From assembly GCF_000826655.1 (NCBI RefSeq), contig NZ_JXJO01000023.1, forward strand, positions 1 to 64,000: 64,000 nt of DNA, given 5' to 3'. Position 1 is the stretch's first letter, and every line of letters starts with the position of its first letter. The notes below the pieces were generated by a model, which did not search any database, was not told the origin of the DNA, and was given only the letters and a program-made list of their open reading frames with translations. Origin of the DNA: Psychroserpens damuponensis (GTDB lineage Bacteria > Bacteroidota > Bacteroidia > Flavobacteriales > Flavobacteriaceae). This document shows, one piece after another, positions 1 to 64,000 of this stretch. Both the position numbers and the translations under genes were made by a program.

Positions 1-900
1 ATAGATTTATTTACTGTGCTTGGTGGTGCTCCTGAAACTGGTGGAACATGGTCGCCTGCGCTTACTAGTGGCTCTGGAATTTTTGATCCTGCGCTAGATG
101 CAGCTGGTGTATATACTTACACACTAATTGGTACAGCGCCTTGTGATGACCAATCGGCAACAGTAACTATTACTTTTATTCCAACGGCTAATGCTGGAAC
201 TGATGGTGCTATTGATTTATGCTTAGATAATGACCCAATAGATTTATTTACTATTCTTGGTGGTGCTCCTGAAACTGGTGGAACGTGGTCGCCTGCGCTT
301 GCAAGTGGATCTGGAATTTTTGATCCTACTATAGATACTGCTGGTGTGTACACTTATACGATTGATTCAAATCCGCCTTGTGAAGATTCAACGGCAACGG
401 TTACGGTGACTACAAATATCCCTCCAGACCCTGGAACCGATGCTACTGTCGATTTATGTAATAACGATGGGCAAATAGATTTATTTACTGTGCTTGGTGG
501 TGCTCCTGAAACTGGTGGAACATGGTCGCCTGCGCTTACTAGTGGTTCTGGAATTTTTGATCCTGCGCTAGATGCAGCTGGTGTATATACTTACACACTA
601 ATTGGTACTGCACCTTGTGATGACCAATCAGCAACTGTATCTGTTATTGTTATACCTCCTCCTAGCGCTGGAGATGATAGCAACGCTATAATTTGTAGTG
701 ATGATGGTGCTCAAGACCTATTTAATTATATCAACGGAACTCCAGATGCTGGTGGAACTTGGAGTCCAACGCTCACTAGCGGAACGGGTGTTTTTGATCC
801 TGCTGTGGATACTGCTGGAGTATATACATATACCGTTACTGGTCCAATAGCTTGTAACCAATCTGACAGCTCCTTAATTACAGTAACAATAGAAACTAAT
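1..900 (+). repeat. Tandem 237-bp (79-residue) coding repeats in the adhesin-like gene
   Basis: Units begin at 1, 238, 475 and 712, exactly 237 bp apart; the fourth is diverged and fades after about 900. Units 1 and 3 differ at only one base over their first 130 or so bases, whereas unit 2 lying between them is clearly more different. The array probably continues upstream of the window. Confidence 0.9.
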
Positions 901-1755
901 CCTGACGCAACAGGGTTAGAAATTTCATCTGAAGATATCTGTTTGGGACTTTCTAATGATATATCTATTACAAATGCGACCCTTTTAACTGATGGCTCAT
1001 ATACTGTGAGTTATAATATTTCCGGAGCAAATCAATCTGATAACACCATTACAATTACTATGCTCAATGGTATTTCGGTATTTAATATTCCTGCTGATCT
1101 ATTAACAAACACAGGAATAACTACTGTAACATTAACTTCAATTACAATGGTAGGCTCAATTTGCAGTGCAGATGTTTCTGCAATTTTGCCAACTAGTTTT
1201 AATGTTCTTAATAGCCTAACACCTGAACTTATTGAAAATGGTCATATTTTTTGTCTCCAAGATGAACCAACAATAGAAGATTTATCAAACAACATTACAA
1301 ATACAGAACCTATTACTTGGTATGATGCTTTAACTAATGGTAATAGTTATGACACTACAGATGCATTAATAGATGGTCAAACATATTACGCATCGGTTTT
1401 GTCTGATGATGGTTGTGAAAGTACTATTAGACTAGAAGTTACTGTTCTGATTGAGGATTGCCCTTTAGATATTGAAATACCTGACGGATTTTCACCTAAT
1501 GACGATGGCATAAATGATGTATTTGAAATCGAAAATATAAGAGAATTATATCCTGATTTTACATTAGAAATTTATAATCGCTACGGAAATATTTTATACA
1601 AAGGTGGCACTAATACTCCAGATTGGGATGGCACTTCAGATAAAGGAGTAACCCTTGGAGATTCTAGATTACCAGTTGGAGTATATTTCTTTATTTTAGA
1701 ATTTAATGATGGTATTAGAAACCCAATTCAAGGTAGGGTGTATTTAAGTAGATAG
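1..1755 (+). CDS. Large repetitive cell-surface/secreted protein with T9SS type B C-terminal domain (5' end outside window)
   Basis: The frame is open from base 1, so only the last 584 or so residues are in view. The N-terminal part is a run of about 79-residue modules with the conserved core GGTWSPAL..GxFDP..D.AGVYTYT, probably Ig/SprB-like adhesin repeats. A non-repeat region follows, and from about base 1460 to the stop there is a gliding-motility-associated type B sorting domain, seen in FSPNDDGINDVFEI, LEIYNRYGNILYKG, W(D)GTSDKG and PVGVYFFILEF. Such domains direct export through the type IX secretion system. The next gene, 12 bp downstream, is a PorP/SprF-family protein, the usual partner for type B cargo. 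Adhesive or gliding role is inference; type IX export is well supported by the domain. Confidence 0.9.
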   Translation: MDLFTVLGGAPETGGTWSPALTSGSGIFDPALDAAGVYTYTLIGTAPCDDQSATVTITFIPTANAGTDGAIDLCLDNDPIDLFTILGGAPETGGTWSPALASGSGIFDPTIDTAGVYTYTIDSNPPCEDSTATVTVTTNIPPDPGTDATVDLCNNDGQIDLFTVLGGAPETGGTWSPALTSGSGIFDPALDAAGVYTYTLIGTAPCDDQSATVSVIVIPPPSAGDDSNAIICSDDGAQDLFNYINGTPDAGGTWSPTLTSGTGVFDPAVDTAGVYTYTVTGPIACNQSDSSLITVTIETNPDATGLEISSEDICLGLSNDISITNATLLTDGSYTVSYNISGANQSDNTITITMLNGISVFNIPADLLTNTGITTVTLTSITMVGSICSADVSAILPTSFNVLNSLTPELIENGHIFCLQDEPTIEDLSNNITNTEPITWYDALTNGNSYDTTDALIDGQTYYASVLSDDGCESTIRLEVTVLIEDCPLDIEIPDGFSPNDDGINDVFEIENIRELYPDFTLEIYNRYGNILYKGGTNTPDWDGTSDKGVTLGDSRLPVGVYFFILEFNDGIRNPIQGRVYLSR

Positions 1756-1767
1756 TAATGACTAATT

Positions 1768-2709
1768 ATGATGATTAAAAAACTCTTAACATATAGCATA
1801 AACATTATACCTCTATTAATTGGTGTTTTGGCTTTTGCTCAACAAGATGCTCAATACACTCATTATATGTATAATATGAGTGTCATTAATCCTGGCTACG
1901 CAACTAATGATCCTGATGTCATTAACCTTGGGTTGTTACATCGTGCACAGTGGGTAGGATCTGTAGGAGGTCCAACAACTAGTACCTTCTTTGCTCACAC
2001 AACATTAGGTAATAGAATGGAAGGCGGTATCTCTGCAATACATGATCAAATTGGAGATGTTGTAAAAGAAACTAATGTCTTTGCAGATTTTGCATATGCC
2101 ATCCCTTTAAGTGAAAACACAAAACTTTCGTTTGGTGTAAAAGCTGGAGCCACGTTTTTTAGTACGAACTTTAATGGGTTTGTTTACTCTGATGATTTAC
2201 CCGATCCTGCCTTTGCAGAAAATATAAGCAAAACATCTCCTAATATTGGTGTTGGTGCTTTTTACTTCGGAAAACAATTTTACGTAGGACTATCTGCACC
2301 TAATTTATTGGCATCTGAGCATCTAGATAACGATAGTGGTATTGTGACCTCAAGAAAGGAAGAAACGCATTTGTTTTTCACAACAGGTTATGTTTTCAAT
2401 ATAAATGAAAAACTAAAAATTAAACCCGCTTTAATGGCAAAAGCTGTTACTGGTGCTCCAATATCTTTAGACCTTACCACCAACGTTTTAATAAATGATA
2501 CTTTGGAGTTTGGCGCTGGTTATAGGTTTGATGATTCTATAAGTGGTTTATTTAATATCAAAGTAATTGACTCACTACGCATTGGATATGCTTATGACTA
2601 TACACTCTCAAACTTAGGTAAATTTAATTCTGGCTCACATGAAATTATTTTACTTTTTGACATTGGAAAATTAGGTAACGGATACGATAAATCTCCAAGA
2701 TTTTTCTAA
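1768..2709 (+). CDS. PorP/SprF family type IX secretion membrane protein
   Basis: A 313-residue outer-membrane beta-barrel protein. It starts with a signal peptide (hydrophobic stretch ending LAFAQQ), followed by the family hallmark QYTHYMYNMSVINPGYA and then alternating beta-strand segments to the C-terminus. PorP/SprF proteins sit at the outer membrane in the T9SS; SprF-like paralogues are encoded next to large type B cargo proteins and are needed to export and attach them. The order here (type B cargo, SprF-like, PorE-like) matches that pattern, so its likely client is the upstream gene. ATG codons at 1768 and 1771 are both possible starts. It is not necessarily the single core PorP, because flavobacteria carry many paralogues. 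Confidence 0.9.
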   Translation: MMIKKLLTYSINIIPLLIGVLAFAQQDAQYTHYMYNMSVINPGYATNDPDVINLGLLHRAQWVGSVGGPTTSTFFAHTTLGNRMEGGISAIHDQIGDVVKETNVFADFAYAIPLSENTKLSFGVKAGATFFSTNFNGFVYSDDLPDPAFAENISKTSPNIGVGAFYFGKQFYVGLSAPNLLASEHLDNDSGIVTSRKEETHLFFTTGYVFNINEKLKIKPALMAKAVTGAPISLDLTTNVLINDTLEFGAGYRFDDSISGLFNIKVIDSLRIGYAYDYTLSNLGKFNSGSHEIILLFDIGKLGNGYDKSPRFF

Positions 2710-2719
2710 ACTCATTATT

Positions 2720-4588
2720 ATGAACAAAAATTACATTCTTATATATCTTTTATGTGTTTGCAGTTTGAGCTTTGGACAAAAGAAAAGTTTAAAACGAGCA
2801 AATAAATTGTTTGACAATAAAGCTTATGTTGAAGCTGCCGAAATCTACAAACAATTAGATGATAGTCAAGAATCACTTAAAAAGTTAGGAGATTCATATT
2901 ACTATAATTTTGACATGAAAAAGGCAAGTGATGCCTATAAAAAATTATTAGCAAGTTATAAAGACAGTTTAAACCCTGAAGTTTATTTTAGATATGCTCA
3001 TGCTTTAAAAGGAATTGAAGATTATGATACTGGAGATCAAATAATGAGCGAGTACTCAAAACTACTAGAAGATACACCTCAATTTATTGAAGACCTAACG
3101 TCATTGGTTCCTTATAATTATACCATTAAACAAGTTGAAAGTGGTTCTAATATTGGTGACTTCGGAATAAGTTACTACCAAGACAACGTGGTATTTGCAT
3201 CTTTACGTAATACTAAAAACCCTAAATATGCTTGGAACGAAAATCCATATTTAGATTTATATAAAGCTTCTGTTTCTGAAGATAAAAACCTAGAAAATGT
3301 TGAGCCTTTTTCCGAAGATATAAATAGTAAAACTCATGAAAGCAATGCCACATTTAGTCGTGACGGAAAAACCATGTACTTTTCAAGAACTAGTAAAAAA
3401 CGTATAAAAATAGAGAAAGAAAAAATTGCTGTGGTTAAAATCTATCGTGCAGAATTAATTGATAGTATTTGGACCAACATTACTGTGATGCCATTTTCTA
3501 GTGACTTATACTCTACTCAACATCCTGTATTAAATAAGGAAAATACCAAACTTTATTTCTCTAGTGATATGCCAGGATCTTTAGGATCATTTGACATTTA
3601 TTATGTTGAAATTTTTAATGAGAGTTTTGGTAATCCTATAAATCTTGGTAATACTATAAACACTAAACATAGAGAGCAATTTCCATTTATAACTCAAGAT
3701 AGTACATTATATTTTGCTTCAAATGGTCACAAAGGACTTGGTGGTTTAGATTTATATAGTAGTAAGTATAAAGACAATGCGTTTGAAGAGGCTTTAAACC
3801 TTGGAAACACCATTAACTCTAGTATGGACGATTTTGGTTTTGTTCTAAAAGATTCGCTACATGAAGGATTTTTATCATCAAATAGAAGTGGAAAAGACCG
3901 TTTATATTCATTTACCAGAGAACCCAATAGAAAAACGTACTTTGTAGAAGGAGAAGTGCGCGATAAAAACTCTAAAGAGATTTTACCTGGATCATTAGTC
4001 ACGTTACTTGATGAAAACGGTACTATTGTGGACCAAATAATTGTTGGTGATGATGCAAAGTACAAATTTGAAACTGAACCAAATAAAAAGTATCAAATTG
4101 AAGGTTATAGAAGCTTTTATATACCTGCTACAGAAGACATCAATACCAATGATGAAGGTAAAATAGAATTTGATCTAGAACTAGAAATTGAATCTTATGA
4201 TGATGCCGAAGAAATTGTTGTTACTAAAACAGACGGATATATTTATATAGAACTAGAAAACATCTATTTTGATTTAGACAAATGGGATATTAAACCTGAA
4301 GCATCAAAAACACTCGATGTGCTTGTAAATCTTTTAAAGAAATATCCTAGAATGGAAGTTCAATTAGGAGCGCATACCGATTCTCGTAGTAGTTATGATT
4401 ATAACTTAGTACTTTCTAATAATCGTGCTAAAGCAACCTTAGACTATTTAGTAGCTAATGGTGTTGAAAAAATTCGTTTAAAATCTAAAGGTTTTGGTGA
4501 AACGCAACCCTTAGTTAATTGTGGTGATAATTGTACTGAAGTAGAACACTCTATCAATAGACGTTGTGAATTTATTATTCTTAAATAA
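2720..4588 (+). CDS. PorE-like OmpA family protein (TPR, beta-propeller, carboxypeptidase-regulatory-like and OmpA domains)
   Basis: A 622-residue periplasmic protein with a signal peptide (CVCSLSFGQ). In order it has TPR-like helices (about 20-130), PD40/WD40-like beta-propeller blades (about 150-390, for example TMYFSRTSK, LYFASNGHKGLGGLDLY), a carboxypeptidase-regulatory-like beta-sandwich (about 400-475, YFVEGEVRDKNSKEILPG), and a C-terminal OmpA domain (about 505-622) with IYFDLDKWDIKPEA and HTDSRSSYDYN..LSNNRA for peptidoglycan binding. This architecture is that of PorE, which links the T9SS to peptidoglycan. It begins 10 bp after the PorP/SprF gene, so the two are probably cotranscribed. 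Many flavobacteria have several copies, so it may be a paralogue dedicated to the cargo upstream. Confidence 0.88.
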   Translation: MNKNYILIYLLCVCSLSFGQKKSLKRANKLFDNKAYVEAAEIYKQLDDSQESLKKLGDSYYYNFDMKKASDAYKKLLASYKDSLNPEVYFRYAHALKGIEDYDTGDQIMSEYSKLLEDTPQFIEDLTSLVPYNYTIKQVESGSNIGDFGISYYQDNVVFASLRNTKNPKYAWNENPYLDLYKASVSEDKNLENVEPFSEDINSKTHESNATFSRDGKTMYFSRTSKKRIKIEKEKIAVVKIYRAELIDSIWTNITVMPFSSDLYSTQHPVLNKENTKLYFSSDMPGSLGSFDIYYVEIFNESFGNPINLGNTINTKHREQFPFITQDSTLYFASNGHKGLGGLDLYSSKYKDNAFEEALNLGNTINSSMDDFGFVLKDSLHEGFLSSNRSGKDRLYSFTREPNRKTYFVEGEVRDKNSKEILPGSLVTLLDENGTIVDQIIVGDDAKYKFETEPNKKYQIEGYRSFYIPATEDINTNDEGKIEFDLELEIESYDDAEEIVVTKTDGYIYIELENIYFDLDKWDIKPEASKTLDVLVNLLKKYPRMEVQLGAHTDSRSSYDYNLVLSNNRAKATLDYLVANGVEKIRLKSKGFGETQPLVNCGDNCTEVEHSINRRCEFIILK

Positions 4589-4605
4589 CATAAAAGTTAA
4601 TTAGC

Positions 4606-4983
4606 TTAATTTAAGTGCATGTCTAAAACTTGAATTCCGTTATATTCAACAAGATACTCTTGGTTTAAATAAATTGGTAGCGACTCACCTTCTGGGTTAC
4701 CCAAACCTACGCCTGCATACAAAACTTTTGCATCTTTTTCATAGGCATGTTTTTTAAATGTCTCCATCCAAATAACATCATAATTATTAGGGTTTTCAGG
4801 AAGTTTCACAGCTCTTACAATCACAAAAAAATACTGACTGTTTTTATCAATACACACAAACTGTGGATGCTTTTTAAGCTTGCTATTAATGGCTACAAAT
4901 TCAAAACCACGTTTTTCTAAATCTTTACCAACTAGGTTCATGGCCAAGTTGTGAAGTTCCTGTTTTGTTAAAGGTTTACTCAT
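4606..4983 (-). CDS. Conserved small flavobacterial protein, sometimes labelled 'NADH-quinone reductase subunit F'
   Basis: A soluble 125-residue protein starting MSKPLTKQELHNLAMN. The ATG at 4983 was chosen because the family starts here and the upstream in-frame extension to 5049 is atypical sequence. From memory, near-identical N-termini occur in a family common in Bacteroidota that is often given the NqrF name, but it has no ferredoxin cysteines, FAD or NADH motifs and is unrelated to the true nqrF at 7257-8570. The function is unknown. It is convergent with the PorE-like gene (18 bp apart), and a promoter-like TATCTTTG lies at 4988-4995. Confidence 0.75.
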   Translation of the reverse strand: MSKPLTKQELHNLAMNLVGKDLEKRGFEFVAINSKLKKHPQFVCIDKNSQYFFVIVRAVKLPENPNNYDVIWMETFKKHAYEKDAKVLYAGVGLGNPEGESLPIYLNQEYLVEYNGIQVLDMHLN

Positions 4984-4987
4984 GCTA

Positions 4988-4995
4988 CAAAGATA
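4988..4995 (-). promoter_or_regulatory. Promoter -7 element TATCTTTG
   Basis: An exact match to the Bacteroidota -7 consensus TAnnTTTG on the minus strand, ending only 4 bases before the ATG at 4983. If used, the mRNA would be leaderless or nearly so. No clear TTG -33 box is seen. Confidence 0.4.
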
Positions 4996-5049
4996 CAAAG
5001 TTGTACATAACCTAAGTGGTATTGGAGTTTTAAAGTTTCCGAAGAACAC

Positions 5050-5244
5050 ATGATGACCTTAAAAAAAAGTAACATGTCATTATCTCGTTACTACACAAAG
5101 CCACAATATTGCACCTCAATATTGGGCTGTATCAATGCATATTGGTACTCCAATTTTAATAGAATTAAATATCAACTACTCGCACTTTGCATTTGCCTAA
5201 TCATTACAGCTGTTCTAGTGTTAATACTTGGTATCTTAAAATGA
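5050..5244 (+). CDS. Possible small membrane protein, unrecognised
   Basis: A 64-codon ORF. Its C-terminal third is one strong hydrophobic segment (about residues 41-62, LLALCICLIITAVLVLILG), preceded by a Cys/Tyr-rich N-terminus; an internal ATG at residue 9 (MSLSRYYTKP) is an alternative start. I do not recognise it. It lies between two minus-strand genes, has no promoter match that I can see, and could be chance. A hydrophobic end in AT-rich DNA is weak evidence. Confidence 0.25.
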   Translation: MMTLKKSNMSLSRYYTKPQYCTSILGCINAYWYSNFNRIKYQLLALCICLIITAVLVLILGILK

Positions 5245-5357
5245 AAACAACGTAGCGTTTAAAAAAATAGAATTAAAATCGGTCAAAAAACCAATAGCTC
5301 TAAAACTGATTACTTTACATTAATAGTATCATAAAATATGAGCAGAAGTTTTCGAAT

Positions 5358-6224
5358 TTATTTAAACCTAACAAACTTAGCACTTGCAAAGGTGTAATTA
5401 GAGACAGGAATCACAGCATCATTTTCTAATTGATACCAAGGTGAAATTTTAGTATCTTCTAGATTTTTAACTACATGTACAGATTGAGCAGGTGTATTAC
5501 CTTGAAATAACAAATACAACTTATCTCCTCTCTCATTTATGACCTCGTCTGCGATCATAACAATATGACCTGGAGAACCGCCTTTAATAAGCATATCTCC
5601 AATTTGTAAATCTTTTGCATCAATAGATTCTAATTCATTGTACAATGATAAAGTCCCTGAGTACATATAGATTAGATTGAGGTATTTATAAAAGTTTTCT
5701 TCGGAAGGGTTAGCGCTTGCAGTTTTGTGAAAACTAACTTTATTGCCATTAATTTTAGGTCTGTAACCTTCGGCATATTTTTGCCAGGAACAGTAATGAC
5801 CAGAGGTAAAGTTAAAGCCTATTTCATCTTTACGATTATGGTTCCATAAGTATTCACTTCTTATTCTAATGAGTGCATCTGCACATTGTTGGAGGCCGTT
5901 TTTTGGAACCGGAATGTCTAAAACACCAATATGTCCACCTTGCCAGAAGTATTCCGAATCATCATAATTGATAATCTTACTTCCAAATGGTTTTAGTTTA
6001 TAATCCCTAAGGTACGCTTCATAGCTTCCTTCGTTATAGGATACGCGTTTATAACCTTCAGGACTATTCACTCTAGAGTGTATGGTTAAACTATCTTTAT
6101 CAATAAGACTTGGAGTATCAATTGTTGCTTTAACCGTATTTACAACTTTTTTTACAGGTTTAAACTGAAATGCTAAAACTACAAGCGATGTTAAGATTAG
6201 AGTGATAAGTAGAACTTTTTTCAT
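5358..6224 (-). CDS. DUF4846 domain-containing protein
   Basis: A 288-residue protein with one N-terminal hydrophobic anchor or signal segment (about residues 4-20), so it is exported or membrane-tethered. The body carries the conserved pattern I associate with DUF4846: GYKRV, FGSKIINYD, VLDIPVPKNGLQQCADALIRIR, F.SGHYCSWQKYAEG.RP, and a C-terminal GDMLIKGGSPGHIVMIADE and LFQGNTPAQSVHVV. The family's biochemical role is not known to me. It stands alone on the minus strand, with a long intergenic region upstream (6225-6628). The start at 6224 gives a sensible signal segment directly after the Met. Confidence 0.82.
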   Translation of the reverse strand: MKKVLLITLILTSLVVLAFQFKPVKKVVNTVKATIDTPSLIDKDSLTIHSRVNSPEGYKRVSYNEGSYEAYLRDYKLKPFGSKIINYDDSEYFWQGGHIGVLDIPVPKNGLQQCADALIRIRSEYLWNHNRKDEIGFNFTSGHYCSWQKYAEGYRPKINGNKVSFHKTASANPSEENFYKYLNLIYMYSGTLSLYNELESIDAKDLQIGDMLIKGGSPGHIVMIADEVINERGDKLYLLFQGNTPAQSVHVVKNLEDTKISPWYQLENDAVIPVSNYTFASAKFVRFK

Positions 6225-6628
6225 ATTTTAAATAACGCAAAAAAAATATGATTTCGTATTTAAAAGAAGTAATTAAAACTCGCTATTGTAAGAGTTCTTA
6301 ATCGATTCTGCTTTACTATTTATCTCTAAAACTTTGTAAACATTTTTAATATGACTTCGGGCTGTATCACATAACACGATCAAATATTAAAAATTATGTT
6401 GAAGTTTGTAGCTAGTCTAGCACTGTAAACATTCGAAGTTTTACGAAAAAACAATACATGTTCAACCTAATCTGGTAAGGTTACATTTCCGAAGAGCAAA
6501 CTAAACCTTTTAAGTAAACAGGAAATCAATTATTAAATCCTGCTTGGTTCTACTTTAATAAGAACACTATCTTTAATAATTTAAAGCTGCTACTCATGAA
6601 ATTATTATCTTGCTAGAAATTGATTGTA
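6225..6628. other. Long intergenic region with a gene remnant and a TTCCGAAGA word
   Basis: There is no intact gene in this stretch. On the minus strand 6273-6386 encodes a LuxR-type helix-turn-helix C-terminus (listed separately). A TTCCGAAGA word lies at 6487-6495. I see no exact TAnnTTTG promoter for either flanking gene. Confidence 0.5.
6273..6386 (-). pseudogene. C-terminal remnant of a LuxR/NarL-type DNA-binding protein
   Basis: On the minus strand, 37 open codons between two stops read YLIVLCDTARSHIKNVYKV followed by LEINSKAESIKNSYNSEF. TARSHIKNVYKVLEINSKAE matches the recognition helix and last helix of LuxR-type helix-turn-helix domains (typical form T-V-x-x-H-I-K-N-I-Y-x-K-L-x-V-x-S-R-x-E). 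The first half of the domain and any receiver or sensor domain are missing: upstream codons in all minus frames show stops and no LTxRE-like motif. It is best read as the tail of a deleted response regulator or transcription factor. Confidence 0.6.
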
Positions 6629-6991
6629 ATGAAAATTAGCACTCTAATACTTTTAATATTACTTACAAGTTGCCATGAGAAAAGGACATTGCCAGATCCA
6701 TTAGAAGCAGGTTGGAAAGGAGAAGCAGTTTGCGAAGTCTTAAAGGACAATGACGAACTAAGAGTCCTTAAATGTACTTTTAAACCTGGCGTAGGTCACG
6801 AAAAACATTATCACAATCCGCATGTTGGTTATACGTTAGTTGGCGGTAGATTTAGAATTACCGATGCTACAGGAACTCGCGAAGTCAATGTCCCTACAGG
6901 TTATACATTTAGCAAGGATTCCATCACCTCTCATGAGGTTTTAAATATTGGTGAGACCACTTCTGTGTATTTAATAATGGAATATAAATAA
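6629..6991 (+). CDS. Cupin-domain lipoprotein
   Basis: A 120-residue protein. The ATG at 6629 is preferred over the upstream TTG at 6620, because it places a lipoprotein signal (MKISTLILLILLTSC, Cys15 as the lipid-modified residue) at the N-terminus. The mature part is a single small cupin barrel with GVGHEKHYHNPHVGYTLVGG (metal-type His pair in KHYHN), then F.ITDATG and a second strand set ending VYLIMEYK. Such single-domain cupins bind ligands or metals, and no specific reaction can be assigned. It is followed 5 bp later by a small ORF broken by TGA. Confidence 0.8.
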   Translation: MKISTLILLILLTSCHEKRTLPDPLEAGWKGEAVCEVLKDNDELRVLKCTFKPGVGHEKHYHNPHVGYTLVGGRFRITDATGTREVNVPTGYTFSKDSITSHEVLNIGETTSVYLIMEYK

Positions 6992-6996
6992 GCGTA

Positions 6997-7161
6997 ATGG
7001 ACGGGTTTAACGTTATCGTAGATATTGCTATTGTCCTTTTTGCTTGATTGGGAGTGAGACCTGTAGCAGGATATATTAAGATAAAAAAGGAAGACCAAGA
7101 CGCCATTGAAGATGCCGATGACCTTGACACTACTCGTTCAACCATTTTAAAACTACATTAA
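6997..7161 (+). pseudogene. Small membrane-protein ORF interrupted by an in-frame TGA
   Basis: From ATG at 6997 the frame reads MDGFNVIVDIAIVLFA, then TGA at 7045-7047, then LGVRPVAGYIKIKKEDQDA and a charged tail ending in TAA at 7159-7161 (54 codons besides the TGA). A hydrophobic segment continues straight across the stop and is followed by a basic then acidic tail, as in a small single-span membrane protein. One base change (TGG to TGA) would explain the break. It starts 5 bp after the cupin gene stop and ends just before a terminator, which suits a second gene in that unit. I do not recognise the family. Confidence 0.45.
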
Positions 7162-7162
7162 A

Positions 7163-7199
7163 ACAAAAAAACCAACTCAAATTGAGTTGGTTTTTTTTT
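7163..7199. terminator. Bidirectional rho-independent terminator
   Basis: The inverted repeat AACCAACTCAA/TTGAGTTGGTT (7170-7180 and 782-7192 counted as 7182-7192) is preceded by an A-run and followed by nine Ts. It sits between the cupin unit (+) and nqrF (-) and can serve both strands. Confidence 0.85.
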
Positions 7200-7256
7200 A
7201 TTATAAAGATTCACGTATTACATACGGAATGCTAAGTTTTGGACTTCTAATATTCT

Positions 7257-8570
7257 CTAGCCTCCAAAATCATCAAATCGAATGTGCTCATCTGGAATCC
7301 CGAAATCTTCACCCATTTTTTGAACAGCTTGGTTCATTAATGGAGGACCACAAAAGTATAATTCTATGTCTTCTGGAGCTTCATGCTTAGACAAGTATTG
7401 ATCTATTACTACTTGGTGAATGAAACCTGTAAAGCCATCTCCTGCTTCATCATGGATATCTTCTTTAACTTTCCAGTTATCTTGTTCCATTGGCTCTGAT
7501 AAAGCTAAATAGAATTTAAAGTTTGGAAAATCTTGTTCTAGGGCTCTAAAGTAATGAATATAGAATAATTCTGCTTTAGAACGTCCACCATACCAATAGG
7601 TTACTTTACGACCTGTTTTTAAGGTTCTAAATAATTGGTATAAATGAGAACGCATTGGAGCCATTCCTGCTCCACCACCAACGTATAACATTTCACTATC
7701 AGACTCGTTGATAAAGAATTCTCCATAAGGTCCAGAGATTGTTACTTTATCACCAATTTTCTGGTTAAAAATATAAGACGATGCAATACCTGGATTCACA
7801 TCCATCCAGCCGCCTTTAGCGCGATCAAAAGGAGGTGTTGCTACACGTACGTTTAGCATAATTTTACGTCCTTCAGCAGGATAAGAAGCCATAGAATAAG
7901 CTCTTTCAACGAGTTCATCGTTTTTCATGACTAAAGGCCATAAACCAAATTTTTCCCAATCTGGTTTAAACTTATCTGGTTCACCTGGATGATCTTCTGG
8001 GTGAGCAGAAACATCCATATCTGAATATTTAATCTCACATTGAGGAATCTCAATTTGAATATATCCACCAGCTTTGTAGTTCATATCCTCTGGGATTTCG
8101 ACTACAAATTCCTTAATAAAGGTTGCTACGTTATAATTTGACACTACCGTAGCCTCCCATTTTTTGATACCAAAAACTTCTTCAGGAATTGTAATTTCCA
8201 TATCCTGTTTCACTTTCACTTGGCAAGATAAACGAGCACCATGTGCTAATTCTTTTCTACTGAAATGAGGCGTCTCTGTAGGTAATGCTTCACCACCTCC
8301 TGAAAGGACGTGACATTCACATTGTATACAGGTTCCACCACCACCACAAGCCGATGGTAAAAATATTTTCTCAGAACCTAAAGTACTTAATAAAGTACTA
8401 CCAGATGCTACTTCTATTTCGCGTTCACCATTTATCTTAATCTTTACTGGACCAGATGGTGATAATTTTTGTTTTACAAACAATAACAAACTAACAAGTA
8501 TCAATGTTACAAGTAAAAACGCTGCTACTGTGGCTAAAACTGTTCCTAAAGTTCCTGCTGCTAAAATCAT
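7257..8570 (-). CDS. nqrF: Na+-translocating NADH:quinone reductase subunit F
   Basis: A 437-residue membrane-anchored flavoprotein that takes electrons from NADH into the NQR complex. It has an N-terminal transmembrane helix (about 5-32), a plant-type 2Fe-2S ferredoxin domain with Cys75, Cys81, Cys84 and Cys116 (SACGGGGTCIQCECH, RLSCQVK), an FAD-binding motif RAYSMASYP, and an NADH-binding ferredoxin-reductase domain (YVGGGAGMAPMRSHLY, YFCGPPLMN, ending FDDFGG). It is the last gene of nqrABCDEF on the minus strand, 1 bp after nqrE, and is followed by the terminator at 7163-7199. All key residues are present. Confidence 0.98.
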   Translation of the reverse strand: MILAAGTLGTVLATVAAFLLVTLILVSLLLFVKQKLSPSGPVKIKINGEREIEVASGSTLLSTLGSEKIFLPSACGGGGTCIQCECHVLSGGGEALPTETPHFSRKELAHGARLSCQVKVKQDMEITIPEEVFGIKKWEATVVSNYNVATFIKEFVVEIPEDMNYKAGGYIQIEIPQCEIKYSDMDVSAHPEDHPGEPDKFKPDWEKFGLWPLVMKNDELVERAYSMASYPAEGRKIMLNVRVATPPFDRAKGGWMDVNPGIASSYIFNQKIGDKVTISGPYGEFFINESDSEMLYVGGGAGMAPMRSHLYQLFRTLKTGRKVTYWYGGRSKAELFYIHYFRALEQDFPNFKFYLALSEPMEQDNWKVKEDIHDEAGDGFTGFIHQVVIDQYLSKHEAPEDIELYFCGPPLMNQAVQKMGEDFGIPDEHIRFDDFGG

Positions 8571-8571
8571 A

Positions 8572-9282
8572 CTACTCTTCTATTTTAGTGTTATTAGCTA
8601 ATTCTGTATTTTCAGTTGGTGTGACTTGCACTTCAACTGTTTTTTCTTCTGCTGTGTCTTCATCACCTCCTGTTAACATACCACCAAAGCTCATAAACCC
8701 GATAGCCATTAAACCTGTAATGATAAACGTAATACCTAATCCTCTTAATGCAGGAGGCACATTAGAATATCTAATTTTTTCTCGTATCGCTGCAATAGCT
8801 AAAATAGCTAAGAACCATCCAATACCAGAACCTATACCATAGGTTGTTGCTAAACCTAAGGTTGCTATTTCACGAGATTGCATGAATAAAGAACCTCCAA
8901 GAATAGCACAGTTTACTGCAATTAAAGGTAAAAATATACCTAATGAGTTATATAATGAAGGAGAGAATTTCTCTACGACAATTTCTACTAATTGTACCAT
9001 GGTTGCGATAGTTGCAATAAACATGATAAATGATAAGAAACTTAAATCATAATCTGCATAATCAGCTCCCATCCAAGATAAAGCTCCTGGCTGCAATACA
9101 TATTGATCTAACAACCAGTTTAAAGGTACTGTGATTGCCAATACAAAAATTACAGCAGCACCAAGACCTACAGCTGTAGACACTTTTTTAGATACAGCAA
9201 GGTAAGAACACATTCCAAGGAACGTGGCAAATACCATGTTATCTATAAATATTGATTTGAAAAATAATTCTAAATGTTCCAT
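8572..9282 (-). CDS. nqrE: Na+-translocating NADH:quinone reductase subunit E
   Basis: An integral membrane protein of 236 residues starting [19 protein letters not shown], with about six transmembrane helices and the conserved [11 protein letters not shown]; the related Rnf/NQR fold supplies one of the cysteines (FLGMCSY, VNCAILG) of the intramembrane iron site. It is longer than the roughly 200 residues of proteobacterial NqrE because of an acidic, Thr-rich cytoplasmic or periplasmic tail (about 200-236, [16 protein letters not shown]). I believe such tails occur in other Bacteroidota. It lies between nqrD (75-bp spacer) and nqrF (1 bp). Confidence 0.97.
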
Positions 9283-9357
9283 ATTTTAAAATTTTCAGTT
9301 GCGGTTTCAGTTAGCAGTTACGAGTCTCTACTGTAACTGTAAACTCTACACTGATTT
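9283..9357. repeat. CAGTT-rich intergenic spacer with inverted repeat inside the nqr operon
   Basis: The other nqr junctions are 1-2 bp or overlap, but nqrD and nqrE are 75 bp apart. The spacer contains several copies of CAGTT or AACTG at about 7-base spacing, and a 7-bp inverted repeat CAGTTAC (9315-9321) / GTAACTG (9333-9339) with an 11-base loop. Confidence 0.6.
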
Positions 9358-10002
9358 TTAGTCTTCGATTAAGTCTTTATTTCTACTACGTTGTACCCAA
9401 ATAATGATTCCAACTACTATTAATGCCATTGGAGATAATAACATAAATCCGTTATTTTCATATCCAAAGCCATATAATCCAGTTTTTTCAATAGGATCTC
9501 CTAAAACAGGTATACCTAATAATGTTCCTGAACCTAAAAGTTCTCTAAAGAAACCTACTATAATAAGTATTACTGCATAACCTAATGCATTTCCAATACC
9601 ATCTAAAAATGATCTCCATGGTCCGTTTCCTAAAGCAAACGCTTCAAAACGTCCCATAATAATACAGTTGGTTATAATTAATCCAACAAAAACCGATAGT
9701 GTTTTACTCAACTCATAAGCAAAAGCTTTAAGGACTAAATCCACTATGATCACTAATGTTGCAACAACAATTAGTTGAACAATAATTCTAATTTTTGACG
9801 GAATGATATTTCTCATTAAAGAGATGACAACGTTACCAACACCTAGTACAAACAATACCGATATTGACATTACAATTGATGCTTCTAATTCAGCCGTAAT
9901 TGCTAGAGCAGAACAAATTCCTAATACTTGAATAGTAATTGGGTTATTATCTGCTAAAGGATCTTTTATTAAAGCTGCGTCTTTTTTTGAAAGTAGTCCC
10001 AT
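9358..10002 (-). CDS. nqrD: Na+-translocating NADH:quinone reductase subunit D
   Basis: An integral membrane subunit of 214 residues with about six transmembrane helices. Conserved NqrD/RnfE features are PLADNNPITIQVLGICSALA near the N-terminus (carrying the buried cysteine) and TNCIIMGRFEAFALGN in the middle, which supplies the second cysteine of the intramembrane iron site shared with NqrE. It starts 1 bp after nqrC. The length and motifs are normal for the family. Confidence 0.97.
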   Translation of the reverse strand: MGLLSKKDAALIKDPLADNNPITIQVLGICSALAITAELEASIVMSISVLFVLGVGNVVISLMRNIIPSKIRIIVQLIVVATLVIIVDLVLKAFAYELSKTLSVFVGLIITNCIIMGRFEAFALGNGPWRSFLDGIGNALGYAVILIIVGFFRELLGSGTLLGIPVLGDPIEKTGLYGFGYENNGFMLLSPMALIVVGIIIWVQRSRNKDLIED

Positions 10003-10003
10003 A

Positions 10004-10804
10004 TTAGTTCGCTTGTTTTTTTAAATTATCAAAATAAGGCTTATATAGTTTCAAGTCGCTTTTAATCATTGCTGAAACTCCATCACCTGTAATAGTTGCT
10101 CCTGCAATAGCATCTACTTCGTTATCAGTTTTATCGTTATTTACTGGATCTGCATTTCCTTTTGCAACAGTAATTCCTTTAAAAACTCCTGATTCAGATA
10201 ATAAATGCTCTCCATAAAAATCATCCATAAAATAGCGTTGCTTAATATTTGCACCAAGTCCTGGTGTTTCTCCTTTATGGTCAAAATAAGCTCCTTGAAC
10301 TACCATGTTTTCATCTACTGCAACATATCCCCAAATAGCATCCCAAAGTCCTTTACCATATATAGGAGCCACATATACTGTTTTACCTTCTTCGTTTTTA
10401 CCAACAAACAAAGGTAATTTTCTAGGCTCACCATTTTTAGCATTAGATTTTTGTTTCTTTATATCAATTAAATAAGGTTCTTGACCATTATTAGAATCCA
10501 TATATTCTTGTCTCGTTTTCTGGCTAGTAATTTTACCTCCAGAAACTTCAAGTACTAATTGCTCACTCACCTTATCTTCAAATAATTTAGGTGCATCGAC
10601 TGTAGATACGAAGTTTGCGCTAGTACCTTCATTTTCATTAACACCCATTGCATAGAGAATATTTTGTTGTTTCTCTAAACGTTGATTTTCTGAAATCATA
10701 GGTTTTAACGAAGATGCTAAATACGCTAGCAATGCTCCTACTACCAATACCATTATAATAGCAAATACTATGGTATACGAATTTTTATCTGTTCTCTTTT
10801 CCAT
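10004..10804 (-). CDS. nqrC: Na+-translocating NADH:quinone reductase subunit C
   Basis: A 266-residue subunit with one N-terminal transmembrane helix (about 9-31) and a periplasmic FMN-binding domain. The covalent flavin site is in DAIAGATITGDGV near residue 230; the Thr in (S/A)GAT(I/L)T carries FMN by a phosphoester bond. Here the first residue of the motif is Ala rather than the more usual Ser, and the Thr is kept. GLWDAIWGYVAVDEN and HKGETPGLGA are other family-specific segments. It is located 2 bp after nqrB. Confidence 0.97.
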   Translation of the reverse strand: MEKRTDKNSYTIVFAIIMVLVVGALLAYLASSLKPMISENQRLEKQQNILYAMGVNENEGTSANFVSTVDAPKLFEDKVSEQLVLEVSGGKITSQKTRQEYMDSNNGQEPYLIDIKKQKSNAKNGEPRKLPLFVGKNEEGKTVYVAPIYGKGLWDAIWGYVAVDENMVVQGAYFDHKGETPGLGANIKQRYFMDDFYGEHLLSESGVFKGITVAKGNADPVNNDKTDNEVDAIAGATITGDGVSAMIKSDLKLYKPYFDNLKKQAN

Positions 10805-10806
10805 CG

Positions 10807-12066
10807 TTAAGCAGTTTTAACTTTTAGACGTTTTAATCTTTTCTTTACATTTCCTTGAACCACGTAGTGATCAATAGTTGGTGCAAACACATTCATTAAT
10901 AGAATAGCTAACATCACACCTTCTGGATATGCTGGATTAAACACACGAATCATTATAGATATGAAACCTACTAAAAATCCGTAAATCCATTTTCCTTTAT
11001 TTGTTTGTGAAGCAGTTACAGGATCTGTCGCCATAAATACAGTACCAAAAGCAAATCCACCGATAAGTAGGTGATGCCAAAATGGAGTACTCATTAATCC
11101 ATAGAACTTACTACTAGAGCTAATCCATTCAGAACTAACGACACCATTAAATATTAATCCCATGACTAGAGCTCCAATTGCTGAAGACAACATAATTCTC
11201 CAGCTTCCAATTTTAGTAAATACTAAAAACAATCCTGCTAAGAGTATTAATAATGTTGATGTCTCTCCTATTGATCCAGGAATGATACCATAAAAGGCAT
11301 TCCATAAATCACCAGCAGAATCTAACATACTAGAATTATTTTGAGCAAGGCTTCCTAAGATAGTTTCACCAGAAATAGCATCTAAACCATCTAATGATGT
11401 TCCTGCTTCTTTTGCAACTGCAATGGCTTCATCTCTTCCTTTAGCTCCACTCACCCAAACTTTATCTCCAGACATCCATGTTGGATATGCAAAGAATAAA
11501 AAGGCTCTAATGGTTAATGCTGGATTTAAGATATTCATACCTGTACCTCCAAACACTTCTTTACCTATTACAACTCCAAAAGCTACTGCTACAGCAAGCA
11601 TCCATAAAGGTGTATCAATTGGCACTATTAAAGGTACTAACATTCCTGTTACTAAGTAGCCTTCTTCTACTTCGTGCTTATTTTTCATTGCAAATAAAAT
11701 CTCAATGAGTAATCCTACTCCATAAGATACAATGACTAAAGGAAGTACTTTCCAGAAACCAACCATGAAGTTATCCATAGTCCAAAATTGTGAACTAAAA
11801 AAACCTCCTGTAGCTTGTTGAATATCTCCAAATGCTAAATGATGTTGGTAACCAGCGTTAAACATACCAAAGAGTAAACAAGGCACCATTGCCATAATTA
11901 CAATGTTCATGGTACGCTTTAAATCATCGGCAGCTTTAATATGAGTCCCATTATGGGTTGTCTCATTAGGCAAGTATAAAAACGTGTGTATTGCAGAAAA
12001 TGCAGGTAACCACTTTTTGTCTTTATTCTTTTCTCTAAAATTATGTAAGTTACTTTTTAAACCCAT
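10807..12066 (-). CDS. nqrB: Na+-translocating NADH:quinone reductase subunit B
   Basis: The largest membrane subunit, 419 residues with about ten transmembrane helices, part of the sodium channel and binding riboflavin plus a covalent FMN. The FMN site is DAISGETILG near residue 233, where the Thr is kept although the motif is SGET instead of SGAT. Other conserved parts are GKEVFGGTGMNILNPAL and MATDPVTASQTNKGKWIYG. Its ATG shares its A with the TAA stop of nqrA (TAATG), indicating translational coupling. Confidence 0.97.
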   Translation of the reverse strand: MGLKSNLHNFREKNKDKKWLPAFSAIHTFLYLPNETTHNGTHIKAADDLKRTMNIVIMAMVPCLLFGMFNAGYQHHLAFGDIQQATGGFFSSQFWTMDNFMVGFWKVLPLVIVSYGVGLLIEILFAMKNKHEVEEGYLVTGMLVPLIVPIDTPLWMLAVAVAFGVVIGKEVFGGTGMNILNPALTIRAFLFFAYPTWMSGDKVWVSGAKGRDEAIAVAKEAGTSLDGLDAISGETILGSLAQNNSSMLDSAGDLWNAFYGIIPGSIGETSTLLILLAGLFLVFTKIGSWRIMLSSAIGALVMGLIFNGVVSSEWISSSSKFYGLMSTPFWHHLLIGGFAFGTVFMATDPVTASQTNKGKWIYGFLVGFISIMIRVFNPAYPEGVMLAILLMNVFAPTIDHYVVQGNVKKRLKRLKVKTA

Positions 12067-13415
12067 TATCCTATCTCTTTAAGCATTAAGTCTAATCCTT
12101 TTCTAATAATATCTTGATGCGGTTGTTTAGACACACAAATAAATTCTGTTAAAGCGAAATCTTCAGGTGCAACTTCGTACATTCCTAGAGCTTCCATTTC
12201 ATCTAGATCTTCATACTTACAAGCTTTTAATATTTGCATTGGATAAATATCTAACGGAAACACTTTTTCATAAGAACCTGTAACTACAAAAGCACGATGT
12301 TCACCATTGGTATTGGTATTAAGCTCATACTTTTTCTTAGGGTTTAACCAAGAAAATGTAAATGCTCTAGATGTCGAAATTTTATTAAAAACGGGCTTGT
12401 TCCATCCGAAAAACTCATAATCATCACCTTCTGGAATCACTGTAAGGACATTGTCATAAAAGCCTAAACTTCCATCTGGTTTTAACTGTTTTCCTGACAG
12501 CACATTTCCGGAGATAATACGATCATTACCACCTTTTTCTACACCATTATCGTAAATCATAGTAGCAACTTCACTACCTATAATTGTTTTAAAATATCTT
12601 GGTTTTTTTACTGACGAACCTGCAAGGGCAACAATACGCTCTGCATTAAATTTACCAGTAAGCAACAGTTCTCCAATAACCACTAGATCTTGTGCATTGA
12701 CCGTCCAAACAGTTTCTCCTTTATTAACAGGATCTAATTTGTTGATATGCGTACCAACGTTTCCTGCTGGATGTGGACCAGACACATTATGAATTGTAGC
12801 GTCATTCATAGATGCTAACGGTGAGTTGTTAGACCCAACACCAATATGAACTTGGCCTTCTGTTAATTTTGATAATGCAGATACGGCAGCTTGTAAAGCC
12901 TCCTCTTTGCCTGCAAGTACAAAATCTAAATCTGCAGCTAATGGAGCCGTAGATAATCCAGAAATAAAAATCGATTTTGGCGATTTCTCTGGGTTTGCTA
13001 TGACATCATAAGGTCTTTGCTTAATAAAGGCCCAACATCCTGAAGCTAATAAATGAGCTTTAGTTGATGCGGCATCAGAATTCATGTTAAACTTACCAAA
13101 ATCTTTATGAGATTGTGGCTTGTCTGCTTGAATTTTAATAGCATCAATACGACGTCTTGGTCCTCTTTCTATTTCAACTATTTCTCCAGAAACAGGTGAA
13201 ACAAATTTCATAGCTTCTATATCCTTATTATAAAAAAGAACGTCTCCCGCTTTTACACGAGTACCCTCTTTGGCTATAAGTTTTGGAATAACGCTATGAA
13301 AATCTTCAGGTCTTATCGTGCAGAAATTACTTACAATGGCTTGTTCTACTGTTTTATCAGCTTCGCCTACAAGTTTTATATCCAGACCTTTTTTAATCTT
13401 AATGTCTTTTGACAT
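12066..13415 (-). CDS. nqrA: Na+-translocating NADH:quinone reductase subunit A
   Basis: The first gene of the operon, 449 residues, a soluble cytoplasmic subunit that binds quinone at the membrane surface. It starts MSKDIKIKKGLDIKLVGEAD and contains the family segments CTIRPEDFHSVIPKL, EGTRVKAGD, FVSPVSGEIVEIERGPRRR, SGCWAFIKQRPYD and HPAGNVGTHINKLDPV. A promoter element TATTTTTG lies 38 bases upstream. The divergent neighbour is the T9SS Plug gene. Confidence 0.97.
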   Translation of the reverse strand: MSKDIKIKKGLDIKLVGEADKTVEQAIVSNFCTIRPEDFHSVIPKLIAKEGTRVKAGDVLFYNKDIEAMKFVSPVSGEIVEIERGPRRRIDAIKIQADKPQSHKDFGKFNMNSDAASTKAHLLASGCWAFIKQRPYDVIANPEKSPKSIFISGLSTAPLAADLDFVLAGKEEALQAAVSALSKLTEGQVHIGVGSNNSPLASMNDATIHNVSGPHPAGNVGTHINKLDPVNKGETVWTVNAQDLVVIGELLLTGKFNAERIVALAGSSVKKPRYFKTIIGSEVATMIYDNGVEKGGNDRIISGNVLSGKQLKPDGSLGFYDNVLTVIPEGDDYEFFGWNKPVFNKISTSRAFTFSWLNPKKKYELNTNTNGEHRAFVVTGSYEKVFPLDIYPMQILKACKYEDLDEMEALGMYEVAPEDFALTEFICVSKQPHQDIIRKGLDLMLKEIG

Positions 13416-13452
13416 ACGCTTTATATTGAAATTAGTTGTCTAAAAATCGGTG

Positions 13453-13460
13453 CAAAAATA
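13453..13460 (-). promoter_or_regulatory. Promoter -7 element TATTTTTG for nqrABCDEF
   Basis: An exact TAnnTTTG on the minus strand, 38 bases before the nqrA ATG, in the divergent intergenic region. I see no clear -33 TTG. Confidence 0.6.
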
Positions 13461-13581
13461 CGAATTAATTGAGTAATATTATAGTGTGGTTTTTGAAGTT
13501 TATTATTTTTAAGGATTCTAAATAAGCGAAACAATATTAAGGCACAGAATTTGTTTATCTTTACGAAACAAACCATTATTA

Positions 13582-14835
13582 ATGATTAAGATTCTATCAA
13601 TTTTTGTTTTCGCATTATGTATTTCTATAAACGGGTTTTCTCAAACCGAAGAAATCAATCCGCCAGAATATATCAAAACAGTCACTTTTAAAAGCCGAAC
13701 ATACTCTCAAGGTCAATTACCTATAATTCGATTAGGCGAAGCTTTTAATTTAGAATTTGATGTGCTCACCACAGATGAACCTGATTTCTATTACACTATC
13801 GAGCATTATAATTATGATTGGACACAATCAAACCTCGTTAAAATGGAATACATGAAAGGTTTTGATAATTATAGAATTGTCAATTACGAAAACTCGTTTA
13901 ACGCCTATCAACTCTATTCGCATTACGATTTGCAAATCCCAAATGAACAAACGCGCGGATTAACAAAATCTGGCAATTACATCATTTCAATATATAACGA
14001 AGATGAAGACATTGTTTTTACTAGAAAGTTTATGATCTATAAAGAGCAAGTTACTGTAGGTGTTTCTGTAAAACGACTTAGAGATGTAAAATATATTGAA
14101 AGCAAACAAAGTATAGATATAGAAATAAACTCAGGAAGTTTAAACTTAAACAATCCTAAACAAAATATCAAAACACTAATCATTCAAAATAACAACCTCA
14201 GCACAGCAATTACAAACGTAAAACCTCAATACACCATTGGAAAAGAACTTATCTATAAATACACCAACGAAACGGCTTTTTGGGCAAGTAATGAATACCG
14301 ATTTTTTGAAACTAAAGATGTGAGAGGCGCAAATGTTGGCGTTCAATTCATTGACTTAAAAGACATTTATGAAAGCTACCTATATATTAACAACCCTAGA
14401 GACAAAAGACCTTACACCTATAACCCAGACATTAACGGTAATTTTTTGATTACGGCATTAGACACAGACAATGTAGACATCGAAGCAGACTATACTAATG
14501 TACATTTTGCATTACAATATCCAGAATTAACAGATGGCAGCTCTATTTATGTCTACGGAAATTTTAACAACTACGCACTAAACAACCAAAACAAACTCAC
14601 ATTTAACAAGGCTGAAGGACGCTACCAAACCAAAATAAAACTAAAACAAGGATTTTACAACTACAAATATGTGGTTGTTGACGCCAAAGGTCAGCTAGAA
14701 GAAGGAAAAATTAGCGGCAATTTTTGGCAAACAGAAAACAACTATAAAGTACTTGTTTATTACAGAGATTTAGGAGCGCGTTACGATGCTCTTATAGGTT
14801 TTGGAGAAGCGTCATCGGTAGATATTTCTAATTAA
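13582..14835 (+). CDS. Type IX secretion system Plug protein (DUF5103 family)
   Basis: A 417-residue periplasmic protein with a signal peptide (hydrophobic stretch ending INGFSQ). It shows the DUF5103/T9SS plug layout: an N-terminal beta-sandwich (PEYIKTVTFKSRTYSQGQLP, YYTIEHYNYDWTQSNL, GFDNYRIVNYENSFNAYQLYSHY) followed by an Ig-like/CBM-like C-terminal part (YVYGNFNNYALNNQNKL, GFYNYKYVVVDAKG). In Flavobacterium johnsoniae the Plug protein binds the SprA translocon from the periplasmic side and closes its pore when no substrate occupies it. Here it stands alone, divergent from nqrA. TATCTTTA near 13557, one base from the -7 consensus, may be its promoter. Confidence 0.88.
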   Translation: MIKILSIFVFALCISINGFSQTEEINPPEYIKTVTFKSRTYSQGQLPIIRLGEAFNLEFDVLTTDEPDFYYTIEHYNYDWTQSNLVKMEYMKGFDNYRIVNYENSFNAYQLYSHYDLQIPNEQTRGLTKSGNYIISIYNEDEDIVFTRKFMIYKEQVTVGVSVKRLRDVKYIESKQSIDIEINSGSLNLNNPKQNIKTLIIQNNNLSTAITNVKPQYTIGKELIYKYTNETAFWASNEYRFFETKDVRGANVGVQFIDLKDIYESYLYINNPRDKRPYTYNPDINGNFLITALDTDNVDIEADYTNVHFALQYPELTDGSSIYVYGNFNNYALNNQNKLTFNKAEGRYQTKIKLKQGFYNYKYVVVDAKGQLEEGKISGNFWQTENNYKVLVYYRDLGARYDALIGFGEASSVDISN

Positions 14836-14869
14836 ACTTATTACGACAACTTTACAAACACGTTTTTAA

Positions 14870-15394
14870 CTACTTAACGTACTCAAAGTGCGTATCATAA
14901 CTTAATTTTTTCTCTACAAACGTTTGAGACACCTCATCATAAGACACACAATTCTCAATAGGTTTTGCGTAAAGATGTAAACTCATGGATTTACCTTTAC
15001 AACTGTTTTTTAATTTATGAAAACCAATCTTGTCATTCATAAAAGTAACCTGATTAGATTTTATGGTGCGCGCACCAACTTCAATTAAACTTTGATGATC
15101 ATTTAGCTTAAAGTACACCTCTTGCATTTCTCCTTGAAGCAAATACACCCAACAATCTTCACCATCATGACCATGAATAGTCGTTTGTTGGCCTTGTTGC
15201 CAACACAATAAAATGAGTTCAAATTGCGCATCACGATACAAACAGTTTCTCGTATATTTTTTATTAGACCAATTCTCAAAAGGAGAAAAATCTATAATCC
15301 CAAAATCAAAAGTTTTAAAAATCGTATTGTAATCTGCAATAGAAGATTGCGACAATAACTTGATTAATTCATAAATAGTCTCAGAAGATTTCAA
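14870..15394 (-). CDS. Cysteine dioxygenase family protein (TTG start)
   Basis: A 174-residue cupin enzyme of the cysteine dioxygenase family, which converts L-cysteine plus O2 to cysteine sulfinate at a mononuclear Fe(II). The aligned residues of the mammalian enzyme are visible: His74 and His76 (TTIHGHDGEDCW) and His126 (DKIGFHKLKN) as iron ligands, Cys81 at the crosslinked-cysteine position, and SLHLY with His140 and Tyr142. There is no ATG before residue 90 and the frame closes 9 codons upstream, so translation most likely begins at TTG 15394 (MKSSETIYEL). It is divergent from a PLP decarboxylase, with which it could make hypotaurine. Confidence 0.85.
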   Translation of the reverse strand: MKSSETIYELIKLLSQSSIADYNTIFKTFDFGIIDFSPFENWSNKKYTRNCLYRDAQFELILLCWQQGQQTTIHGHDGEDCWVYLLQGEMQEVYFKLNDHQSLIEVGARTIKSNQVTFMNDKIGFHKLKNSCKGKSMSLHLYAKPIENCVSYDEVSQTFVEKKLSYDTHFEYVK

Positions 15395-15488
15395 TAGATG
15401 TATTTGATTTTTAAAGGGATTTTAACAATTTGTCGAGAAAATAGGAATAAATTTACAAAAAGCCAAAATTAAAGAACAACGATAACAC

Positions 15489-16850
15489 ATGACTAAAGAC
15501 CTTACATTGTTTACAGAACTTGTGGACTATCTCATTTCCGAAGAAAAAAACAATCCAGTAGCCACTCCAATTGATTCCTCATTACTTTATGACACGTTGG
15601 ATCTTAGTTTCAACGAAGACCCAATGATTGATGAAGATTTTACAAAAACATTAAAATCGATTATAAAGAGCACGCCAAAAACGGCTTCTACCTCTTTTTT
15701 TAATCAGCTTTTTGGTGGTAGAATTAACCGAGCAACACTTGGAGACTTATTAGCTGTGATGCTTAACAACAGTATGTATACTTACAAAGTTGCAGGTCCG
15801 CAGGTTGGCATAGAAAAAACCATTCTCAAAACCATATGCAATAGCATTGGTTACCCTAATACTGCAGATGGTACTTTTGCTCCTGGAGGATCTATGAGCA
15901 ATTACATGGCAGTTTTAATGGCTAGAGATCGCTATAATCCTGCAGCAAAAACACAAGGTATCACGCATAAAATGACACTTTACACCTCAAAAGCGTCACA
16001 CTATTCTATAGCAAAAAACGCCTCTTTTATTGGTGTAGGAAGAGACCAAGTACGAGCCATAAAAACTAACGATAAAGGCGAAATGCTAGCTTCAGATCTA
16101 GATGCGCAAATTGCAAAAGATTTAGAACAAGGTTATCAGCCATTTTTTGTGAACGCTACAGCAGGAACCACCGTTTTGGGTGCTTTTGATGATGTTACAA
16201 GCATTAGCAAAGTATGCAAAAAGCATGACATTTGGCTGCATTTAGATGGTGCTTATTGCGGTTCGGTGATTTTTAGCGATGACTATAAACACTTAGTAAA
16301 AGGGATTGAGCACACCAATTCGTTTAGCGTTAACGCTCACAAAATGCTAGGCACACCTCTTAGCTGCTCCATAATTGTCACTAAAGACAAAAAACACTTA
16401 TACCAATCATTTTCTAACGAAGCAGAATACCTATATCAAACCAATGATGATGATTTTAATCTAGGAAAAACCTCTTTACAATGTGGTCGAAGAAATGACG
16501 CTTTAAAACTATGGACATTATGGAAATCTGTTGGCAATAAAGGCATAAAAAATATTGTAAATCATCAATTTCATCTAGCAGATATCGCCAGAGATTACAT
16601 CAAAAAACATCCAGACTATACCTTATATAGTTTTGACAACTCCATTTCTGTGTGTTTTAATTATAAAGATATTCCTGCAAATAAATTATGTACAGCACTT
16701 TATAACGATGCAGAATTGATGGTTGGCTTCGGAAATTTTAATAATCAAGAATTTGTGAGAATGGTGACCATAAATAGCTGTTTACAAGAAAAAGACATTA
16801 TCAATTTCTTTAACAATATCGAAAAATTTGTAAGCTCAACCGATTTTTAA
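15489..16850 (+). CDS. Group II pyridoxal-phosphate decarboxylase (glutamate / cysteine-sulfinate / aspartate decarboxylase-like)
   Basis: A 453-residue fold-type I decarboxylase. Visible features are SFFNQLFGG (about 69-77), the PLP-stacking His171 in SKASHYSIAK, Asp253 in HLDGAYCGS and the Schiff-base Lys285 in SVNAHKMLG. Group II members act on glutamate, aspartate, cysteine sulfinate or aromatic amino acids, and motif reading alone does not fix the substrate. The divergent neighbour is a cysteine dioxygenase whose product is cysteine sulfinate, which suggests cysteine-sulfinate decarboxylase activity giving hypotaurine (inference). It has no SD or exact -7 element; the ATG at 15489 gives a normal-length protein. 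Confidence 0.88.
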   Translation: MTKDLTLFTELVDYLISEEKNNPVATPIDSSLLYDTLDLSFNEDPMIDEDFTKTLKSIIKSTPKTASTSFFNQLFGGRINRATLGDLLAVMLNNSMYTYKVAGPQVGIEKTILKTICNSIGYPNTADGTFAPGGSMSNYMAVLMARDRYNPAAKTQGITHKMTLYTSKASHYSIAKNASFIGVGRDQVRAIKTNDKGEMLASDLDAQIAKDLEQGYQPFFVNATAGTTVLGAFDDVTSISKVCKKHDIWLHLDGAYCGSVIFSDDYKHLVKGIEHTNSFSVNAHKMLGTPLSCSIIVTKDKKHLYQSFSNEAEYLYQTNDDDFNLGKTSLQCGRRNDALKLWTLWKSVGNKGIKNIVNHQFHLADIARDYIKKHPDYTLYSFDNSISVCFNYKDIPANKLCTALYNDAELMVGFGNFNNQEFVRMVTINSCLQEKDIINFFNNIEKFVSSTDF

Positions 16851-16934
16851 AACAATTAATCGATACTAGATTAGTAAAGTGTTAAAAATTTGCATTATTC
16901 TAAAAAAGTAACCATTTTAGTAGAAAAAATAGGC

Positions 16935-16942
16935 TATTTTTG
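16935..16942 (+). promoter_or_regulatory. Promoter -7 element TATTTTTG for apaG
   Basis: An exact TAnnTTTG located 20 bases before the apaG ATG. Confidence 0.55.
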
Positions 16943-16962
16943 TAGACTATTGCATAAATTGA

Positions 16963-17349
16963 ATGGTACAACAAGTTACAAGTGGAATTAAAATTTCTGT
17001 CGAAACTTCTTTCGAAGGCACATTTTATAAAAATTATAAAGTGCACTTTGCTTTTGGATATAAAGTAACAATTGAAAACCAAAGTAAAGATTCTGTTCAA
17101 TTAAACTCAAGACACTGGAAAATTCTTGACGCATTGAACAATGAAGAAATTGTTGATGGTGAAGGTGTTATTGGCAAAAAACCAGTTTTAAAACCTGGCG
17201 AATCTCATACCTATAATTCTGGTTGTTTATTAACATCTCCATTTGGTGCCATGCAAGGACATTATAATATGATCAACTTCACCAATACTAATAAATTTAA
17301 AGTGATTATCCCTTCGTTTAAATTGAGTGCTCCTTTTGCGCTTAATTAG
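16963..17349 (+). CDS. apaG: ApaG family protein
   Basis: A 128-residue protein made of one immunoglobulin-like beta-sandwich, the full length of the family. Recognisable segments are GIKISVETSFEG near the N-terminus, F.Y.VTIENQS, VQLNSRHWKILDALN, EGVIGKKPVLKPGESHTY and SGCLLTSPFGAMQGHY. ApaG was named for effects on Co2+/Mg2+ and Ap4A in enteric bacteria, and its molecular role is unsettled. It has its own promoter element at 16935-16942. Start at ATG 16963. Confidence 0.93.
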   Translation: MVQQVTSGIKISVETSFEGTFYKNYKVHFAFGYKVTIENQSKDSVQLNSRHWKILDALNNEEIVDGEGVIGKKPVLKPGESHTYNSGCLLTSPFGAMQGHYNMINFTNTNKFKVIIPSFKLSAPFALN

Positions 17350-17396
17350 ATTTTTCAGTAACTAACCAACTTAATGTGCTATCATCTCAACACGTT

Positions 17397-18404
17397 TCAC
17401 TCTGTTACACCATAAGCTTTTAAGTAATTAAATGTATAGATTTCACCTTGTTGCTCTACTTTAAAGCTTAAACAGTTAGAGTCATGACAAAATCGATAAT
17501 AGTGTTGAGAATCAAATCCTGAGGTCGATATCTCATACAAACCATCAACATCTATAGTTCCGTAGGGAGAAATTCGTCGGCATCGAAATTGAGACGCATG
17601 ATTTATAGAGTACAACTCAAACCAAGCTCCTGACCCAATTCCCGGTAACCATTGGGCTTTAGAACTTAATAGGTCTAAAAATTTAGGCTCTAAACTACCA
17701 ACCAAATTAGGTTGGTAGTTTTTTAAACGATCTAAGAAGCAACGTAAATTTTCAGATTTTGGTGAGCCTTTAAATTTTGATATTTCACCTTTGTCACTAA
17801 CGCAGAACGCCTGCTTTTCAGTATTAGAAAGTAACACATTACCAACTGTACTTGGTGTAAACCATTTCGATTTAATGAGCTTTTTCCGTATACCATCATT
17901 TGTCACAGATGCAATTAATGTTTCTGTTACAAAACGCGAGCAATTACTAGCCGCTTTTTGAAACACGGCATACTTTACAAAATATTGCTGTTGCAAAGCA
18001 TCAATATAAGTTTTTGCTTTATTGTAATCCACGGCTTTACAAACAGAAGCAACTAATTTACCTTCACCATGTGTTAACCTAGGATTTGTGGCTAAAAATC
18101 TAAGTATTTCATCAAGATTTACAATCGTATTATTTTTAATTTGAGCACGAATAGAAAAATTCAACTCAAAATCTGTGTCTTTACTCCTCACTCTACCGCT
18201 AGACATTGGCGTGACATAACGTCCAAAATCAAAATATTCTAACTCACCAGTAGCCTTATTAATAAGTACTAAAGCTGCATGACCTGCTCGTACATAGCCT
18301 TTTTTACCAATACCAATAAACCTTAAATACGATAAAAATCGTTCATCAGGAATTTTAACAATAGTGTCAGGATAAGCTAAGCTAATTATAATACCGTTAT
18401 TCAT
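17397..18404 (-). CDS. Permuted NlpC/P60-like (papain-fold) protein, possibly DUF6695
   Basis: A 335-residue protein without a clear signal peptide. Its N-terminal half has GIIISLAYPDTIV, AGHAALVLINK (His42) and EYFDFGRY, followed later by AASNCSRFVTE (Cys155). A His first and an N-C-(S/x)-x-F-V motif after it is the order of catalytic residues in permuted NlpC/P60 enzymes (YiiX/LRAT-like), which hydrolyse amide or ester bonds. The C-terminal half (about 215-335) looks beta-rich and I do not recognise it. From memory similar flavobacterial proteins are filed as DUF6695, but I cannot confirm this. It lies between apaG and pruA on the opposite strand. Confidence 0.65.
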   Translation of the reverse strand: MNNGIIISLAYPDTIVKIPDERFLSYLRFIGIGKKGYVRAGHAALVLINKATGELEYFDFGRYVTPMSSGRVRSKDTDFELNFSIRAQIKNNTIVNLDEILRFLATNPRLTHGEGKLVASVCKAVDYNKAKTYIDALQQQYFVKYAVFQKAASNCSRFVTETLIASVTNDGIRKKLIKSKWFTPSTVGNVLLSNTEKQAFCVSDKGEISKFKGSPKSENLRCFLDRLKNYQPNLVGSLEPKFLDLLSSKAQWLPGIGSGAWFELYSINHASQFRCRRISPYGTIDVDGLYEISTSGFDSQHYYRFCHDSNCLSFKVEQQGEIYTFNYLKAYGVTE

Positions 18405-18516
18405 ACTAGGTTTAAAGTTGAGTAGGTCTAAAACACATGGAGCAACTTACAAAAAATTACTCATTTTTTTTAACCTTGTTTTAATACTTGTCAATCTATA
18501 AGTCGTCAAAAAATCG

Positions 18517-18524
18517 TAACTTTG
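18517..18524 (+). promoter_or_regulatory. Promoter -7 element TAACTTTG for pruA
   Basis: An exact TAnnTTTG, 40 bases before the pruA ATG. A TTG lies 26 bases further upstream, which is longer than the usual spacing. Confidence 0.55.
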
Positions 18525-18564
18525 CAGCTTCAAAATAATAACCAAATTATAAATATATATTAAG

Positions 18565-20190
18565 ATGGGAAAAGGATTTTTCAACGTACCAGTAGCTATA
18601 AATGAGCCTGTTAAATCGTATGCTCCAGGATCTCCTGAGCGTGATGCAGTTTTAGAGGCTTATAAAAAAATGTTTAATGAAACTATTGATGTACCAATGT
18701 ACATTGACGGTAAAGATGTTAAGACAGGAAACACTAAAACCATGTCTGCACCTCACGATCATCAACATGTTGTTGGCACGTATCATGTAGCCGAAAAATC
18801 AAATATTGATGATGCTATTGCGACAGCTTTAGAAGCTAGAAAAGAATGGTCTCAATTACCTTGGGAACAACGTGCTGGTATTTTTTTAAAAGCTGCTGAA
18901 TTAATCGCAGGACCTTACAGAGCAAAAATAAATGCTGCAACTATGATTGCACAGTCTAAAACAGTGCACCAAGCAGAAATTGATGCCGCTTGTGAATTGA
19001 TAGATTTTTTAAGATTCAATGTACAATTCATGACAGATATTTATCATGAACAACCAGAAAGCACAAGTGATGCTTGGAATCGATTAGAATACCGTCCGCT
19101 TGAAGGTTTCGTATACGCTGTCACACCTTTTAACTTTACTGCTATTGCTGGAAACTTACCAGCTTGTATGGCCATGATGGGTAATGTAGTGGTTTGGAAA
19201 CCTAGTGATAGTCAAATCTATTCTGCAAAAATCATTATGGATGTGTTTAAAGAAGCTGGAGTTCCTGCTGGTGTTATAAATGTTGTATTTGGTGATCCTG
19301 TAATGATTACAGATACTGTGATGGATAGTCCTGATTTTTCTGGATTACATTTCACAGGTTCTACTTATATCTTTAAAGAACTTTGGAAAAAAATAGGAAA
19401 CAATATCCACAATTATAAAACATACCCAAGAATTGTTGGTGAAACTGGCGGTAAGGATTTTATTGTGGCTCACAAAAGCGCAAACCCAATTCAAGTAGCT
19501 ACTGCAATTTCTAGAGGTGCTTTTGAATTTCAAGGTCAAAAATGTAGTGCTGCCTCAAGAGCTTATGTCCCTTCAAATATGTGGGACACAGTTAAAGAAC
19601 GTGTGATTGCAGATGTAAAATCTTTTAAAATGGGTTCTCCTGAAGATTTAAGCAACTTTATTACAGCTGTAATTCATGAAGGATCTTTTGATAAGCTAGC
19701 AAAATTTATAGATCAGGCTAAGTCTGATGCAGATGCCGAAATCATCGTTGGTGGAAACTACGATAAGAGTAAAGGCTACTTTATAGAGCCAACTGTTATT
19801 GTTACAAGTAACCCAAAGTATACTACGATGTGTACTGAGCTCTTTGGACCAGTAATCACAATTTACGTTTATGATGAAAACCAATATACCGAAACTTTAA
19901 AACTTGTTGACGAAACAAGTGAATACGCATTAACAGGCGCTATTTTATCTACAGATAGATACGCTATTCAAGAAGCTACAAACGCCTTACAAAATTGTGC
20001 AGGTAACTTCTATATCAATGACAAACCTACAGGTGCAGTTGTTGGCCAGCAACCATTTGGAGGTGCTAGAGCATCTGGAACAAATGATAAAGCAGGTAGC
20101 GCATTAAACTTATTGCGCTGGGTATCTCCTAGAATGATTAAAGAAACATTTGTAACTCCTACAGATTATCGTTATCCTTTTTTAGGTTAA
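18565..20190 (+). CDS. pruA: L-glutamate gamma-semialdehyde dehydrogenase (1-pyrroline-5-carboxylate dehydrogenase)
   Basis: A 541-residue aldehyde dehydrogenase that oxidises glutamate semialdehyde to glutamate, the second step of proline breakdown. The catalytic residues are Cys327 (FQGQKCSAASRAYVP) and Glu293 (RIVGETGGKDF). Other landmarks are the NAD-binding VTPFNFTAIAGNLPA and NVVVWKPSDSQ, and GVPAGVINVVFGD. The length fits single-domain Bacteroidota/eukaryote-like P5CDH, not the bifunctional PutA. No proline dehydrogenase gene is beside it. A promoter element precedes it and a terminator follows. Confidence 0.96.
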   Translation: MGKGFFNVPVAINEPVKSYAPGSPERDAVLEAYKKMFNETIDVPMYIDGKDVKTGNTKTMSAPHDHQHVVGTYHVAEKSNIDDAIATALEARKEWSQLPWEQRAGIFLKAAELIAGPYRAKINAATMIAQSKTVHQAEIDAACELIDFLRFNVQFMTDIYHEQPESTSDAWNRLEYRPLEGFVYAVTPFNFTAIAGNLPACMAMMGNVVVWKPSDSQIYSAKIIMDVFKEAGVPAGVINVVFGDPVMITDTVMDSPDFSGLHFTGSTYIFKELWKKIGNNIHNYKTYPRIVGETGGKDFIVAHKSANPIQVATAISRGAFEFQGQKCSAASRAYVPSNMWDTVKERVIADVKSFKMGSPEDLSNFITAVIHEGSFDKLAKFIDQAKSDADAEIIVGGNYDKSKGYFIEPTVIVTSNPKYTTMCTELFGPVITIYVYDENQYTETLKLVDETSEYALTGAILSTDRYAIQEATNALQNCAGNFYINDKPTGAVVGQQPFGGARASGTNDKAGSALNLLRWVSPRMIKETFVTPTDYRYPFLG

Positions 20191-20210
20191 AAACCACTGT
20201 CAAATTCATA

Positions 20211-20247
20211 AAAAATCCTCAAGCCTAACGGTTTGAGGATTTTTTTT
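20211..20247 (+). terminator. Rho-independent terminator after pruA
   Basis: Stem AAATCCTCAA / TTGAGGATTT (20213-20222 and 20233-20242) with a 10-base loop, followed by a T-run to 20247. Confidence 0.85.
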
Positions 20248-20335
20248 GCCTTTCAACCTAAAACATTAGACAACATCTAATTAACTAAATCAAACTTTGT
20301 ATATTGGTATCCAATATTATATAAATTGATCCACT

Positions 20336-22111
20336 ATGAAAAAACATTACTTTTTACTTTTATTCCTATTCCCTCTGTTAGGTTTAGCTCAAACCATTGA
20401 GTTTGAATCTACGCTGACTTCAGATTTATCAGGCTACTCTGGAGTTACTGAATTTGCAGGTTTAGGTGAATACGAAATATTTTTAGACACAGACACTGGT
20501 GTTTTAGACAAGCCAATAATCTTGCTAGATGGTTTTGACCCTGGAGACACTAGAACAATACCTGGCATCTATAGCTTACTAGATTTCACAGGTTCTCAAG
20601 GAAATCAAAATTTAGCAGACCTAGTTAGAACAGAAGGCTTTGATGTTGTGATATTAAACTTTCCGCAGTATTTCAAATTGGCAGATAACTCAGTATTAAA
20701 TATGGATGATGCTACAGATGTTAATGCTGATATGGTAATTGATGAATTAGATTATCCTGGAAGTACCTTAGTTGATGGTGGTGCAGATTTTATGGAGCGT
20801 AACGCGATGCTTTTAGTTGATTTAATTAATACGCTTAATACGGATAAAGTTGGAGATGAAGATCTTGTTATAATTGGCCCAAGTATGGGAGGATTGATTT
20901 CTAGATTTGCTTTAAATTATATGGAAAGTAACGCTATAGATCATGAAACAAGATTATGGATTTCTTTTGATGCACCTCATAATGGAGCTAATGTACCTTT
21001 AGGGTTTCAACATCAGTTTAATTTTTTAGCTAATGGTTTAGGTGACGACTTAAATATTGTAGAATTACAACCTATAGTAAACGGACTTTTAAAATCTCCA
21101 GCAGCTAGACAATTGTTGGTAGATCATTTTGAAGCTCATTTGCTAAACGGAAGTGATGTAGAATTTGACCCTACAAAATTATTACCAGATGCGCATCCTT
21201 ATAGAGACGTTTTTCTGAGTAACATAGGCGGTTATCCTCAAAATACGCGTAATGTATCAATGATTAATGGTAGTGGTATTGGTACACCTTATCAATCTAC
21301 TTCTAACACTCCTGTAACTCCAGGTTTCACAGTAATTAATGACACATTCGATGTTCCTGATTCTCCATTGCCTACGACAGCACAAATAGGCATTAACCTA
21401 ACACCTGCCACTCTTGATAATAGTCAATTGATAAGTAAAATATTAGTACAAGTTAATTTTATAGGAACTATAGACCTTGTTGACGTTGAAATTAATGCGC
21501 AAGCACCAACTTTTTCTGATGGTGTTGATGCTGCTTCGGGAGGTCTTTTTGATTTAAGTGGTTTCACAGCAGACTTAGGATCTGAAGGTTTAATTGGCGA
21601 CTTCTTAACTTCTTTACAACTTGATAAATTTAGTTTTATCCCTTCTGTAAGCGGTATGGCTCTACAAATTACTAATGATGAAATAGATTGGTACCATGAT
21701 ATTAATTTAGGAACTCCTGAAAGTTCTGGAGACACAACCAATAATACGCCTTTTGTAAACTGGTATATGCCAGACAATAATGAAAATCACGTGGAATTAA
21801 CTGAGCAAAATGTAACTTTCGCGCTTAGTGAAATTATGCCAGAAACATTATCAAACGTCGATTTTGAAAACTTTGCAACACTTAAAATTGAGAAAAACCC
21901 TATAGATTCTCAATTAACAATTTTAAGTAACACGGTTGTTGATAATGCTAGAATATCATTAGTTGACATCACAGGCAAAATAGTTCATCAATCTATCCAA
22001 ACTTTAGATAGACGATTAACTATACCATTACATTTAGATTCTGGAATGTACATTCTTAATATAGAAACACAGCACAATCTCAAGTATAGAACTAAGGTTA
22101 TAGTAAAGTAA
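20336..22111 (+). CDS. Secreted alpha/beta hydrolase (esterase/lipase-like) with T9SS type A sorting tail
   Basis: A 591-residue exported protein. It has an N-terminal signal peptide (to GLAQ, residue 19), then an alpha/beta-hydrolase-like domain (about 55-300) with KPIILLDGFDPGD as an oxyanion-type strand and the nucleophile elbow GPSMGGLISR (Ser183, G-x-S-x-G); SFDAPHNGANVP is typical of lipases. A beta-rich middle part follows (about 330-500). The last 75 or so residues are a type A T9SS sorting domain (ISLVDITGKIVHQ, LDSGMYILNIET, ending RTKVIVK). It should be exported by the T9SS and released or anchored at the surface. The substrate is unknown; lipid or ester hydrolysis is inference from the fold. 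Confidence 0.82.
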   Translation: MKKHYFLLLFLFPLLGLAQTIEFESTLTSDLSGYSGVTEFAGLGEYEIFLDTDTGVLDKPIILLDGFDPGDTRTIPGIYSLLDFTGSQGNQNLADLVRTEGFDVVILNFPQYFKLADNSVLNMDDATDVNADMVIDELDYPGSTLVDGGADFMERNAMLLVDLINTLNTDKVGDEDLVIIGPSMGGLISRFALNYMESNAIDHETRLWISFDAPHNGANVPLGFQHQFNFLANGLGDDLNIVELQPIVNGLLKSPAARQLLVDHFEAHLLNGSDVEFDPTKLLPDAHPYRDVFLSNIGGYPQNTRNVSMINGSGIGTPYQSTSNTPVTPGFTVINDTFDVPDSPLPTTAQIGINLTPATLDNSQLISKILVQVNFIGTIDLVDVEINAQAPTFSDGVDAASGGLFDLSGFTADLGSEGLIGDFLTSLQLDKFSFIPSVSGMALQITNDEIDWYHDINLGTPESSGDTTNNTPFVNWYMPDNNENHVELTEQNVTFALSEIMPETLSNVDFENFATLKIEKNPIDSQLTILSNTVVDNARISLVDITGKIVHQSIQTLDRRLTIPLHLDSGMYILNIETQHNLKYRTKVIVK

Positions 22112-22132
22112 ATTATAATCTATTTACAACAC

Positions 22133-22169
22133 AAAAAAGAGACTGGAATTATACTAGTCTCTTTTTTTT
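22133..22169 (+). terminator. Rho-independent terminator after the esterase gene
   Basis: Stem AAAAAGAGACT / AGTCTCTTTTT (22134-22144 and 22156-22166) with an 11-base loop and a T-run. Confidence 0.85.
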
Positions 22170-22420
22170 GTGCTCTATACTATTTTATACTGAAATGTGC
22201 CAACTCCAAAACCGTCAAGGCAATAACTATAGTGATGCACATACCAAAACCATCACAATAGCCACTTTCAGCCTTAGCATTTACAAATTATCAGTATTCA
22301 AAAAACAGACGTCGTCTAACACTAAACCCACGCAACACAAAAACGAATTATAGACATCCTACTACACTTCCATTATATAATGATGATCTTGAACGAGATA
22401 TTTCAGCAAAACTTATAAAT
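22170..22420. other. Non-genic stretch between two terminators
   Basis: About 250 bases between the two terminators. A plus-strand ORF of about 61 codons (22168-22353) and a second open stretch in another plus frame, ending LYNDDLERDISAKLINKKT, overlap here. Neither has a promoter, signal or a family that I recognise, and I do not call a gene. Confidence 0.4.
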
Positions 22421-22460
22421 AAAAAAACCTGAACACTATAAATAATGTTCAGGTTTTAAT
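22421..22460 (-). terminator. Rho-independent terminator after the Omp28-like gene
   Basis: A 12-bp stem AAAACCTGAACA / TGTTCAGGTTTT (22424-22435 and 22446-22457). On the minus strand it ends in a T-run made by the As at 22421-22427. Confidence 0.85.
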
Positions 22461-22510
22461 TTTATTTAAAATTCTAATATAACCGCATTCGATTATATTA
22501 AGATAAGAGA

Positions 22511-23803
22511 TTAGTCAAAATCTTTATTCTCTCCTAAATCTGCTTTTTGAACATTTAACACAGTATTATCTGGTCCAACAACAAAAGCAACAAGCTCTAA
22601 ATTAGCTGTGTTTTGAACACTTGCAGGCACTGTTAAGGTATAATTCCCTGTAAACGTACTATCCGTATCAGAATCTTCATAAGGGATCGCATCACCATAA
22701 ACATCAGTAAACGTTGCTCTAGCCGTATGATTATGTACAAAATCTTGGATAGGATTTCCTTGTTGGTAATAAGGGCTAGAAGGATCTCCATTGTAAAAAT
22801 TAACCTGAGGATACACTAAACCATTTTCTAATAAATACACTACTATTCTGTTTTCAGACGTTGTTTTTAAGTCATAATGCACTCTTACTTCCGCAGTAAT
22901 TGTATTACCCGAAATTGAAGAGTTGATTGCTAATCCCATTTTTTGTCTTGCACTCAAAAGTCCAACAGGCTGGCTAGTTGATTCATTCCAATTCATCGTT
23001 CTATTAACTCTTCCTGAAGGGAAACCTGTAATACCATAAGTATTTAACATCGAAATTACTGGAGTAAAATGCAATGAATAACCTGGATCTCCAGCATATT
23101 CTCTATGTAAAGCGACAGGAATAATATTATCATCTGTTGCAACGGCTTGTTCTAAAGCATAAGCTAATCTTGGGCAATATTGACACCAAGAACCTGTATA
23201 ATCTTCTACCATCACCTTAGTTGTATGTGTAGACTCAACAGCTTTTAACTCTAAAGTATTAGAAGTCAATACACTACCATCTTCTAAAGTATATGTTGCT
23301 ACAACATTATAAGTACCAGGATTTGCAAACGCAACAGGATTAGTTACTACACCTGTATCTGCAGTTAATGTTGAATTTATTGTTACTTCATTACCTAAAT
23401 CTGTAACCACCAATAATAAGGTTTGACCATCATCATACCAAAAAGAATCTGTAGCCGTAGATAGTGTAATTGCTGTTGGCACTGGTATAGGTTGCACAGT
23501 GATCGTTGTAGTGCTTGTTAACCCACCATTAGTAGCTGTAACCTCAAAGCTACCTGCTGCACTAAATGCATAAGGATTAGAAATTACGACACCACCAACT
23601 GTTAATTCAGAACTGGTTGTAACATTAGTCCCTAAATTATTTGTCACTGTGAACGACACAGATTCTCCAACAAAAACAGTAGAGGAGTCTCCCGACACTG
23701 TAATTGAAGATGCTGCTGCTCCATCATCAGAGCTACTACATGCAAAAGCAAAAACCACAAAGGTTACTACTGCTAATTGTTTTAAAATACTTTTAATTTT
23801 CAT
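22511..23803 (-). CDS. Omp28-related lipoprotein with thioredoxin-like CxxC
   Basis: A 430-residue lipoprotein with the signal FVVFAFACSSSDD (Cys22). Two Ig-like/PKD-like domains follow (about 33-105 and 110-190, for example VFVGESVSFTVTNNLGTNV). The C-terminal half is an Omp28-like domain with VEDYTGSWCQYCPRLAYAL (Cys207 and Cys210, C-x-x-C), VALHREY and GFPSGRVNR, a thioredoxin-type fold. Omp28 was described as an outer-membrane antigen of Porphyromonas gingivalis. The divergent TlpA-like gene at 23944 also encodes a CxxC thioredoxin, so the two may act together in extracytoplasmic disulfide chemistry (inference). Confidence 0.88.
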   Translation of the reverse strand: MKIKSILKQLAVVTFVVFAFACSSSDDGAAASSITVSGDSSTVFVGESVSFTVTNNLGTNVTTSSELTVGGVVISNPYAFSAAGSFEVTATNGGLTSTTTITVQPIPVPTAITLSTATDSFWYDDGQTLLLVVTDLGNEVTINSTLTADTGVVTNPVAFANPGTYNVVATYTLEDGSVLTSNTLELKAVESTHTTKVMVEDYTGSWCQYCPRLAYALEQAVATDDNIIPVALHREYAGDPGYSLHFTPVISMLNTYGITGFPSGRVNRTMNWNESTSQPVGLLSARQKMGLAINSSISGNTITAEVRVHYDLKTTSENRIVVYLLENGLVYPQVNFYNGDPSSPYYQQGNPIQDFVHNHTARATFTDVYGDAIPYEDSDTDSTFTGNYTLTVPASVQNTANLELVAFVVGPDNTVLNVQKADLGENKDFD

Positions 23804-23943
23804 TTCGGAATGTTTTTTGATTTAGTTAATTTAAAGTCAGACTGTCTAACCTTTTTTTGTCAATAAGCAGCGATTTATGATTTTATTCTTAAAATTTTTA
23901 AGAATAAAACACTAATTTTAACAAAAAATTAAAAATTTACCTA

Positions 23944-24423
23944 ATGAAACAACTTATCTATTTATTATTACTTACTTTGAGTTTTAATCTTTCAGCTCAA
24001 GACAATTTACCAACCGCAGAAATTAAAACTTTAGACGGTGATACTACTACATTAGAAAAAATAAGCCAAGATAACGACCTTATTATAGTCTCACTTTGGG
24101 CAACTTGGTGTGTGCCTTGCAAAAATGAATTAGATGCTATTAACGAAGTTTACGTGGATTGGCAAGACGAAACAGATGTGAAATTATATGCAATTTCTGT
24201 TGATGATTCAAGAACCGTAAGTCGCGTAAAACCTTTAGTTAATGGAAAAGCTTGGGATTTCAACATTTTATTAGATACTAATAATGATTTGAAAAGAGAA
24301 TTAGGTGCAGCTACAGTTCCACTCACATTAATAATTAAAAACGGCAAAATTGTTTATAGACACTCTGGATACACACCTGGTGCTGAAGACGAGCTTTTTG
24401 AAGAAATCAAGAAACACTCTTAA
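23944..24423 (+). CDS. TlpA-like thiol-disulfide oxidoreductase
   Basis: A 159-residue periplasmic thioredoxin-fold protein. It has a signal peptide (ending FNLSAQ), then IIVSLWATWCVPCKNELDA with the active-site pair Cys56 and Cys59, and the cis-Pro region AATVPLTLIIKNGKIV. The protein is of the TlpA/ResA type, which reduces disulfides of exported partners such as apocytochromes. The outer-membrane protein gene starts 37 bp after its stop, so the two are probably cotranscribed. The Omp28-like gene is divergent. Confidence 0.92.
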   Translation: MKQLIYLLLLTLSFNLSAQDNLPTAEIKTLDGDTTTLEKISQDNDLIIVSLWATWCVPCKNELDAINEVYVDWQDETDVKLYAISVDDSRTVSRVKPLVNGKAWDFNILLDTNNDLKRELGAATVPLTLIIKNGKIVYRHSGYTPGAEDELFEEIKKHS

Positions 24424-24460
24424 CCCTACATTTTTATTTAAACCAATCAACCTCTTTAAC

Positions 24461-26245
24461 ATGAAAAAAACTACGGTTTTATTTTTGCTAATACTTCCTA
24501 TATTAAGTTTTGCACAAGAAACAGAAGACGATAAAAACACAACCTTTGATCAATTTTTAAACAATTTAACTGGTAGCTTTGAGACCAATGCGCAATGGTA
24601 CGTTAATGATAATGTATTAGGTGAATTTAGTGATCCCATACCTGAGTTTGATTTAGAAAACAAACATGTAAGAGCAAATAGCTATTTGCGATTAGATTAT
24701 AATTTTCTAGAACACTTTACTGTTGGTTTACAAGTAGAAAGCTATGAACCGTTACCTCTATTAAGTTTCTATCCAGAGTATAAAGGCACCGAACTTTCTA
24801 ACTACTACATCAATTTTAGAAATAAAAAACTAGATATCACAGCAGGTCATTACTATGAACAATTTGGAAGTGGACTGTTATTAAGGGCTTTTGAAGAACG
24901 ACAACTAGGTTTAAATAATGCTTTAAGAGGTGGACGCATAAAATACATGCCTACAAATTATTTAAATTTCACTGCCTTATACGGAAAAAATAGAATTGGT
25001 TTTGAGCATTCTGAAGGAGAAGTTTTTGGCTTAGATGCTAATGTAGATTTAAAAGATGTATTAGGTATTGAAAGCGTATCTAGATTTAATTTTGGTGCGA
25101 GTTACGTTGGTAAAAGTGAAGATTTCACAGCTCCTATTGATGAGTTTGATCCAGAAAACACTTTTGATGACACAGATTTCCCAGAATTAATCAATTCATT
25201 TGCATTTAGATTTGATGTTGACTTTGGTAAATTCTTTGTAAACTCAGAGTATTCTCTAAAAGGTAAAGATATTTCGTATACTTCTGCTTCTGTAGGTCAA
25301 CCAGAAATCATTGAAGGCAAATATTTTGATGGTAGTGCACTTTTGTTCACAACAGGTTATACTGTTAAAGGCTTTGGAGTTTCAAGTACGTTTAGACGTC
25401 TAGAGAATATGGCATTTTTCTCTGATAGAGATTTAATAAAACCAGGCAACAACCCATTTGGAATGGGCAGCATCAACTATACTCCTGCATTAACAAAACA
25501 ACAAGATTACTCGTTATCAAATATTTATTTATACCAAGCGCAATCACCATTGATTATTCAAAATTATGGAGGTCAAGCTGGAGAAATAGGAGGACAAATA
25601 GACATGTACTATACCTTTAAAAGAGGCTCATCTATTGGAGGTAAATATGGTACAAAACTTACGATGAACATGTCATATTGGTCACTTTTAGATGCTACGT
25701 TTGATCAAGACAATTCATCTTATGAAACCGAAATGTTCAAATTTGGTGAAAAGCTCTATAAAGATATCAACTTTGAAGTTAAGAAAAAGTGGTCTAAAGA
25801 TTGGAGCAGTGTGTTATTCTACCAAAACTTATCGATCAATAAAAACTTAGCAATTGAAGGGTCTTACATACCAGATGACGAACATATAAACTCTAATATT
25901 ATCGTTGCAGAAACGACTAGAAAATTTAGCAAAGGACGTTCTATACGTTTAGAATTACAACACCTATCAACCAAAGAAGATAGAAAAAATTGGGCTGGAG
26001 GTACATTAGAATATGTTGTGAATCGCAACCTAGCTTTTTATGTTGCAGACATTTATAATTACGGTAATGATATTGACGAGGAGCAACTGCACTACTATAA
26101 TTTTGGAGGTAGTTACACAAAAGGAGCAACTAGAGTGGCTTTAAATTATGGACGACAACGTGGCGGATTATTTTGCGTAGGAGGTGTATGTAGAATTGTA
26201 CCAGAAAATGTTGGGTTATCTTTAAACTTAACAACAGCATTCTAA
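24461..26245 (+). CDS. Outer-membrane beta-barrel protein, DUF6029-like
   Basis: A 594-residue protein. The ATG at 24461 was chosen because it begins a clear signal peptide (MKKTTVLFLLILPILSFAQ); the in-frame extension upstream to 24350 overlaps the TlpA-like gene. The mature protein is a series of alternating strands rich in Tyr, Phe and Gly (for example YINFRNKKLDITAGHYYEQF, FGASYVGKSEDF, ending GLSLNLTTAF), as expected of a large barrel. From memory, similar proteins next to Omp28/TlpA genes are labelled DUF6029. The ligand and role are unknown. A strong terminator follows. Confidence 0.75.
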   Translation: MKKTTVLFLLILPILSFAQETEDDKNTTFDQFLNNLTGSFETNAQWYVNDNVLGEFSDPIPEFDLENKHVRANSYLRLDYNFLEHFTVGLQVESYEPLPLLSFYPEYKGTELSNYYINFRNKKLDITAGHYYEQFGSGLLLRAFEERQLGLNNALRGGRIKYMPTNYLNFTALYGKNRIGFEHSEGEVFGLDANVDLKDVLGIESVSRFNFGASYVGKSEDFTAPIDEFDPENTFDDTDFPELINSFAFRFDVDFGKFFVNSEYSLKGKDISYTSASVGQPEIIEGKYFDGSALLFTTGYTVKGFGVSSTFRRLENMAFFSDRDLIKPGNNPFGMGSINYTPALTKQQDYSLSNIYLYQAQSPLIIQNYGGQAGEIGGQIDMYYTFKRGSSIGGKYGTKLTMNMSYWSLLDATFDQDNSSYETEMFKFGEKLYKDINFEVKKKWSKDWSSVLFYQNLSINKNLAIEGSYIPDDEHINSNIIVAETTRKFSKGRSIRLELQHLSTKEDRKNWAGGTLEYVVNRNLAFYVADIYNYGNDIDEEQLHYYNFGGSYTKGATRVALNYGRQRGGLFCVGGVCRIVPENVGLSLNLTTAF

Positions 26246-26266
26246 TTAACCACACTATATATAATC

Positions 26267-26300
26267 AAAAAAGCTTCATGACAATCATGAAGCTTTTTTT
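26267..26300. terminator. Bidirectional rho-independent terminator
   Basis: A 14-bp perfect stem AAAAAAGCTTCATG / CATGAAGCTTTTTT (26267-26280 and 26286-26299) with a 5-base loop. It is shared by the convergent outer-membrane protein gene and rsmG. Confidence 0.9.
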
Positions 26301-26302
26301 CG

Positions 26303-26932
26303 TTATCCACGCCATTTTATGGGCAAGTGCACTACTTTTTTTGTTTCAAAGAAATCCTCTTTAAAATAATCTTCTAATTGATATAGCGTTGTCGTTTGAT
26401 ACGATTGTAATTCTTCACTAAGGTCTCCTCCTTTTAAGTATAAAATTCCATTCTTGAGATCGTGTTTTTGTTCTTTTGCAATTTTACCTTTCACCCAATG
26501 TACAAATGTTGGCATTGCTGCCACTGCTCTACTTACAATAAAATCAAACTGCTCATCTATCTCCTCAACTCTACTATGGGTTGTTTTAACATTGGTTAAA
26601 CCTAAACCTTCAACAACTTCATTAACCACCTTTAATTTTTTAGCAATACTATCCACCAAATGAAATTGACTTTCTGGATGTAAAATAGCTAAAGGTATTC
26701 CTGGAAAACCTCCTCCTGTACCAACATCTAATATGTTAGAATTAGGCTTAAACCTTATAACTTTGGCAATCCCTAATGAATGTAGTACATGACGTAAATA
26801 CAACTCGTCGATATCCTTACGCGACACTACATTTATTTTCAAATTCCAGTCCTTATATAGTTCCTCTAATTTTTTAAACTGAAGAATTTGTTCTTCGGTT
26901 AAATCAGGAAAATAATATTGAATGAGCTCCAT
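26303..26932 (-). CDS. rsmG: 16S rRNA (guanine-527-N7)-methyltransferase
   Basis: A 209-residue SAM-dependent methyltransferase that makes m7G527 in 16S rRNA. The SAM-binding motif is NILDVGTGGGFPGIPLAI, preceded by WNLKINVVSRKDIDELYLRHVLHSL, with FIVSRAVAAMPTFVHW later; all are strongly conserved in RsmG (GidB). Full length for the family. A promoter element TACTTTTG lies 16 bases upstream, and the divergent neighbour is a desaturase gene. Confidence 0.97.
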   Translation of the reverse strand: MELIQYYFPDLTEEQILQFKKLEELYKDWNLKINVVSRKDIDELYLRHVLHSLGIAKVIRFKPNSNILDVGTGGGFPGIPLAILHPESQFHLVDSIAKKLKVVNEVVEGLGLTNVKTTHSRVEEIDEQFDFIVSRAVAAMPTFVHWVKGKIAKEQKHDLKNGILYLKGGDLSEELQSYQTTTLYQLEDYFKEDFFETKKVVHLPIKWRG

Positions 26933-26947
26933 TTTTTAAAATTTTGA

Positions 26948-26955
26948 CAAAAGTA
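26948..26955 (-). promoter_or_regulatory. Promoter -7 element TACTTTTG for rsmG
   Basis: An exact TAnnTTTG on the minus strand, 16 bases before the rsmG ATG. Confidence 0.5.
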
Positions 26956-27013
26956 TGTATTTTTATGTGGATATTTTTAAGATTTTATTATCCCTATCAC
27001 AGCATTTATTAAT

Positions 27014-27021
27014 TATCTTTG
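27014..27021 (+). promoter_or_regulatory. Promoter -7 element TATCTTTG for the desaturase gene
   Basis: An exact TAnnTTTG, 50 bases before the ATG at 27071. Confidence 0.55.
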
Positions 27022-27070
27022 CTTTTCATACAAAAACGAGATTTTTCACGTTATATTGAAAATTAATAGC

Positions 27071-28165
27071 ATGAGTAAACAAACATTAACCTTCTCACGA
27101 ACAGATTCTGCAAAATTTTTCAGAACGCTTAACAAGCGAGTTAATAATTATTTCAAAGAAAACAACATTAAAAAAACAGGAAACTGGAAGCTTTATATTA
27201 AAGCTATAGTCATGTTCACATTATTACTTGGACCTTTAGTATTACTGCTAACAGTTGAGTTACCAATTTGGCTACAAATTATTAGCATGATGGTTATAGG
27301 TATTGGTATGGCAGGTGTTGGCATGAATGTGATGCACGATGCCAATCATGGTTCTTTTTCTAGTAAAAAGTGGGTCAATAAACTTATGGGAAGCAGTATC
27401 CACATATTAGCTGGTAACGATTACAATTGGAAAGTACAACACAATGTATTACATCATACGTATACAAACATTCAAGGACATGATGAAGATATTGATGCAG
27501 GACGAATTATTCGTTTTTCTAAGCATTCTAAATGGTTAAAAATTCATCAATACCAAAAATATTATGCCTTTTTACTATACGGTTTATTAACTGTTAACTG
27601 GGCGATTACAACCGATTTTAAACAAACCTATGTTTACCTTAAAAGAAAATTATCATATGGTGATTTTCCTAATCCAGCAACACAATGGACCAAGTTAATT
27701 ATTGGTAAAATCATCTATTACTCTATTTGGGTTGTATTACCAATGGCTTTAGGTTACGCTTGGTGGCAAGTTTTAATTGGGTTTTTAATTATGCATTATA
27801 CAGCAGGTATAATTTTAAGTGTAATTTTTCAATTAGCACATGTTATGCCAAATACAGAAATGCCTTTACCAGATGAAAATGGAACCATGAAAAACACATG
27901 GGCTATACATCAATTATTTACAACTTCTAACTTCTCACCTAAAAGCTGGATGGTAGAATTTTACACTGGAGGTTTAAATAGACAAGTAGAACACCATTTG
28001 TTTTCTAATATAAGTCATGTACATTATAAACACATAGCTAATATAGTTAGAGAAACTGCACATGAATTTAGCTTACCTTATAACGAATACAATTCTATTT
28101 GGACAGCCATTTCAGAACATTATCAACAACTAAAAGAATTAGGTAAAAATCCTAGTTTGGCTTAA
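27071..28165 (+). CDS. Membrane fatty-acid (acyl-CoA/acyl-lipid) desaturase
   Basis: A 364-residue integral membrane di-iron desaturase. ATG 27071 is preferred over TTG 27056. The three histidine boxes are present: HDANH (His89-His93), HNVLHH (His124-His129) and QVEHH (about 314-318). Four hydrophobic stretches form two membrane hairpins. The HDANHGS and QVEHHLF forms place it with front-end/linoleoyl-CoA-type desaturases (delta-5/6-like) more than with stearoyl-CoA delta-9 enzymes. Double-bond position cannot be fixed from sequence. No fused cytochrome b5 domain is present. Confidence 0.92.
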   Translation: MSKQTLTFSRTDSAKFFRTLNKRVNNYFKENNIKKTGNWKLYIKAIVMFTLLLGPLVLLLTVELPIWLQIISMMVIGIGMAGVGMNVMHDANHGSFSSKKWVNKLMGSSIHILAGNDYNWKVQHNVLHHTYTNIQGHDEDIDAGRIIRFSKHSKWLKIHQYQKYYAFLLYGLLTVNWAITTDFKQTYVYLKRKLSYGDFPNPATQWTKLIIGKIIYYSIWVVLPMALGYAWWQVLIGFLIMHYTAGIILSVIFQLAHVMPNTEMPLPDENGTMKNTWAIHQLFTTSNFSPKSWMVEFYTGGLNRQVEHHLFSNISHVHYKHIANIVRETAHEFSLPYNEYNSIWTAISEHYQQLKELGKNPSLA

Positions 28166-28201
28166 TTTATTGTAAAGTTTAACAGCAACCAACCTCACAC
28201 A

Positions 28202-29386
28202 ATGACACAACTTTCAAATAGAGTTCTTAATATGGCAACATCTGCCACACTAGCAATGGCAGCCAAAGCAAGAGAACTAAAAGCAGAAGGCAAAGATATA
28301 ATTGGTTTAAGTTTGGGAGAACCAGACTTTAATACACCAGATTTTATAAAAGACGCAGCAATACAAGCTGTTAATGACAACTATAATTCATACACTCCTG
28401 TTGATGGATACGTAGAGTTAAAAGATGCCATAATAACAAAATTTAAAAGAGATAACAATCTCACATATAAACACTCTCAAATAGTCGTATCTACAGGTGC
28501 AAAACAAGCTTTAGCTAATATTGCCGCAGTAATGCTAAACAAAGGAGATGAAGTAATTTTACCTTGCCCTTATTGGGTTAGTTACAGTGACATTGTAAAA
28601 CTTAATGAAGGTGTACCTGTTGAAGTAAAAACATCAATAGATAACGATTTTAAACTTACACCTCAACAATTAGAAGCGGCTATTACACCAAAAACAAAAA
28701 TGATTTGGTACAGTTCGCCTTGCAATCCAAGCGGATCTGTTTACAGTAAAGACGAATTGAGAGCATTGGCAGATGTACTTCAAAAACACCCAAACATTAC
28801 CGTTGTTTCAGATGAGATATACGAACACATCAATTTTATTGGTGGTCATGCAAGTATGGCTCAGTTTGACGATATGTTTGAGCGCACAATAACCGTTAAC
28901 GGTGTTTCAAAAGCCTTTGCCATGACAGGTTGGAGAATTGGATATATTGGAGCTCCAGAAACCATTGCAAGAGCATGTAACAAAATGCAAGGGCAAATCA
29001 CAAGTGGTGCTAATTGTATTGCACAACGTGCTGTGATTACTGCGCTAAATGAGTCACCATCTCGCGTACAATATATGGTAGATGAGTTTAAAGTAAGACG
29101 AGAATTAATTCTTGGTTTATTAAATGACATTGAAGGATTTAAAACCAATGTACCTGAAGGTGCTTTTTATGTATTTCCTGATATTTCTTTTTTCTTCGGA
29201 AAAACCCTAAAAGGACAAAACATTGAAAACGCAACCGATTTTTCACTCTTCTTATTAGAACACGCCAATGTAGCAACTGTAACTGGTGTTGCTTTTGGTA
29301 ATCCAGGCTGTATTCGTATTTCTTATGCTGCTTCTCAAGAGCAAATCATTGAAGCTATTAAGCGAATAAAGGAAGCGGTTAGCTAA
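28202..29386 (+). CDS. Pyridoxal-phosphate aminotransferase, aspartate aminotransferase-like (class I/II)
   Basis: A 394-residue fold-type I aminotransferase. It has GLSLGEPDFNTP (N-terminal substrate segment), STGAKQALANI, SSPCNPSGSVYSKDEL (PLP-pyridine contact Asn), VVSDEIYEHI (Asp for the pyridine nitrogen), the Schiff-base Lys237 in NGVSKAFAMTGWRIGY and the substrate Arg in GCIRISYAAS. This set fits class I subgroup-gamma aspartate aminotransferases, which move the amino group between aspartate and 2-oxoglutarate. Some relatives use prephenate or other acceptors. It follows the desaturase gene by 36 bp and ends at a terminator. Confidence 0.93.
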   Translation: MTQLSNRVLNMATSATLAMAAKARELKAEGKDIIGLSLGEPDFNTPDFIKDAAIQAVNDNYNSYTPVDGYVELKDAIITKFKRDNNLTYKHSQIVVSTGAKQALANIAAVMLNKGDEVILPCPYWVSYSDIVKLNEGVPVEVKTSIDNDFKLTPQQLEAAITPKTKMIWYSSPCNPSGSVYSKDELRALADVLQKHPNITVVSDEIYEHINFIGGHASMAQFDDMFERTITVNGVSKAFAMTGWRIGYIGAPETIARACNKMQGQITSGANCIAQRAVITALNESPSRVQYMVDEFKVRRELILGLLNDIEGFKTNVPEGAFYVFPDISFFFGKTLKGQNIENATDFSLFLLEHANVATVTGVAFGNPGCIRISYAASQEQIIEAIKRIKEAVS

Positions 29387-29406
29387 ACCTATAACAACAA
29401 AAATTA

Positions 29407-29442
29407 AAAAGACCTTTTAGTAACATTGCTGAAAGGTCTTTT
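29407..29442 (+). terminator. Rho-independent terminator after the aminotransferase gene
   Basis: Stem AAAAGACCTTT / AAAGGTCTTTT (29407-29417 and 29432-29442) with a 14-base loop. Confidence 0.8.
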
Positions 29443-29446
29443 CTTT

Positions 29447-29722
29447 TTAACCATATTGAAGTCTATAAAACCAATACAAAACAATTGATCCCACTATAGT
29501 CCCAATAATAAGCTGCTTTATAAGTAAACGTTTTTGCTCTCGTTTTGTTTTCATCCTAATACGTCTCAACACATGAGGTGATACTTTAGGCATTACATAA
29601 GGTTTATAACCTAATGGACGATTTGAGCCACCATTCATTTTTGTAAATGGTATGCGTTTACCGTTTTTTAATAATCTTCTATTATTATTAATTGTAGTAT
29701 TCATTGATCCAATTGAGCTCAT
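29447..29722 (-). CDS. Small single-span membrane protein, unrecognised
   Basis: A 91-residue protein if translation starts at ATG 29722 (MSSIGSMNTTINNNRRLLK); an upstream in-frame ATG at 29800 adds 26 residues of less likely sequence, and ATG 29704 is also possible. The N-terminal part is Asn/Arg/Lys rich, the middle strongly basic (LRRIRMKTKREQKRLLI), and the last 20 or so residues form one hydrophobic helix (IGTIVGSIVLYWFY). I think similar short proteins occur in other flavobacteria but cannot name a family. It is downstream of trkA-trkH and another small membrane protein on the same strand. Confidence 0.6.
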   Translation of the reverse strand: MSSIGSMNTTINNNRRLLKNGKRIPFTKMNGGSNRPLGYKPYVMPKVSPHVLRRIRMKTKREQKRLLIKQLIIGTIVGSIVLYWFYRLQYG

Positions 29723-29882
29723 AATATCTTTTTTTATACTGAAATATCTTCCAGCAGTCCAACCGTTAAAATTGAAGTATATCAAACCTTTCGAGATCAT
29801 TAAACGATGCCGAAAACGTATTGAATAAAAGTGTAAAAGATAGTTTTAGGTGCGCCCTAATCGTACCAGTTAAAAAGGTCGT

Positions 29883-30137
29883 TTATAATATAAAGCCAAG
29901 AACGATGGCAAAAACAGACAATTTTAAAAGTGTTTCGATACTTGAAGTAAATTGATATTGTCTGCCTTTTAAGCGTTGCTTAATACCAAAAATTGATTTA
30001 GAATTTGTGTGTTGTAAATTACAGTTTACAATAGACTTATAATTTGAATTTAATAACCCTTGAGGTCTAACAAATGTTGTCTCTAATCTAGGTTTGGGTG
30101 AAGGCTCTAATTTTTGTGATGCTAATACTAATTCCAT
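29883..30137 (-). CDS. Small C-terminally anchored protein, unrecognised
   Basis: An 84-residue ORF starting MELVLASQKLEPSPKPRLE. It is polar for its first 65 residues and ends in one hydrophobic helix (LLKLSVFAIVLGFIL), like a tail-anchored protein. The polar part is rich in Ser, Asn, Lys and Gln. It has no family that I recognise and no exact -7 element; its place between TrkH and the other small membrane protein on the same strand slightly favours a real gene. Confidence 0.5.
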   Translation of the reverse strand: MELVLASQKLEPSPKPRLETTFVRPQGLLNSNYKSIVNCNLQHTNSKSIFGIKQRLKGRQYQFTSSIETLLKLSVFAIVLGFIL

Positions 30138-30298
30138 GATTGATTGATTTAATTGATTATACTAGTAAGACGTACTTATCTAATAATTGTTACAAAAAAT
30201 CGCAACCATAACTCGTTAGTAACCAAGATGAAATTCTCGAAATACCTATGGATATTAATATTTCCGAAGAAAAAATATTTTGAAATTATTTTTAAAAT

Positions 30299-31792
30299 CT
30301 ATCTATTTCTCCAGAAAAAAGGAGTCAATAATATTAAAACTGTGAAGAGTTCTAATCGGCCAATAAGCATCAAAAATGCCGACCACCATTTTCCTAGAGC
30401 AGGCAATTCTGCATAGTTATTTACTGGTCCGTAATTACCCAACGCAGGACCAACATTTCCTAAACTAGAAGCCGATAAACCTATGGCAGACTCAAAATCT
30501 ATGTGCATCATAGAAAACACTAAAGCACCAACAATAAACGATAACATGTATAGGATAAAGAATCCTAATATGTTAAAAACAATAGTACCTGTAACCGCTT
30601 TCTTGTTATAGCGCACAGGCAAAATTGCATTAGGATGTAATGCACGTTTAAACTCTAGAAATCCGTTTTTAATCATAATCATGTGCCTTACTACCTTAAC
30701 ACCTCCTGAGGTACTTCCTGCCGAACCACCTAAAAACATAAGACCAAAAAAGAACACCACCAAAAATGGTGTCCACAAGGTATAATCTGCCGTTACAAAA
30801 CCGGTTGTTGTTATGATGGCTATTACCTGAAAAAGTGCATGTCTAAATGAGGCTTCGGCTTTTCCAAAAACCATGGGATGATCAATAGATGAGATTGAAA
30901 AATCTGCTCTAAAATAGATGATTACAGCCGCTATAATTGTAAATAAGGCTACGAATTTAAAATACAATTTAAACTCTTCATCTTGGATGGCCTTTTGCAC
31001 TTTACCCTTAAATGCAAAGTAACTTAGTACAAAGTTTGCACCTGCCAAAAACATAAAAACAATGATAATATATTGTATTACAGGTTGCCCATTCCAATAG
31101 GCAACACTTGCATTTTTTGTTGAAAACCCACCTGTAGACAACGTACATAGCGAATGGTTTATGGCATCAAAAAATGTCATTCCTGCCACTTGAAGTAAAA
31201 TGGTTTCGGCAGCAGTATAACCAAAATAGATAAGCCATAGTCGTTTTGCTGTATCTGTAATTCTTGGGTGTAATTTATCGGCATTAGGTCCTGGAGCTTC
31301 TGCGGCAAAAAGCTGCATACCTCCAATTCCTAACAAAGGTAAAATAGCAATAGCGAGAACGATAATTCCCATACCACCAATCCAATGTGTCATACTTCTC
31401 CAAAATAATATCCCTTTTGGAACGGCTTCAATATCATTTAAAATACTAGCTCCTGTGGTTGTATAGCCTGACATGGTTTCAAAAAAGGCATCTGTAAAAC
31501 TAGGTATGGCTCCAGATATTAGATAAGGAATTGTTCCGGTAAGCGCCATGACAATCCAACCAAAGGCTACCACAATATAACCATCTCTTTTATTGAGTTC
31601 TTTTTTATGCTCTTTAGTAGTTATCATTAAAACACCTCCCAATAAAAGCACTATAAGACCAGAAGACAAAAGCTCTAAGGTTACACCATCCTCATAAACA
31701 AGACTTATAACTGTTGATAGTAACATAAAACCTCCATTAAAAAGGCATAATAACCCGAAAAAATGACAAATGATTTTGTAGTTAAGTTTCAT
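30299..31792 (-). CDS. trkH: Trk-type potassium uptake channel subunit TrkH
   Basis: A 497-residue membrane protein with about ten transmembrane helices and the four-fold pore-loop repeat of TrkH/KtrB: selectivity-filter-like segments TTTGASIL, STGGFSTKNAS, TTTGFVTADY and SLGNVGPALG. The segment GSAGSTSGGVKVVRH is typical of the third repeat. It imports K+ together with the cytoplasmic regulator TrkA, encoded 8 bp upstream in the same operon. Full length. Confidence 0.95.
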   Translation of the reverse strand: MKLNYKIICHFFGLLCLFNGGFMLLSTVISLVYEDGVTLELLSSGLIVLLLGGVLMITTKEHKKELNKRDGYIVVAFGWIVMALTGTIPYLISGAIPSFTDAFFETMSGYTTTGASILNDIEAVPKGILFWRSMTHWIGGMGIIVLAIAILPLLGIGGMQLFAAEAPGPNADKLHPRITDTAKRLWLIYFGYTAAETILLQVAGMTFFDAINHSLCTLSTGGFSTKNASVAYWNGQPVIQYIIIVFMFLAGANFVLSYFAFKGKVQKAIQDEEFKLYFKFVALFTIIAAVIIYFRADFSISSIDHPMVFGKAEASFRHALFQVIAIITTTGFVTADYTLWTPFLVVFFFGLMFLGGSAGSTSGGVKVVRHMIMIKNGFLEFKRALHPNAILPVRYNKKAVTGTIVFNILGFFILYMLSFIVGALVFSMMHIDFESAIGLSASSLGNVGPALGNYGPVNNYAELPALGKWWSAFLMLIGRLELFTVLILLTPFFWRNR

Positions 31793-31800
31793 AGATGAGA

Positions 31801-33150
31801 TTAGAAAAAGAAACGTTCTACTTGAGTGATTGATCTAGGTAATGAGCATACAACAACCTTATCTCCTAATTGGATTTGAAAATCTCCTAACGGAATAACA
31901 CCTACATCATCTCTAATAACACCTCCAATTATCGCAGATCTAGGAAAATCTAAATCTTTAATTTTCTTTTTAGTGATTTTAGAATTCGAATTAACCTCAA
32001 ACTCTAATAACTCGGCATTCATATTAGTTAATTTGGTCATCGCCACAACTTCACCACGACGTATATATCTAAAAATATTATTCGCAGCCAATAGCTTTTT
32101 ATTGATTAAGGTATCAATACCAATAGATTGAGACAATTGGTAGTAATCCATATTCTCAACTAATGCAATCGTTTTTTTAACGCCTTTTGATTTTGCTACA
32201 AGGCAGGACATAATATTGGTTTCAGAATTACCAGTAACCGAAATAAATGCATCCATGTCACTAATATTTTCTTCATCTAGCAATTCTACATTTCTTCCAT
32301 CTCCATTAATAACTAGAGCTTTTGCTAAGTCATCGGCACATTCAAAAGCAATTTCGCTATCTTTTTCAATGAGTTTTACTCTAAATTTACTTTCACAAAG
32401 ATCTTTGGCTGTTTTATAACCAATTTTACTTCCGCCTAAAATCATAATGTTTTTAAGCTCTGTTTTTACTTTTCCAGATAATTGAAATAGCTCTTCATCA
32501 CCACCTTTTGAGGTCATAAACACAACTTTATCACCTTCTTTAAATTCAGTATCTCCTCTAGGGATTATTGTATATTGCGTTCCAAAACGTTGTATTGCGA
32601 TGGGAACAAAGTGTAATTCTGGAAACACTTCAGCAGCTTCTCTCACGGTTTTACCAACAAAGCTAGCTGTTCTTGACAATCGTAAACTAAGCATGGTTAG
32701 TTTCCCTTCTTCAAACTCATACGTATCATTAAAACCGTACTGATTAAGAAGTAATTCTATTTCTGAGGCTGCTAAGTTTTCTGGTGAGATTAATTCGTCA
32801 ATACCAAATTTTGCAAATCCTATATCGTCCGTTTCATCTAAAAACTCTGAATTGGATATTCTAGCAATTGTTTGTTTGGCACCTAATTGCTTAGCAAGCA
32901 CACACGCTGTAATGTTGGTAGTTTCCGAAGATGTTACAGCAATAAATAATGCGGCTCTATTAATTCTTGCATCTCTTAAAATTGAAATCGATGTAACATC
33001 ACCCTTAATTACTCTAATATCTAAATGATCACTAGCATAAGCCAAACTATTTTTGTCTGTATCAATTAATGTGATCTCTTGAGACTCGTATGATAAAAGC
33101 TTGGCGAGATGAAATCCTACTTCTCCAGCACCTGCTATAATTATTTTCAT
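31801..33150 (-). CDS. trkA: Trk potassium system NAD-binding regulator TrkA
   Basis: A 449-residue cytoplasmic ring-forming regulator with two RCK repeats. Each has a Rossmann RCK_N domain (MKIIIAGAGEVGFHLAKLL at the N-terminus; MILGGSKIGYKTAKDL in the second) followed by an RCK_C domain (about 140-220 and 370-449). ATG 33150 was chosen because the Rossmann strand starts directly after it; the upstream ATG at 33174 adds eight unlikely residues. It gates TrkH in response to nucleotides. A TATATTTG promoter lies 26 bases upstream, divergent from ubiE. Confidence 0.95.
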   Translation of the reverse strand: MKIIIAGAGEVGFHLAKLLSYESQEITLIDTDKNSLAYASDHLDIRVIKGDVTSISILRDARINRAALFIAVTSSETTNITACVLAKQLGAKQTIARISNSEFLDETDDIGFAKFGIDELISPENLAASEIELLLNQYGFNDTYEFEEGKLTMLSLRLSRTASFVGKTVREAAEVFPELHFVPIAIQRFGTQYTIIPRGDTEFKEGDKVVFMTSKGGDEELFQLSGKVKTELKNIMILGGSKIGYKTAKDLCESKFRVKLIEKDSEIAFECADDLAKALVINGDGRNVELLDEENISDMDAFISVTGNSETNIMSCLVAKSKGVKKTIALVENMDYYQLSQSIGIDTLINKKLLAANNIFRYIRRGEVVAMTKLTNMNAELLEFEVNSNSKITKKKIKDLDFPRSAIIGGVIRDDVGVIPLGDFQIQLGDKVVVCSLPRSITQVERFFF

Positions 33151-33175
33151 AGAAATTTTTGTTCGAAATAACATG

Positions 33176-33183
33176 CAAATATA
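33176..33183 (-). promoter_or_regulatory. Promoter -7 element TATATTTG for trkA-trkH
   Basis: An exact TAnnTTTG on the minus strand, 26 bases before the trkA ATG. It is paired with an identical element for ubiE at 33252-33259. Confidence 0.65.
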
Positions 33184-33251
33184 CTATATTATTATGTGAT
33201 AAAGCTATTTACAAATAAGAGCTACTATTATTTAATGCTATTAGAATTAAG

Positions 33252-33259
33252 TATATTTG
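33252..33259 (+). promoter_or_regulatory. Promoter -7 element TATATTTG for ubiE
   Basis: An exact TAnnTTTG, 11 bases before the ubiE ATG at 33271, which implies a very short leader. Confidence 0.6.
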
Positions 33260-33270
33260 CAAAAAAAGAA

Positions 33271-34002
33271 ATGTCCTCAAAAGTTACTCCATACAAGGAT
33301 AGTGATTTGAACAAAAAGCAACAAGTCGCTCAAATGTTTGATAATATATCAAAAGAATACGATGGTTTAAATCGTGTTATTTCTTTTGGCATTGATATCA
33401 AATGGCGAAATAAAGTGGTTGATATTGTTACTAAAACCAATCCGCAACGTATTTTAGACATCGCTACCGGAACCGGTGATTTAGCTATTAGTTTAGCCAA
33501 AACTAATGCTAAAGAAATTATAGGTTTAGATATTAGTGACGGCATGTTAGAAGTAGGTCGGCAAAAAATAAAACATAAAAATTTAGACAACCTCATCTCT
33601 ATGGTTGTTGGAGACTCTGAAGATTTACCCTTTGAAGATGATAGTTTTGATGCTATTACGGTTGCTTTTGGTGTTAGAAATTTTGAAACCCTTGAAAAAG
33701 GATTGGCCGAAATACTTAGAGTTTTAAAACCTAATGGCACATTTGTAATTTTAGAAACCTCTGTGCCTACAAAAACACCTTTTAAGCAAGGCTATAAATT
33801 CTACACCAAATACGTTATGTCAACGATTGGAAAACTGTTTTCGAAAGATCAATCTGCATACAGTTATTTACAAGAATCTGCATCTGTTTTTCCTTATGGT
33901 GAGGTTTTAAACAATATTTTACGTAAAATTGGGTTTATTAACGTGCAAGACAAACCTCAAACTTTAGGCGTTGCTACAATTTATATAGCATCTAAGGCTT
34001 AA
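33271..34002 (+). CDS. ubiE: Demethylmenaquinone/ubiquinone methyltransferase
   Basis: A 243-residue SAM methyltransferase; in Bacteroidota it methylates demethylmenaquinone to menaquinone, the quinone that NQR would reduce. ATG 33271 is chosen because the promoter at 33252-33259 lies inside the longer ORF and the family begins near [24 protein letters not shown] motif [17 protein letters not shown]; family signature [27 protein letters not shown]. The neighbouring order ubiE-porT is, as I recall, conserved in flavobacteria. Confidence 0.95.
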
Positions 34003-34027
34003 AGCTTTATAGTCATTATCGTAATTT

Positions 34028-34741
34028 ATGAAGAGAATACTTATAATTTTAATTTTATTAATAGCTACACAAACTGTATCTGCTCAACTATTTAGTAAGG
34101 AAAAAATAAAAAACATAGAGAATTTTGATAAGCAACGAGTGTCTTGGGGATTTTACTTAGGGCTAAACAGTTACGATTATCAGTTTACCTATGAAGAAGA
34201 TCAACCCGATATATTGGTAGAAACCAACATGGGTTTTAGTGTTGGTTTGGTATCCAACCTTAGACTTAACGATTATTTTGATTTACGTTTTGAACCTGGC
34301 TTATTTATAACCACTAGAAATATACAATACGACCCTTCATATTTTAATGGTACCGATCCTACCAGTTCAGATTTAATGCGTGAAGTTAAATCTACTTATG
34401 TACATTTTCCATTATTGCTAAAAGTATCAACCAAACGATTTAATAATATCAAACCTTTTATTATTGGCGGATTTTCTACAGCCTTAAACTTATCAAGCAA
34501 TCAAGAAAACCCAGATGATAATGCTGCTGGACAATTTAGAACAAAGAAAAGCGTATTATTTTACGAGTTAGGATTTGGTATCGATTTTTATAATCAATGG
34601 TTTAAATTTACGCCTTCTATTCGTGGCGTTTTTGCACTAAATGATGAATTAGTAAGAGATGAAGATCCTAATAGTCCTTGGACGAGTAACGTATCTACAA
34701 TGAAAACTAGAGGCGTGTTTTTAAATTTTACATTTCAGTAG
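34028..34741 (+). CDS. porT: Type IX secretion protein PorT (outer-membrane beta-barrel)
   Basis: A 237-residue exported protein with a signal peptide (to VSAQ, residue 20) and an eight-strand-type barrel (GFYLGLNSYDYQFTYE, VGLVSNLRLNDYFDLRFEPGLF, FYELGFGIDFYNQWFKF, GVFLNFTFQ with a C-terminal aromatic). Length, pattern and position after ubiE match PorT/SprT, a component needed for T9SS function in Porphyromonas and Flavobacterium. It begins 25 bp after ubiE, so the two are probably cotranscribed. A C(UUCG)G word lies just downstream at 34767-34775. Confidence 0.87.
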   Translation: MKRILIILILLIATQTVSAQLFSKEKIKNIENFDKQRVSWGFYLGLNSYDYQFTYEEDQPDILVETNMGFSVGLVSNLRLNDYFDLRFEPGLFITTRNIQYDPSYFNGTDPTSSDLMREVKSTYVHFPLLLKVSTKRFNNIKPFIIGGFSTALNLSSNQENPDDNAAGQFRTKKSVLFYELGFGIDFYNQWFKFTPSIRGVFALNDELVRDEDPNSPWTSNVSTMKTRGVFLNFTFQ

Positions 34742-34797
34742 TAAACGTATTTAGCAACACCTTTTTTCTTCGGAAATTTGAACAACTAACCTCAATC

Positions 34798-35517
34798 TCA
34801 ACCATTAAAACGTTTAAACTCGCTCAACACAATTGACGTTGCTGTAGCCACATTTAAACTCTCTGTAGCTTGTACATCTCCAAACCTTGGAATACTTATT
34901 TTTTTAGTAACCCGTTTTTCAATCGTTTTAGAAATCCCATTAGCTTCGTTACCCATAACAATGATTCCGCTGTTAGGTAATGTTTCCAAATAGATATTGT
35001 TTCCATCCATAAACGTCCCGAAGACATCCTCTTGATAGGCTTTTAAATAGGCTTCTAAATCTACATACTGAATATCAATTCTTGCCAATGAACCCATAGT
35101 AGCTTGGACAACTTTAGAGTTATAACAATCTACAGTCGCATTACTACACACCAACTGTTTAATTCCAAACCAATCACATAACCTAATAATGGTCCCTAAA
35201 TTACCTGGATCTCGAACATCATCTAAAGCTAAAACTAATCCTTGAGCGATAGTGTTGGTTCTCTTCGGAATTTTAAAAATAGCAACAGCTGTATTTGGAG
35301 ACTTTAAACTACTAATTTTTTGAAGTTCCTTATCTGAAATCAAGATCATTTCAGCATTAAAAATAGTTTCCGTAGAAAACAATATATGGAGCTCAAAACT
35401 TGAATTCAAAAACTCGTTGATACCTTTTATACCTTCTACTACAAATAATTGCTCCTGCTGTCTAAACTTTTTTTGTTTTAGGCTCGTAATTAATTTTATA
35501 TGACTCTTGGTTAGCAT
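34798..35517 (-). CDS. TrmH family (SpoU) RNA 2'-O-methyltransferase
   Basis: A 239-residue SPOUT-class enzyme. ATG 35517 (MLTKSHIKLITSLKQKKFR) is used; the ORF is open to 35646, but that extension overlaps the next gene's leader. An N-terminal substrate-binding domain (about 1-85) is followed by the trefoil-knot domain with the three SpoU motifs: ALDDVRDPGNLGTIIRL, IIVMGNEANGISK and ISIPRFGDVQATESLNVATA. It methylates ribose in tRNA or rRNA, and the exact site cannot be read from sequence. It is convergent with porT and divergent from tamL. Confidence 0.93.
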   Translation of the reverse strand: MLTKSHIKLITSLKQKKFRQQEQLFVVEGIKGINEFLNSSFELHILFSTETIFNAEMILISDKELQKISSLKSPNTAVAIFKIPKRTNTIAQGLVLALDDVRDPGNLGTIIRLCDWFGIKQLVCSNATVDCYNSKVVQATMGSLARIDIQYVDLEAYLKAYQEDVFGTFMDGNNIYLETLPNSGIIVMGNEANGISKTIEKRVTKKISIPRFGDVQATESLNVATATSIVLSEFKRFNG

Positions 35518-35610
35518 TAATTTAAAGGTAATAATGTAAAATTGTAATAAAAATACAAAGTAATACTTTTTTGGTCTTATAATTGTTATGATAAGAAGAT
35601 AATAAAACTG

Positions 35611-35618
35611 TAAATTTG
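35611..35618 (+). promoter_or_regulatory. Promoter -7 element TAAATTTG for tamL
   Basis: An exact TAnnTTTG, 12 bases before the tamL ATG at 35631. Confidence 0.5.
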
Positions 35619-35630
35619 GATAGATTTTAA

Positions 35631-38198
35631 ATGCAAACATCCTCACTTTTGAAATATACCGTTTTAAGACTATTAATCGTTAGTTTGATATGCTCTACAT
35701 TCTCATGTGATGTAATGAAGCGCGTAAAAAAAGACGAGCACTTATTAGTAAATAACACGGTTTTAGTTAATGATAAAACCACGTCTACTGAAACGATTGA
35801 AAACTTACAGTATCAAAAGCCTAACGGTACACTTTTGGGTATTCCTCTTCGCATTCATATTTACAATTTGGCGAGACCTAATATAGACTCCATTTTACAA
35901 GCTAAAGTTTTAGACAACCCGAGAAAAGTAGCTTGGAAAACAAAATTACTGTCTAAAAAACAATTTTATAAAGAACTACAATCTAGAAAAAACTTTAATA
36001 ATTGGCTAAAAAAAACGGGGGAAGCACCAACCATATACAACGAAAAAAAAGCAGAAAGAACAGCTCTAGCTTTAAAAAAATATTATTTCAGTAAGGGATG
36101 GTTTGATGTAAAAACCTCTTTTGACACTAAAAAGGATAGCACCCAAAAAGCAAGAGTTACTTATAATGTAAAAACAGGACAACCCTATATTTTAGACTCG
36201 ATTACCTCTACTATTAAAACACCTGCTATTGATACACTTTACAATTCGAGCTTAAAAAAAAGATCGCTAATAGCTAAAGGACAGCAGTACGATGAAGAAA
36301 ATTACGCTAACGAACGCGACCGATTAACAACACAACTTAGAAATTCTGGGTTTTATTATTTTGGCCAAGATTATATCACCTATGACATTGATACAGTGCG
36401 TACAAACAAAAAAGTAAATACAAATTTAATTATTGCGAATAGAACCATTAGAAATGAAGACTCTGTAGCTAGAGTACCTTTTAAGGTCTACAAAATTAAG
36501 GATGTCAATATTTATACCGATTATAAAAATGAATATCGAGATTCTACCATTACAGATTCGGTCACCTTTAAAAATTACAACCTATACAGCTATAATAAAC
36601 TAAAATACAGGCCAAGTGCCATTACAGATGCCGTATTTATCACCAAAGGTGATGTGTTTAAAGACATCGCAAGAACCAGAACATATCGCTATTTAAGTGA
36701 ACTCAAAGCATTTAGATATCCAAGAATTGATTACATCCCAAATGAGCAAGATTCTACTTTAACCGCTAATGTGTACCTTATTCCGAAGAAAAAATTTGAA
36801 CTCACTAGTAGCTTTGAAGTATCTCAAAGTAACATCCAAACCGTAGGATTTGGGTTTAATGCCGGACTAAAAATTAGAAACATTTTTAGAGGTGCAGAAA
36901 CTTTAGAAATTTCAGGACTTGGCTCTATAGGATCATCTAAAGAAGCCTCAAGTAGTACCGATCAATTTTTTGATATTAATGAAGTTGGAGGTAATATTAG
37001 ATTAAACATCCCAAGATTTTTTCTTCCTTTTAAAACCGAAAAAATCGTCCCAAAATACATGTCACCAAGCACAAGTATAAATTTAAGTGCAACTAGTCAA
37101 CGAAACATAGGCTTAGACAAACAAGCATTTACAGGAGCACTAAACTATAATTGGTATCCTACTAATAAAGTTACCAATAGTTTTGATTTACTTAATGTAC
37201 AATATGTAAAAAACCTAAATATTGGTAATTATTTTGGCGTTTATGAAAACTCGTTTTCTAGCTTAAACTCCATAGCACAAGATCTTGGCATTATTGATGA
37301 AAATGAAGTGCTACGAGACCCACCAGATTTAGGAAGTTCATTTGCTCCTGCAGATCAATTTATTAATGACGTTGTAAATGGAAATACGACACTAGATACA
37401 ACAGATGACGATTATATAACCGTAAGTAACATCAAGCAACGTAAAGATCGACTTACAGAAGACAACCTTATTTTTTCATCGAGCTTTAATTATGTAAAAA
37501 ACAGAAGAGAAAACTTATTTGATAAAAACTTCTCTATTGTAAGATTACGATTAGAACTTGCCGGAAATATGCTATCCAACCTGTCTAATGTTTTAGGTCT
37601 TGAAAAAAACACCGATGATAAGTACGAAGTATTTGGCGTTCCATTTTCTCAGTATGCCAAAGCCGAAATTGATTATGTTAAGCATTGGGATTTAGGTCGA
37701 AAAAATGAATTTGCTGTACGTAGTTATTTTGGTATTGCCATTCCTTATGGTAACTCTGACAACATCCCATTTGCAAAAAGTTTCTTCGCAGGAGGACCTA
37801 ATGATATTAGAGCTTGGACAGCCTATAATTTAGGACCAGGACGCACAGTCTCAACAAATGAGTTTAATGAAGCAAATTTAAAAATTACATTGAGTGCAGA
37901 ACAACGTTTTAATTTATTAGGACGTTTTAATGGTGCCGTATTTGTAGATGCTGGTAATATTTGGAATGTCTTTGATAATGTTGAAGACGAAGCAGCCACC
38001 TTTGATGGGTTGAGCTCATTAAAAGATATTGCTGTAGGTTCTGGCTTTGGTCTCAGATACGACTTTAGTTTCTTTGTATTAAGAGGTGATATTGGCTTTA
38101 AAACCTATGATCCTTCAAGAACTTTAGGCGAGCGTTGGTTTAAAGATTACAACTTTGGAAATGCCGTTTATAATATTGGTGTTAACTATCCTTTTTAA
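35631..38198 (+). CDS. tamL: Translocation and assembly module lipoprotein TamL (BamA/TamA superfamily)
   Basis: An 855-residue outer-membrane Omp85-family protein. The N-terminus has a lipoprotein signal ending CSTFSC (Cys26), which sets TamL apart from ordinary TamA. POTRA-like repeats fill about 30-370. The C-terminal half is a 16-strand D15 barrel, with FFAGGPNDIRAWTAYNLGPG resembling the conserved lid-lock motif, LSAEQRFNLLGRFNGAVFVDAGN and a terminal Phe (GVNYPF). TamA-type proteins help insert outer-membrane proteins together with TamB; no tamB is adjacent. It is divergent from the TrmH-type gene. Confidence 0.9.
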   Translation: MQTSSLLKYTVLRLLIVSLICSTFSCDVMKRVKKDEHLLVNNTVLVNDKTTSTETIENLQYQKPNGTLLGIPLRIHIYNLARPNIDSILQAKVLDNPRKVAWKTKLLSKKQFYKELQSRKNFNNWLKKTGEAPTIYNEKKAERTALALKKYYFSKGWFDVKTSFDTKKDSTQKARVTYNVKTGQPYILDSITSTIKTPAIDTLYNSSLKKRSLIAKGQQYDEENYANERDRLTTQLRNSGFYYFGQDYITYDIDTVRTNKKVNTNLIIANRTIRNEDSVARVPFKVYKIKDVNIYTDYKNEYRDSTITDSVTFKNYNLYSYNKLKYRPSAITDAVFITKGDVFKDIARTRTYRYLSELKAFRYPRIDYIPNEQDSTLTANVYLIPKKKFELTSSFEVSQSNIQTVGFGFNAGLKIRNIFRGAETLEISGLGSIGSSKEASSSTDQFFDINEVGGNIRLNIPRFFLPFKTEKIVPKYMSPSTSINLSATSQRNIGLDKQAFTGALNYNWYPTNKVTNSFDLLNVQYVKNLNIGNYFGVYENSFSSLNSIAQDLGIIDENEVLRDPPDLGSSFAPADQFINDVVNGNTTLDTTDDDYITVSNIKQRKDRLTEDNLIFSSSFNYVKNRRENLFDKNFSIVRLRLELAGNMLSNLSNVLGLEKNTDDKYEVFGVPFSQYAKAEIDYVKHWDLGRKNEFAVRSYFGIAIPYGNSDNIPFAKSFFAGGPNDIRAWTAYNLGPGRTVSTNEFNEANLKITLSAEQRFNLLGRFNGAVFVDAGNIWNVFDNVEDEAATFDGLSSLKDIAVGSGFGLRYDFSFFVLRGDIGFKTYDPSRTLGERWFKDYNFGNAVYNIGVNYPF

Positions 38199-38298
38199 CC
38201 CATAATAGCACTATTTTTTTCGCTAAAACCGATAACGTTTGCGTAAAAATCTATCTTATGAAACTCTTAAAATCTACTCAAATTATTCAAAATTTACG

Positions 38299-38306
38299 TA
38301 TTTTTG
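38299..38306 (+). promoter_or_regulatory. Promoter -7 element TATTTTTG for the aldolase gene
   Basis: An exact TAnnTTTG, 26 bases before the ATG at 38333. Confidence 0.6.
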
Positions 38307-38332
38307 AAACTTAACATTCAACAAAAAAAATC

Positions 38333-39400
38333 ATGGGTCACAACATAAAACCAGGAGTAGCTACAGGAAAAGAAGTTCAAGCAATTTTTAATCTTGCTAA
38401 AGAAAAAGGATTCGCTTTACCAGCAGTTAACGTTATTGGTTCTAATACAATTAATGGAGTTTTAGAAACTGCAAAAGAATTAAATGCACCAGTAATTATT
38501 CAGTTTTCAAATGGTGGTGCTCAATTTAATGCAGGTAAAGGTTTAAGCAACGAAGATCAAAAAGCTGCAATTGCAGGTTCTATTGCTGGCGCAAAACATG
38601 TGCACCTAATGGCAGAAGCATACGGAGTACCTGTAATTTTACATACAGACCATTGTGCAAAAAAATTACTACCTTGGATTGACGGTTTATTAGATGCAAG
38701 TGAAGAACATTTTGCCGCAACTGGCAAATCACTTTACAGTTCTCACATGATAGATCTTTCCGAAGAACCTATTGAAGAAAATATAGAAATTTGCAAAACA
38801 TACCTAGAGCGTATGAGCAAAATGGGAATGACCTTAGAAATAGAATTAGGTATTACAGGAGGTGAAGAAGATGGTGTAGATAATAGTGATGTTGATGAAT
38901 CAAAATTATACACACAACCAGAAGAAGTAGCTTACGCTTATGAAGAGCTAAGCAAGATAAGTGACCAGTTTACCATTGCTGCTGCATTTGGAAACGTACA
39001 TGGCGTTTACAAACCAGGTAATGTGAAATTAACACCAAAAATTCTTAAAAATTCTCAAGAGTTTTTATCTAAAAAACACAATTTACCTCACAACCATATC
39101 GATTTTGTATTTCACGGTGGATCAGGTTCTACAGAAGAAGAAATTCAAGAAGCTATTGGGTACGGTGTCATTAAAATGAATATTGATACAGACATGCAAT
39201 ACGCATTTATGAGTGGTGTACGAGATTATATGGGAGAAAAAAGTGACTACCTAAAAACACAATTAGGCTCTCCAGACGGTCCAGCATCACCAAACAAGAA
39301 ATATTACGATCCTCGCGTTTGGTTACGTAAAGGAGAAAATGCATTTGTTGAGCGCCTTAAAAAAGCATTTGAAGACCTTAACAATGTAAACACATTGTAA
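38333..39400 (+). CDS. fbaA: Class II fructose-bisphosphate aldolase
   Basis: A 355-residue zinc-dependent aldolase of glycolysis and gluconeogenesis, cleaving fructose-1,6-bisphosphate to DHAP and glyceraldehyde-3-phosphate. Zinc and catalytic motifs are ILHTDHCAKKLLPWIDG, SSHMIDLSEEP, AAFGNVHGVYKPGN and DFVFHGGSGSTEEEI. The length and these motifs correspond to the FbaA (class IIA) group. It carries its own promoter element and is followed by a large inverted-repeat element instead of a simple terminator. It contains a TTCCGAAGA word at 38758-38766. Confidence 0.96.
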   Translation: MGHNIKPGVATGKEVQAIFNLAKEKGFALPAVNVIGSNTINGVLETAKELNAPVIIQFSNGGAQFNAGKGLSNEDQKAAIAGSIAGAKHVHLMAEAYGVPVILHTDHCAKKLLPWIDGLLDASEEHFAATGKSLYSSHMIDLSEEPIEENIEICKTYLERMSKMGMTLEIELGITGGEEDGVDNSDVDESKLYTQPEEVAYAYEELSKISDQFTIAAAFGNVHGVYKPGNVKLTPKILKNSQEFLSKKHNLPHNHIDFVFHGGSGSTEEEIQEAIGYGVIKMNIDTDMQYAFMSGVRDYMGEKSDYLKTQLGSPDGPASPNKKYYDPRVWLRKGENAFVERLKKAFEDLNNVNTL

Positions 39401-39456
39401 CAAACTCATTTAGTGATTTGTAACACACTAAATTTCACTGAATTTAATATTTTTTT

Positions 39457-39586
39457 GGGCGTTACGACAAAATTAAACTTTTTGTGTTTAATTTTGTCGT
39501 CAGGCTTTCAGCTATATCTTTTTTTAAAGCAGGTTTTTAACATAAAACCCACTTCAAAAAAAGGATGCCGCTTTAATCCTTAACGC
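39457..39586. repeat. Nested inverted-repeat intergenic element (three-way-junction-like)
   Basis: Three layers of symmetry lie in about 130 bp. The outer arms are GCGTTA (39459-39464) and TAACGC (39581-39586). Inside is a perfect 15-bp hairpin, 39464-39478 with 39486-39500, with a 7-base T-rich loop. A second imperfect hairpin follows, with TCTTTTTTT (39518-39526 region) facing AAAAAAAGGAT and an inner GGTTTT/AAAACC. The flanking words GGGCGTTA and GGCTTTC resemble a dispersed repeat that I remember from other Flavobacteriaceae (unchecked). Only one copy is seen in this window. Confidence 0.65.
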
Positions 39587-39641
39587 AATTCCGATTTAGA
39601 ACACTTCTAATTTCGTATATTTAATATCGAAAATTAAAAAT

Positions 39642-40499
39642 ATGTCTTGGTTTAAAAGAAAAGAAAAAGGGATAACAACCTCTACCGAAGAGAAAAAAGA
39701 CACACCTAAAGGGCTGTGGTACAAATCTCCTACCGGTAAAATAATAGATACAGAAGAACTTGAAAAAAATTTCTACGTAAGTCCAGAAGATGGTTATCAC
39801 GTAAGAATTGGTAGTAGAGAATACTTTGGAATTCTATTTGATGACAATAAATATAAAGAGTTAGATGTAAATCTAACCTCTAAAGATCCATTAAAATTTG
39901 AGGATACTAAAAAATATCCAGATCGTTTAAAAGCCGCTCAAGAAAAAACAAAACTTAAAGACGCTGTAAGAACAGCTGTTGGTAAATCTAAAGGCGAAGA
40001 TTTAGTTATTGCTTGTATGGATTTTTCTTTTATTGGAGGATCAATGGGAAGTGTTGTTGGAGAAAAAATAGCAAGAGCAGCCGAATATTCACTTAAAAAT
40101 AATATCCCTTTTATGATCATTTCCAAATCTGGAGGTGCTCGTATGATGGAAGCAGCTTTATCTTTAATGCAACTCGCAAAAACATCGGTTAGACTTGCAC
40201 AATTAGCCGATGCAGGAATTCCGTATATTTCGTTATGTACAGATCCAACAACAGGAGGAACAACAGCCTCATTTGCAATGCTAGGCGATATTAATATTGC
40301 AGAGCCTGGAGCACTTATTGGTTTTGCTGGCCCTAGAATTGTAAGAGACACTACAGGACAAGAATTACCAGAAGGTTTTCAAACATCCGAATTTCTACTA
40401 GACCATGGGTTTTTAGATTTTATAACGCATAGAAGAGATTTAAAAAACAGAGTTAACCAGTATATAGACCTAGTAATGAATAAGCCCTTAAGAGCATAA
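39642..40499 (+). CDS. accD: Acetyl-CoA carboxylase carboxyltransferase subunit beta, without the zinc-ribbon cysteines
   Basis: A 285-residue beta subunit of the carboxyltransferase that transfers CO2 from biotin to acetyl-CoA in fatty-acid synthesis. The crotonase-fold body is intact: [64 protein letters not shown]. The N-terminal segment aligns with the E. coli C4 zinc ribbon, but both C-x-x-C pairs are replaced ([22 protein letters not shown]). I believe this loss is shared by related flavobacteria. Its partner accA is not in the window. TATATTTA at about 39616, one base off consensus, may be the promoter. Confidence 0.95.
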
Positions 40500-40520
40500 A
40501 TTCATTCTATACTTACAACT

Positions 40521-40559
40521 AAAAAAAACCTCACCATTTATTTTGGTGAGGTTTTTTTT
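40521..40559 (+). terminator. Rho-independent terminator after accD
   Basis: A 12-bp stem AAAAACCTCACC / GGTGAGGTTTTT (40524-40535 and 40545-40556) with a 9-base loop and a T-run. Confidence 0.9.
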
Positions 40560-40992
40560 GGTTCCTCATTTTTAATCATTAGCAACAACAAAAACTCACC
40601 ACAAACCGCCACAATATATAGCACACTGTATATTAATGGTTTATAATTGTTTTTTCTAAATAAAATTACTATTTTCGTTTTGATATAAAATTCTCCCTAA
40701 GAATTTACTGTTGCAACATTGAATAACCCAAATCTCATTCATAACAACAAATTGAAAATAGAAGTAACTTCACTTAAAACGACATTGCAATGTATGACAA
40801 CGTCGTTCCAATTTAACCCATTGTATTTTTATGTGTTTTAAACATCCACATTTTATCAAAAAATTCAATATGTCTTTGAAGTTATCTAAACATATAAACT
40901 CACTAAATGTTGTGGTTTAATCAACTTCAAATAATGATTTACCCTAAAACAAAAATAAATGTGACGATTAATAAACTTTAAATACAGAATAT
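40560..40992. other. AT-rich upstream region of the CheB/CheR kinase gene, with a small palindrome
   Basis: About 430 bases with no ORF that I would call on either strand and no exact TAnnTTTG near the next gene. It holds the 12-base palindrome ACATTGCAATGT (40782-40793), partly inside a wider inverted pair AACGAC (40778-40783) / GTCGTT (40802-40807). This could be an operator for the downstream gene, but it is short enough to be chance. Confidence 0.35.
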
Positions 40993-41805
40993 ATGAATTC
41001 AAAACTTAAAGAATTTAATGTTGTTGGTATCGGTGCTTCTGCTGGAGGACTAAAAGCGCTTCAAAACTTATTTCGATACATACCCGATGACACAGGTATG
41101 TCGTTTATTATTGTACAACATTTATCTCCAGACTTTAAAAGTTTAATGCCTGAACTACTTAGTAAGTTCACTAATATGACCATTCATACCGCAAAAGACA
41201 AATTACCTATTAAACCAAACTGTATTTATTTAAATCAAAGAAATAAAAATTTACATATTAAAGGTTCTAAAATTTATCTATTAGAAAAAGGTCCAAAAAA
41301 CAATCTCAACTTACCCATAGATATTTTTTTCCATACACTGGGTGAAGAATTTAAAGAAAAGTCCATAGCCATAATTCTTTCTGGAACAGGATCAGATGGT
41401 TCTAGAGGTATCACAACCGTAAAAGAAAAAGGAGGTATTACAATAGCTCAAAACCCAGAAGAAGCCGAGTTTGATGGAATGCCAAATGCAGCTATAAATA
41501 CTAATGCAGTAGACTATATAAAAAGCACTCAACAAATTGCCAAAATTTTAACCTCTAAAAATATAGAATTAAAAATCCTAAATGCCTTAGATTTAAACAC
41601 ACAAAAGCTAGAAACTGAGTTTAAAGGAATTCTTGTTGAAATTTATAAACATTGTGGCGTAGATTTTAGAGAATACAAAAAAAATACAATCATACGTAGA
41701 ATGGAAAAACGTATGGGGATTAATAACATTAACAACATTAAAAGTTATAGTGAGTTTGTAAAAAAAACGACAAAGAAAAAGAAGCACTCAGAGATGATTT
41801 TTTAA
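40993..41805 (+). CDS. 5' part of a split CheB-CheR-hybrid histidine kinase: CheB domain and CheR N-terminal domain
   Basis: The first 256 or so codons match a CheB methylesterase domain (about 8-185) with its catalytic triad visible: Ser in GIGASAGGLKAL, His in VQHLSPDF, Asp in LSGTGSDGSRG. The CheR N-terminal helical domain follows (about 195-256, HCGVDFREYKKNTIIRRMEKRM). The frame is then lost in an 8-A run at 41760-41767 and stops 14 codons later (TTKKKKHSEMIF). The expected continuation lies in the -1 frame at 41763-45428. There is no N-terminal receiver domain, as usual for CheB-CheR fusions. As it stands it would encode an active-looking methylesterase with a truncated CheR. Confidence 0.8.
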   Translation: MNSKLKEFNVVGIGASAGGLKALQNLFRYIPDDTGMSFIIVQHLSPDFKSLMPELLSKFTNMTIHTAKDKLPIKPNCIYLNQRNKNLHIKGSKIYLLEKGPKNNLNLPIDIFFHTLGEEFKEKSIAIILSGTGSDGSRGITTVKEKGGITIAQNPEEAEFDGMPNAAINTNAVDYIKSTQQIAKILTSKNIELKILNALDLNTQKLETEFKGILVEIYKHCGVDFREYKKNTIIRRMEKRMGINNINNIKSYSEFVKKTTKKKKHSEMIF

Positions 41806-44800
41806 TAGGTGTTACTCGATTTTTTAGAGATGAAGAAGCCTTTGTTGAGCTAAACAAACAGGTAATACCAAAAATTTGCGATTCCAAAAAAATAGGAGAA
41901 ACTATTAGGATTTGGATTGCAGGTTGTTCAACTGGAGAAGAGGTATATACCATAGCAATGCTATTTAACGACTATATTACAAAAAACAAATTAGGGATAG
42001 AATTTAAAATATTTGCTACAGATATAGATACAAATGCATTGGAAGTAGCTAGTATGGGTATTTATAATATAAATATTATTAATGAAATTAATAAAGAATT
42101 TTTAGAAACCTATTTTATAAAATCTGAAAACAGACTTCAAATAATAAAAACGATAAGAGAAAAAATTGTCTTTTCAAATCACAATTTATTGAAATCGCCT
42201 CCTTTTATTAATTTAGACTTAGCATCTTGCAGAAACCTACTCATATACTTTGACAAAAAAATACAGAGAAAAGTAATGCGTAATTTTCAGTTTTCGTTAA
42301 ACATTTTTGGATATTTATTTCTTGGTAATAGCGAATCTTTAGGTGAAATAGAGCCTTACTTTAAAACTATTAACAGTAAATGGAAAATTTTTCAAAATAT
42401 TGTAAAAACTAAATATATACCAGAATCCCATTCACTATCTAGTATAAATTCTATTCCAAGAACAAAAACAATATTGTATCCTATTAACAAAAAAAACTAT
42501 TTACATACTGAAGATTATCCATTTAATAAATACTTAAGTAGTCGTTTTAGTCCAGACGCTATATTTATAGATCATAGTTTTAATATTTTATTTATAAAAG
42601 GAAATGTTGGAAAAAAACTACACCATAAAGAAGGTGTTTTCCATAACAACCTTTTAAAAATAGTGAATGAAGATATTGCTCTTCTATTAAAAAAAGGCAT
42701 AAGAGAACTAGAAAAAACTAAAAAGGATGTACTTATTAATAACATTATTAATAACGCAGAGGGCACATCTTATACATTTAATCTTAAAATACATAAACCT
42801 ACATCAAGCAAAAATTTAGACGATTGTTATTTGATAGAATTTAGTCAAGACATAATAGTAGAAAACCTTGAAGAACTAAATATATCTACATCTCTTCCTA
42901 GCGAAGCTACAATAGAACAAATTGAAGACTTAGAATATGAAATAAAAACTTTAAAATTAGAACTTCAAAATACCATAGAAGAGTTAGAGACAACTAATGA
43001 AGAATTACAGTCATCCAACGAAGAGTTAATGGCTACTAATGAAGAACTACAAAGCACTAATGAAGAGTTACAGTCTGTAAATGAAGAATTATATACTGTT
43101 AACACTGAAATGCAAGAAAAAAACAAGGAGTTAACAAATTTAAGCAACGACGTTATAAACCTTTTAGACAATACCGAAATCGCTACTTTATTTTTAGATG
43201 CAGAATTACGTATTAGAAAATTTACACCAGCAATTAAACAGATATTTAAATTACAAGAAGAAGATATTGGCAGAAAACTATCTAATTTCACCTCTAATTT
43301 TAACACAAAAACAACAGCTAAATTAATTTCAGACGCAAAACACTCCATAACAAAACTAAATATTACGGAGAGTCAAATACGAGATAAACAGGGCAACTTT
43401 TACTTGCAACGCATTAGCCCTTTTGTAACATCTAGCAAAGTATTAGACGGTGTGGTTATTACTATAAATAATATTAACAAAATAAAAGAAGTAGAACTAG
43501 AATTAGAAGAAGTCGATTATAAATACCATAAATTGTTCAAAAATTTAACTGAAGGCTTTATTCATGCTAAAATAATAACGAACAGTAAAGGAGATGCAAT
43601 AGACTGGGAATATATTGATGTCAATCCAGCTTATGCTAAAATGTTAGGATTAAAAACAGACGAAATTATTGGTAAAAAAGTTTCAGAAATAGTTCCTCAA
43701 TTAAAAGACGATCCAAATCAATGGATTAAAAAATATGCTAAAACAGCTTTTTTAGAAAAAAACCAAACTATAGAGGGTTATGTCGAAGCGTTAAACAAAT
43801 ATTTCCTTGTTAACACTTTTTGTCCTAAAAAAGGAGAATTTGCTGGTACAATCTCAGATTTCACAGAGTTAAAGAAAAAAGAAGAAGCTTTAATTACTAG
43901 TAAATATGAGTTAGACCGCATACAAAGTATAACACATGTAGGGAGTTGGACCATGGATATTCTTACAGGAAACTTGACTTGGAGTGATGAACTATTCCGA
44001 ATCTTTAAATTAGATTTAAACCAAGACCCTCCTAATTACAACTTGCATAAAGACTTATTTACCAATGAAAGTTGGGAAAACTTATCGAAGGCCGTAAATC
44101 TAGCACAAAGCAAGGGGAAACCTTACGAACTAGAACTCAAAATGATTAGAACCGATGGTGAAATTGGTTGGATGTGGGCAAAAGGTGAGGCTGTAAAAGA
44201 AAAAGGTGAAATAGTAAAACTAAGAGGCTCTGCCCAAGATATAACCAAAATTAAAGAGAACGAAAAAGCTTTGATTATTGCTAAAAAACAAGCCGAAGAT
44301 GCCGTACTAGCTAATAAACATAAAAATTTCTTTTTAGCTAATATGAGTCATGAAATTAGAACTCCAATATCTAGCGTACTCGGTTTTGCAGATCTTTTAA
44401 GAAGCGACGATCTAACCAAGAAAAACAAGCTCCAATACATCGAAATAATAGACAACAACTCTAAACAACTACTCAATTTAATAGACGATATTATTGACGT
44501 TTCTAAAATAGAATCAGACCAATTAAAAATATTGTATAAAAACTGTAATATAAGTGAGTTGTTAGAAAATGTAGCTCTAAATTTTGAACAAATTAAAGCT
44601 CAAAAAGAAAAAAAACACCTTAAACTTGAGGTGATTATACCCAAAGATCTCAAAAACTTAATTATAAACACAGATCCAAGAAGGTTAGAGCAAGTACTCT
44701 CCAACTTAATAAATAATGCTATAAAATTTTCTGATAAGGGAACAATTAGCTTCGGTTTAAAAAAGGAAGAAAACTACTTATCATTCTTTGTAAAAGATGA

Positions 44801-45428
44801 AGGTATTGGCATTGCAAAAAGCAAACAACAAGAAATTTTCGAACGTTTCAAACAAGTTAATTACAAAGATAGCGCTAAATATGGAGGCACTGGATTAGGC
44901 TTATCCATTTGTCAAGCAATTATAACACTTTTAGGAGGAGAAATTTCAGTAGAATCAAAAAGATATAAAGGAACCACCTTTAACTTTAAAATCCCCATAA
45001 AACCAGCAACAGCTCCCATTGAAAATACTGTAAAAACACGTGTTCAAAATGATGATTTTCTTAAAGACAAAACCATTTTAATCGCAGAAGACAACACGCT
45101 AATTAGAATGTTATTAGGAGTGATTCTAAAAAAGACTGGAGCTCAAATCATATTTGCCAACAATGGCAAGATTGCTGTGCATTTATATAAAGAAAATCCA
45201 AATATAGATTTAGTCCTTTTAGACATTAGAATGCCAAAAATGAGTGGTATAGAGGCTATGGATTTAATTTTAAAAACTAATCCAAAGGCTAAAATAATAA
45301 TGCAAACTGCACATGCAATGGAAGAAGAAAAAACGATGTGCTATGAAAAAGGATGTGTCGATTTTTTAACAAAACCAATTATAAAAGAGCATTTACTACA
45401 AACCATAGCAAAATGGATAGAGAATTAA
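41763..45428 (+). CDS. 3' part of the split protein: CheR SAM domain, coiled coil, PAS domains, histidine kinase and receiver
   Basis: Read in the -1 frame from the poly-A run. It contains the CheR methyltransferase domain (LIGVTRFFRDEEAFV, WIAGCSTGEEVYTIAML as the SAM loop, ATDIDTNAL, SCRNLLIYF), a long NEEL heptad coiled coil (about 42900-43130), a PAS-like domain next to it, two further PAS domains (about 43520-44260), HisKA with the phospho-His in ANMSHEIRTPISSVLG, HATPase (NLINNAIKFSD, DEGIGIA, GGTGLGLSICQ) and a C-terminal receiver (ILIAEDN, phospho-Asp in LVLLDIRMPKMSG, FLTKPI). The first ATG in this frame (41958) lies after the SAM loop, so it is unlikely to be a separate gene. The intact family couples methyl-group enzymes to two-component signalling. 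Confidence 0.8.
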   Translation, partial: KNDKEKEALRDDFLIGVTRFFRDEEAFVELNKQVIPKICDSKKIGETIRIWIAGCSTGEEVYTIAMLFNDYITKNKLGIEFKIFATDIDTNALEVASMGIYNINIINEINKEFLETYFIKSENRLQIIKTIREKIVFSNHNLLKSPPFINLDLASCRNLLIYFDKKIQRKVMRNFQFSLNIFGYLFLGNSESLGEIEPYFKTINSKWKIFQNIVKTKYIPESHSLSSINSIPRTKTILYPINKKNYLHTEDYPFNKYLSSRFSPDAIFIDHSFNILFIKGNVGKKLHHKEGVFHNNLLKIVNEDIALLLKKGIRELEKTKKDVLINNIINNAEGTSYTFNLKIHKPTSSKNLDDCYLIEFSQDIIVENLEELNISTSLPSEATIEQIEDLEYEIKTLKLELQNTIEELETTNEELQSSNEELMATNEELQSTNEELQSVNEELYTVNTEMQEKNKELTNLSNDVINLLDNTEIATLFLDAELRIRKFTPAIKQIFKLQEEDIGRKLSNFTSNFNTKTTAKLISDAKHSITKLNITESQIRDKQGNFYLQRISPFVTSSKVLDGVVITINNINKIKEVELELEEVDYKYHKLFKNLTEGFIHAKIITNSKGDAIDWEYIDVNPAYAKMLGLKTDEIIGKKVSEIVPQLKDDPNQWIKKYAKTAFLEKNQTIEGYVEALNKYFLVNTFCPKKGEFAGTISDFTELKKKEEALITSKYELDRIQSITHVGSWTMDILTGNLTWSDELFRIFKLDLNQDPPNYNLHKDLFTNESWENLSKAVNLAQSKGKPYELELKMIRTDGEIGWMWAKGEAVKEKGEIVKLRGSAQDITKIKENEKALIIAKKQAEDAVLANKHKNFFLANMSHEIRTPISSVLGFADLLRSDDLTKKNKLQYIEIIDNNSKQLLNLIDDIIDVSKIESDQLKILYKNCNISELLENVALNFEQIKAQKEKKHLKLEVIIPKDLKNLIINTDPRRLEQVLSNLINNAIKFSDKGTISFGLKKEENYLSFFVKDEGIGIAKSKQQEIFERFKQVNYKDSAKYGGTGLGLSICQAIITLLGGEISVESKRYKGTTFNFKIPIKPATAPIENTVKTRVQNDDFLKDKTILIAEDNTLIRMLLGVILKKTGAQIIFANNGKIAVHLYKENPNIDLVLLDIRMPKMSGIEAMDLILKTNPKAKIIMQTAHAMEEEKTMCYEKGCVDFLTKPIIKEHLLQTIAKWIEN

Positions 45429-45517
45429 GAAAACAAATAATAATTTTCTATTCTATTTAAATTAATAGACGACTATTTAATTTTATAAAAAGCAATTAGC
45501 TATTAAATAAAAATAAC

Positions 45518-45525
45518 TATATTTG
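45518..45525 (+). promoter_or_regulatory. Promoter -7 element TATATTTG for rpsO
   Basis: An exact TAnnTTTG, 54 bases before the rpsO ATG. The hairpin at 45531-45547 would lie at the very start of the transcript. Confidence 0.65.
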
Positions 45526-45530
45526 CCGCT

Positions 45531-45547
45531 CGAAAGAAGAGCTTTCG
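45531..45547 (+). promoter_or_regulatory. Hairpin in the rpsO leader, possible S15 autoregulatory site
   Basis: CGAAAG (45531-45536) pairs with CTTTCG (45542-45547) across a 5-base loop, between promoter and start codon. S15 represses its own mRNA through leader structures in several bacteria; that role here is inference. Confidence 0.4.
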
Positions 45548-45579
45548 TATACATAAAAATCATTTACAACAATATTAGC

Positions 45580-45849
45580 ATGTATTTAGATCAAAAAGAA
45601 AAAGAAGCCATCTTTAAAAAACATGGCAAAAATGCACAAGACACTGGAACTGCAGAAGGTCAAATCGCATTATTTACTTACAGAATTAACCACTTAACAG
45701 AGCACTTAAAAAACAATCGTAAAGATTATAATACTGAGCGTTCATTAGTAAAGTTAGTAGGTAAAAGAAGAAGCTTACTAGATTACTTAACTAAGAAAGA
45801 TATTTTAAGATATCGTGCAATAGTTAAAGAATTGAATTTAAGAAAATAA
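45580..45849 (+). CDS. rpsO: 30S ribosomal protein S15
   Basis: An 89-residue protein, the normal S15 length, starting MYLDQKEKEAIFKKHG; ATG 45580 is taken because the family starts here and the ORF extension to 45523 overlaps the promoter. Family landmarks are DTGTAEGQIALFTYRI, LTEHLKNNRKDYN and GKRRSLLDYL. It binds the central domain of 16S rRNA early in 30S assembly. It is followed by a terminator and then pnp, the conserved rpsO-pnp order. Confidence 0.97.
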   Translation: MYLDQKEKEAIFKKHGKNAQDTGTAEGQIALFTYRINHLTEHLKNNRKDYNTERSLVKLVGKRRSLLDYLTKKDILRYRAIVKELNLRK

Positions 45850-45853
45850 TATT

Positions 45854-45879
45854 AAAGAGGCTTCGTGCCTCTTTTTTTT
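45854..45879 (+). terminator. Rho-independent terminator after rpsO
   Basis: Stem AAAGAGGC / GCCTCTTT (45854-45861 and 45867-45874) with a TTCGT loop and a T-run. Some transcription may read through into pnp. Confidence 0.85.
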
Positions 45880-46025
45880 ATACAAATAACTCTTACGATA
45901 GAGTATAACAATCGTAAATAAGAAGCTTGATCCCGAAAAAAAGTTCAGGACAAATAGTTTTTCATTGGTCACGACATTTATGTCACACAACAACTACAAC
46001 AACACAACGACCATTGTTTAACAAT

Positions 46026-46053
46026 ATTCTAACGAGCAATAATGCGTTAGAAT
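46026..46053 (+). promoter_or_regulatory. Hairpin just upstream of pnp, possible autoregulatory leader
   Basis: A perfect 9-bp stem ATTCTAACG (46026-46034) / CGTTAGAAT (46045-46053) with a 10-base loop, ending 18 bases before the pnp ATG. There is no T-run, so it is not a terminator. In E. coli, PNPase controls its own mRNA through a leader stem-loop; an analogous role here is inference. Confidence 0.45.
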
Positions 46054-46071
46054 TTAGAATTAAAAAAATTT

Positions 46072-48324
46072 ATGATTCCAAAGGTATTTAGAGAGGTCAT
46101 AGACCTTGGTGACGGTAGAGAGATTTCTATCGAAACTGGAAAATTAGCAAAACAAGCACATGGTAGCGTTGTTGTGCAATCTGGAAAATGTATGTTATTA
46201 TGTACAGCTGTTTCCAATTATGAACAAAAAGACGTCAACTTCCTTCCACTAACAGTAGATTACAGAGAGAAATTTGCAGCAGCAGGACGTTATCCTGGTG
46301 GTTTCTTTAAAAGAGAAGCCAGACCTAGTGATGGTGAAGTATTAACAATGCGTTTAGTGGATAGAGTTTTACGTCCATTATTCCCAAAAGATTACCATTC
46401 TGAAACTCAGGTAATGATACAATTAATGTCTCATGATCCTGAAGTTATGCCAGATGCAATGGCAGGTTTAGCCGCTTCCGCAGCTATTCAATTATCAGAT
46501 TTCCCTTTTGAATGTCCAATTTCAGAAGCGAGAGTTGGTCGTATTAATGGAGAATTCGTAATCAACCCAACATTTGCGCAATTAGAAGAGTCTGACATCG
46601 ATATGATGATTGGTGCTTCAGCTGATTCTGTAATGATGGTTGAAGGTGAAATGGATGAAATTTCTGAAGAAGAAATGGCAGACGCTATTAAGTTTGCTCA
46701 TGAGCATATTAAAGTACAATGTGCTGCTCAAGTAAAATTAGCAGAAGCATTTGGTAAAAAAGAAACTCGTGAGTATGAGCCAGAACGCGAAGATGACGAT
46801 TTAGCGAAAAAAATTCATGATTTAGCTTACGATAAAGTATATGCTATTGCTAAGGCAGGATCTTCTAAACATGAAAGAAGCGCAGCTTTTAGTGATATTA
46901 AAGAAGAAGTTAAAGCAACATTTTCTGAAGAAGAATTAGAAGATTACGGTGGATTAGTTTCTAAATATTATGCTAAAGCAGAAAAAGCAGCAATTAGAGA
47001 TTTAACATTAGACGAAGGTTTACGTTTAGATGGTCGTAAAACTACAGATATTAGACCAATATGGTGTGAAGTAGATTACTTACCTTCAACACACGGTTCT
47101 TCTGTATTTACACGTGGAGAAACGCAAGCATTAGCAACAGTAACGTTAGGTACATCTAGAGATGCCAACCAAATAGATATGCCATCTCAAGAAGGTGAAG
47201 AGCGTTTCTATTTACATTATAACTTCCCTCCTTTTTGTACAGGTGAAGCTAGACCAATTCGTGGAACCTCTCGTAGAGAAGTAGGTCACGGTAACTTAGC
47301 ACAACGTGCGTTAAAAGGAATGGTACCAGATGATTGTCCGTACACAGTACGTGTTGTATCTGAAGTATTAGAATCTAACGGTTCGTCTTCTATGGCAACT
47401 GTTTGTGCTGGTACAATGGCAATGATGGATGCTGGTGTACAAATGACAAAACCAGTTTCTGGTATTGCAATGGGATTAATCTCTGATGCCGATTCTGGAA
47501 AATATGCTGTATTATCCGATATCTTAGGAGATGAAGATCACCTTGGTGATATGGATTTTAAAGTAACTGGTACTGCAGATGGTATTACAGCTTGTCAAAT
47601 GGATATTAAAGTAAAAGGTTTATCATACGAGATTTTAGTTAACGCACTACAACAAGCTCGTGACGGTCGTTTACATATCTTAGAAAAATTGACTGATACA
47701 ATTGCTACACCAAATGCAGATGTAAAAGACCATGCACCAACAATGATTACAAGACGTGTTCCTAACGAATTTATTGGAGCGTTAATTGGTCCTGGTGGAA
47801 AAGTAATACAAGAAATGCAAAAAGAAACTGAGACAACTATCGTTATCAACGAAGATCCAGTGACTGAAGAAGGTATTGTAGAAATTTTAGGAGTTGGTAA
47901 AAAAGGTATTGATGCTGTTATGGCAAAAATTGATGCTATTTTATTTAAACCTGAAGTGGGTAGCGTATACGAAGTTAAAGTTATTAAAATGTTAGATTTT
48001 GGTGCTGTTGTAGAATATATGGAAGCTCCAGGAAACGAAGTTTTATTACACGTTAGTGAATTAGCTTGGGAACGTACTGAAAATGTTAGCGATGTTGTTA
48101 ATATGGGAGACGTTTTTGATGTAAAATACTTTGGTATAGACAAACGTACGCGTAAAGAAAAAGTATCTCGCAAGGCTATTTTACCAAAACCAGAAGGTTT
48201 TGTAGAAAGACCTCCAAGAGATAATAATAGATCTGGTGGACGTGACAATAAAGGTAGAGATAATCGCGGACGAGATAATCGTCGTGATGACCGCAAACCA
48301 AGAGAAGATAAAAAAGGAGATTAA
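46072..48324 (+). CDS. pnp: Polyribonucleotide nucleotidyltransferase (PNPase)
   Basis: A 750-residue 3'-5' phosphorolytic exoribonuclease. In order: first RNase PH domain (about 10-145), helical domain, second RNase PH domain (about 325-550, with [21 protein letters not shown] and [23 protein letters not shown]), KH domain ([17 protein letters not shown]) and S1 domain ([20 protein letters not shown]). The last 40 or so residues are a disordered Arg/Asp/Gly-rich tail ([19 protein letters not shown]) that could add RNA affinity. It is a core RNA-decay enzyme, located downstream of rpsO, with a leader hairpin and a terminator. Confidence 0.98.
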
Positions 48325-48343
48325 TTTCTTTTAACTCAAATAC

Positions 48344-48383
48344 AAAACCTCAAACGGAATTAAGTCTGTTTGAGGTTTTTTTT
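48344..48383 (+). terminator. Rho-independent terminator after pnp
   Basis: A 12-bp stem AAAACCTCAAAC / GTTTGAGGTTTT (48344-48355 and 48368-48379) followed by Ts. A TCTTCGGAA word lies just after it at 48389-48397. Confidence 0.9.
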
Positions 48384-48501
48384 GTTTTTCTTCGGAAATG
48401 TTAAATTTCATTCTTTAATCATAAATAAATGCTAAAAAAAATCTAAAAGCCAAATCCTCGCGTAAATCTAGAAACACAACCATAAACATCTAGATCACTT
48501 C

Positions 48502-49941
48502 ATGAAAACTAAAAACTCTACTCTTGTCACAGTAAAATCAACAACTGACAATAAAAACAGCAAACTCTTAAATCAAATAAAATCATTTTTCAACCATTTC
48601 AATGTTGACATCAATGATCCCGAAACACGACGAAATTTAACGGTCCTCTTTAGTTCTTTTCTACTAATGGCTATTGGAATTTATTTTTTTAGCGTATTTA
48701 GTGGTGATCTTGATATTATCAATACTGAGCGTTTAACTTCGTTTTGGGGAACTGTATTTATAACCATTACAACTGCCTTAGTGGTATTTAAAGGCGCTTT
48801 ATTTCTCTTCATGCTTTATAAATATTTTAGATATAAACCAATAGCTCCAGTTTCTAATGATGAACTACCAACGGTTACAGTTATAGTTCCTGCCTATAAT
48901 GAAGGTAAACAAGTATGGGATACACTAATGAGTTTGGCAGCTAGTGATTATCCACAACACAAATTAGAATTATTATCTATAGATGATGGCAGTAAAGATG
49001 ATACTTGGATTTGGATGCAAGATGCCAAAAAGAAATTAGGTGATCGTTTAACCATTTTACAACAACCAGAAAACCAAGGTAAACGCCATGCGCTTTATAG
49101 AGGATTTAATTTAGGTATAGGTGATATTTTTGTTACCGTAGATAGTGATTCAATTGTTAATAAAGACACGTTGAAGCATTTGGTAAGTCCGTTTGTAAAC
49201 AATGAAGATTGTGGCGCTGTTGCTGGTAATATTCGTGTTTTAAATAATAAAAAAGCCATGCTTCCTAAAATGCTAGACGTAAGTTTTGTTTTAAGTTTTG
49301 AATTTGTACGCTCTGCCGAGAGTAGTTTAAATACAGTTTTATGTACACCTGGAGCTCTAGCTGCTTATCGTAGTACAGCTGTTCATAATTGCTTACCTGA
49401 ATGGATTAACCAAACTTTTATGGGTAAACCTTCAGATATCGGAGAAGATCGCGCCATGACTAATATGATTTTAAAACAAGGAAAGCATGTACTTTTTCAA
49501 AAAAATGCAGTGGCTTATACCAACGTTCCAGAAGAGTACACAGGACTTTATAAAATGTTTATAAGATGGGGACGTAGTAATGTTCGTGAAAACTTATCTA
49601 TGGCAAAATATGTTTTTACTAATTTTAGAGAGGGTAAAAAATCTGGAGCAAGATTATTATTTGTGAGTCAGTTTTTAGAAATGATATTGAGCTATCCTTT
49701 TTTGATTATCATGTTAGTTTTTGTAGCCACACATCCGTTGTTATTTCTAGGAGCTACATTGATGAGCATTTTGGTTCTGTCTAGTTTTTCTGTAATTTTT
49801 TATTCTAATCGTTATAAAATTTCAGAATCTATTTGGGCCTACTCATATAGCATTCTCTATACATTTGGTTTATTTTGGATTACGCCTTATGCTATAGCAA
49901 CGGCAAGCAGACGTGGTTGGTTAACTCGAGAATTAACATAA
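48502..49941 (+). CDS. Membrane glycosyltransferase family 2 (hyaluronan/chitin synthase-like)
   Basis: A 479-residue processive-type GT2 enzyme. Two N-terminal transmembrane segments (about 45-70 and 85-112) precede the catalytic domain (about 125-380), which has TVIVPAYNEGKQV, SIDDGSKDD, VTVDSDS (D-x-D metal site), the acceptor/base motif GEDRAMTN, and RWGRS in place of the usual (Q/R)xxRW. Three C-terminal membrane segments follow. This layout fits NodC/HasA/PgaC-like synthases that polymerise and extrude a sugar chain through the inner membrane. The sugar is unknown. It stands alone between pnp and a small gene, separate from the polysaccharide locus at the right end. Confidence 0.87.
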   Translation: MKTKNSTLVTVKSTTDNKNSKLLNQIKSFFNHFNVDINDPETRRNLTVLFSSFLLMAIGIYFFSVFSGDLDIINTERLTSFWGTVFITITTALVVFKGALFLFMLYKYFRYKPIAPVSNDELPTVTVIVPAYNEGKQVWDTLMSLAASDYPQHKLELLSIDDGSKDDTWIWMQDAKKKLGDRLTILQQPENQGKRHALYRGFNLGIGDIFVTVDSDSIVNKDTLKHLVSPFVNNEDCGAVAGNIRVLNNKKAMLPKMLDVSFVLSFEFVRSAESSLNTVLCTPGALAAYRSTAVHNCLPEWINQTFMGKPSDIGEDRAMTNMILKQGKHVLFQKNAVAYTNVPEEYTGLYKMFIRWGRSNVRENLSMAKYVFTNFREGKKSGARLLFVSQFLEMILSYPFLIIMLVFVATHPLLFLGATLMSILVLSSFSVIFYSNRYKISESIWAYSYSILYTFGLFWITPYAIATASRRGWLTRELT

Positions 49942-50058
49942 AACAATAATACTATTTACCCGTTAAAATGAACTAACATGATTTAAGAGTTCACTACAAC
50001 TAATTAATTGGCAGTTATTTATTTGCAAATCTCAATCTTTTTAAGTATACTAATAGCT

Positions 50059-50433
50059 ATGATACATGCAGACAAAGAAAAATATAAGGACATTTTAGAA
50101 GATTCGGTAACCTATTTGGAGCAACACGGTTTTGAAAATATCAAGGTTGATAGTGAAGGCTATGAAACACCAAAATCCTATTCAAAAAAAGGAAGTGACA
50201 TATCAATAACACCAGATATTGTAGCTACAAAGGAAGGCAAAAAACACTATTTTGATATCAGTTTAAAGAGCGCAGCTCCAAAACTACTTAAATCTAAATG
50301 GCTTTTCCTTAACACGTTAACAGCTTTAAAGTCATCACATTTCAGATTAATCACTACAAGAGGACATTATAAATTCACAGCCGAAATGCTAGACGACATC
50401 AACCTCAATAACAAGAAACTAATCAAAATTTAA
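50059..50433 (+). CDS. Conserved small protein, possibly nuclease-like fold, unrecognised
   Basis: A 124-residue soluble protein; ATG 50059 (MIHADKEKYKDILEDSVTYL) is chosen over the upstream start at 50008, which adds a hydrophobic stretch out of keeping with the rest. After two predicted helices the core reads DISITPDIVATKEGKKHYFD then ISLKS and RLITTRGHYKFT. A Pro-Asp before one strand and an acidic residue plus Lys on the next is reminiscent of the PD-(D/E)xK nuclease core, but the spacing (D-x3-K) is not exact. I recall similar proteins beside rpoD in flavobacteria without a known role. Confidence 0.65.
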   Translation: MIHADKEKYKDILEDSVTYLEQHGFENIKVDSEGYETPKSYSKKGSDISITPDIVATKEGKKHYFDISLKSAAPKLLKSKWLFLNTLTALKSSHFRLITTRGHYKFTAEMLDDINLNNKKLIKI

Positions 50434-50525
50434 TTTATTTTATTTTTTTTGTAACATTTTATGTACTTGTTACGTATAACTATATACAACATTAGGGTTA
50501 CCCAAATTTAAAAGCACATAATCAA

Positions 50526-51389
50526 ATGAGACAACTTAAGATTACAAAGCAGGTTACTAACAGAGAAACCGCGTCTTTAGATAAATATTTACAAGAAATT
50601 GGTAAGGTTGATTTAATTACTGCAGATGAAGAAGTTGAATTAGCACAACGCATTAAAGCAGGAGATCAAATAGCATTAGAAAAATTAACTAAAGCAAATT
50701 TGCGTTTCGTAGTTTCTGTTGCAAAACAATATCAAAATCAAGGTTTAACATTACCAGATTTAATTAATGAAGGAAACTTAGGTTTAATTAAAGCAGCACA
50801 GCGCTTTGATGAAACTCGAGGGTTTAAATTCATTTCATATGCTGTATGGTGGATTCGACAGTCCATACTTCAAGCCTTAGCAGAACAATCTCGTATTGTA
50901 AGATTGCCATTAAATAAAATTGGAGCTATTAATAAAATTAATAAGACGTTTGCTTTTTTAGAGCAAAGTCATGAGCGTCCGCCTAGTCCAGAAGAGATTG
51001 CCAAAGAATTAGACATGACTATCAACGATGTTAAGGAGTCATTAAAAAATTCTGGTCGTCACGTCTCAATGGATGCACCTTTAGTACAAGGAGAAGACTC
51101 CAACCTTTATGATGTATTACGTAGTGGTGAATCTCCAAATCCTGATAGAGAACTACTACACGAATCTTTACGTACAGAAATCGAACGTGCTTTAGAAACA
51201 TTAACACCTCGAGAAGCCGATGTGATTAGATTATACTTTGGCCTTGGCAATCAACACCCTATGACGTTAGAAGAAATAGGTGAAACATTTGAATTAACTC
51301 GTGAGCGTGTTAGACAAATAAAAGAAAAAGCGATTCGTAGATTAAAACATACATCTCGTAGTAAAATATTAAAAACTTATTTAGGTTAA
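50526..51389 (+). CDS. rpoD: Primary sigma factor RpoD/SigA (short Bacteroidota form)
   Basis: A 287-residue sigma-70 family protein with regions 1.2 ([20 protein letters not shown]), 2 ([46 protein letters not shown]), 3 ([15 protein letters not shown]) and 4 ([35 protein letters not shown]). It lacks region 1.1 and the long non-conserved insert of E. coli RpoD, as in other Bacteroidota primary sigmas, which recognise TAnnTTTG/-33 TTG promoters. The many TAnnTTTG elements in this window fit that. I see no exact -7 element for this gene itself. Confidence 0.95.
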
Positions 51390-51533
51390 TATCTATAAAC
51401 TCAGTTACCGAGTATTACTAGTAGAATTTAATTTAAATCCATATATTTGGTATGTAATTTTTGATTGAAATTACGACTAAATAACGACAACAACAGTTAC
51501 AAAACATAACTGTTCGTTTTTTGATTGATGAAA

Positions 51534-51560
51534 GAACCCAGAGCTGATTACTCTGGGTTC
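51534..51560 (+). terminator. Hairpin downstream of rpoD, possible terminator
   Basis: GAACCCAGAG (51534-51543) pairs perfectly with CTCTGGGTTC (51551-51560) across a 7-base loop. The following ACTCATTTTAT is only weakly T-rich, so it may be a 3'-end stabilising or weak termination hairpin. Confidence 0.5.
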
Positions 51561-51657
51561 ACTCATTTTATAATAGTTTGTATTTTTTCTTCGGAAATTC
51601 GCCAACTACAATATATCAACTATTAGTAATCTACTAGAAGAAACTTTATTTTTTGAG

Positions 51658-51665
51658 TATCTTTG
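51658..51665 (+). promoter_or_regulatory. Promoter -7 element TATCTTTG for rpe
   Basis: An exact TAnnTTTG, 27 bases before the rpe ATG at 51693. It also shows that the in-frame TTG at 51663 is not the start codon. Confidence 0.6.
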
Positions 51666-51692
51666 AAACTTAATCATAGTAACTTTTATACA

Positions 51693-52355
51693 ATGGCTCA
51701 AAAATTAATTGCACCTTCAATGTTAGCTGCCGATTTTGGCAATCTTCAACGTGATGTAGAAATGGTAAATAACAGTGATGCAGACTGGTTTCATATTGAT
51801 GTTATGGATGGACACTTCGTACCAAACATCTCCTATGGCATGCCAGTTATTGCAGCCATGAAAAAGCATGCTACTAAACCATTAGATGTTCATTTAATGA
51901 TTGAAAAGCCTGAACGTTATATCGAAGATTTTGCAAAAGTTGGAGCCGATATAATTACAGTACACCATGAATCAACAGTGCATCTACATAGAACCTTGAG
52001 ACAAATTAAAGATGCTGGTTGTAAAGCTGGTATTGTGCTTAATTTAACCACTCCAGTTTCTGTTTTAGAAGACATATTACCAGAGTGCTACATGATACTA
52101 TTAATGTCAATCAATCCTGGTTTTGGCGGACAAAAATTTGAAGACATCACTTACAATCGTGTAAAAAAGTTACGCGCAATGATTGATGAACAAGGTTTAA
52201 ATACTAAAATAGAAATTGATGGAGGCGTCACAGATAAAAACATTAAACAACTTGTAGAGGCAGGTGCTGATGTATTTGTAGCAGGTAGCCACGTTTTTAA
52301 AAGTGACAACCAAACAGACACCATTAAGCGTTTAAAAGATCTCGCTAACAGTTAA
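51693..52355 (+). CDS. rpe: Ribulose-phosphate 3-epimerase
   Basis: A 220-residue TIM-barrel enzyme of the pentose phosphate pathway, interconverting ribulose-5-phosphate and xylulose-5-phosphate. Motifs: LIAPSMLAADFGNL, WFHIDVMDGHFVPNISYGMP, LDVHLMIEKPERY, LMSINPGFGGQKF and IEIDGGVTDKNIK, containing the metal-binding His and Asp residues. Full length. It is convergent with the Wzc-like gene, only 9 bp apart and with no visible terminator between them. Confidence 0.96.
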   Translation: MAQKLIAPSMLAADFGNLQRDVEMVNNSDADWFHIDVMDGHFVPNISYGMPVIAAMKKHATKPLDVHLMIEKPERYIEDFAKVGADIITVHHESTVHLHRTLRQIKDAGCKAGIVLNLTTPVSVLEDILPECYMILLMSINPGFGGQKFEDITYNRVKKLRAMIDEQGLNTKIEIDGGVTDKNIKQLVEAGADVFVAGSHVFKSDNQTDTIKRLKDLANS

Positions 52356-52364
52356 ATTAGACTA

Positions 52365-54707
52365 TTATTTATCAGAACTCCCATAACCATAGCCATAGCC
52401 ATAGTTATATGAGTACCCATAAGATCTGCTAGCTCCTACTCCATTTATAACATATGCCATATTCTGTATCTTACCAGTATCAGATAGATTCTTAGAGAAC
52501 TCTAATAAATTTTTCTCAGTATGCTCTGCTCTTAACAAATAGATAGTTGCATCAGCATGCTTAGAAATCAAGAGCGTATCTGTTACCAGAATAGTTGGAG
52601 CTGTATCAATTATAATATAATCATAATGGTTTTTAGCTTCATTTAATAATTTCTCAAATCTACCATTGGTAAGTAGTTGAGTTGGATTTGGAGGTATATC
52701 TCCTGATAATAGGATTTCATGATTCACATGCTTATCAAAACCTTTGATTACAAGTTGTTTCCAATCTATAGATTCATCATGTAGATAATTAGATAATCCT
52801 TCAAGGTTTTTATCTCTAGAAATATAAGTATGTATCTGAGGGTTTCTTAAATCTGCACCAATAAGCAACACTTTTTTATTGATACTTGATAATGCTAATG
52901 ACAAATTGATTCCAACATAGGTTTTCCCTTCACCTTTAATAGTAGATGTACAATAGATTACCTTACCTAAATCATCTTTACCAGATGGTATAATATAATT
53001 TACATTTGCGCTTAATATTCTAAATGCTTCAGATTGCACTGAGCGATCGGTAGGATTATCAAAAACTAGATTTTTATCCTTCTTAATCTTAGGTAGTTCT
53101 GCTAGAATTGGGATGTTACCCACTCTAATCGTGACATCATCTTTTCCTTTTATTTTTGTATCTAAAAGATTACTAGTATAAATGGCTCCAAATGGTAAAA
53201 ATAAACCTGCTACTAAAGCAAATAAATAGATATTCTTAGAATTTGGTGAAATAGGTGCACCACTTGTTAAGGCATATTCTACCACCTTGATCGAAGGTTC
53301 TGTAATAGCTAAATTAATTGCAGATTCCTCTCGCTTTTGTAATAAGAATAAATACAACGTTTGTTTTATTGCCTGTTGACGCTCACGTGATCTTAATAAT
53401 TTTTCTTTTTGGGGCAAGCTTGATACTTGATACGCATATTTTTGATTTTTTCTTACTAATTGGGATTTTGTAGCTTTCAATTGCGATTGATAAGCATCCA
53501 TTGATAAGTTAATATTATCTTTAACACTAGATATCTTTTCATTTAGAATTTGCACTGTAGGATTATTATCACCTGCACTCACTGCAAATTTGTCGCGCTC
53601 AGCGACAAGATCATTAAATTGACTAATTAATGTATTGACGTTAGAATTGTTTAAGCCAATATTTTGTGGTAATAAATCAGATTCAGTATTTGTTTCATTG
53701 ATAGTTTCATCAAGCATTGAGGTTAAGGTCAATTGGTTTTCTATATCAAACACTTGATTTTCAGAAATGATTTTTTCCCCAATTCCTGAAGCTGCATCAG
53801 ATTCTATATCTATAAAATTATTAGTCGTTTTAAAATCTTTAATATCAACTTCTATAGAATCTAATTCTTTAGCCAAAAACTTAAAACGCTCATCTATAAA
53901 ATCTATAGTTCTCTCAGACACTTGTTTTCTATCTGACACACCATCTTGATTGAAAACTTCAACTACATTGTTTACAATATGGCTAGCTAAAGCCTTACTT
54001 TGACTAGAATAACTCAATGTTAGTAGGTCACTATCTTTACCTAGTTTTCCAACATTAACCATCCCTTTTAATTTTCTCGTCGCGCTAGAAACAGGCATCA
54101 ACTTAAGTATATAAGTTTTTCCAAAAGAAGATGATAGATTCGTTTTATTTTCAAATTTAATCTCAAATGGGAGATTATGATTTACGTTATATGAGTTATA
54201 CTCAGGTATAAAAACACTTTTTTCAGATTGCCCTTTGAATACTTTAAACCCATTGTTCTCTATAAAAATCCTATAGCTAGAAAAATTTGTAATACTGTCA
54301 TTAGCAATAGTTTTTACAAGTTTAAAAGGAAATCGATCTATTTGTGTCGTTAATACATTTCCTTCCTCGTAATATTCTACTGTAAGGTCTAGAGATTTGA
54401 CAACCTCTTCAATAATACGATATGACTTTATAATTTCAATCTCATTATCTAAATTAATATTAGACCTATTGAATATAAAAGCAGACGATGGTAATTCTAA
54501 GCCTTTCGTTTTGTTTAGAATTTTAATTTTAGCTGATGACGAATAAATCTTTGGTGTATATCTTAGATAAAGATAGGCTCCAATTAATGCTAATAAAACA
54601 CCTAATGCAAACCAATACCAATACCGAAAATACTTTCTAATTTCGAATTTAATAGTTTCGCCTTGGTCATTCCTTTTTGGGATAATCGTATTTGAATCTT
54701 GATTCAT
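52365..54707 (-). CDS. Polysaccharide biosynthesis tyrosine autokinase (Wzc-like)
   Basis: A 780-residue inner-membrane co-polymerase with tyrosine kinase. ATG 54707 (MNQDSNTIIPKRNDQGE) is preferred over the longer frame that overlaps the export gene. It has a Wzz domain with two transmembrane segments (about 28-48 and 500-520) around a periplasmic coiled-coil region, then a cytoplasmic BY-kinase domain with Walker A STIKGEGKTYVGIN and Walker A' VLLIGADLRNP, and IIDTAPTILVTD. The C-terminus is a Tyr/Gly cluster (SYGYSYNYGYGYGYG), the usual autophosphorylation tail. It controls chain length and export with the Wza-like protein encoded 4 bp upstream. Confidence 0.94.
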   Translation of the reverse strand: MNQDSNTIIPKRNDQGETIKFEIRKYFRYWYWFALGVLLALIGAYLYLRYTPKIYSSSAKIKILNKTKGLELPSSAFIFNRSNINLDNEIEIIKSYRIIEEVVKSLDLTVEYYEEGNVLTTQIDRFPFKLVKTIANDSITNFSSYRIFIENNGFKVFKGQSEKSVFIPEYNSYNVNHNLPFEIKFENKTNLSSSFGKTYILKLMPVSSATRKLKGMVNVGKLGKDSDLLTLSYSSQSKALASHIVNNVVEVFNQDGVSDRKQVSERTIDFIDERFKFLAKELDSIEVDIKDFKTTNNFIDIESDAASGIGEKIISENQVFDIENQLTLTSMLDETINETNTESDLLPQNIGLNNSNVNTLISQFNDLVAERDKFAVSAGDNNPTVQILNEKISSVKDNINLSMDAYQSQLKATKSQLVRKNQKYAYQVSSLPQKEKLLRSRERQQAIKQTLYLFLLQKREESAINLAITEPSIKVVEYALTSGAPISPNSKNIYLFALVAGLFLPFGAIYTSNLLDTKIKGKDDVTIRVGNIPILAELPKIKKDKNLVFDNPTDRSVQSEAFRILSANVNYIIPSGKDDLGKVIYCTSTIKGEGKTYVGINLSLALSSINKKVLLIGADLRNPQIHTYISRDKNLEGLSNYLHDESIDWKQLVIKGFDKHVNHEILLSGDIPPNPTQLLTNGRFEKLLNEAKNHYDYIIIDTAPTILVTDTLLISKHADATIYLLRAEHTEKNLLEFSKNLSDTGKIQNMAYVINGVGASRSYGYSYNYGYGYGYGSSDK

Positions 54708-54711
54708 AATT

Positions 54712-55464
54712 TTATCTAGTAATAAGGACAACTGTAGTAAGCAAAATTGACACAACAGAAATAACGGTAGCTGTATTTCCAACAAATCCCGCACTTTTCA
54801 CTTTTGGGCTGTTAGGGTTCACCACAATGACATCATTTGGCTTAATTTGATAAAAGTCACTGTTTAAAAATTCGGCAGAGGTAAGATCTACAGTTGAAAT
54901 CAATCTATTACCATCTACTTCTCGAATTATTTTTACATCTTCTCGTTTACCATTTATAGTTAAATCACCTGCATAACCTAAGGCTTGTAGAAAAGTAACA
55001 CTAGACTCCGTAAAATCGTAAACACCAGGAGCATTTACTTCCCCTAGAATTGTCACCTTAGCATTTAGTAATCTTACGTTTACTGTAGGTTTTTTTAAAT
55101 GGCCTCCTTTTTCTAACATAGACTTTATAGTCTCTTCTAATTCAAACACTGTTTTATTCTCTGTAGAAATTGACCCAAGTTCTGGGAAATTTATAGTATT
55201 ATGTTCGGTCACCAAATAACCATCAAATTTCATCAATTCAAGAGTAGTACCTGTAGCAACCGTTTTATTATAAGGTTTAGCCGTCTCTTCTATTAAAGCA
55301 CCAACTGTAATCTTCAAAATATCGTTAGCTTGTATTTTAGGACTAGAGAAAACTATAGACGAATTATTAAAGTCTTCTAAATCTTGTAAATACAAGACTT
55401 CTTTTTTAGATGCACAAGAACTAAAAAGCATCATAATTACACTAAGACCAACTATATACTTCAT
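54712..55464 (-). CDS. Polysaccharide export outer-membrane lipoprotein (Wza-like)
   Basis: A 250-residue lipoprotein; ATG 55464 gives the signal MKYIVGLSVIMMLFSSC (Cys17). It has a polysaccharide-export (Poly_export) domain (about 40-140, ANDILKITVGAL, VTEHNTINFPELGSIST) and a SLBB domain (about 145-200, VNVRLLNAKVTILGEVNAPGVY). It ends in a hydrophobic stretch (TVISVVSILLTTVVLI) that may be a membrane anchor, as in other Bacteroidota Wza-like proteins. It forms the outer-membrane exit for the polymer with the Wzc-like protein. Its own -7 element lies at 55489-55496. Confidence 0.93.
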   Translation of the reverse strand: MKYIVGLSVIMMLFSSCASKKEVLYLQDLEDFNNSSIVFSSPKIQANDILKITVGALIEETAKPYNKTVATGTTLELMKFDGYLVTEHNTINFPELGSISTENKTVFELEETIKSMLEKGGHLKKPTVNVRLLNAKVTILGEVNAPGVYDFTESSVTFLQALGYAGDLTINGKREDVKIIREVDGNRLISTVDLTSAEFLNSDFYQIKPNDVIVVNPNSPKVKSAGFVGNTATVISVVSILLTTVVLITR

Positions 55465-55488
55465 TACTATAAAAATTTTATACAAGTG

Positions 55489-55496
55489 CAAATATA
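55489..55496 (-). promoter_or_regulatory. Promoter -7 element TATATTTG for the wza-wzc-like pair
   Basis: An exact TAnnTTTG on the minus strand, 25 bases before the ATG at 55464, in the 72-bp gap after the WecA-like gene. Confidence 0.6.
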
Positions 55497-55536
55497 GGTT
55501 CTAATAAAGGATTTGCAAAAGTTAGCAAATAATTAG

Positions 55537-56664
55537 TTAAACTTGCTTATTCTTTGAGGATTCTGGTATCCATTTTTTCATTACTAGCCAATTGTATATA
55601 AAAAGTGAAGAGTATAAAAACGTACCAACCAAAACCATCAACAAAAATTGATAGATCGTATCAAGATGCCCTATATGGTAAACAAAAGCAGTTAATAACA
55701 AGTTTAAAATCACAATATAAATGGTAGTTTGAGCGTGAGAAAATCCTAATTTTAAAAATCTATGATGAATATGATTTTGGTCTGCTGAAAAAGGGCTTTT
55801 ATTCAATAATACTGGTCGTATAATAAATACTCTCAAAGTATCTAAAAGCGGAAAAAAAGCAATAGCAAGTGCTAGTACAGGTGCAGATTCAAAAAAGATG
55901 GACTTAGGGTTTAGTTCTGTTGTATTTATAAAGCGTACTGAACAAAATGCAATCAAAAATCCAACAATCATTGATCCTGTATCTCCCATAAATATTTTTT
56001 TACGCTTAGAAAAATTTAAACGTAGAAAAGGAATTATAGCACCAATACCACCAACGGTTAGAGTAGACATCGTCACATCTCCCGTTTTAACAAATAAATA
56101 TGCAAACGATGCGAAACCTGCTACAGCAAGACAACCAGCCAATCCGTCAACACCATCAATCAGATTATAAGCATTAATAATTAAAACGTATACAAACAAT
56201 GTAAACAATACAGATAGCCAATACGGCAAAATGGTAATCCCAAAAACACCTGACAAACCTAAAATTCGTGTATCTGTGAATAATATTAACAATGATGCGG
56301 CCATTATTTGACCTATAAACTTTTTTCGAGGTGACAGAATTAATAAGTCATCTTTTAAACCTAAAAAGAATAAGATGGTCATACTACCCAATACCAACAA
56401 TAAGATTTTGGTATCTAACAAGGCTCCTATTGTGGTAATGACGACAGCCAAACTTATAAAAATACCAACACCTCCAAGAGTCGCAGTTTTTCTATCATGG
56501 ACACTTCTATGATCTGGCTCATCCATTAATTCCTTTGCAATTGCTACATTAAAAATAGCAGGAAAACTAGTAAGTGATACTATAAAAGCGATCAAAAAAG
56601 CTAATAGAAGCCAGAGCTCTAAATAGTCTATTGGATTAAAATGCTTGAGTAATTCTTGAATCAT
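55537..56664 (-). CDS. Undecaprenyl-phosphate sugar-1-phosphate transferase (WecA/MraY-like)
   Basis: A 375-residue membrane enzyme with about ten to eleven transmembrane helices. It starts chain synthesis by moving a HexNAc-1-phosphate (GlcNAc-1-P in WecA) to undecaprenyl phosphate on the cytoplasmic face. Motifs: DEPDHRSVHDRKTATLGGVG, GLKDDLLILSPRKK (DD motif), NAYNLIDGVDGLAG, KKIFMGDTGSMIVGF and the WecA-type HIHH motif in QNHIHHRFLKLGF. The HIHH form separates it from MraY. Its promoter element is at 56717-56724. It heads the wza-wzc-like genes on the same strand. Confidence 0.93.
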   Translation of the reverse strand: MIQELLKHFNPIDYLELWLLLAFLIAFIVSLTSFPAIFNVAIAKELMDEPDHRSVHDRKTATLGGVGIFISLAVVITTIGALLDTKILLLVLGSMTILFFLGLKDDLLILSPRKKFIGQIMAASLLILFTDTRILGLSGVFGITILPYWLSVLFTLFVYVLIINAYNLIDGVDGLAGCLAVAGFASFAYLFVKTGDVTMSTLTVGGIGAIIPFLRLNFSKRKKIFMGDTGSMIVGFLIAFCSVRFINTTELNPKSIFFESAPVLALAIAFFPLLDTLRVFIIRPVLLNKSPFSADQNHIHHRFLKLGFSHAQTTIYIVILNLLLTAFVYHIGHLDTIYQFLLMVLVGTFLYSSLFIYNWLVMKKWIPESSKNKQV

Positions 56665-56716
56665 ATTTTAATTATAACCTCAATTCTATTAAATGGCAAC
56701 CAAGTTTGATAGCGTG

Positions 56717-56724
56717 CAAATATA
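56717..56724 (-). promoter_or_regulatory. Promoter -7 element TATATTTG for the WecA-like gene
   Basis: An exact TAnnTTTG on the minus strand, 53 bases before the ATG at 56664. It sits in the 172-bp gap that separates the glycosyltransferase genes from the WecA/export genes. Confidence 0.6.
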
Positions 56725-56836
56725 CATTTTACTAGTTATTTAATTGTAGAAAAACCGCAAAAACCTAAAAACAGGTAACAACAGAAACATAAAGACAGCA
56801 ACATGATTAATAAGATTTATCTTACATAAAAGACAC

Positions 56837-57592
56837 TTACTTGCTAAACCATTGTGGGATTTTTGATAAATTTTTCATCACTATAACTCCGAAAGGGAAA
56901 GATAATTTATTAGTTTTTGCTGCAGTCATATCTTCTTTTGTTTTCCTAATTAAGTTTTTAAGACTTTTATTACTAGCACCTCCAACTCTCATTTTTACAA
57001 TTGTTTTTGGTAAGTAATGAAATGTATATTTAGAACTATTAAAAATTCTAAGTATAAAATCATAATCTGCTGCTATTTTATAAGCTAAATTAAAGCCGCC
57101 TTGAGTTTCATAAACTTTACGTTTCAAAAATAAAGTAGGGTGCGCAGGCATCCATCCACGTTTTAAAAGTTTTGAATGAAACGTTTGACTCGTCCAATTT
57201 CTAATTACTACTTCTGGGTTCTCAAAAGACACATAATGCAAATTTCCGTAGACACCGTCAACATTGTTAACCATAAATGCGTCTACAATTTGTGAAATAC
57301 ATTCATCATCTGCTAGAAAATCATCTGAATGCACAAAGCCCACAATATCACCTGTCGCTTTTTCAATGCCCTTATTTAAGGCATCATAAATCCCTTTATC
57401 TTGTTCTGATGTCCATTTAATGTTAGGAAACTCTTTAGCTTTTGATGTAATAAGATCAACCGATTTATCACTAGAATTCCCGTCTACAACAATATACTCT
57501 ATATCTGTATACGTTTGGTTTAACACAGAGTTCATACAAAACTCTAACGTTTTTTCACTATTATAAGTTGCAGTAATTATAGATACTTTCAT
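56837..57592 (-). CDS. Glycosyltransferase family 2 (WcaA-like)
   Basis: A 251-residue soluble GT-A enzyme. Motifs are MKVSIITATYNSEKTLE, IEYIVVDGNSSDKS, GIYDALNKGIEKATGDIVGF and VHSDDFL (D-D metal site), then WMPAHPTLFLKR and KIAADYDFILRIF. This set is typical of WcaA/EpsE-like transferases in exopolysaccharide loci. Donor and acceptor are unknown. Its ATG overlaps the end of the next upstream GT2 gene by 4 bases, so the two are translated together. It is the last gene of the long minus-strand transferase run. Confidence 0.9.
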   Translation of the reverse strand: MKVSIITATYNSEKTLEFCMNSVLNQTYTDIEYIVVDGNSSDKSVDLITSKAKEFPNIKWTSEQDKGIYDALNKGIEKATGDIVGFVHSDDFLADDECISQIVDAFMVNNVDGVYGNLHYVSFENPEVVIRNWTSQTFHSKLLKRGWMPAHPTLFLKRKVYETQGGFNLAYKIAADYDFILRIFNSSKYTFHYLPKTIVKMRVGGASNKSLKNLIRKTKEDMTAAKTNKLSFPFGVIVMKNLSKIPQWFSK

Positions 57593-58404
57593 TTGTTTTG
57601 TAATCGTTTTAACTCCTTAAACTTTGTATCAATCATCCATTCATACGTTTTCCTTAGTTTACAAAACGTATAACCCGCTTTTCCGTTTAGAAATCCGCCT
57701 CTTAAAACATAGAAGGCAATAAACACTATGGTTGGTCTAAAAGGCAATCTATAACTTAATCGTTTTTGTGCCTTTCGTTTTAATGTTGGGTCTTTAGAAA
57801 ATAAATTTTTAATATGCAGCGGTTCTTTAATTTCTCCAATCATTTTTTGAGCTTCCATTTCAGAGTAACGATTGTGTTTATCAAACCACCATGTCAATCC
57901 TTTATTAAATGGATAATGAATTAAATGCTCGTGGAGCAAACCTTCACTACCAGTTGTAATATATTCTTCATTAATTTCTCTGGCTACAGTGACACAACCA
58001 TTTTTAAACAATCGAGGAAACCAAGTTGGATAGCCACTACTCTGTTTGATCCATTTATCCTGAAACATATCTTTACGTCTCACGCGATACATGGTGTTTT
58101 TATTATCAATTGAAACGGTTTTTAAAATTTCAGCTTTTAAATTAGACGTTACAATTTCATCTGCATCTACCATCAAAATCCAATCACAGGTTTTTGAAAC
58201 TGTGGCTAAGGCAGCATTACGCTGACTAGCATAATTATCAAATTTTCGCTGTATGATAGTTGCATTAAAAGACTGAGCAATGTCTAAGGTTTTATCTGTA
58301 CTATAAGAATCAAAGACGATAATAGTATCTACAAAATTGAGAGCTTCTAAGCATTTTTCTAGAATATTTTCTTCGTTGTATGTTAAGATAACTGCACTAA
58401 TCAT
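57589..58404 (-). CDS. Glycosyltransferase family 2 (WaaE/KdtX-like)
   Basis: A 271-residue GT-A enzyme with MISAVILTYNEENILEKCLEAL, TIIVFDSYSTDKTLDIA, WILMVDADEIV (D-x-D) and the later RVRRKDMFQDKWIKQSSGYP, features shared with the WaaE/KdtX group of LPS or core transferases. A C-terminal amphipathic or hydrophobic segment (about 225-245, RPTIVFIAFYVLRGGF) may tie it to the membrane. It overlaps the acetyltransferase gene by 8 bases and the downstream GT2 by 4. Confidence 0.9.
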   Translation of the reverse strand: MISAVILTYNEENILEKCLEALNFVDTIIVFDSYSTDKTLDIAQSFNATIIQRKFDNYASQRNAALATVSKTCDWILMVDADEIVTSNLKAEILKTVSIDNKNTMYRVRRKDMFQDKWIKQSSGYPTWFPRLFKNGCVTVAREINEEYITTGSEGLLHEHLIHYPFNKGLTWWFDKHNRYSEMEAQKMIGEIKEPLHIKNLFSKDPTLKRKAQKRLSYRLPFRPTIVFIAFYVLRGGFLNGKAGYTFCKLRKTYEWMIDTKFKELKRLQNK

Positions 58405-58957
58405 TTATAATCCTGTCTTTTATATATTTAGCTGGATTACCACCTACAATAGTCCATGGCTCAACATCCTTAAACACGCAAGCTCTTGCTCCTACAACAG
58501 CACCTTGTTTAATGGTTGTTCCCATACCTCCAACAAAGGCTTCGGTTGCAATCCAAACTTGATCTTCTATAATAAGATCTGCACAAATCATGGGAAATTT
58601 AGGATCGTTAAAATCATGAGAACCTGGACACAAATAAGCGCCTTGAGAAATTGTAGTATGAGCTCCAATTTTAATTTTTCCAGTGTTATAAACATTAACG
58701 CCTGCCGCTAAAGCAGAATATTCAGCCATTTCTAAATTCCAAGGTGCCCAAACAGTAACTGATGAATATACATGTGCTTTAGGATGTAATTTAGCTCCAA
58801 AGCAACGCAATAAAAATAAACGCCAAGGGTTAAACAGACTTAAAAAAAAAGGCTTAAAAAGAATAAGATTAACCAAAATCCATGCAGCTCTACCCAATTT
58901 ATTTTTTCTACTTAACCAATTCTCAAATTTAGAGAGGTCTACTTTTAATTCACTCAT
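58397..58957 (-). CDS. Hexapeptide-repeat acetyltransferase (WcaF-like)
   Basis: A 186-residue left-handed beta-helix acyltransferase. The N-terminal lead (RAAWILVNLILFKPFFLSLFNPWRLFLLRCFGAKL) is typical of putative colanic-acid acetyltransferases of the WcaF type. The repeats then run through KIGAHTTISQGAYLCPGSHD with the catalytic-type His, LIIEDQVWIATEAFVGGMGTTIKQGAVVGA and VEPWTIVGGNPAKYIKDR at the end. It probably O-acetylates a sugar of the exported polymer. It overlaps its neighbour, consistent with one operon. Confidence 0.92.
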   Translation of the reverse strand: MSELKVDLSKFENWLSRKNKLGRAAWILVNLILFKPFFLSLFNPWRLFLLRCFGAKLHPKAHVYSSVTVWAPWNLEMAEYSALAAGVNVYNTGKIKIGAHTTISQGAYLCPGSHDFNDPKFPMICADLIIEDQVWIATEAFVGGMGTTIKQGAVVGARACVFKDVEPWTIVGGNPAKYIKDRIIND

Positions 58958-58960
58958 TAC

Positions 58961-60109
58961 TTAGTTGTTTAAAGTTACAAAGGACGGTAATTCTTTGGTA
59001 TCAGAAAGAATCCATTCATAAAAAATCGTCATCATTTCACTAACGGCTTCTTTAGAATATTTACTTTCTACTAGATGTCTTCCATTTTCCCCCATTTCTA
59101 AACGTTTGATTTCATCTAAACTTAAAGCCTCATGAATTGCAGTACTTAGACTAGATAAATCACTATCAATCCACCAACCACACTGTTTTGTATTCAACTC
59201 TTCCCAAGGTGTTCCTTTTGATGCAATTACTGGAATTTCTCGTGCTAAAGCCTCTGGCACAACCATCCCAAAGTTTTCACTTTTACTAGGTAATACAAGA
59301 TAACTTAGTTTCTGCATGATATCTTCTTGAGCTTGACCTGACAAAAACCCAGTAAACGTAATATTTTCTAAATTATGAGTTTTAATTAAGGTTTTAAGTT
59401 GATCGACATAAACCTGATCACCATCACCAATAATAACTAATTCTGCATCTTGTGTCATTGCTTTAGATGCAGCCCAAGCCTCTATTAATACTTCTAAATT
59501 TTTTATGGGAGCTAATCGACCTAAAAACCCAATTTTACGAGTACTAGAATGTGATGCTTTGGTCGTTTTACTAAATGCATTTACATCTATTGCGTTTGGA
59601 ATTACAGCTACAGGCTGCGTTAATCCAAATGCTCTTAAATAGGTCATTTCTTTATGACTTGTAGCATGAAATGCTGTGGCTTTTAATAAATCTTTTTTCT
59701 GAAATAGGCCTAATGCCAATTTTTTAAACCATTTAGATTTTTTTAATCCTTCTGGATATAACATGCCGTGTGCAGATATAACGTAGGGCTTTTTATCCTT
59801 TTGTGCTTTTAAAGCTGCTGCATGCGAAGCATATTGCCATAATGCGTTTGTGTGATATAAATCATAATCTGAGTGCGTTTCTAGCCACGTTTTCAACTCT
59901 TTAGAATATCCATATCTTGGATGTTTTGGAGGTGTGAGAATCTTCATAAACGGTTCTCTACTAATAATCTCATCATTAGCTTGGGCATCAAAGGTTAACA
60001 AATCTGCATCCACATGATTCTCTTGTAATCCTTTTAATAAATTATAAGTACAGGTTGTTGGACCTCCAGACTTTAATCCCATTCCTGATATGACTTGAAG
60101 TACCTTCAT
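58961..60109 (-). CDS. Glycosyltransferase family 4
   Basis: A 382-residue GT-B retaining transferase. The N-terminal Rossmann-like domain begins MKVLQVISGMGLKSGGPTTC and continues with LYHTNALWQYASHAAALKAQ and PYVISAHGMLYPEGLKKSKW. The C-terminal domain has VIPNAIDVNAF, KIGFLGRLAPIKNLEVLIEA, LVIIGDGDQVYV and the donor-site E-x7-E in PSKSENFGMVVPEALAREIPV. Donor and acceptor sugars cannot be deduced. It is 3 bp from the acetyltransferase gene in the same operon. Confidence 0.93.
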   Translation of the reverse strand: MKVLQVISGMGLKSGGPTTCTYNLLKGLQENHVDADLLTFDAQANDEIISREPFMKILTPPKHPRYGYSKELKTWLETHSDYDLYHTNALWQYASHAAALKAQKDKKPYVISAHGMLYPEGLKKSKWFKKLALGLFQKKDLLKATAFHATSHKEMTYLRAFGLTQPVAVIPNAIDVNAFSKTTKASHSSTRKIGFLGRLAPIKNLEVLIEAWAASKAMTQDAELVIIGDGDQVYVDQLKTLIKTHNLENITFTGFLSGQAQEDIMQKLSYLVLPSKSENFGMVVPEALAREIPVIASKGTPWEELNTKQCGWWIDSDLSSLSTAIHEALSLDEIKRLEMGENGRHLVESKYSKEAVSEMMTIFYEWILSDTKELPSFVTLNN

Positions 60110-60147
60110 TAATTCTCTAATTTTAAAGTATAACGTTTCACAATTAT

Positions 60148-60891
60148 CTACCTATTTTCATCTGGGTTAACATATTGTTTTCGTTTATACCATCCAAAAA
60201 ACGGACTCATAGCACCATTAACAATAGCTTTAAACTCTGAAGGTGATGAAAATTGCACCAAATTTCTATAAACCAATCCATCGGTACGCTTGTTATGATA
60301 ATTCCCAGGAAGTGAGCTATATAATATTTTGTAACCAGCATCTTTACAACAATTTAAAACACGATCTGAAAAATAACCAATTGGAAAACAGAGTTCATTA
60401 ACTTCTTTTTTGAGTAAGTCTTCTAAATAGGCTTTAGAAGCTTTTAACTCATAATTTAAATCCTCATCATTAAAGGACGTTAAATTTTCGTGTGCATAGG
60501 CGTGAGACTCAAATATAAAGCCCAAATCTTGGAGTTCTAATATTTCCGAAGCATTCATATAACCCTCTTGTCCAATTAAACTAATGGCTAAGAATATGGT
60601 TGGTCGCAAATTGTGCTTTACAAAATAATCTTTATTATCATAAATGCCTTTAAAACCGTCGTCAAAATTTATCTGTATTTGATTAGTCTTATTCTTAATT
60701 TTAGCTACAGGTGTATAACCTTCGGCTTTTAAGATCTCGATGTGTTGTATAAATATGTCCATCGAAGTAGACATATCTGTATAGCGTTTCTCTGGAGAAT
60801 GCACATCATGGTAAAACACAATTTTACTCTTGGTGTTAGCGTTTAATTTTCCGCTTAAAACAAAAGCAAGCTCTTTAATTTTGTGTAGCAT
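60148..60891 (-). CDS. Polysaccharide deacetylase family protein (NodB homology)
   Basis: A 247-residue carbohydrate esterase 4-like protein. The NodB core is visible: VFYHDVHSPEKRY, INFDDGFKGIYDN (catalytic and metal Asp pair), FESHAYAHENLTS (H-x3-H zinc ligands), and ELCFPIGYFSDRVLN. It has no signal peptide, so it would act in the cytoplasm or on lipid-linked intermediates, unless the true start differs. The likely substrate is an N-acetylated sugar of this locus. It is 38 bp downstream of a transferase... gene order on the minus strand is 60895-62055, this gene, then the GT4 at 58961-60109. Confidence 0.88.
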   Translation of the reverse strand: MLHKIKELAFVLSGKLNANTKSKIVFYHDVHSPEKRYTDMSTSMDIFIQHIEILKAEGYTPVAKIKNKTNQIQINFDDGFKGIYDNKDYFVKHNLRPTIFLAISLIGQEGYMNASEILELQDLGFIFESHAYAHENLTSFNDEDLNYELKASKAYLEDLLKKEVNELCFPIGYFSDRVLNCCKDAGYKILYSSLPGNYHNKRTDGLVYRNLVQFSSPSEFKAIVNGAMSPFFGWYKRKQYVNPDENR

Positions 60892-60894
60892 CTC

Positions 60895-62055
60895 TTAATT
60901 AATTGAATTTTGAATATTCACACTATTTTTCTTTTCTAATTGAAATTTCTCCCAAGGAGGCAATGGTCTTTCTCCTTTGTTTTTATAATGGAAATTGATA
61001 ATATCAATTAAATATTGCGCTACTTTTTCTCCTTTTAAACGATTACTAAACTCAAGAATATAGTCTCTGTCAATATTATCTTTTTTAGTTATAGTTTGCT
61101 CTAACATTTGAGTTAGCTCATCTTGATTATTGATATTAAATACATGACCTATTTTATCATTTATAATTAAAATAGATGCACCACATTTATTACTACAAAT
61201 TACTTTTAAACCAGAAGCGAGGGCTTCATTAACTACTGCTCCCCAACCATCAAAACGACTTGGTAAAATGAGCACATGATGTTGTCCTACAAGGTTTCTT
61301 AACTCTTTATTACTTACAACACCATTAAGGGTGACTTTATCTTTAAGTTGGAGATCTTTAACCAAAGTAGCAATAGCTGACTCATCTTCACCTTCTCCAA
61401 ATACATCTAAAGTCCAATTTGTATTCTTAACATTTGACAAAGATTTTAGTAAAATATCTAAACCTTTTCGTTCTATGAGTTGCCCAATAAATAAGAATTT
61501 TAATTGATGAATATCTATAGGATTAGAGTTTACGACCTCAAGATCTTCAATACTATATAAAAATGAATAAAAATTCTCTGGCTTTACACCACATTCTAAA
61601 TACCAATTTTTAGTACTGCTTCCTGATCCAAGCACAATATCATAGTGTTTTTGGTAGCGTCTTTCAATTAAAAATGAAAACAATCGACGCGTAATTGCTC
61701 TAGAGCCATTTAAATTAACGGTTTCTGTTAATAGCAATTTATGAAGCGGATATTTTAAACTTTGCTGAAATGCATTATATACCAAATGAATTGCTTTAAT
61801 CCCAGAAAATACGTGATAACTATTTGGCATATCTTCTTGCAGTAGTCTTGCTATTTTTTCTTCGGAAGGATTGACATGTAATTCAAACTTAGCTGTTTCA
61901 TTGACATTATTTTCCCATCCTTGTTTTTCGAGTTTCTTATAGAGTAATTCTTCAACAATCAACACGAATTTAGTCACCTCATTAGAAGCTGCTAAAGCAT
62001 TCCAATATGGCAATTTATGCTGACTTACAATATTTTCCCAAAAAACAATTCTCAT
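60895..62055 (-). CDS. Glycosyltransferase family 4/1 (GT-B)
   Basis: A 386-residue GT-B transferase. The N-terminal domain starts MRIVFWENIVSQHKLPYWNAL and includes LGSGSSTKNWYLECGV; the C-terminal domain has FLFIGQLIERKGLDILLKSL, LDVFGEGEDE, VTLNGVVSNKELRNLV and VLILPSRFDGWGAVVNEALA with the donor-site acidic residue E, followed by SGLKVICSNKCGAS. It lies 3 bp after the polymerase gene and 3 bp before the deacetylase gene. A TTCCGAAGA word lies within it at 61859-61867 (coding NPSEEK). Confidence 0.91.
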   Translation of the reverse strand: MRIVFWENIVSQHKLPYWNALAASNEVTKFVLIVEELLYKKLEKQGWENNVNETAKFELHVNPSEEKIARLLQEDMPNSYHVFSGIKAIHLVYNAFQQSLKYPLHKLLLTETVNLNGSRAITRRLFSFLIERRYQKHYDIVLGSGSSTKNWYLECGVKPENFYSFLYSIEDLEVVNSNPIDIHQLKFLFIGQLIERKGLDILLKSLSNVKNTNWTLDVFGEGEDESAIATLVKDLQLKDKVTLNGVVSNKELRNLVGQHHVLILPSRFDGWGAVVNEALASGLKVICSNKCGASILIINDKIGHVFNINNQDELTQMLEQTITKKDNIDRDYILEFSNRLKGEKVAQYLIDIINFHYKNKGERPLPPWEKFQLEKKNSVNIQNSIN

Positions 62056-62057
62056 AG

Positions 62058-63221
62058 TTAATAAATAATTATGTCTTTACCTCTAATTCTATTATTAATT
62101 ACACCGAGCAGTAACCAAACATAAAAAAACATAAAGCTACCAGATCCTAAAATATAACCTTCTACTACCATGTGGATGGTAAAAAAAAATAACATTGCAA
62201 ATAACAATTTACCTTTATGATATGCATCTTCGGTACGATATAATTTTCTAAAGTAAGATAAGAATAAAACAATTAATGGAATAGCACCCAAAATACCTAA
62301 CTGAGCAAATAAAACGCCCCAACTTGTACCTGGTTCAATTCTTCCATTAATTTCATTTATCTCACCTTTATTAGCAGATGCAAACCCGATACCAATCACT
62401 GGAGATTGTTCAAATTCTTCATAACGATAACCCCATAATTCACTACGAGAAGCAAAATCATCACCTTGTTCTTCAGCATATTCATTTTTTTTATCAATGT
62501 TTGCAGTATAAACACTCCAATATGGCACTGTTGCTCCAACTAAAATAATAACAAACGCAACAAGCTTGATTATTTTACTAAAATTCTTTCTAAACACAAG
62601 TAAAAACAGAATAAACGAAGACAATATTCCACCTATAAGAGAACCTCTCGAACCAGCAAGTAATAAACAATAAAGGCAAACTAAAACCATTAAAATACAA
62701 ACAATCAATAATTTTCTATCTATTTTTTTTTGAGTTGCTTTCCAAATAATTATCAACATCATCAGACTAGTTATTGGACCTATTAACATAGAGTGTGATG
62801 TTAACCCTTGAAACATATCTGATCGACCAAACCCAGGAAATGCACTTGTAACATTACCTAAAAAAGATAATATTAAAACAGTAAATAATAATAGGTTTGT
62901 ATATTTAAACACATATGTTCTAACCTCAGCTAGTGAGTCACTAAAAAACCATGGACTTAACATACAAAACACTAGTAAAAAGGAAACAAAGCGCTCATTT
63001 GCTTGAAAGTATGAAGGTATTGTATTACCAATAAGACTAAAAATAATAGCAAGAATAAAGAAGCTCATGATACCATCAAATCTTGGTTGTTTCGATACTA
63101 CAACACCCACAAAAGCGGCTCCAAAAATCGCATAATAAACAGCCATTGGTAGACCAGGTGTTACAGTAATAATATTATTTACTGCTAGAATTGCTAATAT
63201 GAGACCTATTTTTTTATACAC
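62058..63221 (-). CDS. O-antigen ligase/polymerase family membrane protein (Wzy-like)
   Basis: A 387-residue polytopic protein with about ten to eleven transmembrane helices. A large periplasmic loop carries ASRSELWGYRYEEFEQSPVIGIGFASANKG, and the preceding helix pair contains LLAGSRGSLIGGILSSF, the GSRGS-type signature of the Wzy_C/O-antigen ligase superfamily. In an exopolysaccharide locus with a Wzc-like protein but no lipid A ligase context it is more likely the repeat-unit polymerase (Wzy), though ligase and polymerase cannot be told apart by sequence. No Wzx flippase is seen inside the window. Its start overlaps the previous gene's end by 8 bases. Confidence 0.88.
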   Translation of the reverse strand: MYKKIGLILAILAVNNIITVTPGLPMAVYYAIFGAAFVGVVVSKQPRFDGIMSFFILAIIFSLIGNTIPSYFQANERFVSFLLVFCMLSPWFFSDSLAEVRTYVFKYTNLLLFTVLILSFLGNVTSAFPGFGRSDMFQGLTSHSMLIGPITSLMMLIIIWKATQKKIDRKLLIVCILMVLVCLYCLLLAGSRGSLIGGILSSFILFLLVFRKNFSKIIKLVAFVIILVGATVPYWSVYTANIDKKNEYAEEQGDDFASRSELWGYRYEEFEQSPVIGIGFASANKGEINEINGRIEPGTSWGVLFAQLGILGAIPLIVLFLSYFRKLYRTEDAYHKGKLLFAMLFFFTIHMVVEGYILGSGSFMFFYVWLLLGVINNRIRGKDIIIY

Positions 63222-64000
63222 TTTGCAATACTTTTATATAATCTTTCACAAGTGACTTTATATCGATAGACCTCTTAAGTTTTTGAGGTGTTCTGTTTTG
63301 ATAGTATCCTTTAATACAAGTTACTAAATCGTGTACATTTTTTCCCTTAATTAACCATTTATCTTTGTCAGTTTCAAGAATAAGTTCTGCAATGCCTTGT
63401 CCTTCTACGGCAATAAAAGGCACACCACAAGCGTAAGCCTCAGTATACACACAACCAAAAGCCTCATAGTAAGATGGCATTACATACAAATCTAAAGTAT
63501 TATAAAATGTATTTAATTCTTGATGTGTCATTTCTTTCTGAAATGTGATATGCGATTCTAATTGATGTTTAACCACATAAGCCTTACAATCATTCAAGAG
63601 CGCTCCACTGCCAATAAAAGCAACATACAAATTTGCGATTCCTTGTTGAATGAGTTCCTGAGCCGCTTTAATTAATGTCATTTGATCTTTTAAAGGCCAA
63701 AAATTAGCAATACAACCTATTTTAAAAATAGTGTTATCTTTTAGACCGTCTATGGGATAAAATTTATTAGGATCTACGCCATTATACAACACATATTGTG
63801 ATCTCATTTTAATTTCTGAAAACGCTCGCACACAACTCAAGGTTTTTTCACTAACGCCAAGATGCAAGTCTATTTGATTACAAATAGAAACGCCATAATT
63901 TCTTACCCAATTTCTATGCCACGACAGATTACGTAAAACGCCATTTTCTAAACTCAATACATCAAAACCATGATGTTGTAACACCGTTTTAATTTTAGGG
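63214..64000 (-). CDS. Glycosyltransferase family 4 (5' end outside window)
   Basis: The C-terminal 262 or so residues of a GT-B transferase; the frame remains open to the window edge (PKIKTVLQHHGFDVLSLENG), so the true start is beyond 64000. It shows the end of the N-terminal domain, LYNGVDPNKFYPIDGL, FKIGCIANFWPLKDQMTLIKA, VAFIGSGALL and the donor-site PSYYEAFGCVYTEAYACGVPF. The stop overlaps the Wzy-like gene start by 8 bases. It is the first visible gene of the minus-strand polysaccharide operon, which continues beyond the window. Confidence 0.92.
   Translation of the reverse strand, partial: PKIKTVLQHHGFDVLSLENGVLRNLSWHRNWVRNYGVSICNQIDLHLGVSEKTLSCVRAFSEIKMRSQYVLYNGVDPNKFYPIDGLKDNTIFKIGCIANFWPLKDQMTLIKAAQELIQQGIANLYVAFIGSGALLNDCKAYVVKHQLESHITFQKEMTHQELNTFYNTLDLYVMPSYYEAFGCVYTEAYACGVPFIAVEGQGIAELILETDKDKWLIKGKNVHDLVTCIKGYYQNRTPQKLKRSIDIKSLVKDYIKVLQSV

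Follow-up and report, generated by a model that had tools for sequence, protein, structure and literature searches.

The gap between fbaA and accD in Psychroserpens damuponensis holds a large nested inverted repeat, which raises the question of whether this sequence serves the neighboring genes as a terminator or a structured RNA, or is one copy of a dispersed DNA element. The window analyzed is the whole 64,000 nt stretch at positions 1–64,000 of contig NZ_JXJO01000023.1, in which the upstream gene, for a class II fructose-bisphosphate aldolase (fbaA, 38333–39400, plus strand; NF006628/TIGR01520), and the downstream gene, accD (39642–40499, plus strand; TIGR00515), were both identified above the cut-offs of their models. 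The element spans 130 bp (39457–39586), begins with GGGCGTTA and is closed by TAACGC at 39586, as read from the sequence and with its ends fixed by comparison with 74 copies from named genomes and 55 from Aquimarina. The outer arms, GCGTTA (39459–39464) and TAACGC (39581–39586), enclose two hairpins, all described here on the plus strand. Hairpin 1 has a variable stem with a perfect pairing of 15 bp (39464–39478 with 39486–39500) and a 7-nt loop, extendable to 20 nt at 90% pairing; hairpin 2 (39516–39566; ATCTTTTTTT ... AAAAAAAGGAT) has a variable tip, GGTTTT/AAAACC, and one A.C mismatch, with 85% of 39518–39537 paired to 39544–39563. Covarying pairs define a conserved core with a left half (39502–39515) and a right half (39567–39580), in which AGG 39502–39504 pairs with CCT 39578–39580, T39507 with A39575, and G39511-C39512 with G39570-C39571. 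The predicted fold is a three-way junction, alike for the plus and minus strands. An earlier note on this DNA had described the outer arms around a perfect 15-bp hairpin, a second, imperfect hairpin, a possible three-way junction and the lack of a T-run after the perfect stem, and each of these points was borne out.

The folding z-score of the segment 39447–39600 was −6.3 for the plus strand and −7.2 for the minus strand, with none of 200 shuffled sequences being as stable, and the window contains four perfect hairpins of at least 15 bp (at 7165, 26267, 39464 and 40521), whereas 20 shuffled 64-kb windows contained none; the structure of the element is therefore not due to chance. An intrinsic terminator was considered and rejected, since the stems of the element are AT-rich and no T-run follows either end on its own strand. 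The other perfect hairpins of 15–16 bp (7165–7197, 26267–26299 and 40521–40559, the last shortly 3′ of accD) are perhaps transcription terminators.

Comparison with Rfam revealed that part of this element, which the earlier note missed, is the Flavo-1 motif (RF01705; 39494–39591, minus strand), with a score of 47.1 bits that exceeds the curated gathering threshold of 42. The match takes in hairpin 2, the core and the right outer arm, leaving hairpin 1 and the left outer arm outside. Rfam files Flavo-1 as an sRNA gene with 76 modeled positions. The repeated DNA unit includes the left outer arm and hairpin 1 as well, and at least two forms of it exist: GGGCGTT...TAACGC and GGAGCTWTTTCC...GGGCTA. 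Flavo-1 is a candidate RNA of unassigned function reported in 2010 by Weinberg et al., named once in the main text of that paper, in a table (PMC2864571), and a review tabulates it among the most abundant families of bacterial small RNAs (PMC9029176). Among the best-ranked full-text matches of longer lists in the literature searched, we found no description of the full element. Elsewhere in the window, Rfam also identified an S15-Flavobacteria ribosomal protein leader (45518–45582, plus strand, 73.5 bits).

Flavo-1 sequences are widely dispersed. The genome of the window contains 11 matches above the Rfam cut-off plus two weaker ones that were judged to be elements on reading, and matches occur in all 23 genomes of the genus examined (2–20 each) and, above the cut-off, in 35 of the 57 genomes of a wider set, with none in 14 control genomes. 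A search with the exact left-half pattern retrieved at least 120 stretches from named genomes, and the 80 listed all carry Flavobacterial titles; 74 of these could be bounded as GGGCGTT...TAACGC units of 78–178 bp, the right end being unrecognized or cut off in the remaining six. The flanks of the 74 copies are unrelated, except for being T-rich on the left (T at 86, 78, and 76%) and mostly A/G on the right. The most extreme case is Aquimarina sp. 821-3Z, with at least 150 copies (all 150 candidates scored, and all 130 in the genus comparison), versus 1–11 copies in each of 22 other genomes of the Aquimarina genus, although these counts rest on 130 scored candidates per genome and may be low; Algibacter lectus contains 49 copies. 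The many intergenic, palindromic copies are a property shared with REP sequences. The second form contains the same core and, as judged by eye, several of its copies lie directly 3′ of a terminator-like hairpin with a T-run. A blastn comparison of positions 39440–39610 gave no match with E ≤ 0.01 in 72,556 plasmid and 50,697 phage records.

In genome G045, a repeated unit of ca. 370 bp (L110–L116) has the second form as its left end, and the right part of this unit, ending in GGTTGTT, recurs along 67–326 kb of contig C23, in places about every 1 kb, in an arrangement that recalls a gene-cassette array. Near-identical copies were also seen by eye in three closely related records (L244, L278, and L268), one of them with an insertion of ca. 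47 nt in the right core, and those in L201 and L242 look similar.

Sequence variation among copies preserves pairing. The search pattern used for the named genomes fixes the left half of the element and, therefore, we quote covariation from 56 hand-picked copies of several forms found with the Rfam model, excluding near-copies from the same genome, of which 48 could be parsed. Watson-Crick pairing was retained in all 48 copies for core pairs A1 and A2 and for a fifth pair, in 45 of 48 for B and in 47 of 48 for C1, against means of 17.8, 16.9, 20.9, 27.1, and 39.0 for the five core pairs after shuffling, and each of these variable pairs occurs as at least two pair types. The set from named genomes (72 of 74 parsed) agrees wherever the columns vary. 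Stem 1 reaches 17 bp among the 100 elements in which at least 3 bp were found, stem 2 shows only two mismatches over 604 paired positions in 55 distinct Aquimarina copies, and 40 stem-and-loop variants occur among 69 distinct Aquimarina copies. The earlier note's picture of a dispersed element whose hairpin stem varies while its flanks are kept agrees with what we found both in the genome of the window and in other Flavobacteria: the stems differ between copies, the core beside them is conserved, and it is the core pairs that covary.

The ends of the element were examined in Aquimarina, using 55 distinct copies out of 73 loci, four of which could not be parsed. These copies have sharp ends and unrelated flanks, with a preference for A-T-T-[A/T] immediately to the left (A in 38, T in 42, T in 36, and A/T in 52 of 55); these bases, like the T-rich left flanks in the named genomes, amount to a preference only. 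None of the 55 copies is bordered by direct repeats of 3, 4, or 5 nt, and direct repeats of 2 nt occur in three, against 3.6 expected by shuffling, indicating an absence of target-site duplication, as in elements of the IS200/IS605 family.

The fbaA-accD gap offers a view of the history of one copy. Gene accD was found in all 23 genomes of the genus, and the full element precedes it in five of them, within gaps of 186–242 bp. A sixth genome, G018 (L067), has a gap of 111 bp with hairpin 1 and both outer arms, from which exactly hairpin 2 is missing from the junction on. The other 17 contain no element in this gap, which measures 35–38 bp in 15 of them and 74 and 78 bp in the other two. The carriers fall in two groups on gene trees, and both trees need two changes. 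The stem 1 sequence is common to the carriers, which suggests a single origin at this site followed by losses or exchange; the foot of this stem is ACGAC/GTCGT in the window and ACCAC/GTGGT in the relatives G014 and G012, and has one mismatch in three others (G006, G019, and G018). None of the loci compared yielded a base-exact empty site in a close relative, all of them being diverged pairs. Five orthologous sets (23 pairs) have cores that are 84–100% identical, whereas identity over the adjoining 60 bp to the right is 28–67% in 21 pairs and reaches 90 and 97% in the remaining two; core identity exceeded that of these 60 bp in 21 of the 23 pairs. This conservation points to selection in place, although the search pattern itself fixed many core bases. 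The 13 copies read in the genome of the window vary greatly among themselves, and the family is thus probably inactive in this genome.

That the element is dispersed as a bounded DNA unit is well supported, and we lean toward reading it as a copy of a non-autonomous mobile DNA element, REP- or MITE-like, of which Flavo-1 as filed is an incomplete form. Against this reading, our searches found no enzyme that would move it and no base-exact empty site in a close relative, and both the conservation of orthologous cores and the placement after genes count against it. Two explanations would instead place its function in the RNA of the host. The more serious of them, which we nevertheless regard as unlikely, is that these are domesticated punctuation marks at mRNA 3′ ends: whichever strand is transcribed would fold into the same branched hairpin, which would shield the upstream message from decay at its 3′ end or mark where the transcript stops, a role also proposed for REP sequences; dispersal would be ancient and the copies would now be kept by selection. 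The position of the copies relative to genes speaks for it. Among the 74 copies from named genomes, three overlap an ORF of at least 100 aa and in 10 one side is without a gene; the remaining 61 lie between genes oriented ++ (20), −− (15), +− (16), and −+ (10), compared with 56, 52, 21, and 49, respectively, for control gaps from the same loci, all delimited with a simple ORF caller. Divergent gaps are hence rarer for elements (10 of 61 vs. 49 of 178; p = 0.014 in a chi-square test on the three gap types), and a position after a gene is commoner among elements than among control gaps. Moreover, where a gene ends toward the element, its stop codon lies within 17 bp of the left end in 18 of 36 cases but within 17 bp of the right end in only three of 31 (p = 0.0005). 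The ratio of 20:15 against 56:52 (p = 0.70) indicates no strand preference relative to genes, and this indifference fits a palindrome acting in RNA. The high identity of orthologous cores, set against right flanks that are mostly 28–67% identical, also speaks for punctuation. Against punctuation, the 17 of 23 species of the genus with no element between fbaA and accD do not need it there, at least 130 copies in one Aquimarina versus 1–11 in 22 others are unlike a host function, and neither end is followed by a T-run. The second explanation, a structured RNA gene or cis-regulatory RNA whose transcribed minus strand acts as RNA, as filed by Rfam, seems to us less probable still. Its helices do covary, and Flavo-1 hits coincide with several 5′ transcribed regions in F. 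psychrophilum, but that transcriptome study describes the hits as lying “indistinctly” in sense or antisense orientation to transcribed regions, with many outside them (PMC9723704). No conserved promoter- or terminator-like sequence was found in the 14–20 bases on each side of the 74 and 55 copies, copies occur alike in both gene orientations (20 and 15), and the Rfam model spans only part of the repeated unit. If one strand alone folds, G-U or G-T pairs should gather on it. In a first set of 149 distinct elements, A.C mismatches outnumbered G.T (24 vs. 5, in the plus orientation of the window, equivalent to G-U on the Flavo-1 strand), both in the stems alone after clustering (13 vs. 1) and in the core (10 vs. 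4). In an independent set, made up of 48 new elements taken from 58 loci, the excess recurred overall (11 vs. 3), with eight to none in the core, but three of each in the stems, so that the stem signal was not replicated, and the Aquimarina stems showed no A.C and one G.T. The asymmetry in the core would favor an RNA, although it may be due to a tolerance of the Rfam model for G-U on the strand that it describes; the result for the stems is not used here as support for the mobile element.

Among explanations that do invoke mobility, a Y1/HUH transposase would be the natural candidate for the enzyme, because REP elements behave alike and because the REP-associated tyrosine transposases (RAYTs) of Bacteroidetes subclass 2.6 are described as flanked by “atypical secondary structures” and lacking GT[AG]G (PMC6006769). 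The earlier note had proposed a REP-like family and a search for such a transposase; the dispersed, intergenic and palindromic nature of the copies stands, and the link to the transposase is not supported. A REP element moved by a RAYT of this subclass would agree in architecture, intergenic dispersal, AT-rich target and lack of target duplication, and there is a Y1 match in 21 of the 23 genomes of the Aquimarina genus. However, no Y1 match with E ≤ 0.001 was found in the genome of the window, which is one of 18 in the genus (of 23) without a match and yet with 2–20 Flavo-1 copies. Flavo-1 was absent, at E ≤ 0.1, from all 20 stretches (1.6–3.2 kb) around weak Y1 matches with RAYT-like ORFs, mostly of 179–222 aa; the HxH and Y motifs were recognized in 14 of these, and several bear short hairpins with a sequence other than that of Flavo-1. 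Among 20 other Y1 stretches, Flavo-1 occurs in one, 2.4 kb from the gene, and in a further stretch of 11.5 kb it lies ca. 8 kb away, both stretches having been cut to include a known hit. Nor does copy number track the number of Y1 matches in the Aquimarina genus, in which the genome with at least 130 copies has two weak matches, one with six copies has 16, and others with 11 and five copies have none. A RAYT was rejected as the mover, since copies do not flank the RAYT (TnpA_REP) genes examined as the REP sequences of a REPtron do, and we consider this explanation very improbable. The hairpin foot likewise lacks the GT[AG]G tetranucleotide, the conserved ends being GGGCGTT and TAACGC. We give even less credit to a MITE-like derivative of a DDE transposon with terminal inverted repeats of 6–8 bp: the small size and the repeats GCGTTA/TAACGC would suit it, but the 55 Aquimarina copies show no target-site duplication of 3–5 nt and 2-nt repeats only at chance level. 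In addition, no autonomous copy was found in 11 stretches from G057, most with two neighboring copies, which on reading by eye contain ordinary-looking genes and no evident transposase.

Other RNA motifs were observed in these searches. Two stretches from genomes of the Aquimarina genus contain a group II intron domain (RF01999; L332, 1853–1968, and L330, 1925–2043, both on the minus strand), which precedes, by a few hundred bp and in the same orientation, a RAYT-like Y1 match, and a stretch around a Y1 transposase gene (L104, 2428–2473, plus strand) contains an Acido-Lenti-1 RNA motif.

The mobile element that we favor can be compared with three known systems. Members of the IS200/IS605 family transpose as a single strand, have terminal or subterminal hairpins, insert next to a short target at the left end and cause no duplication. 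The Flavo-1 element resembles them in its hairpins, short left-end target and lack of duplication (partly after PMC6006769), but it has no transposase inside, no autonomous copy was found, and its target is only a preference. MITEs, in turn, are small, non-coding sequences with terminal inverted repeats and a high copy number that generate a target-site duplication; the Flavo-1 element shares the first features and its many copies, but not the duplication, absent from the 55 Aquimarina copies. As with the REPtrons formed by REP sequences and RAYTs (PMC6006769), it is a short palindromic, intergenic sequence with over 100 copies in one genome, inserted at AT-rich sites with no target-site duplication; unlike them, it is longer, forms a three-way junction, has variable stems, and lacks the GT[AG]G foot. 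Nor was it found near the RAYT-like genes that we examined, and several of these are accompanied by short hairpins of another kind.

From the three-way junction, the covariation, the target preference on one side and the absence of duplication, we infer that the copies probably move as a folded single strand. In such a mechanism, the three-way junction would be the mark recognized by an enzyme acting in trans, and the copy would enter behind a short AT-rich target, much as IS200/IS605 and REP elements do. The stems would be free modules that fold-back copying could extend or perfect and that could disappear when the polymerase skips them, as might have occurred in the species missing exactly hairpin 2 at the junction, and the mover enzyme would not be an evident RAYT. 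Going beyond this, Flavo-1 might constitute a separate class of bacterial single-strand mobile repeats and not an RNA family, characterized by a three-way junction, two exchangeable hairpin modules, stems kept well paired by fold-back copying regardless of their sequence, and movement in trans by an undescribed, non-RAYT enzyme; we put this forward tentatively, as a possibility that is still doubtful.

Should Flavo-1 prove to be a mobile DNA repeat, some of the small RNAs annotated in Bacteroidetes would be wrongly labeled, covariation alone having been taken as evidence for an RNA, and Flavobacterial genomes would harbor a widespread mover with no known enzyme. Because one Aquimarina genome contains at least 150 copies, the question can be tested.
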